Shown here piece by piece: positions 1 to 64,000 of a stretch of 64,000 nt of DNA. Made by a program: the position numbers and the translations under genes. This DNA comes from Topomyia yanbarensis (taxonomy: Eukaryota > Arthropoda > Insecta > Diptera > Culicidae): positions 214,446,546 to 214,510,545 of the forward strand of contig NC_080670.1 of assembly GCF_030247195.1 (NCBI RefSeq). Direction: 5' to 3'. Each line of letters begins with the position of its first letter. Position 1 is the stretch's first letter. Under the pieces are notes generated by a model. That model saw only the letters and a list, made by a program, of their open reading frames with translations, searched no databases and had not been told where the DNA came from.

Positions 1-1034
1 CAGCGACAACACCGACGACGAGTGGACCTGGGTTTTTCCCTCGTCGGGTCGTGGCCAAATGTTGGGGATTGACTGCTAACTCGCTGACGGGGTCGGGGGC
101 TTTTTGCTGGTCTCGGTACGGTTTCTGGTGGACTGAAAGAAAAATAGAAACAGGGTAATGATTAGTTGCGTTGTGGTGTATGCAGTGAAGTCATCAAAAT
201 TTTATTTTCTTTTTTGTTGATGTAAAGTTTACACACTCTGACAATTCTGGACAAGCGGTAATCGAGGCGATAAAAAAGGTATAGAAAAACAAATCTGCGT
301 AGACCGGTTAGAAAAAAAACAAGGTAGGCTGTGATCGCAAACAATTTTCTCTCAACCGCTGTCACAGTGATTTCTCGCGTCAAACCATAAAATTATGAAA
401 AGATTTGAATTGTAACGAAGTGTGATATGCTAAAGTGAATTTGAAAGTGAGAGACTATCACATCCCCCGAGGGAAACCGTACCATCCATCAGCTTCCATT
501 AACGAAAGATCAGAAACTAAAAATTCATGATCTCCTCAACGTCCCTGGTCGGTCGGTCGGGTCGGTATGTTCAATTCGCCTCGAGGCCCGCTTCGTGGCG
601 AAGCCCGCAGCACCAATCGCAATATTTTTTTTATTATTGTTTTTATTTTCCTCTCGGCTTATTTTGCCGAAACCGGTTTTGCGCTCGCGTATGAATGCGT
701 TGTTGTTGTTTTTATACAGCCTAATATATTTTTCTTCGCATTGGATTCCCTACCAAAGCCCCGGCACGGACTACAGTCGACCTCATGCTGAGCACGACGG
801 CCACGGTTGCTAGATGAGTTTCTCGTCTTCGATTTGGATACCCCCGCGAGCGAATTATTTGCATATTCCTACTATTTTGTGTATGATAATTTCCAAAAAA
901 TCGTTATACCCTTTGATCACAGTCTTCCGGTCGCCATTAGACTTTCACTAATTAAAACGGCGATTTCCACGTAAACAACAATTATTAAAGTTGAAAGATT
1001 CAAGCGGGCTTTGCCCGAGATGATTGTGGCGCCA
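1..1034. other. Sequence without a recognised gene
   Basis: I see no convincing coding region or transposon end. The part around 540-830 is richer in CpG and contains a short run of GGTCGGTCGGTC at about 548, which might belong to a promoter or untranslated exon, but no splice site or motif pair decides this. Confidence 0.4.
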
Positions 1035-1534
1035 NNNNNNNNNNNNNNNNNNNNNNNNNNNNNNNNNNNNNNNNNNNNNNNNNNNNNNNNNNNNNNNNNN
1101 NNNNNNNNNNNNNNNNNNNNNNNNNNNNNNNNNNNNNNNNNNNNNNNNNNNNNNNNNNNNNNNNNNNNNNNNNNNNNNNNNNNNNNNNNNNNNNNNNNNN
1201 NNNNNNNNNNNNNNNNNNNNNNNNNNNNNNNNNNNNNNNNNNNNNNNNNNNNNNNNNNNNNNNNNNNNNNNNNNNNNNNNNNNNNNNNNNNNNNNNNNNN
1301 NNNNNNNNNNNNNNNNNNNNNNNNNNNNNNNNNNNNNNNNNNNNNNNNNNNNNNNNNNNNNNNNNNNNNNNNNNNNNNNNNNNNNNNNNNNNNNNNNNNN
1401 NNNNNNNNNNNNNNNNNNNNNNNNNNNNNNNNNNNNNNNNNNNNNNNNNNNNNNNNNNNNNNNNNNNNNNNNNNNNNNNNNNNNNNNNNNNNNNNNNNNN
1501 NNNNNNNNNNNNNNNNNNNNNNNNNNNNNNNNNN
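1035..1534. other. Assembly gap (500 N)
   Basis: Exactly 500 undetermined bases. The round size suggests a scaffold gap of unknown true length. Open reading frames drawn across it have no meaning. Confidence 0.99.
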
Positions 1535-1819
1535 GTTCGAATTGCCTCATTTTCTAATTCTGACATGTACTTTGTTTTGTCAGAGTCCGGTTATCGTAGC
1601 CTACCTGTCAAAAAGCACAAATGCCTGTTCCCCTATTCTGCGATCAACTTCAGTTCTGTCGATGTCGTCCGCTAAGCCAAGATGCATGTAGAATTTCGCA
1701 CACCAAACCTTCGAATTCTACCTATGAGTGTTATATTGAACAACAACTACTTCAATCGTTCTAATGCCACAAATGATTCAGATAATCAGTTTTGCCTTGT
1801 TCCAGTATTATCTGCCATG

Positions 1820-2379
1820 TTACGTTTCACTGTATCGTACGCAGCCTTGACATTCATAAAGAGATAAGTCCAGACTCCTGCAATTATCCAGGATTTGTCG
1901 CAAGGTAAACATCTGATCCGACAAAGAATTCATCTGTCTCCTCAAACTTTCGCCGATGAGCAAATCCTTCTGCATACGCCTTTCCAAACACTGAAGTCGC
2001 CGAACCGCCATCTGGTAGCTGTCCGGGAACTTGAAGCAATCGTACTTCCAGAGAAGCCCAGTCTCGAATCGCTGTCCGACCCGCTTAGTAGTTTCCATCA
2101 GGATCCGATTTGCTCGCTGAACTTCCGCGGACTCAGGATGGGCGACTTCCATTATATCCAGACTCTTGACTGCGAAAAACTTCTCTACAAGCTGAGGTAG
2201 GGTCTGCTCGGCCTCTTGACACTCGCATATGTGGAAACTATGAACAATATCTCCTGACCGTAAACCGTCCATCCCAAGCGTGATTTTGCTGCTATCGGCT
2301 CTCCCTGTCGGCCATCTCGTAGCCTGAGTGTCGACGTAACGTGAGCGTTGTCGTTTCGGATGAGGATATGAGGTACCAC
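1820..2379 (-). pseudogene. BEL/Pao protease end and linker to reverse transcriptase, frameshifted
   Basis: Two overlapping frames carry the continuation. 2379-2185 holds the PIAAKSRLGWTVYG motif that ends the DUF1758 protease region. After a frameshift near 2270, 2272-1820 holds the linker with HICECQEAEQTLPQLVEKFF and RFETGLLWKYD, followed by LQCLERRMQKD, a segment that precedes the reverse transcriptase palm in BEL/Pao. Homology fades near 1870. No polymerase YxDD motif is present, so the element is truncated before its catalytic core. Confidence 0.85.
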
Positions 2380-2567
2380 TTTATCGTAATCATCGACCGG
2401 TAGGCGCTTCAGGTACGGAAAGGCTTCTGCGAGTTACGCGTACCGCAAGGATTGTCGTGGTAAGTTCAGCTTGCTTACGGTGCGCACGTCCGACACAGAA
2501 TGTTTGGATGCCCCTGACCATCCTGCTATTTCCAATGGAACTCGTTGAGAATTAGCTTCTGATCTCT

Positions 2568-3164
2568 TCACGTTCGCCCACTGCAGGCACAATGGTTGCG
2601 AATCTCCTGCAACCCAAGCTCCTTTACCAACTCTTCTTCAATCAGTGTTCTCTCCGAGCCATCGTCCAAGAAAGCGTACACGGACCCAGATCGATTGTTC
2701 CCATACAAAGTCATTGAAATAATACGAAAAAGCGTAGTCTTCCCAGCGGAATGATGGTTGGTGACAGCTTTGGAAATGCTTGGCTTAGCTTCATTCAATT
2801 CTGGCTTTGACCCATTCTTCGCCGAATTGACGTCATTCCTGAACTTCTTACAGTCACTTCCTGGCGAATTTCCGTTTTCCCTGGCCTTCTGGGTTTCCTT
2901 TGTGTCCTGTTTGGAGTGCAGCAAAGGGTGATGTCGCCGTTGACATCCATCGATGTCGCATTGCTTGCGAATTTTGCAGGGGCACCTTCCGTGTGCTCCA
3001 AGACAAGACAAGCCGAGTTTCTGTACTGTTTTCCAGCGTTCTTCGAATTTTTTCTTGTCGAACTCTGAGCAATCTTTCATCCGATGCTCCGGGTTTTTGC
3101 AAGTGAAACACGCTGGGCTTGATGGGCGCATCCTAGCGCCAACTGCTTCTTCCTTCGTCGTCAT
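2568..3164 (-). pseudogene. BEL/Pao zinc knuckles and retropepsin fragment
   Basis: This 198-residue open stretch begins with two Cys/His knuckles (CFTCKNPEHRMKDC near residues 19-32, then CQRRHHPLLH after a Cys-rich linker). After a low-complexity Ser/Asn/Lys linker comes the aspartic protease start: the motif FLDDGSERTLIEEELV near residue 165, where DDGS replaces the usual DTGS/DSGS form, as is normal in BEL/Pao. In an active element this processes gag-pol inside virus-like particles. The frame ends shortly after the active site, so the protease is truncated here and resumes in other frames at 2379. Confidence 0.85.
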
Positions 3165-3184
3165 CGGAGAAGAAGAACGGAGGT

Positions 3185-3400
3185 TTACTTCTCCGCAGTG
3201 CTGCTTGTATGCGACCAGTCCAGTTTCATATGTGCTGGAAGCTTCTCTACCAACTCAAACAGTCTTTCCTGTTTTGGCGCAGGCACCCCTCGGATCCTCT
3301 GCAACAACGTGTGGATCAGCGATCCCGGTCTACCATATAGTGTCTCCAACGTAGCTAAAACATTCGGAACGCTCGTCGGTAGCAACAGTCGACTCCGCAC
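3185..3400 (-). pseudogene. BEL/Pao gag middle fragment
   Basis: A 71-residue open stretch reads like the structural part of BEL/Pao gag (TLETLYGRPGSLIHTLL, then a short linker and LFELVEKLPAHM). It sits between the gag N-terminal fragment and the zinc-knuckle fragment on the same strand, in the expected order, but in a frame that does not join either neighbour. It is part of the same dead element. The identification rests on order and family feel rather than on a catalytic motif. Confidence 0.7.
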
Positions 3401-3839
3401 CGACTCAAGTGCATGTCCCTTCTAACACCTCGCCAAATTTTCCTCGCACGAAAAACCGCACCTCTGAGTAGAGTTAACTTACGAGTTAATGAATAGCAAC
3501 AAGTCTTCCGGATAACCAGAAAATAATGGTAACTCCTTGTTCATAACGTGTCTTGCTGCCAATTGTCACGGTGTCGGTCCCCAATACGCCTGCTCGTTAT
3601 GCAACGAAGGTTACTCCGCGGGTTGTGGTTGTTCCTGCTGTCCCAATTGGATACCTGGCGGCGCCGTCTGCCTTCTCGAAAACCTTTGCACAGTGGGAAT
3701 CACAGACGATAACTGGGTACGACTGGGAATACTCTTCTCCCAGTAATTCTTCCACTGTCACTGAACCTCTTCTCGGGCCTGTACTGTCTTGGTTCACTGC
3801 GGTCGATTGCCCGGCGGTTGGAAAATTCGGGTTACTGAC

Positions 3840-4713
3840 TCACGGAACGACAAAGCAATTACCTGCTGGATGAGGCTGGGAGAGAGGAGAGGGATAGTTT
3901 TGAAAAGCATACACCTGTTTGGGGATTACATTTGGGATGCCTTTGCTAGGCCCGTCGAGCGCGGAGGTAACCGAGAAAATGTTAGTCTGACCTCTACCAA
4001 CTATTGGCGCTTCTGTGCTTTCGACCCGACCGATAATACCCCCTAACGTTGGCTCAAAACCTGATTGCCCTAACGAAATACCTGCCAACGCTGCTTCTAG
4101 AATACCCTCGTTAATGCTAGTTGGTTGCTGCATGCCGTCCTGCCTAGCTTGAATTCCAGTTGCTATCGTCGCGTTACTCGTATGAATGGCTGGAGCCTTT
4201 TCCGTCGGGACAACCAACGTCGGCGGCCTTCCACTGCTATATCTTTCTGAAGGAACACTGCACTGAGATGACACTCCGGTTCCTTCCCCACCTAGGTCGA
4301 TCACCTCTCTCAAACGGAATAACTCGTTCATTACCGCCTGCTCTAGTTGGAATTGCTTCCGCTCAAACCGTGCTTCCTTTTTCTGCTTCTCTTGCTCCAC
4401 CTTCCGATCATACTTCCAATTCTGTACGCTTCATCGCCAAAGCCTTCCGAGTCTCAAGTTGTAGGCGAGCCCTTTTTTGCTTCGGCACTACAGGTTAAAG
4501 AGCTCGTTCCCGCTTTGCTGTTAGCCTTGCTTCCAGGTGCATCGATCACCGGAATCTGCGCCGACGGTCTCTGACAGTTGGCAAGTGTCGATGCAATGCT
4601 GTACACAGGTAAAATGCCACCACGAATCACAGTGACAACAGCTCCGTGTCAGGTTCGTTGCACTGGTTACAGTGTGTTTCCGCGATGGGGGTACTTCTTG
4701 TACTATTCGGCAT
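3840..4713 (-). pseudogene. BEL/Pao gag N-terminal part with PHD-like finger, frameshifted
   Basis: The start codon at 4713 opens a frame with a Cys-rich segment (CNQCNEPDTE) typical of the PHD-like finger at the N-terminus of mosquito BEL gag proteins. A stop follows at about 4629, and the second half of the finger (CDSWWHFTC) continues in another frame, so a small indel lies near 4632. From 4400 to 3840 the gag frame continues for 186 residues, beginning with a charged, probably coiled region rich in Glu, Lys and Gln, then a Ser/Thr/Pro-rich linker. In the family, gag packages the element RNA. This copy cannot make the full protein. Confidence 0.75.
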
Positions 4714-5530
4714 AGCTTTGTGGTTATCTCGAGTGATCTTTTAGTTTGTTGGGATAGATAGAAGTAGACTTTTCAGCAACAGCTTGTTAAATGTTACAAA
4801 GTGAACCAGATAAAAGCTGTTAAATGTTTATTAGTCTGAAGTTTGTTTTCAAATGAATCTAAATCTACTTACATCGGTCACTCAATAAATCCTAGTTATT
4901 CCCAGCAGGTTGTCTTAATGCGGAACAGTACCCTTTGAGAACCTAACCTCAAACTCCAAGCAATTCAACCCGTTTACAGTTTCTATAGGGCGCAATCCAC
5001 GGATTTCTGCCACCTGTTTCAGGGTTAATGTTGGATAACTCATCTTCACTTTATGTACTTACGAATATTTCAGTTTTTTTCTAACAAATAGCAATATCGT
5101 ATATCCTGGCACTTCAAATTCGTCACCGCTCGCTAGTATCTTCTTTTTTCCTCCGCTCTATTGGCATCTAGTCTATAAATCTCACTACTTCACACTACCT
5201 CTATCTCACCATCTCAAAAGATCCTAGGGACGCGGAAAATACTCGGTTGTCATTCACCGAGGGGTTGCCGACATACCGTAACAGTTCGTCTCAACGAGTA
5301 TGATGGTCTACAATACAACTTTATAAGCAATGTTGAAGAATGTAGAGAATTCCACAATCCTTCACTGCACCCGACGGAAGCAGTCGTGAGTACAAGTGCA
5401 CGTATTCAAGTCAGTAATCCGGTATTGTTCCAATTAATTTCTGTAAAGCTACGCTACAGTGATAAGTCAATAGATTCACAGTTAGCGGATTGATTAGGTA
5501 TCGTTGGTGTCCAGGAGAAACTAACCATAA
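4714..5530. other. Unassigned sequence between two BEL/Pao fragments
   Basis: No open frame of note. The interval could hold a decayed LTR and leader of the minus-strand BEL copy, because gag starts at 4713, but I see no second copy of the sequence in the window with which to define an LTR. Confidence 0.4.
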
Positions 5531-5539
5531 AATGGACGG

Positions 5540-6100
5540 CCTATGTTACATTTGTCGAAAAGGATTCACGGCTGTTCGATTTATGGGATCATCAGTAGGA
5601 TCAGGTGAAAATATGCTGCTGTAAACAGTTCACAAAGTTGAAAAACGGATGCTAACACAGCAGTCTATGAAGGGAGAGGTATCCAAGCAGAGACGTGGCA
5701 TCTTCCTTCGTCGGCAGTTCAGAAATGCCCATCATGCTAAATAATATCCACTGTTTTACCCCAACGGAAGTGAGAATAGGGTCAACTGTAGAGCCGATAG
5801 CAGATCTATGGAAGCTCGGATGGACGGTCTATGGTCCGAGGCAAAGACATGGTTACCTGGGGTACCACCAGGATGTCAGTAGCGAAGCTCTTCTTCACCT
5901 GTTGAAAAGTCACTAAGCTCGGGAAAAATCGGTCGTAACAGTATCACGAGAGCCAGTAGGGCACATGAAATCCTAGAGTGAATTATTCATCGCGTTGACA
6001 ACCATTTCGAAGCCGGTCTTCTGTGGAAAACGGATGTCTCACTTTGCACGGATGAATGGCCTTACGAAAACTTAAACAGTTGTAGAAAAGGTAGGAAAAT
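5540..6100 (+). pseudogene. Second BEL/Pao pol fragment, plus strand
   Basis: The stretch 5695-5916 contains WKLGWTVYGPRQRHGYLG, equivalent to the SRLGWTVYG motif of the minus-strand copy. Downstream, in another frame, a segment with HFEAGLLWKTD (around 6001-6035) matches the RFETGLLWKYD linker of the first copy. The order protease end then linker is the normal one. Stops and shifts interrupt it, so it is a dead fragment of about 0.5 kb. It faces the opposite way from the first BEL copy and comes from a separate, more diverged insertion. Confidence 0.7.
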
Positions 6101-6530
6101 AATCATGTGCTGTTCAATATAATTTGTCAAGAAGAAAACCAAGAAAAGGGATATGCTCATCTAGCTGCTTACGATGAATAAACGTCTTAAATACGAAAAA
6201 GCTTCGGTCCTGGAGTGCTAAAAAATATTCTGAAGTATGTAGGGCTTTCCTGAAGTTAAGTCTCTTTCCTGATATTCCTGAAGTTCAAAGGTTCTCCACA
6301 TAATAAAAATGGTTTCAAAATTTAGAAGTCCATCTCTCTTCTGATATTCTTCTCTTTTTGGATCGAATCTGTTAGCGAAGGGGGGACTTATCTGTGGAAG
6401 ATTCTCATGGGTAAAGCTTAGAGCTGTCATCCGAGAGGTTTCGACGAAAATATCAAGTTCCAATCGCTATATCACTTATTCATTTTTTTTCGATCTGTTC
6501 CCCTGTTACATACTAGCTAGTAGAGTCATA

Positions 6531-7512
6531 TTAATCTGTTTGTGTAGTTCTTGTAACTAAAGTTAGTTTTCTTCTGGTAGCATTTTGTAGCGGCCGATAG
6601 TTATCGACCAGTATCATACGATTAAACTTTCGTAACGAGCGGAAAACATTCAGCTGCCTCTCTGTAATCGGTAGAGCCACTGTGTGTACAATCCAGGTAA
6701 CCGCTTGACTGCACGGACGAGTAGTCAAACTTCCAAAGTAGGTAAAGTATGGATATCTGTTGGCCCCTATGAGATCATAAATGTTGAACACCGTCGGATC
6801 CGGTAATGTATATGTGGTTCCCGCTCGTCGAACTTGATTCAGGGCCTTAATCCAACCGTAGTCGCGTTCCGCAGTGCTACTGTTGAAGAATATCGAAAGC
6901 ACTGCTAGACCATCCGTGTACGCTCGAGCATCCTGAAACGAGTCATATTTCTGGTTGAAGAACACCAACTGCATTTCCATGGAGTATCGACGTCCGTTCG
7001 TCACGTGCTCGGATCCTCGGTCGGAAGTTTCTCCCCAGTGGAACTGGAGTCTTACGAATTCGTAGTTCGTACGACCCAGAGTACCATTCCGTGCAATGAA
7101 TTTTTGGTTACTCTCATATTTAAACCTGTAAATGGCTGCAGTTGGAACGAAAGACGGTTTAGAAATCAATGTTTGGTACGCTATAGTAGCCCACCTGAAC
7201 ATCCGTCGTTGGTTACTGTCACCTCGGTTGGGTTCAGATTATATCTCACCAATCTCAGCCTTATAGTGTCAATCGTTGTAATGGCTTTTTGTGTTCTTAG
7301 ATCGATAGGGCTTTGATAGTCTCCTCTGCAAAATTCATCGATGTCTTGGCATCTTTCACCGTTGTCGGTCACACTTGGGTCTTCATAGTCATCTGAAAAT
7401 CTGAACACTTTAACTTTGATCCGGGGAAGCATAAAAGCAGTAGACGATACTTACCCTGACTCTGAACCAGAGCCAAGCAACACAGCAAAAGAACCAGCGA
7501 TTTGGGCTTCAT
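6531..7512 (-). CDS. Secreted alpha-carbonic anhydrase-like protein, zinc site broken (three exons)
   Basis: Exons 7512-7455, 7392-7195 and 7135-6531 join in frame to 286 residues. Introns of 62 and 59 bp have GTAAGT and GTGGGC donors and TTTTCAG and CTGCAG acceptors. Residues 1-19 are a signal peptide (MKPKSLVLLLCCLALVQSQ), so the product enters the secretory path. The alpha-CA fold is clear: YQSPIDL (45-51), LQFHWGE (115-121), GSEH (126-129), EMQLVFFN (139-146), SLTTRPC and VTWIV near the C-terminus. Cys41 and the Cys of TTRPC can form the usual disulfide. Of the three zinc-binding His, only the second remains (His118); the first and third are Gln116 and Gln141, and the proton-shuttle position reads Cys84. 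CO2 hydration is therefore unlikely; a binding role, as in CA-related proteins, is inference. Frame, signal peptide and splice sites are intact, so it looks like a maintained gene rather than a pseudogene. Confidence 0.9.
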
Positions 7513-7519
7513 AACGTAC

Positions 7520-7560
7520 ACTGTGCATTGGCAAACTGCAGGCACTGCCCTTTTTAAGGC
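7520..7560 (-). promoter_or_regulatory. Probable core promoter of the carbonic anhydrase-like gene
   Basis: Read on the minus strand, an A/T-rich box (CCTTAAAAAGG, about 7549-7559) lies some 30 bases before CACAGT, which resembles an arthropod initiator, about 10 bases before the ATG at 7512. Several GATAA or TTATC motifs lie just upstream (about 7563 and 7616), a pattern common in mosquito midgut genes. The exact start site is inference. Confidence 0.45.
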
Positions 7561-7599
7561 ATTATTATCACCATTTTTGTCGGCGACTAGTAATGGTAA

Positions 7600-8690
7600 A
7601 GTAATTTAGTCTAGTTAAGATAAGCTTCAATTAATTTTCCCCTAGAAATAATAATAATGTTGAAAAGAGACGCCTATATTGACAAGTTGGACGTAGTGTT
7701 GTCTGGAAATAAGTCTACGAAGAATGGTCTTTTATTGCGAAAAGTTTCATAAAATCAGGAATTTCGTTATTTATGTTAATGTTTAAATTTTAATACAAGA
7801 TTTGTGTAATGATTTTCAACTAAATCGTGCAAACTTGAAGTCATTTCATTCAGTACAAGGGGAGTTTTTACAGTTCCAATTCTCACGCTAACTATCTGGC
7901 CAAAATTGGAATCAAATTTGAATGAATTTGTGAAATTGGAAAATACACCCCTTTCAAAAGTGAGCCTATCATACCGAAGACTTGTCCAAAGCTTCACCCA
8001 GATCGAAGTGGGCCGTGCCTAACTTTGACTATTCCTGTCAGAAATGCTCAAAATCTGTACAATTTTTCCTATGTTCTGTTGGTGGTATCATCTAAAACCA
8101 TACATCAGAAACCACTGCAATAGTATAGTCTGTGCAGCAGTTCGCCGAGAAAGCGGTCAACGGCTGAACGAGAACCGTCGCTACCATCATCATCATCATC
8201 ATCACCAGTGCTGCTCGCGCACAACACCACACCGACAAGAAGACCAGTTTTCACTTCGACGTCGAGTCAGCGCAGGCCAACCGCCGTGAAATGAAACCAT
8301 TCATCGGTCGTTGTCAGAGTTCGTTTCGGAGATCCAGGCATGCCATGAACGTATGCCATGGTGTAGCGAGTGGTCACCGAGAGAAACGATTGTGCGTCGC
8401 CAACGTGTGAAAAACGGTCGAAGCGAAAGGCAAAAATGTGAAAATTTTCTAATTCTCCAATTCGAGTGTTACGCGATACCCCCGGTCACAGTGGACTTTA
8501 TAACGCCGGTGCTGGACAAAGGAAGGATCATCATCGTGTAGAGCTGTGGCCGGTCGGTTTACGAAAGGTTACGATTTTGGAACTTCTTCCGCGCCGCGCC
8601 TTTACCTACCTACAACAATACAACGAGTGGGACGTGTCGGTCGTCAACATAAAGAGAGTGAAAGCGATCGACTAATGGGGACACATATTT
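7600..8690. other. No gene recognised; CAT repeat and GC-richer stretch
   Basis: Plus-strand 8183-8205 is a short (CAT)n microsatellite. From about 8100 to 8690 the base composition and motifs such as GTGTGAAAAACGG resemble an insect 5' untranslated exon, but no donor site or initiator pair is convincing. The open frames here are short and look accidental. Confidence 0.3.
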
Positions 8691-10592
8691 CGCCATTTCC
8701 AAACCCGATATGAGGACACATTTAGATTACATCGAACCGGCCCACGCAGAAGACCGACAGCCACACAGAGATTGAAGCAAAATGTCTGCTGGGTGTTGCC
8801 GCAGGTGTCATCGACTTTTTGTCTTCGTTCGTCTTTTTTTTCATTGCTGGTTTCTTTTGCATCTAGCGGGCTAACACCACCACTAGCAACTTCTCATAGG
8901 TAGATTAAGAGTCCGAAATTTCTTCGCCAGGTTTTTGTGCCGACCTATTCCGGGTCGGATCTTTCCTTCTACCTTACGGTTCACGGTGTTTTTCAGTCGC
9001 GGTGTTAATGAACTTGTTCATAGTTTGTGGCTCATGGCCTACCGCGAACTGGATAAAGAAAAAGGTAGCTGGGTTTGGCGTGTGCGATCATCTTCGCAGG
9101 TAGCTACTGACAGTACGTATAGGGACGGGACTATGGAATAATCGAGTCAATGACAATGGGGAAATGTCCTTCACCTGGCTTGGTACATAGCTCCCTAGGG
9201 GATATAGTGGTAATTGGGAATTCACAGAGAAAGATGTACAAGAAAACCAGTTTCCACCCAGGAACAGTGGTCGCAATGGTACCAAAACGTGCCTTTTATT
9301 AATTGCGCTCTAGGAGTTGATTTAAGTGATATAGTATGTTGGGAATACCTTTTTTACACTGAATTGTGAATAATTCACCTAAAAGTGAGACAGAAAATTT
9401 ATTTCTACCGACTTTCGAGATTGTTTTGAGGTTAGTGACCTAGTTATAGAAAATAATACAACGAGAAAACTTGCTAAACAAACTCTCCAAAATGGAATAG
9501 GTGCTTAGAAAAAAGCGCTTTGATTGTGGGAGGCTCCAAAAAATCATTTTTTCATTAGAACTTTTTCCAGAGATTTTTTCAATTTTTCAAATGTTCGATT
9601 AAGTTGTTAAAATTAGGAATTACAGATATTTGTCGAGGACGTCCACATTTTTCATTTTAAAACTTAAGAGTTATTGAACAAAGTAGGTTTAATATACCGC
9701 CATTTTGAACGTCAATTACTAAAATGTGGAAATATGTGGAAGACATGTCGATTCTATGAGAAAGACAGCGAAAAGTACAAGAAAAATTACTAGTCACAAC
9801 GGGCAGCCATGGCATTACACATATAAATCCAGAACTCTTAGTTTCTTTAATCTCAAACATACAAATTATTCATGAATTAACACGATTTTAAATGTACTTA
9901 TAGACATGCAACAATTTTGACTGCATTTAAAAGAGTATTTATTTTATTTTGATGAGAATGGTTTTCAAGTCACATTTTTTGTAAATGAATCTTCTGATGG
10001 AATAGCTTTTTTAATAGAAAGCCTCGGAGCATATTTTAGAAAAAGAAGCTGCAACCCAGATGTTTGCTTATTTTATAAAAGAACTAAAATAGTCGTGACA
10101 AAATGGTATATTTTTATGAATTTTACCAACTTTTTTACTACTATCAAGGAAGCAAAACCGATCTACATTTTTACTCGAAATTCGGCTCCATATAATAGCA
10201 AAATTTATTCGATTGCTTTACACCCAAACATCTGTTTCAGAGATAATAACCACTGTCCAATGTTTCAGGCTACAGGTATTTCAACTGGAGACAGAAGGTT
10301 TACCAATTTCACGGAAGCATGGAAACGCAAGAAAGCCATCGGTAAGAACGACGGTAGATTAAGGAAGTCGTCGGAAGCATGAGCAAAAAGCGAAAGAAGA
10401 AAATATATCCGAAACAAATTAGAGAAAGACTGTTCAATTCAATCGTGTGGCCCTCAGGTTAGTGTCAGTTACTGATGAGTGGAATACGAAACACAAAATC
10501 AGCTTTGTCAGTAGTTGTGCCCTTGTGCGCAAATCGGATCATTTAAAAAATGTTCGGTGTTGAAACCGATTGATTGAACGCAGCAAGACACA
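8691..10592. other. No gene recognised
   Basis: A/T-rich sequence with only short, unconvincing open frames. Near 10510-10560, sequence reading like a worn gag zinc knuckle (CALVRKSDHLKKC) may be the upstream part of the copia element that resumes at 16293. This is weak. Confidence 0.3.
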
Positions 10593-10922
10593 GTCTCGGT
10601 CAGGCACGTAGCCAGAGGGGGGGCTAGGGGGCTAAAGCCCCCCCCGAAAATTTTCAAAAATAAATTTAAGAAACAACATGTTTTTCGGTGACTCTTAAAA
10701 AAATTGTATCTTGTTTGGTTTCAACAAATTAATGCGAGAATTGTGAGGAAGATTGCTATTTCGAACACCGAAGACAGCGGTCAGGATATCTACTCAGTAT
10801 GCTGAGTGTGATAAAACAGTTCCCTTCATATTGTGTGACTCGTCGGAAGACAAACGAAACTGTTACTTTAATTCTTGCTGTGGGGATCTGTCGAATGATT
10901 GAGTCGCAGAAGCAAGAAGTAG

Positions 10923-11026
10923 TGCTCCAGCCAAATACGGAGGCTATTGACTTCAGGTCTTTTCGCATAAGATCGATCTTATGCGAAAAGACCTGAAGTC
11001 AATAGCCTCCGTATTTGGCTGGAGCA
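10923..11026. repeat. Perfect 104-bp palindrome without spacer
   Basis: Bases 10923-10974 are the exact inverted copy of 10975-11026, with GATCGATC at the centre. There is no mismatch and no loop. The bases just outside (10922 and 11027) do not pair. Confidence 0.95.
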
Positions 11027-12959
11027 ACATTAATGATGTGAAATATTTGCTGAAGGTGATTATGGAGGTTATGCTTACGAACATCGCCTTTAACGAGTTT
11101 AACCATGTCAGGCGTTCAGTGCTGATGCCATTTAACAAATTAGCCCAGGCGAAACCAGTCATTTTGCATAACAACTTGTAACATGTGGTTGATCCTCATA
11201 TATATGGACGATGAGAAAATCAATGCTCGGCTACAAGATCTGATACCACTTACTTGCACCGTGGCTATTAAAAGATTCCTGTCACATTTGGAAAAAATGG
11301 TATTCATTATAAAGGACACATCTAGGAAGTATATTAAATGGTGTTTTTGTGGTGAAAATCTAGGTGAACAGACATATTTCCTCCAACCTGACCCTGCACG
11401 TAAAAATTGAATGCGATAGTATTATTTTACACATTATATCTTTGCATATACATAGTCTCCAAAACCATTTCCTGAAAAACAAACATTTGCCAAATTTTGG
11501 CTGCTGTTCGGATAATATTGACGGCAAAAACTGCGTCTAGTATCTCAAAATCAACGGTCGGCACCATCATTGAGGAAGTCGACACTCGTGACCCGTCAGA
11601 AATTCGCGAACATGGACATGGCAGTAACCACTATGATGATAAGGAAGTGTACGAGATAGAAATGAACACCACCGCGACACTGTTGGTTAGGAAAAATATT
11701 TCTCAGCCTAGTAAATAGTTCTCCACATGCAATCGCTAGTTGTTCGCACGAGATCTGTAGGACAACCATTTACGTTTTATCACTTTCATTGTTCACATCA
11801 TGGAAATATATTGAAGACACAAGGCTTCATTTAGCTAATGCATTGAACCGAATAAAATAAACGAAATATATAATAAAATTGCAGAAGTTTTATAGAAAAG
11901 TGAGCTCAAAAACTGTCCCAAAATGAGAACTTTATCGCTAGTGGTTGTGTCTAACAAAACTCAGATATTATGTTATATATTAGCCAGAATAAAGTTAGTT
12001 AAAGCATAAGCAGATTGAATTTCTGTAATAGGTTAGTGCACTGTACGCTTAGTAGAAACATCAGGCATCTCACTCAAGCGTGCTAGACAAAAACATTTCC
12101 GTTAGTTGAAGACAATATAGTCGAGAAGACAGTTTTTGTTTTCGCGTCATTTTAATGCAATAGTATTTCTGTTGACACTCAATTTCATTTTATGCGGAGA
12201 ATGCGGTCCATATTTAAACATTATTAGTCCGCAAAGTAGTGATATTTTAAACAATCGAACAATAAGCAAGAAAAATTCCAAAAAATAAACAAGCCAAAAA
12301 GTGGTAAAACAGCGGTTTTTCTGAGGTGTTCATCAACCCAAGAATTGTATACCGTCGTATATTACTAATGTTGTTCACATACAGAAACGTACATAGTAGC
12401 GGTAGGACTATCTGTTGTGATTTTATCCTTACTTTTCAACGGATGTCAATAGATGCTAAACCACATATTAGTCAATCAATCATAATAAACTTAATGTTGT
12501 AAGCAGCAGCATTTCTGTCTCTTTCGATGGTTTCCAATTAATGTCCATGTAAGTCTAAAAACGACGTGACGATACAGTGAACAAACATCAGTAGCCTATC
12601 ACGGAGAGCGACTAAAATGTTGTAACTAGTTGAGTCTACAGTCAATAAATTGGGATTAATGTTTCGATTTCATGTTTTCGTTTTATTTGTGTTCGTTATG
12701 GAATAAAATGAGAGAGATGAGCAGAGATCACGAAGAAAAAGAGAGAAAAAATAATAAATAAATTGAAATCGACTCAAGAGCAGCTGTTCTATATTTTCTG
12801 GGCACTCAACTACAGAACAACAGAAATCATCAAAGAAAGTTGGCCTTACACCTACGTTACTCTTCGACAGAGGTGAAGTAAGTGCGATGTATACCCGTCC
12901 ATATGTCGGAATAAAGAGATGCTGAAATTATTGAGCTTGTTCATATTTATAATATTTCT
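11027..12959. other. Unrecognised interior of the hAT-like element
   Basis: Short open frames at 11183-11410 and 11497-11718 show no motif I know. The second is rich in acidic residues. They may be worn pieces of a transposase, but I cannot support that. Confidence 0.3.
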
Positions 12960-13063
12960 TTTTTTTTTCAATCTAAAATTTTATTTGAAACGGCTCAATG
13001 CGTTAGCACAACTGATCCGTGGGTCTTTTAATTTTTTTTACAATAAGTAAAAATAAAAAAATT

Positions 13064-13938
13064 CTAAGAATGTCGGTCTGCCAGATCTTGTTGACGCAGT
13101 TTGCTGCTGCGTGTTGAGATCGTTTTCCTTGGCGGTGAGGCCGCTTGGTGGTCATTCAGTCTGCCTTCTCTCGCGTTATCGTTCCCGTCCATGTCGTCAT
13201 CGGTACTGCTTTCTTCCTGTTCACGATCAGAGGTTCTTATTTGTTTCTTGTTCTTATGGGTCGCTGTTGTATATCCGTCTTCATCGGTATTTGCTTCTTT
13301 ATTGGCGATGCTAGTTGTTGGTTTGGGAGCGGTTGTCGTGGTCGTTGTACCTGCATTATTGGGTAATTGGATCGTTGTTTTAGGTTTATCTGAAGGTATC
13401 GGTGGCTGCGTGTTAGAGTTGGCTGTAGTAGATGAGTTTTGACTAGTTGCTTCGGCGCATGTTTTTCCGTAGTAGGCTGTATAGTTACAGAATTGGCATG
13501 TTGGGGTCTGCCCGGGATATGTAATTAGCGTTGTTTGCTTATAGGTCACGCCATCCTTCGGTGATTTGCATTCGATAGTCGTGTAAGAAGGTATTGGTTT
13601 AGTCACTCGCATTCTCACAATACGAACGCCATTGGGAATGCCGGAGAAAAAATTTCTCCAGGCATTCGTAATAGATTCTACTTCTCCATATTGCGACATG
13701 ATTTGTTTGATGAAATCCTCCTTCGTGCGCGGGGCCAAATCATGGATACGCACGTCCACCATGTCGTTTTCCATATGCACGGGGATCTTGATTCTGGTGT
13801 TATTAAATTCGACCTCGTGTTGCATGTTGTTCTTTGCAATAAAGTTTTCGGCCTGTGCTAAGCTTCTAAACGTGATCAAAACACAGTTTTTACGTGATGT
13901 AGCTGAATGTAGGTAACTTCAGCGAGATTAAGTTCCAT
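13064..13938 (-). pseudogene. LINE ORF1 (gag-like), one frameshift
   Basis: The start codon at 13938 opens MELNLAEVTYIQLHHVK. A frameshift near 13882 moves the frame into the 271-residue stretch ending at 13064. This has an RRM-like region (VDVRIHDLAPRTKEDFIKQI, then VRIVRMRVTKPIPSYTTIE), a worn zinc knuckle (CQFCNYTAYYGKTC, with Tyr in the His position) and a Ser/Thr/Asn-rich acidic tail. This layout fits ORF1 proteins of LOA- or I-like non-LTR retrotransposons, which bind element RNA. No ORF2 follows (12960-13060 is A/T-rich with a T-run). Similar N-termini recur at 32244 and 61727. Confidence 0.75.
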
Positions 13939-15293
13939 TTTCACTTTAACTAATTGTTCCACTTCCTTAACTGTTCGTGTTATCCCGTAGCACAGGCACT
14001 TTTGCTTCATTTGGCAAACTCATTTTACTCCGCAGCCGGGGGCAACGATACAATTTGTATGTGCACTGATATAGAACAATAGCTAGCTTGATTCACTGGT
14101 GCCTGTAGCCTGCTATAGCGTAGCAATTTTTTTTGCTTCTGCTTTTTGCGACATCAGAAGGTAGACCTTCTAGTTCTTTTGGTAATACATTTAACAAATT
14201 TCACGTACCGTCAAGTCCCCAGTTACCGTTCGTTTAGGTGGATTTGACGTGACTTCAAATCCTGTTTTTTTATCAAAATGAAAACCGCCCTCATAGTCAC
14301 CGTAAAAATACCTATCTAAATACGTCACAATTTAGAAATAATATAAAACTATTACCAACAAAACGAGAATAAGTAGTTGAGGACATTTGTTTGGCACCAG
14401 TGCACGTTATATGATCAACTTACGGTGTATTTAAAATTTTGATTCAACTTTAGTTGGAATGTTTCAATAAAACGATGAAACGAAAGGATTTGGGATCTGG
14501 ATCTCTCCGATGGATTTAGGGAGCTAGTTCTTTAAATTTCGTGATTTTGAAACTGCACGGTGAACGACACATGCACGGCGACTGGCGATTTGAAGGAAAA
14601 TTAGAAGATATTAGTAATCAGTGTTTTCATTCGATTTGTAGACAATTTTCTTTAATCAATTAAATTGTGGGCAGTTTCCTTCAGTTGATTTAATCATTTA
14701 AATTTATATTTTGATCCTATTGATTACCAAAAATCCTTCCTAACTGGGGTTCTAATCTACCCGACCAAGGCTAGTCTTGAAAATAGTTTCATTTAAATAG
14801 AATATATCAAAAAATTGTGTTAGCATGATGCCTTGGAACTGGTAATACTCGCAGAACACCAGACAAAGAAAATAGAAGTTGAACCGTCTCTGCGCATCTA
14901 CAAATCGCTTGCTAAATCAGAAGATTTTGTACGAATTTCGACATTCTCTTCGTTCGAACATTTTATGGATATTTTTCTACTCATTTCGGTTTAGCATCTT
15001 CTACGCCTTTTAAAGGTGTAGCTTGGAACACCTAGTGTTTTCCAGCACCGTCAAGCATTGTCATATTCGGTTAGCGCATAAATACTGTGAACTCTAGAAT
15101 ATACTTTGTTGTAACGAGAGTAAGTACTATAACCTTTCTTGTGACAATGAACATATTTTTAGGATTGTCTTTGATTTGGAATTGATTTCATTATGAACTT
15201 TTCAAAATTTAATTTAGTTTCTAGTGACTATATCAAATTGTCAGAATTAAAAGCTTTATGCAATTTTTTTTAAGCCCCTACCGAAACAAAATC
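13939..15293. other. Right part of the hAT-like element, no gene
   Basis: A/T-rich sequence. The 13950-14160 part may be the 5' untranslated leader of the minus-strand LINE. The rest up to the right end at 15308 holds nothing I recognise. Confidence 0.35.
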
Positions 15294-15393
15294 CTGGCTA
15301 CGGGCCTGGTCTCGGTCCTATTAGGTACGGGAGGGCCTCAAAATCAATGCTACTGAAGCGATCAACAAGGTTCTCAAACACTGGTATAGTCAA

Positions 15394-16284
15394 TAGGGTG
15401 GGACAAAAATTAGATTCCAGTTCCGAGCAACTTTTTAGGTACCATTTGGGTCCTAGAACAACTGTGGAAATTCTTAGCTCGATCGGTGAAACTATATTTT
15501 TGCGCCCACTGTTTAAAGTTTACATGGGATTTTGTATGGGAAAATGAACTTTTACAAAATAATTTCTCCAGGAGTCGCCCATTACTTCTTAAAAATAAAT
15601 CGTTACGTGGCTTTTATAGAAAATTTAACAAAGAAACAAAGTCTCGAAAACCACGAAACGATCTGACGCTTGAGAAAAAAGTTATTAAGCAGAAACCGAT
15701 TGATGCTCTGACGATTGATAAAATATTCATTTTTTCTAGCACCACTGCTGTTGGTTGTCCAATTATACGCAATTTTGTTTTAATCCTCTCTTAATGTGTC
15801 GAAATCGTTTATCTATAGTATTTGGCCACTTCGAAAGGTTTTGAGGGATAAATGGAGGCTTCTTTTGTACATAATGAGAAAAAGTTAAAATTTTTGTGTA
15901 TAATTAGATCGTCAAAAGCAGTGATGCTATGAAAAGTGAAATTTTCATCAATCTTCAGGGCATCAATCGGTTTTTGCTTAATAACTTTTTCCGCAAGTAT
16001 CAGATCGTTTTGCAGTCTTCTAGACTTTGTTTCCTTGACAAATTTCCTATAAAAATCAGACATCTACTTATTTTTAGGAGATAACGGGCGACTCTTGGAA
16101 GAATTAATTTGTAAAAGACAATTTCCCCATACGAAATCCCATGTAAACTTTAAACAGTGGGCGCAAAAATATAGTTTCACCGATCGAGCTAAAAATTTGC
16201 AGAGTAGTTCTGGGAGCTAAATGGAACCCAAAAAGTTACTCGGAGCCAAATTTTATTTTTTTCATATAACCATGTCCCACTCTA
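15394..16284. mobile_element. Foldback / long-TIR element with 8-bp duplication
   Basis: The two halves are diverged inverted copies of each other over about 400 bp each. Ends are TAGGGTGGGACA and, inverted, TAGAGTGGGACA. The direct repeat ATAGTCAA flanks it (15386-15393 and 16285-16292). Both arms translate, on opposite strands, to related peptides (FYRKFNKETKSR in one, FYRKFVKETKSR in the other). That follows from the inverted duplication and does not by itself prove a gene. Confidence 0.8.
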
Positions 16285-16292
16285 ATAGTCAA

Positions 16293-17460
16293 GCGACCTG
16301 ATGGAACAGTGCTGGCAGCTAAAACGGGAAAGCAGAATAAATTGATTGGAGAAAGAAAATTGAAAACTAGTGCTACGGTTGCGGATATATTACCCACAAG
16401 TATGTCCAAAATCCAAAGAACGACGTGCACGAGCACAGGCAGCGGAAGTGTCCATGGATCGTGACACCGCGTTGATTGGAGCTGAGCCAACGGTGTGTCA
16501 AAATGCAAAGAAAAATATAATTTTGATTCTTGATCCATAGAAACCATCTAAGGAAATCTATCGACATGAAGTAGTAATGTGCGTTTGGATGCTCAGTTTG
16601 TTCATTCCCAACTTAAAATTCAACTTACTGTTGCTGGGTACACTGATGGACATTGGAGTTAAAGTCAACTTCGAGGAAGATCGTGCCACCCTACCAAAGA
16701 GGGGAATGTCAGCTATCAAATTAAAAAAATTGCTCTATATAACCATGGAGGTGGAAAATGTAGACAACGTCTTAGCGATTGGTACTGAAGATGAAGTCAG
16801 CATACAAGATTCGTGACACAAGCGCTACGGTTAGTTGAACTATCGAAAACATACTTAAACTTCAATGATCAGCAATGGTCAACGGATTGGATAAGCTGAA
16901 ATCAGAGGAAGATTTCTGCAAAACCTGTGAAGTTACAAGTCAAAGACTTTAGACCCCCCAACCAACATGTCGCTGAAAAAAATCACATGAATGTTTGCGG
17001 GAAAATTACATCTCTATTTTGTGGCGATAGAGAAGAAGGACCAGGTATTTGAATACTTCAAGATATATTTCAGTAAGCAACTGTTAACGTTTTATCACAA
17101 AAATGGCATTCAGATAGAATCAGCGATTGCTACTAGTCGAGTCTGTAGCAGTGTACGATGTAGTATATGTAACGAACAAAAGCACTGGAGCCGAGATGTG
17201 GCTTGGTGAAAAACCAAACGTTAAGAAGTTTACGATATTGGGTAGTTTGGTTTTATCGTGGACACCAAAGCAAAAACGTAGCAAGCTTGATCCAGCCAGT
17301 AAGCGATGTCCATTTCTTGGATACGCACCACGCGGCGACCGAGCATGTAATCCAGAAACGAGAAACGACACAAATGGGTGGATGCACGACAGAACGATTG
17401 ATTCTATCAACAGTTCCTCAAACCAAAAAATTGAAGATTGACAAGATTCCTGAAAACAGC
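16293..17460 (+). pseudogene. Ty1/copia gag-pol remnant (GAG-pre-integrase to integrase C-terminal part)
   Basis: Pieces in several frames follow the copia order. At 16293, VKRPDGTVLAAKTGK resembles the segment after the protease. At 16577-16816, IPNLKFNLLLLGTLMDIG begins the GAG-pre-integrase region. Near 16880-16950, a worn Cys pair (FCKTCEV) marks the integrase zinc finger. Near 16991-17100 is an integrase core fragment (QVFEYFKIYF). At 17127-17441, WLGEKPNVKKFTILGSLV and KRSKLDPASKRCPFLGYAPRGD are the C-terminal integrase segment. Stops and shifts make it non-functional. The 8-bp duplications of the hAT-like element (10601-15308) and the foldback element (15394-16284) abut this sequence, so both probably inserted into it. 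Confidence 0.8.
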
Positions 17461-18700
17461 TGTGTAAATGTAAGTTACTCCAGGCAACAATGTGACTGCT
17501 GACCTACAAAGTAACGCAAGACATTGTAGAATCGTTTGCATTCCCACTACAAGCAGTAGATAAGGGCTACTTCCAGGGCGAGGCAACTCGGAGGACTAGT
17601 GGTCAAGAGTGCAGGAAAACTCAGGTTCCGAGATTTTATTTCATCATATAGTGTTCCTCAAAGCGTTCAATCGTAACCAAATGTGTGTCTGCTGACACGT
17701 CCGCTTTATGGTTTAAAGCAATCTCCAAGGTGTTGGAGGAGTCAGTGTAATACTTCCATGCAAGACCAAGGCTTTGTTCATTAGCACTACCGTTCTGAAC
17801 GAAACCTAGTAGCAAGCGGCGATCATGGTATTCTCGCTTGTGCCCACGAATGTGTGTAGTTAAATACGGTCGTAGTCAGCAGTGAAATTTGAATTAAGTC
17901 TCCGTGAACTCTGGACTCTTGCGGCTTAAGGAAGTACTCTCAGATTGATTCGCTATTTTGTGAGAATCTCGTCGGAGTGCCAGATTTCTTTCAACAGAAT
18001 CTGAAAATAATTGAAGCGTGGACTCATACGAGAACCAAACATCGTCATCAGAACTCTCAGGGCTTTTCGCTTCGTAAGCCGGCGATGTTGGGATGTTCAG
18101 CACATGGACTACTAGCTGACCGTTCCCATCCCTCTAGCACTGGCCCTGCTGGTCTAGCTCCCGGATCATCATCTAGTGGAACATCTTCCTGATATCACTA
18201 GTCAGGGTAATGGGACCCTTGCAAAACCGGGTATAAGCGTAGTGTACAACAAGAACAATAGGTCGGGAACCCTGAACAGCGCCGAATTAAGAGACTCCAA
18301 GTGCCTTGACAGCTGCTTGACATACCATTCCCGGTGATATTGGAAGCTACCATATACTCTGATACAACTGCTGCAAGTCATCTTCTGTTAATGGTTTCGA
18401 CAGCGACTGATACCGATGGAGTGGACGTTCCACAGGTCATTCCAATATCACCGTATCGACAAGCATATACTGTTGCGGCGGCTTCTCCCGTTTCAGATGT
18501 GACCAGTATGCTTCGAACGAATAGTCGGTTAAGGGAATAGCCTCCTCACTTGATCATGAAGGGATCGATAGGGGGAAGAGGACACGAAACTTGCCAAATA
18601 TCGCTAGAAGAAACGACCGTCAACGAAAAACTTGTTCCGAGCTTTGTTGACTGTACGCTGCTGCTAAAATTGAACACCTAACATGGTGCAGACCTTGTTA
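17461..18700. other. Unassigned, probably retroelement-derived sequence
   Basis: No clear motif. Short open frames at 17977-18192 and 18334-18540 are unconvincing. The stretch separates copia remains from LINE remains and may belong to either. Confidence 0.3.
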
Positions 18701-18739
18701 TTCGAGAAGGCCTGCCCTTTGAGCACGTACAACTGAACA

Positions 18740-19760
18740 TCCATTAAGAGGTCGTCGCTGCACGTATCCCTTTACCGGTACAGGTACCAGGAGTTGGTAT
18801 CTACTGGAAGTCCCAGTAGCGTTCCCTGGAGACTTCAACGGACATCATATCGATTGAGGGTCTCAATCATCGATCACGCTTGATCAGTTTATTGTAGAAA
18901 CGACATTGTCCAGAAAACTCATGATTCTGAATAACTGTTCTCCGCCATGGAACGACCCTTCTACCGGAAATACATCGACCTTCTATTCTAAAAATCTGGT
19001 TTGCAAGTTTAGCGGACGCACGGACACACACAACAGCGACCATCTCCCGATCACGTTCTCCATCAATTGGTTGGTCGATCGTCTCAGCCGCAATAAATGC
19101 TTACCCCGAAGTAGTGTATCATGGCCCAAAAACTGGATTATGATAGTACCCCGGAGGGAAAGAAGTCGTTAGGCAACTTAGAAAACATCTTTGCGCCTTT
19201 CGACGTCCAGATACATCAGATTCAGACAAACAAACAGCACCTAGAAGTATCCCAGTATGAAGAACAGCAACACGAAAAGTGGTTAAGTTAGCGAAAGAAA
19301 AGTCATGTAAGGGGTTTCGTGACAAATATTTCGGTGAGCAGCACTACGACCGAACTGTGGCGAACGGTGAGAACCGTACGTGGAAACCGACAGCGAAGCA
19401 CCGTAATACAGCAAAACAGCCTTGAAGAAATAGCTGAAAACCCAAAGAAACACTCGAAACAGAGGTCGGACAATTAACATTCTGCTAAGGTCCTTGAGGT
19501 ACGAGGACGGGCAGGCCGCGAGCAAGGCTGTCCAACAGTGGATGAAGAATGTTGGATGCCACTATGTCGAATAGCTTCTACTGCATCCATCGATCGAGTA
19601 GCTGTTTCTAAAACAAACCGATTGAGGATCCTCGGCGTAACGCTCAATCGGAGCTAGAAGAATTCGAATCCTTAAAATGAAAGGAAGTCAAGCATCCGCG
19701 CATTGCTTCAATTTGGATCGGCTAAGATTACTTCGAAACTGATGTACGGGATTGGTCTAG
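18740..19760 (+). pseudogene. Non-LTR retrotransposon remnant: endonuclease and start of reverse transcriptase
   Basis: Around 18826-18990 the reading PGDFNGHHIDWGS, then LDQFIVETTLSRKLMILN, gives the GDFN and following motifs of the apurinic-type endonuclease found in LOA, jockey and I elements. Near 19033-19060, HNSDHLPITF is the SDH motif of the same domain. Downstream, EKSCKGFRDKYF and LRILGVTLNRS (about 19290 and 19630) look like the linker to, and part of, the reverse transcriptase. Many stops and frame changes show an old dead copy. Which clade it belongs to is uncertain; LOA fits best by feel. Confidence 0.65.
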
Positions 19761-20700
19761 TGAGCAGAGGCCAAACATCACGGTATACATTCGCTTTGAC
19801 TTAATTTGACTGTGAGCAATATTCTGATCGATTGTGATATCCCAACGAACTTTCTGTAGACCTAATACATATTTTGCTTCTTCGATTAATACTTTACAAC
19901 TCAAATAAGCCGAAAGTTTCGTGAACTATTGTTTGTGTTACTTCCAAAATAGATATAAAAAGCACAGTTTTTCGACAATTTTAGGACAATTAAATTATAT
20001 CAATTTTCCGGTGAGATTTAAAATGTCTATCCAATTGTGATTATATCAAGTTTTATTTTGCGTTTCGAACTCATCAGTAACTGGCACCTTCTTGGCAACC
20101 AGTTACACACTAAATCTAAAAAGTCACGTCTTATGTGGTGTTCTCCATCTACTGTTACTGATCGGTGGCTAATGAAATCTGTTACAAATAATGCTAAAAT
20201 TACACAAATTTGTGAAAGTGGGCGAATTAACCTCAAAATACTATAGCGGGATGCAAAGCGTCCTCAGACGTGGCATAGCACTTTAACAATGTGGTTCCAA
20301 ACCAATGCTTTATAAATAGAAGCAGATTGGACGTATCGTTTTCCACGACAGTATGTCATCGGCCTTAAGGAACCCAACCCAGAAACGACGCGATTTGTCA
20401 ACCATTAACTAATTAACTGTCGCGACATCCGCTTCAAAGATCCATCCTTCTTATCATTATAATGGATGCAGACCCATTCGAAGGGGTCTAAACACCTGAA
20501 CTAAAACTACAGTGCATCGCAGTAGGCATTGATATTCGCCGGTGCGAAAAGAACACAACACCCGTTCGTTCGATCATCCGCATTGATAACCACTCACTCT
20601 CCGCGAATTACTTTCGACAGTATTTTTATTCACTATCTGGCGATGAACTAAAAACTGCTGCACGCACCTCGCGACACTCACCGAGGACCACCGGCGTCCG
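19761..20700. other. No gene recognised
   Basis: A/T-rich to about 20240, then mixed composition. No motif seen. Confidence 0.3.
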
Positions 20701-21053
20701 ATATGGCGCACCTCTCTCTCTCTCTATGCTGCTACACCGTATATGTCTGGACAAATCAACAACCGCCGTCGCGAGCGACGCGACGATAAATGATCGAAGC
20801 AAGCTTTTGTGTTGCCGTGTTGGTGATCGTCGTGGTCATCACCAACAGAGCATAATTGCAACGCGTTAGTGGTTGTACAATTCGCGATAAATTCTTCTAC
20901 AGTTCTCTCTCTCTCTCTCGTTGTTTCTCGGTGATGACAGCACATATCGTTATTCACTCAGTAAACCACCCGCAGCCCGCCTCGCATGAGTGCTGAGTGC
21001 CCGTCAATTCATTCACTGGCTTGGAAAATCACGGCCTGCCCCGTGAATATTCG
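20701..21053 (+). promoter_or_regulatory. Promoter-proximal region with GAGA-like tracts
   Basis: CT/GA dinucleotide runs at about 20711-20724 and 20903-20921, and a CpG-richer composition, lie just before the initiator described next. GAGA-factor sites of this kind often mark insect developmental promoters. The role is inferred from position. Confidence 0.45.
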
Positions 21054-21439
21054 TCAGTGAGTTGAGCGCCGTCGAAGAGTGAAGATCGTCTCTCTCTCTG
21101 GTCCCCGGATATTAGTGGTTTCTGTTTTTTTTTTCGCAAGATCTCCCGGATACGTGGACGGTTTTGAACGGAAGGGCGCGGAGGTGATCGATCGCTGCCG
21201 AGATTTGCTGTGAGGGTGAAAGGAGGACATATTGCCGAACGCAGTTTGATTTTTTTGTGGTTTGTCGTGAAACGGGGGCTGATTAAACCGTGAACAACAA
21301 TCCGACAGTGTGTGAGAGTGAAGTTTTGTGAAAGTGCCACTACTAGTCGCGCCCCAGGACAGGACAGGCCGCCAGGAGGACGTTCGTTGATTCTAGTTCA
21401 GCTGCGGATCGTGCGGTGTGTAATAATTGATTGCAAGAA
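21054..21439 (+). promoter_or_regulatory. Initiator, DPE and noncoding first exon of an unseen gene
   Basis: TCAGT at 21054-21058 is the arthropod initiator. Taking its A as +1 (21056), the bases at +28 to +33 read AGATCG, matching the DPE consensus RGWYVT at five of six positions with exact spacing. The following 380 bases are free of long open frames and rich in GTGAAAGTG-type motifs seen in insect 5' leaders. They end at AAGAA followed by GTAAGTG, a strong donor at 21440. The downstream coding exons are not recognisable in this window, so the first intron would have to be long. Confidence 0.5.
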
Positions 21440-22825
21440 GTAAGTGTTGCGCTTGGAAATCAAGTTTCCAAAGTCGACGGCGACTAGCCAGCCGACATAC
21501 CTGTTCTGCTTGTTTCCGAAAGGTGTTTCCTCTTCCATGCCTGTGTTTGTTCCTCTCGTTGTGCCTTTCTTTTGCGCTGTCGTTCTCCATTCGTTGAATG
21601 GGACACAAGTGGGTTTCGATCCGGCCATGGGACAACGACGACGGATGGCTTATTCTATTAACCTATACAAATATCGAGTTTTCTTGGCTTCTACCACACG
21701 ATCGTGAGCACGGTTGTTGTTGGTTGGTTTCGCGCTGCAGGCACGGTTCTCGCGATCGTTGGAAGGAATTACCAAGAGTGGCCCATGTGATGATGATGAT
21801 GGCTTGTTCCAGAACTCCAATTGCACCACCAGAGACGCAGAAAGCACATTCGTCACTGTTGCATGTAGAAACGAGGGTTTTTTTTCTAACGAGATTCGAC
21901 ATGGGCACGACCATCCGTTTGGCATACTAATGAAACCAGCTTTTGCTGCAGCGCAGTCTTTCTCGTGATTGGATTTTATTACTTTCAACTGAATCTCTGA
22001 TGAGGTGGGTACAATCAGTCAGTACCGTGGCGGTGGGCTGCAAGCAGAAAACCTATGTGCAAAAATGGTACTCTCGGCAGGACCCGAAACCCTGAACGGC
22101 GGGCAAGAACACAAACCGTTCCTAATATGGTGAAGTCAGCCGAGCGTAGAGAGACTAGGGCGGTTCTATACGGTTGCTGGTATCTGAAATCTATGAACAA
22201 ATTGTGCAGTTGAGAAGAGGATTCGGTTCAAACGTACCATCGCTCAGCTCTGGTTCCTCCAAATGGCAAGCTGTCTATCACTGTCAAGAAAAAATAACAG
22301 TTTTAATGTAGAGTGGATCGTATTTAACTGCCTATATTTTTTTCGCGAAGCCTCCTGTTTGGAAATTTAATCTTCGTGAACTTTCTGGTTCCGTTCCGAG
22401 CGACCGATCATTCAACGATGTTAAGAAATTAATTCACGTGATTTTTTGAATTCAGTGCACTTATGAATAACGAACACAGATCGAAAAAGAAAAAAACGCA
22501 TGGCCATCAAATTAGCCCACTGAAATTATAAGGTTGAACAATTGTTACTTTTTGGGGCTGGAGGGAGCTTACCCAGCGGATCGAAATTAGTGTGGAGAAT
22601 TGGAACTAAATTGTAAAGATGAACCAACCAAAGGAGGTTGGTTGTTATTATTCGCATCAGTGCTGGTGATGTTAGCTGGTAGTGTGTTACAATTTTGCTC
22701 GATAAAAGGTCACTTATCGAATATTATACGAAATCAGATCGAAGAACTGGAATCGTGGGGTCACAGAAGATCATCGGATAATCGAATAACATATGCTTGT
22801 TCGTTTCATATCATTTTTTGGTGAA
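21440..22825. other. Presumed start of a long intron; no coding exon seen
   Basis: Several overlapping open frames at 21444-21988 on both strands lack any motif, and their composition follows the GC-richer neighbourhood. I see nothing else definite. Confidence 0.35.
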
Positions 22826-23876
22826 CGCGGAGTGAGTAAACTCGTAATGCACCGTAAAAAATAACTGTGGCCGACCCACTAGGGCATAACAATGCGTATT
22901 TACCCCGCATATTCGATGTGGTACCTAGTGGACCATAAATGATTCAAATTAGAGACAAATGTTATTTCAAATACCAAAACAATCTAAAAATCCGAATTGA
23001 AAAATTCAAGCTTCCAAAATCCAAGACTCCGAGGATTCGAGAATTCTAAGGATCTGAGGCACAGACAATCCGGGAATCAAAAATTACAAGAATCTGAAAA
23101 AGCAAAGGATATGAGAATCATGGCATTCGAGAATCCAAGAATCCATTTATCCAACGGTCACAGAATCAGATCTTAGTAACAGAGAATCTTATATTCCAAG
23201 AAGCGGGGAAACCGAGAATACGTGGATCTAAAAATCAGAGAAAACAAAATTCTAAGAATCAGAGAATTAAAAAGTCCAAAAATTGAAGAATCCAAAATCT
23301 GAGGATCAGTTTGAGTATCCAAAAATTCGAGAGTCTGGGGATCCCAAAATCTGAGAACCCTGGAATCTAAGATTCGGAGAAATCTAGAAACCCAAAATCT
23401 GAGGATCCCAAAAGCCGAAAATTTGAGCATAATTCAAAAACCCCTAATCCAATAATTTGAGAATACAAGACTCCGAGGATTCGACAATATGAGAGTTCGA
23501 AAATTTGAGATTCAAGAATCATTGGGACACGGATCTTTCGATGGTTCTACGCAAGTGTAATTTCGAAAATGCTTCAAACTTTCATTTTTGTTTCTTACAA
23601 TCATGATATTTAGGAACAGTGGAAAAGTTCTCTCATTCGTTCAATTTTTTCCCTGATTTAGTGATATGATCAAATGACAAAGTGAATTTTTGGACACAGT
23701 TATCTATATGGCCGATATCAGTTAATCGCGGAGTGAGTAAACTCGAAACGCACCGTAATAAATAACAGTAGCCGACCCACTAGGACATAACAATGCGTAT
23801 TTGCCCCGCAGGTTCGATGTGGTATCTAGTGGACCATAAATGATTTAAATCATAGGCAAATGTTTCAAATAACTAA
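22826..23876. repeat. Repeat flanked by about 150-bp direct repeats with a degenerate tandem core
   Basis: A block beginning CGCGGAGTGAGTAAACTCG and containing CCGACCCACTAGG, CATAACAATGCGTATTT and GTGGACCATAAATGATT occurs at 22826-22978 and again, about 90 per cent alike, at 23727-23876 in the same orientation. Between them, 22980-23520 is a very worn short-period repeat built from GAATCCAA / GAATCTGA-like words. It could be a small LTR-like or satellite-carrying element. Confidence 0.7.
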
Positions 23877-24605
23877 ATAATATGTCTGTAGCTGAGAGAA
23901 TGATTCATAGGAAATCGATTTGATTCGGAAAAAATAACACGCGGTAACAATTCTATAAAATATTGTGTACTATCGATTCGTCTGAAGACTGAAAATCTTT
24001 CCACTCCGAGCAGAGATACTTTTTCCCCAATGGTTTCGTCTTACGTTGCACAGTGAGGAAAAAGTATAAAAAATACGACATTACTTAATAGTTTAGAAGG
24101 TAGAAGGCTAGGTGCGCTCATAGGACCAACGAAATTACACAGTTTATTTTAGTGCATCTCGATCGTATCTCATCAGTATCTGACAGTGGCTAAGCACCAG
24201 ACAGACGCCAAATTCGAATACAAATACCAGTTACTGATGAGGCAAAGTCGAAACGTATCAGGTGTACCCAAAGACAGATCATGTAGTCGTAACTCGACTC
24301 TATCATCATTTATCTTAACCGTAAACGTATTCAACAAAGAGTTTCATATTGGTCTTCTAGATGAAGTCATCTACTTGGAGGCAATTGTGAAATTGTACCA
24401 AAACCATATTCCGTATATGCTGGAATTGAATAAGAATAACTTTGTAGTTGGCAATACTCACAGACGTTTACATTTTATTCGTACAATTTTTTGTGATTTT
24501 TTCGGTTAATATGCTAATCTTTTGGAAGGATTCAAGTTTATTGGTTTTTTTATAAAACTTTAATTAACCTACTCAAAGCAATTTTCTTAATCAAATAATT
24601 TATTT

Positions 24606-25530
24606 TTTGCCTTTCTCATATAAAGAAAGGCTATGCAATCACTGTAAAAATCGACTTTTTAACCGAGGCCCGGAGGGCCGAGTATCATACACCATTCGAT
24701 TCAGTTCGTCGAGATCGGCAAATGTCTGTGTGTGTATGTATGTGTGTGTGTGTATGTGTGTGTGTGTCATTTAAACTCACACAATTTTCTCAGAGATGGC
24801 TGAACCGATTTTCGCAAACTTAGTTTCATCTGAAAGGTATAACGCTCCCATAAGCTGCTATTGAATTTTTAGTTGATCCGACTTCCGGTTCCGGAGTTAC
24901 GGGTTGAAGAGTGCGGTCACACAGCAAATTCCCATATAAACTGGTACCACCATAATGTTCAAATGATGTAAAACATATTAAAATTGATGTAACATTACTC
25001 TAGTTTGCGGGTCTGGATCACTAATGATCAATCAAAGCAGCTTTGACCACATTGGTCACCTATGACAGTTCATGACGCCCCCGGGGAACCCGCCAAGTTC
25101 CTAAGCTAATATCACACCCATTCCCCAACGAATTCTCTACCGATTTTTACGAACTTAATTTCAAATGAGAGATACAGTAATGCCATTGACTGCTGCTGAA
25201 TTTCATTCGGTTCTGACTCTTGCTTCCGGAGTTACAGGGGTGTTAGTAAGGATACACTGGAATTTCCCATATAAATCGGTACAATCGTAATACCTCAGAG
25301 GCTAAAAACTATTGAAATGGTCACCAAATTACTTCTAATCGCAGATCTAGATCACTGATTGCCAATCAAACATTCTTTGAATATATTGTCCACTATCAAC
25401 GATTCCGGAAGTCCGGAATTCCGGGCATATTCCACAATTAAAGTCACATCGGTTCTTCGGTGATGACTGAACCGATTTTCTCAAACCAAGTCTCAAATCG
25501 AAGGCAAAATATGCAGTTGAGTATTGCGTA
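24606..25530 (+). repeat. Dispersed mosquito repeat, copy 1
   Basis: It starts TTTTTTGCCTTTCTCATATA with an imperfect CCTTTC/GAAAGG hairpin. It then has the palindrome GGCCCGGAGGGCC (24667), a (TG)n microsatellite (24728-24768) and several diverged blocks each containing GGCTGAACCGATTTT and TTCCGGAGTTAC. I remember this as a very abundant Aedes repeat. No coding capacity is seen. Confidence 0.75.
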
Positions 25531-25795
25531 GCCGCCCCTTCCCCCCCCTCCTCCCCACCTTGCCCTTACACCTCCCTCCTTCATCACTTCCCTCTTCTTG
25601 GATCACCCTCACGCCCAGATTTCCTTCATCCACCCCGTATACCGAAATAAGATGAAGGATTTCTGACGCATCCTCCACACCCACTAAACCCCCATTCCCT
25701 ACACGTTCAAACGCATTCCACCAACCTTTGCAAATTATAATCACATGAAGATAACATTGAACTCATGCTTATTAAGCTAATTAAATATTATTCTT
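25531..25795. other. C/T-rich low-complexity stretch between repeat copies
   Basis: The plus strand at 25526-25700 is strongly C- and T-rich (runs of CCCTCC). It may be an internal variant of the flanking repeat. Confidence 0.4.
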
Positions 25796-26806
25796 TTGCC
25801 TTTCTTATATAGAAAGGTTATGCAATTGCTCCAAAAACCGACTTTCTAACCGAGGCCCGGAGGGCCGAGTCTCATATAACATTCGACTCAGTTCGCCGAG
25901 ATCGCAAAATATCTGTGTGTATGTATGTGTGTATGTATGTATGTGTGTATGTGTATGTGTGTATGTATGTGTGTGTATGTGCGGATTTGTTAACAAAATG
26001 TCCACATCGGTTTCTCGGAGATGGCTGAACCGATTTTTACAAACTAAGATTCAAATGAAAGGTATAATATTCCCATAGGTTGCTATTGAATTTCATTTTC
26101 AACCGACATCTTGTTCCGAATTACGAGTTGAAGAGTATGGTTACAAAACAAAATTTGTTGATTTTTCCAAATCGGTTTCTCGGAATTTTCTGAACCGATT
26201 TTGACAAACTTAATTTTAAATGAAAGGTCCATCAGCTGCTGTTGAATTTTGTGTGGATCCGAGTTCTGGTTCCTGAATTACAGGGTGATACGTACGATCA
26301 CGCAGCAAATCCCGATTCTAACGAATTCTGCGATGAATGTAAAAAGGTGATTTTTTTTCCAAAATGTAAACACAACTGTTGAATTTGTAGATCTAGGTCC
26401 CCAACAGTCATTCAAAGTCTCTTTGGCCACACTGGCCACCATCGACGGATCCGGAAGCATCCAAAGTCAGAATAACGGTTATATTGGTTTCTCGAAAATG
26501 GCTAGATTTGCTCAACTTAGTCTCAAATGAAAGGTGTTGCGTCCCCAGAAACTGATATTAAATTCCATCTCCATCCGACTTCCAGCACCGGAGTTACGGG
26601 TTGTGGAGGTCGATCACATAGAAAACTCCGATTCAAACCGATACCGCGATGAATGCAAAAAGGTGCTCTTATATATACTTACCAAGTGTAATAAGAATGA
26701 AAGACATTTCCATAAAGTTATATTGTACGAACCAGCTATTAAATCATAGTTTGGAGAAATGAGAAAGGCACAATTGCACCTCTAGGTGGATTAAAACAGG
26801 TTTTTG
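25796..26806 (+). repeat. Dispersed mosquito repeat, copy 2
   Basis: Same layout as copy 1: TTTTGCCTTTCTTATATAG, GGCCCGGAGGGCC (25854), a (TG)n/(TATG)n run (25914-25980), then four or five tandem-like blocks with TGAACCGATTTT. This copy reaches what I take to be the true end: GAGAAAGGCACAATTGCACC and the words CTAGGTGGATTAAAACAGG near 26788-26804. Confidence 0.75.
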
Positions 26807-26829
26807 GGTTTTAACGTTAGTGCCAATAC

Positions 26830-27028
26830 CTTACTTAAGACTTTTTGGTGGTATCCAGCGGGGAAGCAATTACGTGAAAAAAAATCCTCCCACAGGCAGT
26901 AATTCGTACCTGCAACCCTTGGGACTCCTGTCCAATACACAAACCCTTATGCTATCCCTGGGCAATGATGACGTCCTAGGAAGAACACATGCTTATTGCA
27001 TTGAAGACAGTGATCGTACCACTGCCTT

Positions 27029-27074
<46 letters not shown>

Positions 27075-27075
27075 A
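26830..27075 (-). repeat. tRNA-related SINE-like repeat, minus-strand copy
   Basis: It is the diverged inverted counterpart of 28300-28550. The tRNA-like core lies near 26889-26962 and has lost the exact B box. A (GA)n run of about 40 bp (27032-27072) follows it and corresponds to the shorter CT run at 28295-28310 in the other copy. Pol III activity is not expected from this copy. Confidence 0.6.
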
Positions 27076-27155
27076 CACAACCGCCCGCTTCCACCCAACA
27101 CATTTGATCTATTTAATTTCCCCACTAAACACCAAGGTCAGGATTGGCAGCGGCG

Positions 27156-28021
27156 CACAGTGGCCGGAGGCTGGCCAAAACCTCAAAAATTTATTTTTGA
27201 AATATTGATATTTTATATTTTTCCTAAATTTCTCATGTATTGAATGATGTATATTCAAAATTTTATGATCATTGGATAAGAACACGATTTTTAACACGAG
27301 TTTAAACGTACCAAAGTCCGGATTTTTTAATGATTTTCATTTCCGAAACCACCATTGCTCTGTTCACTTCAAATGCATGTTGCTCTGTTGATTTTGGTCC
27401 GATTTTAGCACAACTAGTTTCATTGTGTAGAGGAACGAAAGAACTTGGTTAGTGAGTAAAATATATTTGGTAAATTTGCTTGGAACTATGACTTTTTAGT
27501 TTAAATATGTTTGAGGTGGTCAGATCAAAAATACTTTGTTCACTAATGTATTCTGTACAAATTTCGAAATCATTTCGGAACGGTCACATAGTATACATTC
27601 TATGTGAAATTACCTCTACTTTTCGAATATCATGGTCTCGTCCTGCGCATAGGTGCGCAAAAAGGTTTAAGGAGATTTTGAAGCTTTGTTGCTGATATGG
27701 AGACGCATGGTGTTTTGTGTGAAATAGTTAGACAATCTACAGTAAACCAACACGTTCAACAATGGTTTTTAAGTAGTGTTCTTCATTTTTCATGATATTG
27801 TTGACATTGGTGAACAGTAACGGAAAATCTATCATGAAAACGGGATCATAGTTATAAGAAAGGTTCAATGACACTGTATGGAAAAATGCATTTAATATTT
27901 TACGACTTTTGACTTCAAAAATGAGCTCAGCACCTCAAAATTAGCTTAAATTGTGATTTTCAGCCAAATTAGGTAACATTTGAGGTTTTGTCCGACTTTT
28001 GTTTGATGAGCCGCCACTGTG
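27156..28021. mobile_element. Non-autonomous DNA element (MITE-like), 866 bp
   Basis: Ends are CACAGTGGC and its inverse GCCACTGTG. CGGCG flanks both sides (27151-27155 and 28022-28026) as a possible 5-bp target duplication. The interior is A/T-rich without coding capacity. Because both flanks and ends are GC-rich, the boundary could be off by a few bases. Confidence 0.6.
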
Positions 28022-28294
28022 CGGCGGTTCCCGAGCAAATACTCATGGGTTCAAACGCCACATAGCCCCTTGAAAAAACCTTAAACTTGGTCTGTGACAA
28101 AATTCACACCCATCAAGACACCATAAAATGGTCTCAATAACCCATAAATACACCAACATATGGTATTTTATATGGGATCTACCGGACCATGGTGGTGGTG
28201 GTGTTTTCATGGTTTGAACCCATTTCAAACACCCATGTCAAACCCCATGACCATGGGGATATTATGGGCTTTTCGTTCGCTCGGGTTGTGTGTG

Positions 28295-28550
28295 ATCTCT
28301 CTTTCTCTCTAGCGGCAGCGGTACGATCACTTTCGCAACTGCGATAATCATGTGTTCTTTCTGGGATGTCATCATAGCCCAGGGATAGCACAAGGGTTTG
28401 TGCATTGGGCCGGAGTCCCAAGGGTTGTAGGTTCGAATCCAGCCCCTGGGAGGATTTTTTTCACGTAATTGCTGAATTACTTTAGCTTCAATATTTGGTT
28501 CAAAGTAAGAAAATTGAGCCTTCTTTGGTAGTATCCAACGGGGAAACAAA
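28295..28550 (+). repeat. tRNA-related SINE-like repeat with Pol III boxes
   Basis: The core 28378-28450 can fold as a tRNA-like cloverleaf: CCCAGGG (28378-28384) pairs with CCCTGGG (28444-28450). An A-box-like TAGCACAAGGG is at 28386-28396 and a perfect B box GGTTCGAATCC at 28430-28440. These are the internal RNA polymerase III promoter boxes of tRNA genes and tRNA-derived SINEs. The D and anticodon arms are poor, so I call it a SINE or tRNA pseudogene, not a working tRNA. Confidence 0.65.
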
Positions 28551-30832
28551 TCGAAAAGATGAGATACTGTCCTTACCTGTCAGAGTGTACCTGTCTTGTC
28601 AGAGTGTAAAGATCAGAAGCATGGCTTGCAAACACAGTTCTATATTTTGATGCCACTAAACCAGGACAATTTGACAAAATTATTATGTAGCAATTGCATA
28701 GTATACCATGTTCGTCAATATTTAATTTAGTCTCGTTCTTCTTGAATTAATTTTTTAGTTCCGTATATTTCATTGAAGCTAGTCAAATCAAATAATTTTT
28801 CTTCGAATCCACAGTCCGTTGCGGACTTTGCTGCCTATTCTTAGTCTACAGGGTAATTTCAGGGCTAGGGCTACGACCCTACTAATCATTAAGAATTATG
28901 ATTACCCTCTCAATCGTTAGGCCACTGTCCTCACTAAACGACCAAATGGATATATTGAAGAGTATTCTATCAATAGTCAATTAGTGTGTGTGTGTGTTAA
29001 CCTTCTAAATCTTGCTGACCGGCAGTCGTAGTATGAAAAAATGTTTTCTGTACAATCACCCCATGCAAACAACCTAATCTCGGGATGTAGTAGGTGTTAG
29101 CTCTACCAATTTTCCAATGACCCATTTCAGAATGACAGAGCCCTAGCGGTACATTCCGAGGTCATTTTTCCGTCGGTATGCTCCGCTCAATTGTAATACG
29201 TGTACCTCAGTTATACCACTATTATAATCAAACTTTCGATTCCTTGCCACGAAAGTATGTTCAAGGAATTGGCGCGTATTTAATGTTTCATATAATTCGC
29301 TGTAATTGTGTTTAATACATATATTTTATGGGGATTCTCATCTTTTCACCTTAAAACATCCAGGTGGGATCTATCTCAATGTATTTTCTTCGAGTCTCGA
29401 TTTCTACAAATGGTCAATTTATACGTTAACTCAACTGAGTTGAGGGTCTTTCCTGTAGTAAAAGAATCATTCACACTAGAGTATGTATATGGGAAAAAAT
29501 AAAACCGAGTAAATCTCGTTTAAATCAAGTGCGTGTAGTTTCCGCTGCTCCTGGTGAACCGTTTAATCGATTGGAAATCATTCGCTAGGATTGACCAACT
29601 TGTTCTTATCATCTTGATCACAAAACATTCATGTCGTCTTCGGTGTTACCGATCTAGCTCATGGTAGAATGTTCTTGTTTGCTTTTTGCACTAGCGAATT
29701 ACGCTTGTGTAATCGTTTTTTTCTAGTGTTTGAATGGTAGACTGTAGTAACATATTGCTTGCCATACCAACACTTTTCGATCAAATTAATTCAGTCGAAT
29801 CGACCTTACATCCTACCCTACGACGACGGTGTAATATTGTAGATCTAGAAGGGTTTTCGAGTTCCATTTCGCATAGTTTTCGTTGTTCATCAAAATGTAT
29901 GAGTCTTATTGCGAATACAATTCTGCACTTTAATCAGTAATTTTCTGCTTTTTATAAGTCTTCAGATTGTTTCGTTTCTTGATACGCTGGATCATTCCGA
30001 CGCTTGCATTCGCTTTATTGTCCAAATCATATATCGACATTGGTTTATTCTTCCTAATTAAAGATACCTTTTTTCTGGATCGGTTTCGGGGTGAAAGATC
30101 GGAGTTGTCTGCCTCTTCCTGGCAGTTCGTCCAGCGAATAATGTTCCCCGAACTTGTTTATGATAGATTTTATACCTACATGATAAATTCCAAAGCGTTT
30201 CACCTGTTTACGTTTAGTTACACTATTTTTCACTTAGCCATGTGCTCGAAACCTTAATTTTTACTTGATGTTCAATGCGCGACATGTTCAAAAGGAAGAA
30301 ATTTAACCTTACACAAAATGAACAAACGAAAGATGGAAGTCAAACGCACGGCATGCTACGATGAGCGCCTCAAAATCATTACAAACACGTGTGCATAGAA
30401 TATTTCCGATACATTCCTTATATATAGATTTTGATTCTACTCGTTTAATCTCAGTAGCGTGGTTTTTAGTGACAATCCGTCTCTTTACCTGACTCACCCT
30501 CTCATTGATACGTACGTAGCGTGGTCTTAGATATGATAGGGGCTTGTGCTTCATTGGTCTTGGCCAAAACTTAAACGATAACAGTACTAGATTACTTATA
30601 TGATGAAACAGGATAAAGGTTTTTCAAGATAGCCGAAATATACTCCAGTTGCATCTTAAATTAATGTTTTGCCTGCCAAACAGGCGAACAGATATGACAT
30701 AAGAAAGAGACAGATGGTCGCTTTTCAACATCGCGAGGTATGTAAAATGAGCAATGATTAAATGATGACAAACTGGAAAATGGCTCGTTGTACTCGTCGT
30801 AGCCGTAGTTTTTTTTCTTATGTTTTGCCAAT
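28551..30832. other. No gene recognised
   Basis: A/T-rich sequence. The open frames (29308-29502, 29734-29940, 29967-30257, 30309-30554 reverse) lack known motifs. A short (GT)n lies at 28984-28997. Confidence 0.35.
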
Positions 30833-30840
30833 CATGGAGG

Positions 30841-31591
30841 CAGTGTTGCCACAATTTAATCTGTACCGGGAGTTGAAAAATCTTTCCTATCTGTACTCTG
30901 CTATAGAAAAATCTGTACCGGATTCTGTACCGAAACAATAACAAGGTTGTTTAGAAAAATTATTTTTCCTATACATATTTTTCATTTGGGGAAATCAAAC
31001 CAGAAATTTTGACTCTTCTCTTTCACAATAAACCTCTTCACTCCTATGTGTTTTGCTCCCATGTGTGCATTCTACTCCATGGCCGCACACCTCAAAGAGT
31101 AGAAATAAAGAGGCTCTTTAGTGTGCATCATGGTCCCATGCGCACGGAAGCAGAGAAGACAACAAAAAAACATTTTAAAAACGTTCTTCCGATCAATCTT
31201 TATCTGAATCTGAATAGTTTGGTTCCCCTTCCTCCCTGTTTGCCAGTGAGGGGAGGCACAAAAAAGTGGCTCTTCAAGGTAACTCAATGTGCGAAATTTT
31301 GCATCTCTTGGTGCACAGCTCTTTCTCTTTTTCGTCTTCAAGTTTCTCTTTGGACGGGTGATCTCCACATCGCAGTGTTCTTGTGCCGCTCTTTTTTTGT
31401 GTTTCGCTCTTTGTGCACATTATGGGATGCATCGCAAGGTTAAATTATTTTACTCTTCTGTCATCTAAAAAAATCTGTACCAAACTGTACTTTTTTACAA
31501 AAATCTGTAATCTGTACCGTACAGAATCTGTACCAAAAACGCTTCAAAAATCTGTACCTTTCTAGATAAATCTGTACTTGTGGCATCACTG
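30841..31591. mobile_element. hAT-type MITE, 751 bp, with 8-bp duplication
   Basis: Ends are CAGTGTTGCCACAA and, inverted, CAGTGATGCCACAA. CATGGAGG flanks both sides exactly (30833-30840 and 31592-31599). Near both ends the word AATCTGTACC or its inverse recurs many times, a subterminal repeat pattern typical of hAT transposase binding regions. The open frames inside (for example 31009-31443) overlap on both strands and show no motif. Confidence 0.9.
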
Positions 31592-32226
31592 CATGGAGGT
31601 TTTAATCTTAGAGTCATTCTCCTCTTATTTTCAAGTTAGCAAAACCTATAACCCTACACGTGAGGCTAGAAATCGAATTCAGGTGATAGCTGTAGTTGGT
31701 TCTGGTACAAGGGATTCTTAAGAAGGGATCGAATCTTAGACTCTTCGAAAATCACAACAATTTATTAAAACGCTGTTCTTCACTCTCATATTCAGTTCCA
31801 ACATGTACGTACTGTAGGAGTGATACAATTCGGAATTTAATATTTGAAGCAGTTTACTTGGTCGATTAGAACAATAGGAAACACTTTATTGAGTATGATA
31901 ACTTTAAAGTCAAGTCCCACGTATATTGAGCTTAGTGATAACGAGGTGCAACTTTTCGCGCTGGCTAGGTCTAGAACCGCTAACGCAAGCGGCAGATTCA
32001 CATTACAGCAGTATTCTGGAGGGTGAGACTGCCACTAGACTGCTTATTACCTCTGGAGCAAGGCATCCCCTGCTCAGACTACGATGTGGACCTATACGCT
32101 CCTATTGTCCAACCAGGAAGTAAAATAATCTACGACAAAGGGGAACATTCGCGCCATTATTTACATATAAGCGATCGCCTAAAGCTCTAAGATGAGTCCG
32201 CCTGATTTTCAGAATGTTGTGCACTC

Positions 32227-32345
32227 AGGAGGGTTAAAATTTAAAATGGAGCTTAATCTCAAGGAAGTGACCAACCTACAGTTACACCACGCCCGTAATT
32301 GTGTACTGAAAATCCAGGCCTGGATTGTGGGCCAAAAACAATCCA
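32227..32345 (+). pseudogene. LINE ORF1 N-terminal fragment
   Basis: The reading KMELNLKEVTNLQLHHARNC beginning near 32242 matches the N-terminus of the ORF1 at 13938 (MELNLAEVTYIQLHHVK). Similarity ends after about 30 residues, and the following sequence is unrelated. It is a truncated old copy or a piece of a chimeric insertion. Confidence 0.6.
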
Positions 32346-32667
32346 AAAACACGCGTTACATTCAATGCAAAAAGCTTAGACGATTTTAAGAAAAGAGGTG
32401 ATTTCGGAGTTTTATCAAAAATGTTGATTTGAAGGCAAAAAACGATTTTTGAACAAGTTTTTTTTGCACGGATTATGCTTTTATTCTAATTCCTTAGAAG
32501 ATTTTTACAAAAGGACAAACGTCGGATCTTCAGGTTTCCTTTTGACCCACATAAAAGAAAAAAATAATCATCGTCTCACCAGTACCGGAGAAATTGATAT
32601 AAAACCCGGAGGCCCGAAGATCGTTTCCTTTTGGCCCGCACTTCTTCAAAAAAGCGAAACAGTATTA

Positions 32668-32945
32668 ACGGGTAGACGCCAAATATCGATGTCTGAGACC
32701 ATTTTAATAACCATGATAGCGACTTCCGGCTTAGCGAAATTCTCTAAAACCCAATCAATTTGGATATTTTTGGAACTGGCTTGACGAGTAGACGCCAGCT
32801 ATCGATGTATTTTGAAAACCAAGATGGCGACTTCCGTTTCGGCGAAATTCTCTAAAACCCCATCAATATGGGTATTTTTAGAACGGGCTTGATGAGTAGA
32901 TATCAGATATCGACGTTTGATGCGCTTTTGAGAATGAAGGTGACA
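32668..32945 (+). repeat. Tandem repeat, about 2.4 units of 108-116 bp
   Basis: Units start at 32668, 32784 and 32892, each with (A)CG/TGAGTAGA at the start, then ATATCGATGT, GATGGCGACTTCCG, GCGAAATTCTCTAAAACC and GGCTTG at the end. The third is partial. It is a minisatellite without coding capacity. I recall similar units as common in Aedes. Confidence 0.8.
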
Positions 32946-35900
32946 TCTTATGGTTCAAATCTTTCTCTTCCTATCTGACTTTTGAAACCAAAAGAGGGGA
33001 AGTCAATAACTATAGACAAGATACGCTGTGCACCTACTCTGGTTCACGCCAATTCTATAACCAGGCGGCTCAGTACGCAAAGCCATGCGCCGAAGCCGCT
33101 AAAAAATCAACATGCAACGATCAATACCAGCAAACAGTCATCGACATGCGCTGGTAATCCACAATCGAACAAGCAACCGATGCATATTGTATCTGCCAGT
33201 AAAAAGATTACTTACAAACCAGCCACAGAAAATCTGCGGCAGACATACATTTCTTACGTTTTATATATTTGTTCATCATTTTCTAGAACAACTACCAAAT
33301 ATAGAAACGCATCCCAATTGGCCGATACGAGTTGTGGTCGGAGGCTAATTTTCCAGGATTATGGATGGCGATGACACTCATTCGTCTCAAATCGTGTGGA
33401 ACTTGTTATATAAATTCCACGAGCGGAATCTGGCACATTCTTCAATAAGTTGAAGTTGATTTTTTCTAGGGCTTTGTTGTTGCAATGCAAGAAAGTAAGT
33501 GAGAACTCCACCATTGAAAATGGTAGTTCGTTCGCAGGGATATGATTTCGTCCCATCTCTTGTAGTTGGCAGTGAATACAAATCCTGCATTAAATCCAGT
33601 ATTTTCGCCGGCTGGAGTAAGGGGTCCCTGAAGCAGCCAACCCTATACTCCAAATGATCTTCGCACGTCAAACTATTATCGAATACCACGCCTTCAATTT
33701 CGACATCCCTAGCGGGAAAATAGACACAAAAGTCCTATGGTAAGGCTGTCGATTTAGAACGTCAACGCTCCCTCTCCACTGATTTACTTCGATGGAATTG
33801 AAAACAGTGAGCTTTTCTCATCTCAATTATTTTTTTGATTATTTCGAGTCACACTGAGAGTTTGATCTAAATTTGCGACAATTCGCATTTAGTTTGATAC
33901 AGACATTGGTCAAAAATGTCCTTAGTTTAGTATTGAGATATATGATGTTTTTAATCAGCATTTAATGACAGTGGTACTCATTCAAAATGGAAAATGGTAA
34001 ATATCAACCCAGTAGTGTAAACACACGCTATTTATGTAATTGATTATACTAACCATCTATCCACACACACCAATAAACAGCGTGCTATAATGTAAAAATA
34101 TCTATTGGCTCCGTTAAACTCACGCAGTGGGCTGTGCCCAATAAATTAATTTCAACACAATAATAATAAACTTCGTAAAAAGTTTTGTCAAATGACAAAA
34201 AATCCTATCTTACCGGTGCCATTAATTTTCTCATGCATTTTATTAAAGTTTTGGTATCTAAACAAAAGCAAGATTAGTTTATTTTTTATTCATTTCATTT
34301 ATTACAATCATGTTCGATATTTGTTGGCAAGTTCTCTCCAACGCTTGAAGCAGATAATGAGACAACCGTATTTAGTAGGAAAATGTGTGCGTAATTTGAA
34401 GGTTTTTAAATTACCTTTCCTACCGCGAACTTTTCCTCCAGTCAGTCTGTATTAAAAAACGAACTGCGCACAACCTTTCCCAGCCGTGAAGCATATTAGG
34501 ATCCATCATCAACCACTTATTTTTCGGCTGTCATGTTACCGCGAAAGGTTCAAAAACCCCACCACGTTCAACAAAGTGTGTACCACAAAAACTACACACA
34601 ATCCAACCATCTTCTTCAAACTCAATTCCCAAGTGACGAGATCAGATTTGACCTTCTCCTCCGCCGGCCCGGCCTGGAAAGTCGTTGTTATTAGGCTCTC
34701 GTTGCCATGGTCTTCTAGGCTCTAGGTAACTACGTGCATACGTAACTAATGCGAAGCCAACAGCAGAAGAAGAAAAAAATTATAAAAGAATCAACTCACC
34801 TTAAAAAAATGCCTGTCTCAGCTTAGCTCCCCGTGGTTGGGGCCGTCGAGTACACACCACGTAACACATAGCTGAAACGCTTTGGCCATTTATTTGCCAC
34901 GATGTGCGCGACGCGAAGTGCTTTCTTTGCCTTGAGTTCATCCCGCGAATCATAGCCTACTCTGCGCTGCGTCACGCCACCCAACAGCAGCGCCTGCGCA
35001 CGTTCAAAAGAAAGGGTCCGTTTGTTCTCCGTACCTACTTACCTTCATTTCTTTCTAGCTATTTTCCTATGCTCAACCACCGTACTCGTCAGGTCTCAAT
35101 TTTTGTAGTAGTAAAAGTATTATGACAGTCACTCACACACATACAGCATAATCACCAATGCAAACTCAGCTGCTCTTTTGCGCTGACTTATGACTATTAT
35201 GTATTATGCTGTCGATCGGGTGGTGGTTCAGCGGGGATGAGTAGCGAGGATGGGAGCAGAGCACTTTTCCTGTCTTCTTCACATCAAACCAGCAGTCAGT
35301 CAGTCAGTTGTGATGATGCGGGCGGGAGTTTTACCGTTACCTTAATTAGTATTGCCCCTGCTCGAGTCTCGAAGTTCTTCCTCGTCGTCGTCGTCGCCTG
35401 CTTTATGTAAAATTCCAACAAACTCTCATCAATCGTCGATGTTCCGTCACTAGGAGGTGTATCAAAGCAGGCGGTGGAAATGATTGTTTTTTTTTCGGAG
35501 TTTTGATCTACGAAAGGTTTGGATTTTCGCTGGAGAATTGTTTTGCTGTGTGGGATTGGATTGCTTCGATCGATCTTAGCTGGCTGACGTCAATGTCGCT
35601 GGTGTAAGCACGGGAATGTTTTGCAATGGTTTTATTTTCGGTTCGTCCGAAGAAGTTTTAGAATCTAGGAAAATTTTAACTCGGAAAGTTGATTGTTTAT
35701 CAAGCGTAAACTAAACTGAACGTAATTTGTAAGTATACTTTAGTATATTTGTGTGTATTTTTCACGCTACTGCGTACGAGAGTCACCGTTTACAATCATC
35801 CAAATGAGGCAGTGAATTAACTTAAGCAAGTTTTCTGAGTGGTAAGTTCTTAAAAAATTGTGACCATCTGAAAAATTTGAGATCATTTTAACGCTGGTTG

Positions 35901-36990
35901 TTGTCCAAAGGTCTGAATGAAAATCAAGCTTTATACAGTTTTACATATTTTTTTATTCGTTGGTGAACTTTTTGCTGAATGGTCTCATATCTAAGCAAAA
36001 TTAAAAACCTGTAATTTATACGTTCAAAGGGTATTTTACTGTAGAATATATCTAAGTTTTCAATATAGTGGACACGTTTTAAAATTTGGCCGTTTCGATA
36101 GTGCGATTTTTCATATTTCACACGACAACAGCTACACACAAATTGTATTCAACTTCGAAATATGTATGACTAGTACAAATAATGGAAAATGACCATTGTT
36201 CGTTGCGCGCTCATAGGTTCAATTTGTTACGTAAGTCGCGTCTAATTTTGGTTTATTGAAGGTGCATTGCTTACAAATAAATGCGACGACTCAGTACTTG
36301 TTCATTTTTAATGTAGCCGGCAAGTGGAGCAGACAAGCGTCTGCATGGACGCGAGTAGACGGAAACGAAAGAATTGATGATGTTTCCACAACACTGAAAT
36401 AATTCAACATGGTGGCATTTTATAATTATATTCGAATTGACCTTATATTTTGCATCACTCTGGTTTGGTCTCTAACATTACAAATTTAATATTTCTTCAT
36501 TCATGTCTGATACTATATACTAGCTACTTCGAGTTCTTTTATTTGCAGATTTTTCGGTAACTTTGGAAGGTCAAGCACAGTACCTGTTTGCACGGAAAGC
36601 ATCATCCCAACAATCGGTTTTATATTGAAAAAACAACGGTTAGGATCTAGACATTATTGAGAAAATGTTTGATAGGAAAAGCCACATTTGACTGAGCACC
36701 GTCATCACATTCACGACGTCCGATACTACAACAGCAGTCGATTTTCGGAACTACAGTGATATTCCTATGGCTGAACATGCAAGTTATATGGTCTACCTTA
36801 TTTTGTATAAACCGTCGTAACCAAAAAATTAAGAGTCCTATCGATTGTAAATTTCACTCATGTAATGTTCACTTATTATAACAATTTGCCAATGTTACAA
36901 TTTTTAAGTGATTTGGTCTCAAATATTGTTCATTGACGATGTTGATATCATCTCCGGTGACTATTTTGTACTCGAAGTTACTTTTAACCT
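32946..36990. other. No gene recognised
   Basis: A 130-residue open frame at 32982-33374 is basic and rich in Ser and Thr but shows no domain. The stretch 34700-35560 is GC-richer, with TCAGTCAGTCAGT at 35296-35308 and a short TCG repeat near 35380, and could contain a promoter. I found no DPE at the right spacing. Confidence 0.35.
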
Positions 36991-36999
36991 GGTATGACC

Positions 37000-38200
37000 A
37001 TCTGACAAAATGATAATCCTCCTGCCCGTTAGGTCGCTTTAAAGCTGAAACTTTATAGCACAAGCTTTAGTTACATATACCTTCGCTTGAAAGACTTACA
37101 GCAAGGATCACAGCCGCCTGCCCTCAGACTATAGTCTCTTTTCAAACCATCGGTATGGTGTGCTAGGTTGCTCGCCGGAAGCGTTTGTCCATTAAGTTCG
37201 GTCAGGTATCACAACACCAAATGGAAGATCAAAAACCTGCCTAATTGGCATACTATCTGTTGATGTGTTTATGTGCAACAGATCCGAGATAAATTCCAGA
37301 AGTTTAAGGTACCCCATAACATCATTGGATAAATACCGATAGAGATTTTGTATCCGTATGGAACAACATGCTGACTCCTTTCAACTGTAAAGGTACTAGG
37401 TTAACATTGCTTCTAAGGCAATCGTTTGAATCGATTGCATTGCCCCTGTGATTGTCAGAAAACCCACTCTTTGGACATTTGTTAATTCTAGACATGTTTG
37501 CTTTCAATTTTTGGCCACCAATCCATTGAAGTATATGCACCCATTGGTCTAATAACTTAAGTGTAAAGCCAGCGGATCAATCTTGGTCTAAAGTCGTATT
37601 TTTCGCCAAGATGTTTCACTTTCAAAGTCAATTAAACAGTGATTCCTTTAAGAATAGGTGGTTTCAGCTAGAAGTTCCCTTTCCTTGCAAATGTAATTGG
37701 CGTGTTTTTGAAGATTTATGCTAAAATTATCTCTTGCACTATGACATGCTTAAAGCAGTTTGAATACAATCCGAAATCGTAGATTCATCCTTGCCCGTAA
37801 TAGTGATGACAATGCGTATTCCATTACTTACAATTCCAGACCTTCCAATTCGTTTAGGAGTCCATCCACTATCAGGGACCACAGAAGCGGTGACAGCACT
37901 TCTCTTTAAGGACAGCCTTTAGTGGTTATCACGATTACGATCTCGTAGCTTCATCTAGATCTTTGAAGTCTTAAGCATTGCGCTGGAATGTCTTCATCCA
38001 TGTCCAAATTTGTTCTATTTGGGACGCTAATAGTTTTTTCGATTTTTAAGTCAAAGCAAATATGTTTGTGATCCGATAAGGACGAGTTTTCAGACACATG
38101 CCGCTTACTGACCTTAGGACTGAGATAGGTCGAACAAATCGAGGACATATTCCTTGTTTAAGGCCCCATGCTTATACGTTTTACGGAGTGTTCCCATGAT
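37000..38200 (-). pseudogene. Non-LTR retrotransposon remnant (endonuclease end and reverse transcriptase)
   Basis: Reading the minus strand, 38148-37951 holds VSENSSLSDHKHICFDL, the SDH motif region that closes the endonuclease domain. At 37917-37845, after a stop, EVLSPLLWSLIVDGLLNELE is the palm segment of the reverse transcriptase (family form GCPQGGVLSPLLW). Further down, FESETSWRKIRL (near 37620) and GAYTSMDWWPKIESK (near 37520) match the thumb and the region after it. Stops, shifts and deletions are many, and between 38000 and 37917 most of the polymerase fingers are missing. The motif set fits R1- or Outcast-like LINEs; the clade is not certain. Confidence 0.75.
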
Positions 38201-39170
38201 TTAATGTCATTTATGAATCCTTGTGTTGAAGTCCACGAACGCGATCTTCTACTACCTATGGTTCATGGGTTAATCCAATTCGTTTAGATTCCTTCATGTG
38301 CTTTCTCCTTAACACCGCTGTTCTTCCGGTTCCATGATCCCCTCCTTTTTGTACTGGTTCCTGATAGAGCCTCCTGGATATAGTCCGGAAGCGGATTATT
38401 TTGTAACCGTGGAATATTCTACGGCAGGTCTGTTGCCCTGTGTAGCTGCTTTCTCCTTTTTGGTAGTCACTTTCTCTCGGAGAAGTTGGTATCTGCTTCC
38501 AAGCTGAGGTTGGCTAGAATTCCAGTGATCTGTTGGTTGAGTTACCTCTATCCACAGTGCGATAAATTGTGTTGACCGCCTATAATTCCTATGGCTGTTG
38601 TTTCTGCTGTTGTTGTTCGAAATTGTAAGCCGACAAACCCACATTTTCCATTCCAGAACTTTATGAAGATTATAAATAGGTTGATAAATATTGATAATAT
38701 CTCACTGACATGTGGAATTCAAACACAAGAAATTGTGCGCTTGAAAGACAGATTGCGCTTCCAGATGAACCAGAGCTTCACCTCATCACTCTCAGATTCT
38801 GCACAAGGCAGTCAGTTGAAACCGGTGTTGCTTTTGTCCCCAATTTGTACTTTACGGGCGAATATTTTTAGATACACCAATTAAGAGATCAGTTTCTTTA
38901 AAATTCTGCTTTAAAACTAATCTGATTCTGCAGTTTACATATTTTTACTAGGAACGTTCCAGTCCTGTGTGCAGGTGAAGAGAATGAGTCTTCCAAACTT
39001 CCTACTGCGACAAATATCAATTTATTTCAAACAATTCAAGCAAGAAGTTTTACCCGATTCTAGTTTACCGTTAATTGTATCAGCACCAGATGATTTTTTC
39101 CTGCCAGCGATTCGCTGTCATTCAGGTGGTCAACGATCGGGGTTAGCTGATACTATACTACCAAAACGCT
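38201..39170. other. No gene recognised
   Basis: Open frames at 38591-38884 and 38969-39211 have no motif I can name. The second runs into the LINE fragment that follows and may be its upstream part. Confidence 0.35.
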
Positions 39171-39182
39171 GGTGGAGCAAGC

Positions 39183-39656
39183 GTGGAGGAGTATCGCCTT
39201 GCAGTCTCTGACAAGTTTCGACATCATCATCGTCGTCAAAACACAGACTGGGAAATAGTGGTTGTTATAGGAGATTGCCCAGCATCTACATTTGCTTTTA
39301 CGTCAGGAGTACCCCCAGGAAGCCCCTTGGGACCGATGATGTTTTTGCTGTTTTTTAATGGTGTACATCTAGTACTGACATTCAGCAGTAACAAAATTGT
39401 ACTCCAATTAGAACTTCGACGCACTAATTACAGTGCGCATGGAGTCATCACTGGTCAACAAAGAATTTTCAACCAGGGCACCTCAGTTTTCGATTTCAAC
39501 GTTTCTCGGCAAACTATGCGTCTACGATTTCCCAACATTTTTACCCTTAAAATCGCAAGAGGTCTCAGAGGCTTGATGCAATTCTTTAATATGAATGAAC
39601 TTGTATTTAGAAATCGAGATGATCGAGCGTTTTCGGGCTTCCAATCCTTTCGCTGA
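39183..39656 (+). pseudogene. Jockey-like LINE reverse transcriptase fragment, copy 1
   Basis: A 157-residue open stretch carries GDCPASTFAFTSGVPPGSPL followed by GPMMFLLFFNGVHLVL. This is the jockey-clade reverse transcriptase block normally read SGVPQGSxLGPLLFLLFxND. The Asp of the following FADD box is not found, and the C-terminal half is unlike the family, so it is a fossil. It is uninterrupted by stops over 470 bp, which is long for such a remnant. Confidence 0.7.
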
Positions 39657-40620
39657 TAAAACGACAGAAAAGAGGCTTTCAATTTCACTGGTTCTTAGGA
39701 GCTTCTTGAAGTCATAATTTTGGCTTGCCTTTTGGCAGGTTAATGAATATGTTTACAACGGCTGCAATCCTGTTTTATCGGATTTTTCTTAACTATTTTA
39801 ATAGCTAGTTCAAATAGGATATTTAAAATTCCTACAACCTCGAAGAAATTCGAAAAAAATATCCTAGATGATTTAAGAGTATTAACCATGGAAGCTCAAC
39901 GAAAGTCAAACATAGAGACATTCTGCGAACTTTAATAAAATTCGACGAAACTCAGTATAGTAAAATCCACAGCAAAAATTCAGGAGCTTAAAGACATGGT
40001 AAACCACGAAATCCCAGTTACCGAAATGGAGACCTGGAATAAACGGCGACCGACATTTATTTCTATGTCAGGAATACCACAAGAAAATCACTTGTGATCG
40101 TTGATGTTCCTACTGTACTTCAATGATGTATTCCATTATATTCTCTATGATTCGCTCAGTTGCAGATTTCTCTAACAACTTCAAATTAGAAAAATTTGTC
40201 TCATTTCACACATTTTTTTTCTATTAACTCGAACAAGGCAGTTCTGCCACCTTCGAAAAGGTTCTCTGAAGCTCAAATCTAACAGCATTAAGTGAATCCT
40301 TTAAAATGTCCTAGAAATTTCAAGAATCTTAATTTTGGGAAGGCCTTCAACCTTTAAAAGGCTTTCTACAAACTTCAAGAAAATTCTATGAAATTCAGTG
40401 TTATTTTATGAACTACGGCGAAGTACCGCAAGCTGCCTCACAAACTTAGTAAAGTCAAACAGCTATCATAAAGGTTTTACTAGCCTCTCCTGAAAGTCCA
40501 AGAACTTGCAGGAAGGTCCCACAGTCTTTAGGAAATTCTACAAACTTTAAAGAAATTTACTGAACATAAAATATTTTCGATGTTTAGGAAGACAAATCAG
40601 CAACGGACAATGATTTTTTT
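39657..40620 (+). pseudogene. Jockey-like LINE fragment, copy 2, within worn repetitive sequence
   Basis: Near 40060-40140 the reading FISMSGIPQENHL, a stop, then LMFLLYFNDVFHYI is the same reverse transcriptase block as in copy 1, about 700 bp further on and more decayed. The following 40200-40600 is made of loosely repeated words such as TTCAAGAAAATTC without coding sense. Confidence 0.55.
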
Positions 40621-41529
40621 CCCAAATTTTTATAATACATGTATTTAAAACAACTGTAAACGCTGAATTCCTTATTGTCCAAGAGATACTCTATTCTAAA
40701 CGGAACAGGCGAGTTCCAATTATCACGTACTATGCTCTGTCAGAGCAACACTGCGGTGCAGGCTCGTACTGCTCGCAGGTCAGAACAAGCGCAGCAAAAC
40801 TAGCGCATTTTCTCAAATTATTTTTTTAGTGTATCAAAACCCATTTTATGGGTGAGAATGGTGCATTTTTGCTTTTTGACACTTTCCACTAATTTTACCA
40901 AATATGTGCGTGATTTGATCCTTTGAAAAGTACAGTAAAATGGCGGAAATAAGAATTTCTCACTGCCATATATTTAAAAATTGCGATTTACTCAGCACGG
41001 TAGGTCTTTCGTTTCGAGGTGGTCTACCAAGCATTTCTGATTTCGCAAGCCAAAAAAGAAAGTTTTTAAAAGTTGAATTCCTTTTATTTCTGCTTCGTGA
41101 GATACCGGATGGATTATTTCGAACGATTTTTGCAACGGTCTCCAACTGTCAGCTAGGCCAGTGTTGTTTGCTCTTTTGTTGGAACCTCCCTAGAATTCCG
41201 AATAACGTGTTTTTCTATGGCTCCCTTAACTGTTGAGTAAGCGTATGAAAGCAATGCTCGCTTGACTTATTCTACACAGCGAGAATGGTTACTGCTTTTG
41301 GATTTTCTGCTGTTAATCGGAGAAGCAAACTTTTTCACCGACAAAAGTGCTCATCAATTCTAAAACAAATAAAAGTTACAGTTCAGAACAGTGGTGAGCA
41401 GTATGCTTCGCCAAAACATGCCATGGAATTTTTTCTTACTTAAAATGTTGCAACACTTTATCAAGCAAATCGTTTTGATTCAAAATTTTATCTAGTTTTA
41501 GTGCACACCTGTTTCTTTTGAAGTACAGC
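40621..41529. other. No gene recognised
   Basis: The open frame 40940-41236 shows no domain. Nothing else noted before the transposon that starts at 41537. Confidence 0.35.
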
Positions 41530-41536
41530 ATCAAGG

Positions 41537-41556
41537 CACAGAGAACAGACGTCCAT
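41537..41556 (+). repeat. Left terminal inverted repeat
   Basis: Twenty bases beginning CACAGAGAAC, matching the right end (50147-50166) with one mismatch and the left end of the short relative at 62239 exactly. Confidence 0.9.
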
Positions 41557-41857
41557 CTTCAGCATTCAACTTGTGTAAAATCTCTAACGGTTTCGAAGGT
41601 AGTTGGGATATCCAAACCAGGTGCGCTACTGTCGTCATGTTTTTTTTTGTTTGTGGCTGAGTTCGACAGAATTGACAGCGGTTATAGTCTAATCCACGAT
41701 GACGTCATCATTTTCATTTTGACAGTAGCTGCGGGTGTGCCTGCGTTCGATGTTTTTTTTTTCTTCTTGTGTTGTGTTTACTTTTACTTGAAAATCAGCG
41801 ATCACAGCTTTTGTTTATCCAACTTTATTTTGATAGTTATAGTGATTTTTATTCCAT

Positions 41858-43892
41858 ATGACTCGTAAATGTGTAGTAGGTAAATGTAAGTCAACTGAGA
41901 AGACATCGGGAGTTCGTTTCTTCCGTTTTCCTGCTGTGAAAAGCCAACTTCCAGCATTGGTTAGAAAACGACGAGAAGAATGGAAACGTATACTCGCATT
42001 GGAAGATCATTACAATCCAACGAATGCGTACATATGTAGTTTGCATTTTGTTACCGGTGAGTTGTATGTAATTAAACTATGAATTTGAAAGAATTCAGTG
42101 CTAATTACATTTGTAGGTAAAGCAGCGAAACTCACGGATGTAACACACATCGATTGGGTACCCTCACTTAAGTTAAACGAGCCTGAGAGCAGTGGTGTCC
42201 TGGAGAACATGGAAATGTTGAATCGAAGTGTAGTGAGATGTAGTGAATTACATCAAATCCCCCACGACCGCTTCGAGTTGTTTGCTAGTACCCAGTACAT
42301 GGTATTGTTAACAGTACAAAATGAAAATGTTGATAAAAATGGTGTAGGAATAGAAAAAAACGGATTTCATGATAACGGTTATGAACCATTTTCAGATAAC
42401 GGTTATGAACCATTCGTAAACTATCTTACAAATCAACATCACATAGAACCTTGGATCAAACTGAACAGCTCTCCGAGAAAACCCGAAGAAATTTTCTCTT
42501 CCGAAGAATCTGAAGAAGTCGTCAAACTAGAAAAAGGTACATCGAGATATATAATAATCGCAACTCTGAACCTATACTACCGAAAACAAGTTACACAGAT
42601 TCCCGTTACGGTCAACTTCATCCGGGCGCTTTTCTTCTTCGTGTAAATGGTTGCACCTATACGAAATTTTTTTCGTGTGACCCTTACAGCGGAAATAGGA
42701 AATGTTAACTTATTAAGGGCCGATTTCTTGACCGTAACTCAACTTTCAACAGTTATGCGCGGGTGAAGAAATCGGCCCTTAGATAATTTAGTCATAATTT
42801 TAGAGTAATAATCCTCTGGCGAGAACTTAACAATGTTCAACAAGGTTTGGTTTTATTACAGATGAAACGGAACATTCCAAATCCTCTGCGAACCATTCCG
42901 ATGAAAATCACGAGTGTGGATTATTAAAACGATACCGTTTGGAGTTAGCAAGATTGCAACAGCGTGTTGACTATTTAGAAACGGAGCTACGGAAATCAAA
43001 GCGAGGATTAGATTGGCTAGAAAATGACCGCCGGTGTAATCGATATACTGGCATTAGCAAATACTCAACGTTGAAAAGTATTTTCAAGTTTGTAGAAAGT
43101 TGCTTATTCAAACCCTACTGTGCAATGACAAAGGATGAAGTCTTTGTAATGACATTGCGAAAACTTCGAAGTAATGTTTCATTTCATGAACTTTCGGAAG
43201 ATTACTCAGTGTGTGCTACAACAATTTCGAAGTATTTTCACCGAACAGTATTCGCAATGTACGAGTGCCTTAAGTATGCAATCGAAGTCGTATCAAAAGA
43301 TACAATCGTTCAGCATACTCCTCGATCATTCAAACAACAGTATGGGGATAGAAGGATATTTATTATTGACTGTTTCGAAGTCAGTACAGAGAGACCGTCT
43401 AATCCTAAAGCTGCGAACGCTCATCATAGCGCTTACAAACTTATGCAAACAACGAAATTTCTAATCTGCCTAGCAGCAGATGGAACGGTTGTGTTCATCT
43501 CCAATGCTTATACGGGACGATGCTCTGATCGCTTCATCGCCAAACACTCTGGATTTCTCGATATTCTCGAATCAGATGATGTAGTTCTTGCTGATAAAGG
43601 ATTTGATATCCACGATTTAATCACATCTAAAGGAGCTACGTTAAACATTCCCACATTTCTTAGAAAAGATACTCAATTAAATCCGTTGAATATCGAGAGA
43701 GATAAACAAATCACGTCGCTTAGAGTTCATGTAGAACGAATAATTGGTGTTCTGAAAGCCAAATTTACTTACCTTAAAGGAACAATTCTAGTCGACTCTT
43801 TGAGACGATTCGAAAATGGAATGAATGCCGTTGATTTGATTGTTCGTTTGGCCTGTATATTAGTTAATTTTAACCGATCTATAATGCATTAA
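41858..43892 (+). CDS. THAP-finger DDE transposase (three exons, 549 residues)
   Basis: Exons 41858-42056, 42117-42536 and 42862-43892 join in frame. The donors are GTGAGT and GTACAT, the acceptors TTTGTAG and ATTACAG. Residues 1-86 form a THAP zinc finger of the C2CH type: Cys5, Cys10, Cys60 and His63, and DWVPSL at its end. In this family it binds the transposon ends. A coiled coil spans about 227-262 (heptads in LELARLQQRVDYLETELRK). The catalytic domain is DDE_Tnp_4, as in HARBI1-like proteins: Asp376 in FIIDCFEV, Asp451 in LADKGFD, Glu498 in RVHVERIIG. YTGRCSDRFIAK and the final IVRLACILVNFN also fit. No stop or shift interrupts it, so it may be active. It converges with the nuclease gene. 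The exon joins are my inference from sites and frame. Confidence 0.88.
42714..42781. repeat. Small palindromic insertion in transposase intron 2
   Basis: Sixteen-base arms TAAGGGCCGATTTCTT (42714-42729) and its exact inverse (42766-42781) enclose 36 bases. The size and shape suggest a tiny MITE. It lies between the donor at 42537 and the acceptor at 42861, so it does not touch coding sequence. Confidence 0.7.
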
Positions 43893-44033
43893 ATGCTTGT
43901 TGAAACAAGAAAACTATAGAAAACATTTTTTTACTTCATTCCTTGAACTCTACTATTGTGAAAACGTCCACACCGAAGGTTCTTTCTTAGTGTCGCAAGT
44001 AAGTATGTTTCGATAAAAACCCAGGATGATCAA

Positions 44034-44365
44034 CCGGAAAATGAGTCAGAATTTAGGCTGGTTCTAATTCCCATTCCGGCTCCAGTGCCACAAACGATTC
44101 CAATTAGAGTCGGTTATCTCCCTAGAGCCGGAATACTATCTAGAACCAGCCAGCATGGCTCATTTTTCGGATGAACTTACTGAGAAATATGAAGCTACTT
44201 CATCTCGTTCAAACGGAATTTGAATTTGATTCGGAATCCTGAATGGATTCTGTATGGCATCCAAATGAAATGCAACAACCGATTGAGTCGGGATTGGTTT
44301 TTGTGTTTGAGCTAGAATCCTTTCAGGATTCCAAGCCGGTTCTGCAATGAGTTTGACTGGGATAA
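44034..44365. repeat. Hairpin and inverted copy of the transposon's right subterminal block
   Basis: Part 1 (44034-44170): an imperfect hairpin with arms containing GGCTGGTTCTA / TAGAACCAGCC and ATTCCGGCTC / GAGCCGGAAT. Part 2 (about 44231-44365): read inverted, it aligns to 49936-50025 near the right end, with shared words AGCTCAAA, AATCGGTTGTT, CCATAC and GAATCCATTCAGGAT. It also aligns to the middle of the short relative (CCCAGTCAAACT). It lies between the 3' ends of the two convergent genes. Confidence 0.7.
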
Positions 44366-44655
44366 GTCGTCAAAATGTACACATATTTTTGTAATAGTGA
44401 CAAAATATAGAGTATTTACTGGAACATAAATCTATATAAAGTAATAAGAAATACCTTCACATTGCATATATTAATAGTATAAATCGATTTTATAACAATT
44501 CACACATATAACTTATGTGTACGCATAAACAATTTGTAGGCACATAAAACATTTGTGTTTGCTTGATACATTAAGTATTCTTTTTAATTAAAATTTTATA
44601 TGCGTTAAGCAAATAGAATTTACAGTTGAATTTCTACCAGTGTATGCAATTAATG

Positions 44656-44889
<234 letters not shown>

Positions 44890-45061
44890 ATTGAACGTGT
44901 ACGGGCCGCTTAAGAGATTTATAAAAAAGATCAGGATAGCAGTTCGAATAATGTTATTTTAAAAAGCAACAACAAACCATTATAACTTATTGATAGTCAT
45001 GATTGTCTTCGTTTTCACTGCGTCAGGTAAAACAATCTTAATTATTACATGCGTTATACTC

Positions 45062-48000
45062 CTACGATAGTAGCTTGTTCGTGAAAAAATTACTAAGGAG
45101 CTCAGGAAGGATGATACTACGAAAATATTGTTTACTTCTGTAGATGCAATAGTTCCATAGTCCAGGATCTTTTTCAACTTTTATAATAACACTTTCTGTT
45201 TTACTCCAAACTAGTAAATATGCAAATTCCGACGAAGTTAAAAATATTTGGGATTGAATCTGATAATAGTAGGCGTGCGTTTTGACAATATGAAATTCAT
45301 TTCCATCGTATCGAATGAACGAATTTGGTTTGTGTGCAAGATCCTGTAAGCTTAGTTGTTCGTCTAAGGAGCTCTTCTTGTCCAATCTGTAAGGACATTT
45401 GATTTCAATTACGAATTGTCCACAGCAAATGCATTGGCCTACGCCATCTGGTGAGGCAGCTAAAAAAGGGTTTTCACAATCAAGAAAAATCCCGCAATCT
45501 AGTAGTTGAACGTTATCGTGACTTTCTGATAGCACGTTTTCTATGTGATGTTTTGCAGTTTTTTCGTTTCTCCGGCCGTATGCTAGAGCTGGTGTATCAC
45601 ATTTCATCAAATACGGGTGACAAATTTTTTTAATAAGTGTGCGCTTGGGAGGAGGAAATTCATGCGATGCATTAACTACTTCTTCGAGAATTGATGCAGT
45701 TATTCTGCCAATCCGCACCCAATGCCATAATTCAGATTCATTTTGTCGCCTTGTGCATTTTTCTACTATTTGCACGTCTAAATCACTGAGCTGAAGTTGA
45801 ATTTGATTTGCGATAGCTCGAAGCTCAGCCAATGTTTTAGTCTCATTCGCAGGAGAATAGTAATTCTGCAGCATTATATTTTTGTTGTAGAAGAAACGAG
45901 TGGGAATATTTGATTCTTTGCAATTAACGCATACGTAATTTGTGCAATCGCAAATCCGGTTCAGTATAACAGCATCTCCGCCAGCTCTAGCAATTGTTTT
46001 CAGCAAACCCACAAAATCTTCCTTGCTTTTTGTGTACGTACTGTCATGAAATTTTTTGATCTCCTTCCCATAATCAGTATCTTGAACCTGTTTATATACA
46101 TCTTCTTTAATCCTTTTAGGTGGTTGGCGCCAGTATGCTGGCATACCTGTTACGGTAGTCTGAAATTAATAAAATATATTATATTGACGTCATCAAAATA
46201 TGCATTTAATTTTTCATTTATCAAATTTTAATTTCCTTCAAATTCCTATCCCGAGTTCTTTAGCTTCAATATAAAATAATTCTAATCAAAACCGTACTCC
46301 TCTATATAATTATGACCTTGGGATAAATAATGATTTTAACATGTATTGAATATTTGCATGCGTAATAGCGCCGCCTAGCAGGGCAATTCCGAGATTCTGT
46401 TTTCACTATCCAGAAAGCCTTGATTTATTAGACAACTGCCTGGGATACTATCTTCCAAAATATGAAGTCTCATATCAAGTCAAAACATCTTGACTTGTAC
46501 GATTTTGGTTGCATTAATGTAGCTGGACCAGGGTTGTTAATCGATAATTAATCGTCATCGTCGATAACGTTAACCACCAGTCAACGTCATCGGAAACTCC
46601 GTTAACGATAATGTATCGTCGGATTCATAGTCATCGTCGATAATTCATCGGTGGTTATCGCGATACATTTTGCGTTACTTTCCCGTTTATTGGAGTTGAA
46701 GTTGATACGGTTAACTTTCAATTGTTTAGAAATAAGTAACTATTAAAGGACATGTTGTTGGCAGTTGAAAATCAATAGTATTGGACATTTTCTATGCACA
46801 GGGGGGTTAGACGATGTGTAAAAATGGAATTTTTTGTCAACTTTTCGGGAGTGTTTTATATTGAAGGGAATGTTATTAGCAGTTGACAATCAATAGTTTT
46901 GGGCATTTTCAATACACAGGGGGTACGACGATGTGTCAAAATGGATTTTTTTTCAACTTTTAGGGAAAGTTTATTATATTGAAGAAGTTATTAATAAGTG
47001 AAAATCAATAGTTTTGGGCATGTACCGTCGGTGCGTCAAAATAGATTTTTTTCCAACTTTTCGCAAACTTTTTATATTGAAGGGCAGGTTGTTGGCAGTT
47101 GAAAATGGATAGTTTTGGACATTTTCAATTCACAGGAGAATCCACCAGTGCACAGTGTTTCCAAAATGGCAAAAAGGTGAAAGAAGTTCTTTGAACCACG
47201 AAAAACATTTTTAGCTATAGTGTCTTCAGCAAAGTTTATTTATATTTTTTTGCATTTAAAAAGTACTAGTTAGGTGATTAATCCCTCTAAAGCTGAGAAG
47301 CAAGTTTTTGTTTGGTCATTTAAATGAAAATAAAAAAAACCTTTTTTTGGCAAAGTTGTTGAGAATATCTTTAATATTATTTTCGCTGAAGAGACTATGT
47401 GTCTATCTGTCGATTTAATTATACGTTTGTGAAGATTTATTTGATATACCCCACAAAATTGCTTATTTCAAAATACTTTTCCTGGTAATTTTGTAGAATT
47501 TCAAAATGTTCCAAGATTTCGTTCAACATAAGAAAATACAAAATTTTTGTAATGTTACTTTATTTGTATCTCTTACAACATAGAAGTTATCAAATGATTT
47601 AGTGTCCAAAAAGAAATGTTTTGGTATGGAAGCCACAAATTTCCGCAGGTATAGCTTCACCAAGACGAATCTGTAAAACAAACACTATATATACTGCAAA
47701 ATATACAAAAATAATACTACTGTACTGTAAGACCTCCTAAGGGAAATTTTTACTAAATAATAAGAACGGGTTATGAGGCTTTGTCGAGGGACTAAAGAAG
47801 ATTATTGTAACCACTGCGGTTTATTAAAAAGAAAGGAAAAAATATATTAGTCTTGGTGTTTGCGTTTCGACATCGTCTCTTCAGAACCAGAAAAAATATG
47901 TGCCGATTTTGTCAATGTCAATTCACCTAGGGGCTGATAAAAACGGGTCTTCACTGTATTCAAAAACGACTAAAACTCTATTATGAGGTCATTCATAAAT

Positions 48001-49556
48001 TACACTACATATTTGAGGGTAAAAGAAGGAAGCATGAAGCATCTTGTTACATAGTGGAGAGAAGAAACGGTGGAGGGGGCTAAAAGCTTCCCAACTAGAA
48101 AAAATATACATTGGAAATATGTATATTCTCCTTTTTAAAATTCAAAATCTAGTTTAAATTAAAATTATAATAAAATCTGGTAATCACCACACGACTTAAA
48201 TGTGTAGTATAATTTGTGAATGGCCTAATAATAGTGGTTTAGTAGTTTTTTTCAATATATGTCTTTGCGTGATAAAAATTACTAACTACACAATAGCTCA
48301 AAATTTGTTTCTTCATGGTCAAAACAATTTTGATCACCTTTTTGTCGAACTGTGCACCTGGGACTCTTCTGTGCGCCAACTTACTCGAAAAATTAAAAAA
48401 AAAATCCATTTTGACACATCGTCGGACCCTTCTGCGTATTGAAAATGTCCAAAATTATTGATTTTCAACTGCCAACAACTTTCCCTTCAGTATAATACAC
48501 TTTCCCGAAAAGTTGAAAAAAAATTCTCTTTGACGCATCATCGGACTCCGCTGTGCATAGAAAATGTCCAAAACTATTGATTTTCAACTGCCAACAATAT
48601 GTCCTTCAATAGGTATTTATTTCTAAACAACTGAAAGTTAACCGCATCAACTTCAACTCCAATAAACGGGAAAGTAACGCAAAATGTATCGCGATAACCG
48701 ATGAACCGACGATGACGATGAAAACGACGATACATTTATCGACGATGACGATGAAGGCGACGATACATTATCGTTAACGGAGTTTTCGATGACGATACAT
48801 TATCGTTAACGAGTAATGCCGATAAATTATCGCGAAAAATGTATCGTATTAACAACCCTGAGCTGGACTCCATACGGGATTCACTAAGGATTTCGAACCG
48901 TTCCGCCGTATGTTATTGAACTTGGAACCCATTGAACGATAGTTCCATTTAAAACTTAAATTATCACATACCCGTCTGTCCGTCGACTGCGCATGCAAAT
49001 TAGCCAAGTAGTAGAGTATGGCACTCACATGGGAGCAGGTTTCACTGACACCAGCAACACAATTGCAGTGTGAGGACAAAATCGTCCCTCGGTTATCAAT
49101 TATAATCCATGGTTGCAACATTTTTTCGTTCATCCGCATTGAATGGACCACCTAAACAAAGAATTTTCGAATGTTTTCTATAGAACTAGCAAGTGAAACT
49201 ATTTTATTGATAAGGCTTACCTTTCCCACAACAACGTATTTTCCCTCTATTATCATGCCTTCGACCGTATGCACAAATCCGCTTTCAAATTTTTTGTAAC
49301 CTTCCAAACTACGGCTATTTTTCATTGAATTGCCAGTATACGGCGATCGAAAGTTTATTAAAAAATCAACAACACTTCCAGTTGTCACGGATGTTGGTAG
49401 ATCGCACAGCCGAAATTTTATACAGTATGGATCAATGTTTCCAATAACTTTAATTTTATCGATGTACCTCTGGTACACATTCGGGTTGCTCTTCGGCAGT
49501 TTCTGAGCATAACTGGATAATTGGAAAACGTCAATTTGGTTGCTATCGATGTCCAT
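45062..49556 (-). CDS. SWIM-finger YqaJ-type nuclease of the transposon (three exons, 537 residues)
   Basis: Exons 49556-49221, 49151-48972 and 46159-45062 join in phase 0. The donors are GTAAGC and GTATGT, the acceptors TGTTTAG and ATTTCAG. Residues 1-112 are the family's N-terminal domain (GYKKFESGFVHTVEG, GKYVVVGK). Exon 2 has a SWIM zinc finger (HCNCVAGVSETCSHVSAILY), a likely DNA- or protein-binding module. Exon 3 begins with the usual linker (TTVTGMPAYWRQPP) and holds the YqaJ/lambda-exonuclease-like PD-(D/E)XK core: GRITAS, Glu371 in GRRNEKTA, Asp410 in AASPDG, Glu424 and Lys426 in IEIK, then YYYQIQSQ. All core residues are present, so it is probably an active nuclease. What it does in transposition is unknown; processing of ends or gaps is a guess. 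The ATG at 49556 fits the usual family start. Intron 2 contains a 2.3-kb insertion. Confidence 0.87.
46529..48860. mobile_element. hAT-like foldback element inside the nuclease gene's second intron
   Basis: Ends read CAGGGTTGTTAAT on both sides in inverted orientation. AGCTGGAC flanks it (46521-46528 and 48861-48868), an 8-bp duplication. The outer arms are rich in CGATGACGATGA-like words. Further in, both arms hold tandem sub-repeats of about 110-120 bp (GGCAGTTGAAAATCAATAG, then GTGTCAAAATGGATTTTTT): four on the left (46745-47130) and two or three on the right (48380-48610). The central 1.2 kb is A/T-rich without a transposase. It is a non-autonomous element that came after the host transposon. 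Confidence 0.88.
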
Positions 49557-49935
49557 TACCTGTATCAATCGATAAATAAACGTCCTGTTAGCTGTTGTTA
49601 GATTTTACACATCGGAAGACAAAGAGGTACCAAGAACAATATTAATTTCACTCACAAATAACGATATTCTTTGACTGTAAGCTCTAAACAAAGCTACTCG
49701 TCTTTGATCTAATATACAGTGTAAACTGGCCGATTGTCGCGCTCAATGAAATAACAAATTATTTAATAACGGAAAATAACTGCTGCAAATCGTTTCAATA
49801 AAATGTAAACAATCAAAACACTGGTGCGAGTGCAAAATATACTCAGCAAGAAAAAAACAACAGCTGTCATTCCACCCGCAGCAAACGTCAAAACGGTCGG
49901 GAAGTTGAAATCGTGGATTAGACTATTCCTCTTCC

Positions 49936-50166
49936 AGAATGAATTCCAGCTCAAATGCATCAACCGATAGAGTCGAAATCGGTTGTTTTCTTTGAGCAAG
50001 ATTCCATACTGAATCCATTCAGGATTTCGAACCGGTTCCGGAATGGATTTGACGGATAGTTGGGATAGGTTGATGTGGCGGCGCTAGTGTTTATCGTATA
50101 TTAATTCAAATGTTTACACACGTTTTTTAAATATTTTTGTTCGATCATGGATGTCTGTTCTCTGTG
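49936..50166. repeat. Right subterminal block and terminal inverted repeat
   Basis: This block is nearly identical to 62432-62642 in the short relative, which shows it is needed in cis for movement or was kept by recent shared origin. It contains the word GGATTTCGAACCGGTTCCGG, a palindromic core. A worn copy of the same words occurs at 48869-48925 and an inverted one at 44231-44262, so these may be transposase-binding repeats. Confidence 0.75.
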
Positions 50167-50199
50167 ATCAAGGGGTAATCCCCAACTCAAAGACTCACC

Positions 50200-50530
50200 A
50201 GAGATGGTAACCCTATTGTACTTTCAAAAGAATATATTGTTTTTTTATCAATATCAATCAATCTTTCGGATGAATTTTCGAACCTCATTTTTAATGCGAA
50301 CAAGTTCCTCAGCAATTGCAGCGGAAATTTTCTTCCATTGCCTGGACATTGAAGGTGGTTTTGGTCAATTTTTTTCCTCGAAAATTGCCTTTTAACTATT
50401 TCTCGATAATTTTCGATCGAGAGAAACTGGGGAAAGTTGGGAGGTGTCATATCTTTATAGATGAAATTTACTCTATTTTCACATCCGGTCCTAAACTTAA
50501 TAGCAGCAGCACGATGTGACTGAATGCGTA
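50200..50530 (-). pseudogene. Mariner/Tc1 transposase C-terminal fragment
   Basis: On the minus strand, VNFIYKDMTPPNFPQFLSIE followed by NYREIVKRQFSRKK (about 50472-50370) is the block around the last catalytic acidic residue in mariner-like transposases (family form PPNxPxLxPIExxWxxVKR). A frameshift near 50365 is followed by QWKKISAAIAEELVRIKNEV and RKFIRK, the normal C-terminus. Upstream domains are missing. It lies just outside the right end of the 8.6-kb transposon and is an older, separate insertion, not a copy of the element at 63384. Confidence 0.75.
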
Positions 50531-51534
50531 GTAAAGCTCGTTTTTGCAGACATCACTTTGATAGTATTCCATTCACTTGAAGTTTGCTTTTCCGATGTTA
50601 ATTTGCCCAACTGCATATCCGCGTTTCCTAGCCGCAACTCTGTCAGAAAATCCTGGTTTCGTGGGGTTTCGTTAGTTTCCGCAACTAGTGCGCAGAATTA
50701 ACTCTCATCACTTTTTTTCTATTGCTTCAAACATGCACAAAACAACCTCAATCTTAAACATTTAACGGAAATACTTGGTTAACAAATTTACTGTCCAATA
50801 CTTTAACCTTCGATTACTTGAAGCGCAATCTGACAATCACTAAATTCTTAAACTACACTCACAAAATAAACTAACACTTTTTTTAACTCCACTTTTCCGT
50901 CTATTCCTCCTCACTCTTCAACATTTTCCAATCAGAATCGTAACCACCACCTGTTTCGCTTTTCAGCCACGTTGCTCTTCACAGGTGACAACACAACACA
51001 AACTACCTGCTACTACCAGCCCAAAACCGAACATCTGCTGTGTCGCAATTCACATTCTACGCTGTTTCCCCTTTTTGTTTTCTCAAATTCCAGTGTCTGT
51101 GTGTGTGCTGACCGAGGAAAACATAAAACATAGCTCTGTTTAGCCCCCAATGAACCCTGGCAGGCAACTTTCTCCTTTGACCTTCACTGACTGGTTGGTG
51201 GTAGGTGCCGCATGAATCCACCTCTGGCCCGGCTACGGTAGACACAGAACAACGCACACACACAGTCAGTTTAATTTTGACGTTTGGTGTCGGGAAGCAG
51301 GCAAACTCTGTTTTCCAGCCTACTTCGCTGCTCGTGAGTGCCGGGCGTCGCGCGTGTGGGTAGAAGAATAGCAATTCATCCAGACTTGAACCTACCGAAT
51401 GAAAGTGAGATTCCTAGAACATGGCGATTGTAAATTAAAAATCGATTCGAATGCGATTCAAGGGATGGAGTAACGCCGGAGACTCAGATGAACGGTAAGA
51501 CGGGGAACCAGATAATTGGACGATTTTTGCGCAC
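50531..51534. other. No gene recognised
   Basis: A/T-rich to about 51050, then GC-richer with CpG (51160-51370), which could be a promoter or exon edge. No motif or splice site was decisive. Confidence 0.3.
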
Positions 51535-52034
51535 NNNNNNNNNNNNNNNNNNNNNNNNNNNNNNNNNNNNNNNNNNNNNNNNNNNNNNNNNNNNNNNNNN
51601 NNNNNNNNNNNNNNNNNNNNNNNNNNNNNNNNNNNNNNNNNNNNNNNNNNNNNNNNNNNNNNNNNNNNNNNNNNNNNNNNNNNNNNNNNNNNNNNNNNNN
51701 NNNNNNNNNNNNNNNNNNNNNNNNNNNNNNNNNNNNNNNNNNNNNNNNNNNNNNNNNNNNNNNNNNNNNNNNNNNNNNNNNNNNNNNNNNNNNNNNNNNN
51801 NNNNNNNNNNNNNNNNNNNNNNNNNNNNNNNNNNNNNNNNNNNNNNNNNNNNNNNNNNNNNNNNNNNNNNNNNNNNNNNNNNNNNNNNNNNNNNNNNNNN
51901 NNNNNNNNNNNNNNNNNNNNNNNNNNNNNNNNNNNNNNNNNNNNNNNNNNNNNNNNNNNNNNNNNNNNNNNNNNNNNNNNNNNNNNNNNNNNNNNNNNNN
52001 NNNNNNNNNNNNNNNNNNNNNNNNNNNNNNNNNN
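51535..52034. other. Assembly gap (500 N)
   Basis: Exactly 500 undetermined bases, a second scaffold gap. Open frames across it are artefacts. Confidence 0.99.
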
Positions 52035-53095
52035 GGTGTGTGTTCTGAAATGGATGGGGTACGAAACGAGTGTTAGACAGCCACGCGACCAACTTACCAA
52101 CAACTAACTAAAACTAATAAGGACTATACAAGGAATACAAGGAAGTCCCATCGGTTACCTGTGATTGTTTGCTATCCCTGAGGAAACGGGACAAAATTTA
52201 CTTCCACCGAACTTTACTAATATGTGCAGAAAATGTGTTTTGACAAATCTACATGACAGGTATCCATATAATGAAGGTATGCCACGGAGAAATGATCAAG
52301 TTTTATAACATCCAAATTTAGCTTTTATTGATAGCAAAATTTTAAATTGACAAATGTAGTCAAAGGCCACGAGAAATCTTGATTGGAAAATTTAAAAATG
52401 TTGCCAATTGTATTAGTGACTATTTTCCATAGAAAAAATCACCCCTCTATTCATAGATTCAGGAATAATCCCATACGACCATAGAGATTGAAGGATCTTT
52501 AATCTGCATTCGAAAATCAAAAAATTAGCTCATTCGATAAGGATTACTACGAAGGTATTTAAAATGTACAAAGCTTCATAACATGGTCATCGATCTCAGA
52601 TAGCCAATTTGGCCAAAGATTTACCAATCCAAAACTTTTGCTATCAGTTCATAATACGCCCATCAGTTATCTAGATGTTCGAAACCAAACATTTTAATAC
52701 CCATATATCAAACACGTATTGTGGATAGCAAATTCAGTCTTCCACTAAGAGTCTGGAACAGCTCCTGACGGTCGGTGTGGCAATTATTCGATTGTAATAA
52801 TGAGTTTATCAGAAAAGTAAACGTAGATCAGCTTATGGCTTAGAAAAGCCGCAATGAAACTGTCACCTTCAGAGAAGTATTAGAAATTTGATGGAAATCC
52901 AACAAGCTTCAAGAAAAACTCGGAATGTCACGGAATTTTTACGATCTTAATCAACTTTAGGGATGCACCACAATTTTCAGAGATAAAATTCCAGGAAAGC
53001 TCCAAGAAATTAAGGCGGAAATATACTGCAATCAAAGAACACTTGGAAAATTTATGTTTACTGAATTTTTAGAAATTTAAGACAAGTCCTTTCCA
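52035..53095. other. No gene recognised; worn repetitive words
   Basis: From about 52860 the words TCCAAGAAATT and similar recur loosely, like those at 40200-40560. Nothing else is seen. Confidence 0.35.
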
Positions 53096-53620
53096 CATTA
53101 AAGCGGACAAATGGTCCTTGATGGTAGTTTTCAGGAGACGTCCATTTTCTCATGCGTAGCCTTTCTATCAAAATCCGATTATTTTCTGAACAATAAAGGA
53201 TATTTCGATTTTCCTTTTCTCTAGAAATTTCTAATACAAATCGCTGAAAAAAAAGTTTTATATGTAGTTTTTGATACTTCTCGAAAGTATACTTACAATA
53301 GCGGCGAAAATCTTGGTTGTGGTCCAAATGATGGATATTGCGGTTCATGTTTTTTTCTCTATAAATTTCTATTACATTCGTTGAGAACGGGTTGTACTAT
53401 AGTTATACTTACCATAGTATTTCAACAATCTGGAAAATAACGGAAATCTGATCACCAATTTTAGTTGTTTCTTGTCCAAACAGTAGGTAATGCGATTCTT
53501 CTTGTCTTCAAAAGTTTCTAAAAAATCACTGAAAAAATGTTTGTATTTAAAATTTCCATACTTACATACTTACTATAGTATTTCAACAGCGAAAATCAGA
53601 CCCGATCCTAATTCTGGTCC
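53096..53620. repeat. Worn tandem-like repeat, related to 59330-60010
   Basis: Three to four diverged blocks each contain TCTCTATAAATTTCTATTAC-like words, a T-rich stretch, then ATACTTACxATAGTATTTCA. The same words occur twice at 59330-60010. It has no coding capacity; the family is unknown to me. Confidence 0.6.
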
Positions 53621-56600
53621 TATTTAGAAGTTGCTTTATGTGAGTCTCAATGAAAAAGCATTTCTGTTTGCGTATTATTTTTCATACCAGTTGATGTAGT
53701 TATAGTGTTGGCTGCTGGCGGGCACCGACATGAATCTTTATCACGCAAAAAAGAACGTAAATAGCTACATCGGTTGTACGATTTAGTCCGTCACGGCACT
53801 TGAAATATTAACCGTTATTTGCTTAATTTATATGCTCTGGTCTGTACCATTAACCAGACAAATCAAATTAGTTGCAGATCATAAACAATCAAATCGCAAA
53901 AGTTCCACCAGCTGACCTTTCTCTCGTCTTCGTGATTCCTGCTAGGCCAACAATGACGGCCCGATCTAAGCGCAATTCGTTCGCTTCATCTGCCTCTTCT
54001 CGTTAATAGGATCGGCCTCCCTACCGAAAGGTCACATCTCCAGTTTCGCTCGAAGATTCAACTAATAATTTAATAATATTAATAACAATAATCACCTATT
54101 CGAGCCACTGTCAAAAACGTGAATGAAATTGTGCGCTGGTAGATGTCGATGTGTGTTTGTATACGTATAAGTGGGAATGTAGCTCACATTCATTGCGGTG
54201 GCACTCACTCTTCGAGAAATGAGTGACACGGTTGCCATGTTTCTAAATATTAGCAGCGCAAAACGAGTCATCATGGCCTGCTGAAGTTTCGAGCAGTGGA
54301 GGGTCTCTAGGTACACACTTTCCACGAGCAAAAAGAAAGCAAAACTTGTCCACATTGCAGACCTGCCTCGTCCGTCCGTCCATAGTTCCCTCGAACCAGG
54401 TTTTCCATAGCGCGTGCAGTGCAGATTAGATCATTCACAGATAAACGGACGGTGAAAAAATAATTGTTTTTCGAATCATGCTGGCCCTGTCCGAAACCTG
54501 TCTGTTGTCTGTGTTACGATCGCTTGAACACAGAGCCCGTGTGGGAGGGGACGGTTCCTGTCCCCAGCCCAATAATGCGATCACGATTCCGCGAGTTCAG
54601 TCGGTTGGAAAATTTACTTCCTGATAGGCGGGTCGACCGAGCGCCCGAAGAGGAGTGATGGTAGTAGCTAGCTACGCAGAAAACGCGTCATCGGCATCGG
54701 GAGTGACCTGTTTTTTCTCCTTTCCACATTTTCTGCAAGCTCTGCTGCACTTCACCATTGATGATGATCAGATCAATGATCGTGAAGGTGTTGGTTGGTC
54801 CAGGGGGAGTCCGAAGGGGAAAAAGTGGTTCACAGAAAAGCAACACAAACCGGATTAGAGATTGGTACCGGCTGTGACCGGAAATGGGCCGATCGATGGT
54901 CGAGCTCGGGTGCGGGAAGAGAGGGGGTTTAATAGGCTCTTTGGTCATCGCACAGTAACTAGAGCTACTATTCACTAGGTGGAGTGTTATTTGTCACGCT
55001 AATACCCGGTGATGCATTTTAATTGCATTTTTATCTGTGATCATTCTACAGTTAATCGAACACCGAGTTCCTGATCGTGGGTCATTTTAGTTACAAGCGG
55101 ACGGCTCGCATCTCTAGAAATATCAATACAGAAATACTGGTGAATTTTTAATCATCCTATTATAAATCTGGGAAAAGTTTTTAATTAGATTTAACCTAGA
55201 ATTCGGACCAAGTTTTACCTAATTTTTAACACTTAAATAATCCTGAAAATGATTGAAAATAAACCTTCAAACTTGCACCCTAAGTCAACCAAACTATTAC
55301 CAGTTTGAGGCATTTCATCTTCGCCTTCTGATACAGGCTTATGAAAAATGTAAACACAGCTTGTCCATTGTAAATGTCATAGTTGAAAACCACCGGATTT
55401 TTCGCACCTGGCTCTCTGCACAAAATGAGTTGCCTTCCCGCATCGGTTAGAATTTGATCGCAGCAAGCGCTAGTCTTCTAGTCGCTCGTCGAAACGTGTA
55501 GAACCTAAAAAGAAAAAATCTCACTCGGCTGGAAAAACCCGTTTCCAAGCTCACCGAACTCGTCGGTCACGGTGTGGGTACGGTGATATCGACACGGTCC
55601 TCCGGTCCAAACCTGGTTCCACAGGTCGTCACCTCGCTGACTGGCGCAAATACCTTTCAGAGTAAGTACGCATGAATTGAACTCTACCAGTACACACGCA
55701 CACACGGTTCGCATCAGAATTCCTCTCCGGTGCGTTTTCTCACATACGTAAGTATAGAAAAAAACATTCCAGAGTCTATTATGGAGGCAGACATTAGCTC
55801 AACTCCGCGGACGCGATCATCAGCAGCCGTCAATTACCGCACGCGGGCAACAATAATAATAGCGGGATCCCTGTTCGTCAGCGGCGACGCCGGCGGTCAG
55901 GCAGAGGGCGATCGAAACAAAACGACACGGTGCGCTGTATCGTGCAAAAATGCTTTCCAGTGAGAACAATGAATAATGGTTGGCAATTCTTTTTTTTCTC
56001 TCTCCCCCGTCAAACAGTGTAGGTGCCACCTATCGTAGGAAGCTGTGGCGAGAGAATGTAGCGACGCGACGGTGTCAAGGGGACTCGCACACGCCAAACA
56101 CAAGTTGCTTTTTACTGCGCTCGAAAGCACCGCCTACTAGGTCGGATCGGGTTCAGCATTATTTGGCGTTAAAACTGGTGGCGGGCGCCGTCGAATAGGA
56201 ACTGTTTAGTGTTTCATTGACCGGAACAATTGTCGCTGTGTGGCTACATTTTTGGTTCTGTATGGAACGATCAGCTGAAAGTAAACTGGCAACACGGCCT
56301 TTGTTAATTGTTCTAAGTGGCAAAGTTGCTAGTTTAAAGTAACAAGGTCTGTCTCATTAGTTGATACACTTTAGAGAAACACTTGCTTACAGCAGATTGA
56401 AACCATATCCGAGGGGGTTAAAAGCCGTACACTAAAGTCAGTAGCAGCAACTGTAGATCTAAACAAAGCACCTACTTCGTGTATAATTAGGCATGCAATT
56501 ATAACTTCTGGGAAACGTGAGAAATAATATCTAGTTACTCATTCATTTTTGTTGGAGTGGCCACTAGCTAATCCCTTCCATGCCTCAATTATTGTCCCAG

Positions 56601-58230
56601 GCCTGATAAGAATCAGTTTGCTCACAGATGACTCGTCCGTCGAGTCTCGTTTGCTCGATGGCTTTTGCGCAGCCTTTTTTATGTGGTCCGTCAGTTGGTC
56701 GATTCGAAAAAAATCGGAAAACATTCAGATTCTCTGTCTAAATTTAGGGGTTTGCGTTTTGACTTCGTCTCCTCAGATTCTGGCATTTCACCAAGACACA
56801 ATTGAAAACAATACAGACTTCTAATTTTCGATGTCCCGAAAGAGAAGAAGTTCTGTTTGCTGATGAGCACCTTATTTCAAAGCCAACAAGCAACATCGCA
56901 CCAATTTCCATCTTTGGGATTTGACAGATGCCACTATAAATATTCTTTTTCGCCTAATCAGACAACTAACGAGCTGAATCATTGCACTCCGTTGTTCGGA
57001 TTCGACCACTGTAAGTAGCTATTATTTGCATTTTTATTCAAGCTCTTTGACCCATCATCATCAACGCAAATGACCGGCGGCAGAAGCCGCATCAGCAATA
57101 AAGAAGCTTACAGTCGTTCTTCCGTGTGTTGCCACGGTTAAGTACGGCCCATTCGAAGGATTTATTGATGCCACTGGATTTATTGTTAATTTATGCATTA
57201 AAACATTTTCGATGACGGCGGTGAAGGATATCGCCGCTGACATCGCTAGCGGTTATAACCGATCAAAACCGGTTACCAAATCCGGAGCTCTGTTGGGATC
57301 TACTGTACGGATAATGGCGCGATCACCATGATCAGCATCTTCTAAAACAGCGGAAAGGGTGCTGTTAGATCCTTCCATCATAAAAATGCAAGATGATTTT
57401 GCGCATTAGGATGGAATGAAATGAAATAACCTTTTTAAATTGACGCATGGCTCAGTAGGCCACAAAGGAAAAAATCGTAATATCATTCAAATCAACCTAA
57501 TCCGGACTGTCATTGAAGATCGCTCAACTCGGTACGGAATCCTCAGCGATCATTTGAATAATCCCAATTTACCAGCTTATTTTTTTTATTCCGGTTCCAG
57601 CAATTCTACCGCCAACATCAACCCTCTTAAAAATCACCAAATCTTCCTTAATTTACACCAATTTAAAAACGCGGTGCGGTTGATCGAAGTAGGCAATCGC
57701 AGCGGAACCGGTCTGGGTGTGTGAAATAATAACAAAACAAAAAAATCCACAAGCACAAGTCGAGGCAAATTTGTGAAAGCCTAGCAGTTGTTGTCGTCGT
57801 CGACGTAGTTGTCGTGATGTTTGTCAACGGTACGCGCAATGAGTCATGTTTTCATTTGAAAATGTGACACGTTGAGAGCGGGTCGGTCGAGGGCTGTCGC
57901 AATGCAATGACTATAATAAGTACGCAAAAAACGGGCAACTTGGATCCGACGGTGGTTGATTTCAACGCGAGGAGGTTGGCGCCACCATCTCTGATGTTCG
58001 GTTCGTGACAAAATGCACATTCTATGTTGATGGTTGTAGATTTCATGAAATGTTTTTTTTTGCAACTAGCAGCTGGTCACAAATCTAAGCTAGGTTAGAA
58101 ATAAATTATTTTGCCGATGACAATTTTTTTCATAGAAAACTGCATCGTCACATATGTCAGTCATATTTTAATGTTAAAAATGTCAAAAGTCGTCTGTAAT
58201 ATAGAGGTATAAGACATCACGGCTATTCCT
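53621..58230. other. No gene recognised
   Basis: GC-richer parts at 54360-54960 and 55500-56200 contain overlapping short open frames on both strands without motifs. They could include untranslated exons. A fragment near 56748-56785 (GGGGTTTGCGTTTTGACTTC) is a piece of the MITE described at 60289. Confidence 0.35.
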
Positions 58231-58236
58231 GGTCGA

Positions 58237-58760
58237 AGAATTCGTTTATCTTGGTACACTTGTGACTTGCAACAACGATGTTTCCCGTGAGGTAAAAAAG
58301 CGTATTGCAGCTGCCAACAGAGCCATTGACGGTCTACGTAACCAGCTTAGGTCCTGGAACCTTCAAAAACCAGCAAAATTCATATTATACAAGACACTGA
58401 TCCTCCCTGTCGCTTTTTATGGCTACGAAGCGTGGGCGTTAAGGAAGGCAGATAGGAAAGCATTTGGAGTCTTCGAGCTTAAAGTGCTACGGACAATATG
58501 CGAAAATGTGGCGCAGACGCATGAATTGTGAGTTATACCAAGTATACAAAACTGCGATTATTGTTGATAAAATTGACTTCAATGGGCTGGTCATGTGGAG
58601 CGAATGTCGGAAGAAAGAATTACGAAAACAATATTCAACAGGGAGCCAGGAAGAGGACGCCGACTTCGTGGGAGGTCACGTGCACAATGGCTATATGTAG
58701 TGGAAGAGAACCCAAGACCGACAAAGATGGAGATCTACGATACGCCCGGCATTGACGAGA
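58237..58760 (+). pseudogene. LINE reverse transcriptase C-terminal fragment (endonuclease-reverse transcriptase type)
   Basis: From 58237 the reading FVYLGTLVTCNNDVSREVKK, then RIAAANRAIDGLRNQL, LYKTLILPVAFYGYEAWAL and AFGVFELKVLRTIC, is the thumb and C-terminal part of a LINE reverse transcriptase of the kind often annotated endonuclease-reverse transcriptase. A frameshift near 58505 leads to WRRRMNCELYQVYK, and another near 58590 to AGHVERMSEERITKTIFNRE and then a basic tail (about 58596-58690). The catalytic palm is absent, so this is a 5'-truncated dead copy, the usual state for LINEs. RTE- or JAM1-like is my best guess. Confidence 0.8.
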
Positions 58761-59200
58761 TGACGCTGTAGTCAGCAAGGTAGAAGGTAGGTACGCTAAG
58801 AATGACAATGCGAAGTGATTCGAACAAGATCACCCAAAAGCACTTGATGCTATCATTAAGTAACACTACGTTGATGCTTGGGAGGATCGAAACGCAGGAA
58901 GACGTCGTGACCGTAAAAATGATCCACGAGTGAATCAGGGATGAAATTCAGAACTGGATACTAAATTCTAATACGGTCATAACGACGTTGAACAAGACAT
59001 CGATGGTGGAGAAAGATTTAAACATTGGTGATGAGGCTTTAATAGAGAAAGCCCGTAGTTATCTGATAGTGGCCAACGAAAAGTGAGGTTCTCCGGACAC
59101 TGGCGATAATTTACGATCAATTAGGGCTCATTGTGCATCTGTTGATATTTCTGAAGGTTCTACAGCGAGAAATTTGGAGTACGACATGGCTGGCCGGAAT
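58761..59200. other. No gene recognised
   Basis: Probably the worn 3' tail of the LINE fragment, then unknown sequence. No poly-A tail or target duplication was found. Confidence 0.35.
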
Positions 59201-59204
59201 CAAC

Positions 59205-60010
59205 TCACTTCAGATGCTCTTCGGTGGTCGAGCCTTCCGGTGTCTACTTGGTAACAGTAGAACTTCCCCGGGGCTCCTATTGATAAATTTATTCTTTGCC
59301 AACTTTTCCTGGATAGTTCTGGGTGCGCTGTATTTTCTCCTCTTATGGATATTCCAGATCTTTTCTCTATGTATTTCTATTACAATCGTTTAAAATAGGG
59401 TTTCAATGCAGTTTTTGATGTTTCTAGGTAATAAAGTATACTTACATTAGTATTTCACAGTATAATCGTTCATCGGCACACTGCACACTTCACTAGTTAA
59501 ATTTAGACTCACTTCAACTCAACTCACTTCAGATGCTCTTTTTGGTGACCGAGCCTTTCTGTGTCTGCTTGGTAGCAGTAGAATTTTTTTTCCGGGGCTC
59601 CTACCGACAAATTTAAGCCCTGCCAACATTCCCTGAATAGTTCTGGGGGCCACTTATCGTTAAAATTCATACCCGATTTGGATAACGTTTGATGTGACCA
59701 TCATCTAAAACGGTAGTTTGCAGTGGAACGCCCCTTTCTTCCAAGCGGCTTCGCGTTACGAAGTTTATCAAGAGTAAAAGTTTTCGATCATTCTATGAGA
59801 CGAGTAAGATTTTGCTGTATTTTTCCTCTTTCGTCAACTTTTCACGATACGTTCCTTTTCCAAGCAATGGATATTCCGATTTTTTTCTCTATACATTTCT
59901 ATTACAATCGTGTGAAAAAGTTTTTCAAAGCAGTTTATGACGTTTCTAGGTAAAAGAGTATACTTACATTAGTATTTCACAGTATAATCGTTCATCCACA
60001 CTCCATTTTT
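59205..60010. repeat. Two or three diverged direct copies of a 150-300 bp unit
   Basis: TCAGATGCTCTT, GGTAACAGTAGAA and CCGGGGCTCCTA recur at 59206 and 59529. GGATATTCC, TTTCTATTACAATCGT, TATACTTACATTAGTATTTC and ACAGTATAATCGTTCATC recur at 59347-59475 and 59868-59995. Copies are in the same orientation and related to 53096-53620. No function can be assigned. Confidence 0.65.
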
Positions 60011-60288
60011 CCTTTCACTATTCAAATTTAGACTTAAACGATAAATTGAATTTTTTTTTACGAATATCTGAAAAAAAGTAAAAATCAGGCAGCAAGTTTT
60101 GAAACGAATTCAAAGAAAGTATTTTATATTTCGGATCATAAAACGTACAATTCGGCATTGAGTCAGACCACTTTTGGTGCGTTGCCAGGTCGATTTACTT
60201 AAAATACTATATGCAATATTCCTCCCTATGGAGAAAATTGATTTAACACCACGTTGTGCATAAAGGTCACAAAACCTAACTCACAGAA

Positions 60289-60447
60289 GTCCAGGAATCT
60301 GCATTTCGACTTTGTCTTTGCAATCAATCTGTAGGGTCGTTTAGTGCGTTCACCAGTGTGTACCCATTTTCGGACTAGCATCAACCTGGTATAGTTGTTA
60401 GGTGCCATGGTTCTGAAGAGACGACGTCAAAACGCAAACCCCTGGAC
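60289..60447. mobile_element. Short palindromic MITE, about 160 bp
   Basis: The left arm CCAGGAATCTGCATTTCGAC and the inverted right arm CCAGGGGTTTGCGTTTTGAC match at most positions and extend into GTCTTTG / GTCTCTTC. Fragments of the same arm lie at 47867-47893 and 56748-56780. No clear target duplication. Confidence 0.6.
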
Positions 60448-61426
60448 CTATTAAAATACTTGAATAACTGGATTAACTTAACCCAGAACGCAAAGTATCT
60501 GCGAACACGGCTGAGCACTATTCTGCTTTTACTACGACAGAGCTACGCATTCTGCATGCACACTTTATGGAGATGGTTCCGACACATTCGCTACGCTTTC
60601 TGCGTATGTACATCTTCAACCTAAGACTATAAATACTATCAAACTGGTGTCGACCTCCATGGAGCATCTAGCAAAGGTCCTATCCGACTGCAATCTGGTC
60701 TGGCCCAGTAACAAATAAACATTATAACGTAGCCTAATATCCTGCTTTAGATCTACATATAGGGCAGTCTTAAAGAGCCGTTAAACCCTGTACTGATTAT
60801 GTTCACAAATCAGTCCCATAAAGATAGGAAATCTCACGAAAAACAGGATAAATCTGCCAACACTAGCAGTATACAATGCTGGTATGTCAGAAAAGATCCT
60901 TGAGACATGTACGCGTCACATTAGCTTTATAGTGATGCTAATGTAGAGCTTTATTGCATTGTTAATGCTATAATGAAGTTTCAATGCAACGTAAGTGCAA
61001 ATGTATAGCCAATATTGTGCAAGGGATTAAGCATAAGTCCCATTTTGAAAAACAGCAAGCCGAGAAAAACGCTGTTTAAGATTTTCATAGAGCCTTATAG
61101 ATGGGATGCATTGTGATTCAGTGGTGATACAGAATACAATCCAACAGATAACTAATTTTTTGACAAAAATCCATACGATACTGTGCGCTTTTATGGCAGT
61201 TAGTGCTTATAGTCACTCTGGTGGTAGCTGTCGGTTTATTTGTCTCGAGTTGCTCGAGATATTTGTCTCGGCAAGTTGAGCCATGAGACTCTTCGTCATA
61301 CGCTGTAGCTTTCGAGGTGAAAACTTAAAACCGCTTTATAGTAGCTTCATTTACATTGGAAGTTTGTTCGGGTGGATATGATACAGATCGGATGTTTTTC
61401 ACGTTAGAAAAATGGTGCAGAATTAT
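60448..61426. other. No gene recognised
   Basis: A/T-rich. 60900-61000 has loosely repeated words around TTAATGCTA / AATGCAAC. Nothing else was found. Confidence 0.35.
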
Positions 61427-61850
61427 CAGTGATTCTCAATCTGGGGTGCGCGGACTCCTAGGGGGCCGTGAAAAGGACTCTGGAGGTCCGCGAAGATGGA
61501 TATATTTTCGGGTTGGATATTGAAATTTGAAGCTTTTTCACAACAAACAGAAAATAATATATTGATAGCAAAGCAAATCGATCTTCACATATATTACATA
61601 TTATATAGTCGCTTCCGGCTGCTCAGTGGAATCAAGCAGCCACAAACTATAAAAGTACCTGTAAATATAATTTAGATTGATTCCTCTTTGATCTACAGTC
61701 ATGTATTGTTGAACTGTTCCTAAAAGTGGAAACGGATCTTAATCTCAAGCAAGTGACATGCATACAGTTACATCACGTGAGAAATTGTGTATAGAATGTA
61801 TGTGTTCGGGGTGGTGGCCAACACAACTAATGCATTCTGGTAAGAAAAAG

Positions 61851-61887
<37 letters not shown>

Positions 61888-62110
61888 AGCTGCATCCTTA
61901 ATAACCTCTTGTCCGCAGTAACTTTGCGTTATTTTTTTTTATTTTTACATAATGTAGACACAAAAAAGCTCCACGGCTAAGTTATGGTAACGCATTGAGT
62001 CGTGTCAAATATAGCAAAAATAAATATAAAAATCGATGTTAAGCCGTGGGGGTCCGCAACAGCCCCGGTAGATTTCGAAGGGGTCGGTGATACGAAAAAG
62101 GTTTAGAGGG
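61427..62110. mobile_element. Worn hAT-like repeat with a nested LINE fragment
   Basis: The left end CAGTGATTCTCAATCTGGGG and the following CGCGGACTCC resemble common hAT ends (family form CAGTGGTTCTCAACCTGGGG). The right part has GGTCCGCAACAGCC and ends near GATACGAAAAAGGTT, where GAGAA would be expected. No 8-bp duplication remains. Inside, 61727-61790 reads TDLNLKQVTCIQLHHVRNC, the LINE ORF1 N-terminus also seen at 13938 and 32244, followed by a (CT)n run (61855-61884). A block near 61965-61995 resembles 12993-13020. Confidence 0.5.
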
Positions 62111-62238
62111 TGGTAATAGCTGTAACTCGAGATATTCTGTTATGATATTGATGAAATTTTCCGCTTTTTAAATGAGTTCGTAGCAATGTCCAAATCAAGC
62201 CTCGGAACGGAACCGAATATCGTCAATTACAGTTGAAG

Positions 62239-62642
62239 CACAGAGAACAGACGTCCATCTTCAGCATTCAACTTGTGTAAAATCTCTAACGGTTTCGAAG
62301 GTAGTTGGGATATCCAAACGAGGTGCGCTTCTGTCGTCATGTTTTTTGTGGCTGAGTTCGACAGAATTGACAGCGGTTATTCCTCTACCCAGTCAAACTA
62401 GTCCGGAACCAGTTCGGACTTCCAGCACAGAATTCCAGCTCAAATGCATCAACCGATAGAGTCGGAATCGGTTGTTTTCTTTGAGCAAGATTCCATACTG
62501 AATCCATTCGGTTCCGGAATGGATTTGACGGATAGTTGGGATAGGTTGGTGTGGCGGCGCTAGTGTTTATCGTATATTAATTCAAATGTTTACATACGTT
62601 TTTTAAATATTTTTGTTCCATCATGGACGTCTGTTCTCTGTG
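62239..62642. mobile_element. 404-bp deletion derivative of the THAP/YqaJ transposon
   Basis: Its first 145 bp are almost identical to 41537-41697 and its last 210 bp to 49936-50166. Between them are about 45 bp that match, inverted, the internal copy near 44340-44365. GTTGAAG flanks it (62232-62238 and 62643-62649), a 7-bp duplication different in sequence from that of the large element, so this is an independent insertion moved by the same machinery. No coding capacity. Confidence 0.92.
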
Positions 62643-62649
62643 GTTGAAG

Positions 62650-63230
62650 GTTATTCTGAAATAATTTGGCCCAAAAAGGATGCTATATACTGTACTCTGC
62701 GAAATCTTCGAAAAAGTTTTAAATATTATCGTGCAGGTAAACAATCCACCTGAAACCTCGAGCAACAAACAGTGTATAAAACCGATGGATGTGTTTTGAT
62801 TAACGATAAGACCTATGCGATAGTCGATTAGAAACAAATTCCGTGTCTCAAATTTTCCTCGGATAGATTCGCGAAAAAATTATGATTTGACAAGGAATCT
62901 GTTTCTGTGGCAAGAAACCAGTGTTTTCATTACAGATAACACCTTTGGACTGACTCAACCAGCTCCCACTACAGCAAGAACGAGCTAAAGTGATAGGACA
63001 ATGAAGTTCAGTTCATCACAAAAGAGCAAAATCCACCAAATAATTTTTAGCTCCATACAATAGCAAAGAATTGGTCGATAATGAAGCACAGTCTCCAGCG
63101 AGATGCCTACAATGAAAGTACGATAAACTGCTTGTCTTGAAAACAAGCGCCTATTCCAAACTGTGATTGATTGCCATGAAAATCGATGTCTTCCGACCAC
63201 AGCTGCAGTTTTCCTGCCAGATCAACAAGT
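62650..63230. other. No gene recognised
   Basis: A/T-rich sequence. The left end of the mariner element that follows should lie within or just after it, perhaps near 63230 (TTACCGCCAAACTTATC), but no second end is in the window. Confidence 0.35.
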
Positions 63231-63383
63231 TACCGCCAAACTTATCTGCAAGAACAATTTTTTTGTTTCTTGGGAACTTTTTTACCATTGGGTAAAAATC
63301 AACCAAATTTTGCACACTTTCTCATTGATGTGTATTGTTTACATGCTGTCAAACTCGAAGTCGTGTTTTTCGATTCAACGAAA

Positions 63384-64000
63384 ATGGAGGTGAACCAACG
63401 CGAGTCGAGAGAACAAATTCTTTCCAAACACCTGGAATTTCCTGACCTGTCGCACCGGCAGTTGGGAAAAATGTTGAACATTCACCCTACAACCGTCTCC
63501 AGAGTGTTGAAGCGGTTCCAGGAGCGGTTGACGTTGGACCACGGCAAAGGAGCTGGAAGAAAACCGGGACCGGAGAACAAAAAGACGGAGGGAAAGGTGA
63601 AGCGGATGATTAAAGCAAATCCCAACGTCTCAAGCCGTGATTTGGCTAAAAAGATCGGCTCCAGAATCCAGAATGCAAAAAAGAGAGCTGGACTCCATAC
63701 ATACAAGGTACAGAACTTCCCAAACCGCGATGAGAGGCAACAATGGACGGCTAAAACTCGGGCACGGAAGCTCTACGAGAAGACAAAATATGGCTGCTGT
63801 GTGATGGACGACGAAACGTATATAAAAGCCGATTTTAAGCAAATTCCGGGGTTGTAGATTTTCACCGGCAAGAGCAAGTTCTATGTGGACGACAAATTTA
63901 AGAAGAAGAAAATGTCGAAGTTCGCCTCCATATATCTCATTTGGCAGGCCATCTGCTCTTGGGGACTGAGGAGTGAGCCTTTCGTGACAAAGGGCACAGT
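63384..64000 (+). pseudogene. Mariner-family transposase, N-terminal part with a nonsense codon, cut by window end
   Basis: The ATG at 63384 opens MEVNQRESREQILSKHLEF, followed by two helix-turn-helix segments (SHRQLGKMLNIHPTTVSRVL at about 25-44 and VSSRDLAKKIGS at about 83-94) that bind the element ends. KKRAGLHTYKVQ and the first catalytic Asp in CCVMDDETYIKADF follow. The frame meets TAG at 63855, where the family has Gln (IPGLQ). Past it the same frame continues as IFTGKSKFYVDDKFKKKKMS and IYLIWQAICSWG to the edge. A small deletion after KKIGS is also likely. The type resembles the mosquito ITmD37E group; the later D and E residues lie outside the window. The break means this copy is inactive unless the stop is read through. 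Confidence 0.85.

Follow-up and report, generated by a model that had tools for sequence, protein, structure and literature searches.

ISL2EU transposons, as described by Han et al (2015; PMC4482050), pair a transposase containing THAP, HTH and DDE domains with a second gene encoding a YqaJ protein, and the locus analysed here carries the same two genes. It also shares with them an AT duplication (TSD) and inverted ends (TIR) whose length falls within the published range of 6–259 bp (PMC4482050). In that 2015 paper, the function of the additional ORFs, and with it the role of the YqaJ partner, is stated to be unknown. The group reported as sister to ISL2EU is Spy (PMC11304231, PMC4482050).

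Our window was a stretch of 64,000 nucleotides from the mosquito Topomyia yanbarensis (contig NC_080670.1), to which all coordinates below refer. A sequence-only reading of it had proposed a single two-gene transposon spanning 41537–50166, with matching 20-bp inverted ends and a flanking 7-bp repeat. Both of these landmarks were recovered: the 20-bp TIR CACAGAGAACAGACGTCCAT at 41537–41556 matches its counterpart at 50147–50166 at 19 of 20 bases, and the 7-bp direct repeat ATCAAGG lies directly outside both ends (41530–41536 and 50167–50173). Their attribution to the two-gene transposon was mistaken, because these ends and the 7-bp TSD belong to a MITE of ~0.4 kb, a second copy of which is located on the forward strand at 62239–62642. 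Allowing up to three mismatches, we identified the MITE 20-mer at four places in the window (shuffle mean 0.00, 100 shuffles), and the additional pair at 62239 and 62642 delimits a MITE of 404 bp with a different 7-bp duplication, GTTGAAG, at each side. The two forward-strand MITE parts at the locus, 41537–41685 and 49927–50166, were recognised by their match to this copy; joined, they measure 389 bp and align with it from end to end, with 360 of 369 aligned columns identical plus 55 gap columns. From 62369, the second copy reads GACAGCGGTTATTCCTC without interruption, which gives the paralogous empty site GCGGTT-AT-TCCTC. Because the second copy runs uninterrupted through this site, the 404-bp unit is a MITE that shows the pre-insertion site. 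On this comparison, the 8.6-kb unit at 41537–50166 is evidently a MITE split by the insertion of a transposon, and the second copy provides clean empty-site proof of target choice inside one window.

Short deletion derivatives are a common product of DNA transposons, and the two genes are truly flanked by 19/20 matching ends and a 7-bp duplication. One could thus regard 41537–50166 as one 8.6-kb transposon with CACAGAG ends, a 7-bp TSD and both genes, from which the 404-bp copy arose by internal deletion. Such a deletion, however, must have excised exactly the DNA between two other inverted ends together with one AT, leaving GGTT-AT-TCC, and the duplication published for ISL2EU is AT rather than 7 bp (PMC4482050). 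We consider this origin very improbable. The CACAGAG ends with their 7-bp duplication were rejected as the ends of the ISL2EU element on the basis of the second MITE copy with its intact empty site.

The element inserted into the MITE extends from 41686 to 49924 on the forward strand (8,239 bp, or 5,899 bp after subtraction of a nested hAT-like insertion and its duplication). Its left TIR, AGTCTAATCCACGAT, occupies 41686–41700 and is repeated on the reverse strand at 49910–49924, the 15 bp being perfect. Comparison with the empty site, which contains one AT, identifies an AT at each side of the element, the left copy (41684–41685) being common to the MITE sequence and the right copy lying at 49925–49926. 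The AGTCTAATCCACGAT ends gave two matches in the window, compared with a mean of 0.12 in shuffled sequence, and none of 100 shuffles reached two or more. With the AT counted in, the two end regions match in inverted orientation over at most 17 bp, a length that ranged from 7 to 12 bp in 100 dinucleotide shuffles, and weaker TIR similarity extends further inward (62 of 89 columns, again including the AT; E 2e-9). The same sequence can be described either as an AT TSD with the TIR bounded as above or as a 0-bp TSD with TAGTCT ends, and this second, Spy-like description as a 0-bp duplication is equally readable from the ends.

Both genes, including the YqaJ gene, lie inside 41686–49924. The transposase gene is encoded on the forward strand by three exons: exon 1 (41858–42056, ATG at 41858) contains most of the THAP domain, exon 2 (42117–42536) the end of this domain and a linker, and exon 3 (42862–43892, stop codon 43890–43892) the rest of the linker followed by HTH_Tnp_4 and DDE_Tnp_4. 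For the predicted 549-residue product, the junctions 42056/42117 and 42536/42862 join in frame across GT..AG introns, the catalytic residues D376, D446 and E498 are present, and the THAP residues C5, C10, C60 and H63 are invariant in all 15 aligned rows. Pfam searches matched THAP, HTH_Tnp_4 and DDE_Tnp_4 above their curated cut-offs.

The YqaJ gene lies on the reverse strand, convergent with the transposase gene and separated from it by an (AT)n microsatellite at 44660–44885. It comprises exon 1 (49221–49556, start codon at 49556), exon 2 (48972–49151), which encodes a Cys/His module of the form CxC..CxH, and exon 3 (45062–46159), which encodes the lambda-exonuclease-like PD-(D/E)XK domain. 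As had been predicted, the junctions 49221/49151 and 48972/46159 join in frame across GT..AG introns to give a protein of 537 residues, and the PD-(D/E)XK residues D410, E424 and K426 are in place. Pfam matched YqaJ (2.3e-10) and also Viral_alk_exo. The proposed SWIM domain stood in part: all 14 aligned rows carry the signature C141-x-C143-x7-C151-x-H153 unchanged, but Pfam returned no SWIM match at E ≤ 1. We take the module to be SWIM-type from its motif and from the source names of two matches, P0002 and P0021.

Taken together, the earlier placement in ISL2EU was borne out, since a THAP-HTH-DDE transposase, a YqaJ gene and an AT TSD correspond to the published description (PMC4482050, PMC9179366). 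Its characterisation as an unusual machine was overstated, because the THAP-DDE and YqaJ pair is the published hallmark of this group (PMC4482050, PMC9179366). We conclude, with a probability of about 95% that covers identity and boundaries only and does not extend to the role of the nuclease, that 41686–49924 is most probably an apparently intact cut-and-paste ISL2EU transposon of the PHIS superfamily, inserted at an AT inside a MITE. This assignment was made for the one copy known here, by comparing domain architecture, the YqaJ gene and the AT TSD with the published description. Some features depart from that description: the TIR starts with AG, whereas ISL2EU TIRs usually start with GG; the AT is preceded and followed by T, whereas the reported flanks are a conserved A on its left and T on its right, so that only the right-hand T agrees; and the length without the nested insertion is 5.9 kb, against a published mean near 4.8 kb (PMC4482050). 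The GG start and the A and T around the AT are listed as shared characteristics, and we did not treat them as defining ISL2EU. Membership in two related groups was considered and rejected. Spy is described as having one gene and inserting at AAATTT (PMC11304231, PMC4482050), whereas two genes and the target GGTTATTCC are found here. PIF/Harbinger membership implies a 3-bp TWA TSD and a Myb/SANT second protein; here, the TSD is AT and the second protein matched YqaJ and Viral_alk_exo, with no Myb/SANT domain by Pfam.

Intron 2 of the YqaJ gene contains a further insertion, a non-coding element of 2,332 bp (46529–48860) with the TIR CAGGGTTGTTAAT and the 8-bp TSD AGCTGGAC. Its longest stop-to-stop frame is 80 residues. 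The 13-bp ends gave two matches at up to one mismatch, a number also reached in 1 of 100 shuffles, and are thus weaker evidence on their own; we accepted the element because the 8-bp duplication sits directly outside them. Its end sequence and duplication length suggest a hAT element. The locus is thus a nest of three layers: the MITE was there first, the ISL2EU element inserted into it, and the hAT-like element arrived last.

The insertion also bears on whether this copy is still active. Neither gene carries a stop codon or frameshift and the catalytic residues are retained, so that, with its ends and duplication, the element may plausibly be autonomous. There is nevertheless a considerable chance, somewhat short of even, that the element is correctly identified and is not autonomous today, being blocked by the hAT-like insertion or the (AT)n tract, or else silenced. 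The 2.3-kb insertion stretches YqaJ intron 2 from 472 to 2,812 bp, and the perfect TIR measures only 15 bp, both of which favour a dead copy; the intact reading frames and catalytic residues speak against it, as does the fact that insertions in introns can be removed by splicing. Loss of activity concerns what the copy can do at present and is compatible with its identity as an ISL2EU transposon.

Judging by its domains, the transposase would bind the element ends through THAP and HTH and would cut and join DNA with its DDE core, resulting in cut-and-paste movement, while the YqaJ partner would act as a metal-dependent nuclease. As the likeliest role of this nuclease, we tentatively propose 5'-strand resection, either at the broken donor site or at the excised ends, leading to homologous gap filling through which a copy would be kept. 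Alternatives to donor resection include a helper role and the clean-up of excised DNA. The former, which bears on the role of the partner only, would make the YqaJ protein a DNA-binding or nuclear-import helper, like the Myb-like partners of Harbinger, that does no cutting in transposition. Such a function would be in keeping with the SWIM-type Cys/His module, which might bind either DNA or protein. A Myb/SANT second protein is described for most other PHIS groups (PMC4482050), and both Harbinger genes are reported to be needed for transposition in vitro (PMC9179366). Against this, D410, E424 and K426 are kept in all 30 rows of our alignment (the query and 29 relatives), which argues that nuclease activity is under selection, and we regard a helper that does not cut as rather unlikely. 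The question of the YqaJ role needs an intact, well-bounded element, such as the copy at 41686–49924 supplies, and its corrected ends, 41686 and 49924, are those to be used for donor constructs or copy-number surveys.

The exon 3 alignment combined the query with 29 of 32 matches; the three left out (P0013, P0016 and P0023) are those without a precomputed YqaJ domain. Besides the catalytic residues, it revealed a conserved His/Cys set. Of the 30 rows, 28 have H386 and 28 have C415, and position 418 is a cysteine in 27 rows and a histidine in one (P0031). The two rows without H386, P0026 and P0032, likewise lack C415 and C418. Since these three residues co-occur and co-vanish, and a cysteine-to-histidine swap is seen among them, the His plus Cys-x-x-Cys set of animal and transposon YqaJ proteins suggests an added zinc site next to the active centre. 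As there are two losses only and the alignment is uncertain in this region, this putative site should be read as a lead, not as an established result. C417 (26 of 30 rows) is lost in P0026, P0032 and two rows that keep the rest, whereas C427 (28 of 30 rows) is kept in P0026, P0032 and the viral loci and replaced by N in two others; neither is therefore a clear fourth ligand. A Cas4/Dna2-like iron–sulphur cluster was considered as an explanation for the extra cysteines, but the histidine at position 418 in P0031 would fit zinc better. In the open-access literature that was searched, we found no report of this His/Cys set, which is a weak negative. A broader proposal would be that transposon-borne YqaJ proteins make up a branch of their own, marked by the gain of a structural metal site (H386, C415, C418 and a fourth ligand) around the active-site hairpin and of the SWIM-type module, and that transposition cannot do without this nuclease, which would resect broken donor DNA and so favour copy-preserving repair. 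As a whole, we judge this proposal doubtful.

Compared with nucleases outside transposons, the YqaJ protein is, by fold prediction, a lambda-exonuclease fold with catalytic D and E-x-K residues. The predicted fold is common to phage lambda exonuclease and herpesvirus alkaline nuclease, and the D and E-x-K residues align with those of the phage enzyme. It differs from both in its N-terminal SWIM-type module, and the His/Cys set conserved here is absent from its viral-contig relatives: in gapped local alignments, every one of the 11 viral loci lacked H386, C415 and C418 while retaining D410, E424 and K426. KolobokE, whose target is TTAA, provides a parallel among mobile elements. It is likewise a DDE transposon that encodes a lambda-exonuclease-like PD-(D/E)XK nuclease, but its transposase belongs to a different superfamily and its nuclease lies downstream of the transposase domain instead of in a separate convergent gene (PMC9587614). 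As KolobokE carries a similar nuclease, enzymes of this kind are present in two or more DDE transposon superfamilies (PMC9587614). The best named protein matches are from mosquitoes, none of the matches exceeding 64% identity. Linkage of the gene pair elsewhere is indicated by one Armigeres protein pair, from equal-sized contigs with near-consecutive gene numbers; what two Aedes aegypti protein pairs have in common is no more than contigs of over 310 million bases, which is uninformative in this respect. In PMC4482050, Aedes and mosquito appear in the reference list alone. The element is a new member of ISL2EU, most like those of mosquitoes and otherwise an ordinary representative of the family.

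The window contained two copies of the MITE, a repeat of approximately 0.4 kb with 20-bp ends of the sequence CACAGAGAACAGACRTCCAT. One copy was uninterrupted (62239–62642) and flanked by the 7-bp duplication GTTGAAG; the other, flanked by ATCAAGG, was split by the ISL2EU element into segments at 41537–41685 and 49927–50166. Short segments with approximately 72–81% similarity to the MITE interior were also observed inside the ISL2EU element, at positions 44230–44364 and 48859–48905.

A 2.3-kb non-coding, hAT-like element (46529–48860) was localised within the second intron of the YqaJ nuclease gene, with CAGGGTTGTTAAT ends and the 8-bp duplication AGCTGGAC. This element carried 183-nt inverted repeats of 90% identity (46653–46835 and 48517–48699).

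The reading-frame listing of the window included further long frames at 1820–4430 and 13064–13918 on the minus strand and at 63180–63857 on the plus strand, which, judged by eye, may be retroelement gag/pol fragments and a transposase of the Tc1/mariner type. Outside the ISL2EU element, the positions 1035–1534 and 51535–52034 consist entirely of N, exactly 500 in each case, and probably represent scaffolding gaps.

Among the transposase relatives, P0035 (Armigeres subalbatus isoform X2) aligned as if most of its linker were missing, together with the segment that follows the HF motif of the THAP domain, and its sequence may correspond to an alternative isoform. According to precomputed Pfam domains, a PHD finger (PF00628) is also present in the distant YqaJ relatives P0022 and P0030, and an OTU domain (PF02338) in another distant relative, P0026. 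In the alignment, the YqaJ relative P0024 featured a similar C-terminal cysteine-rich segment.
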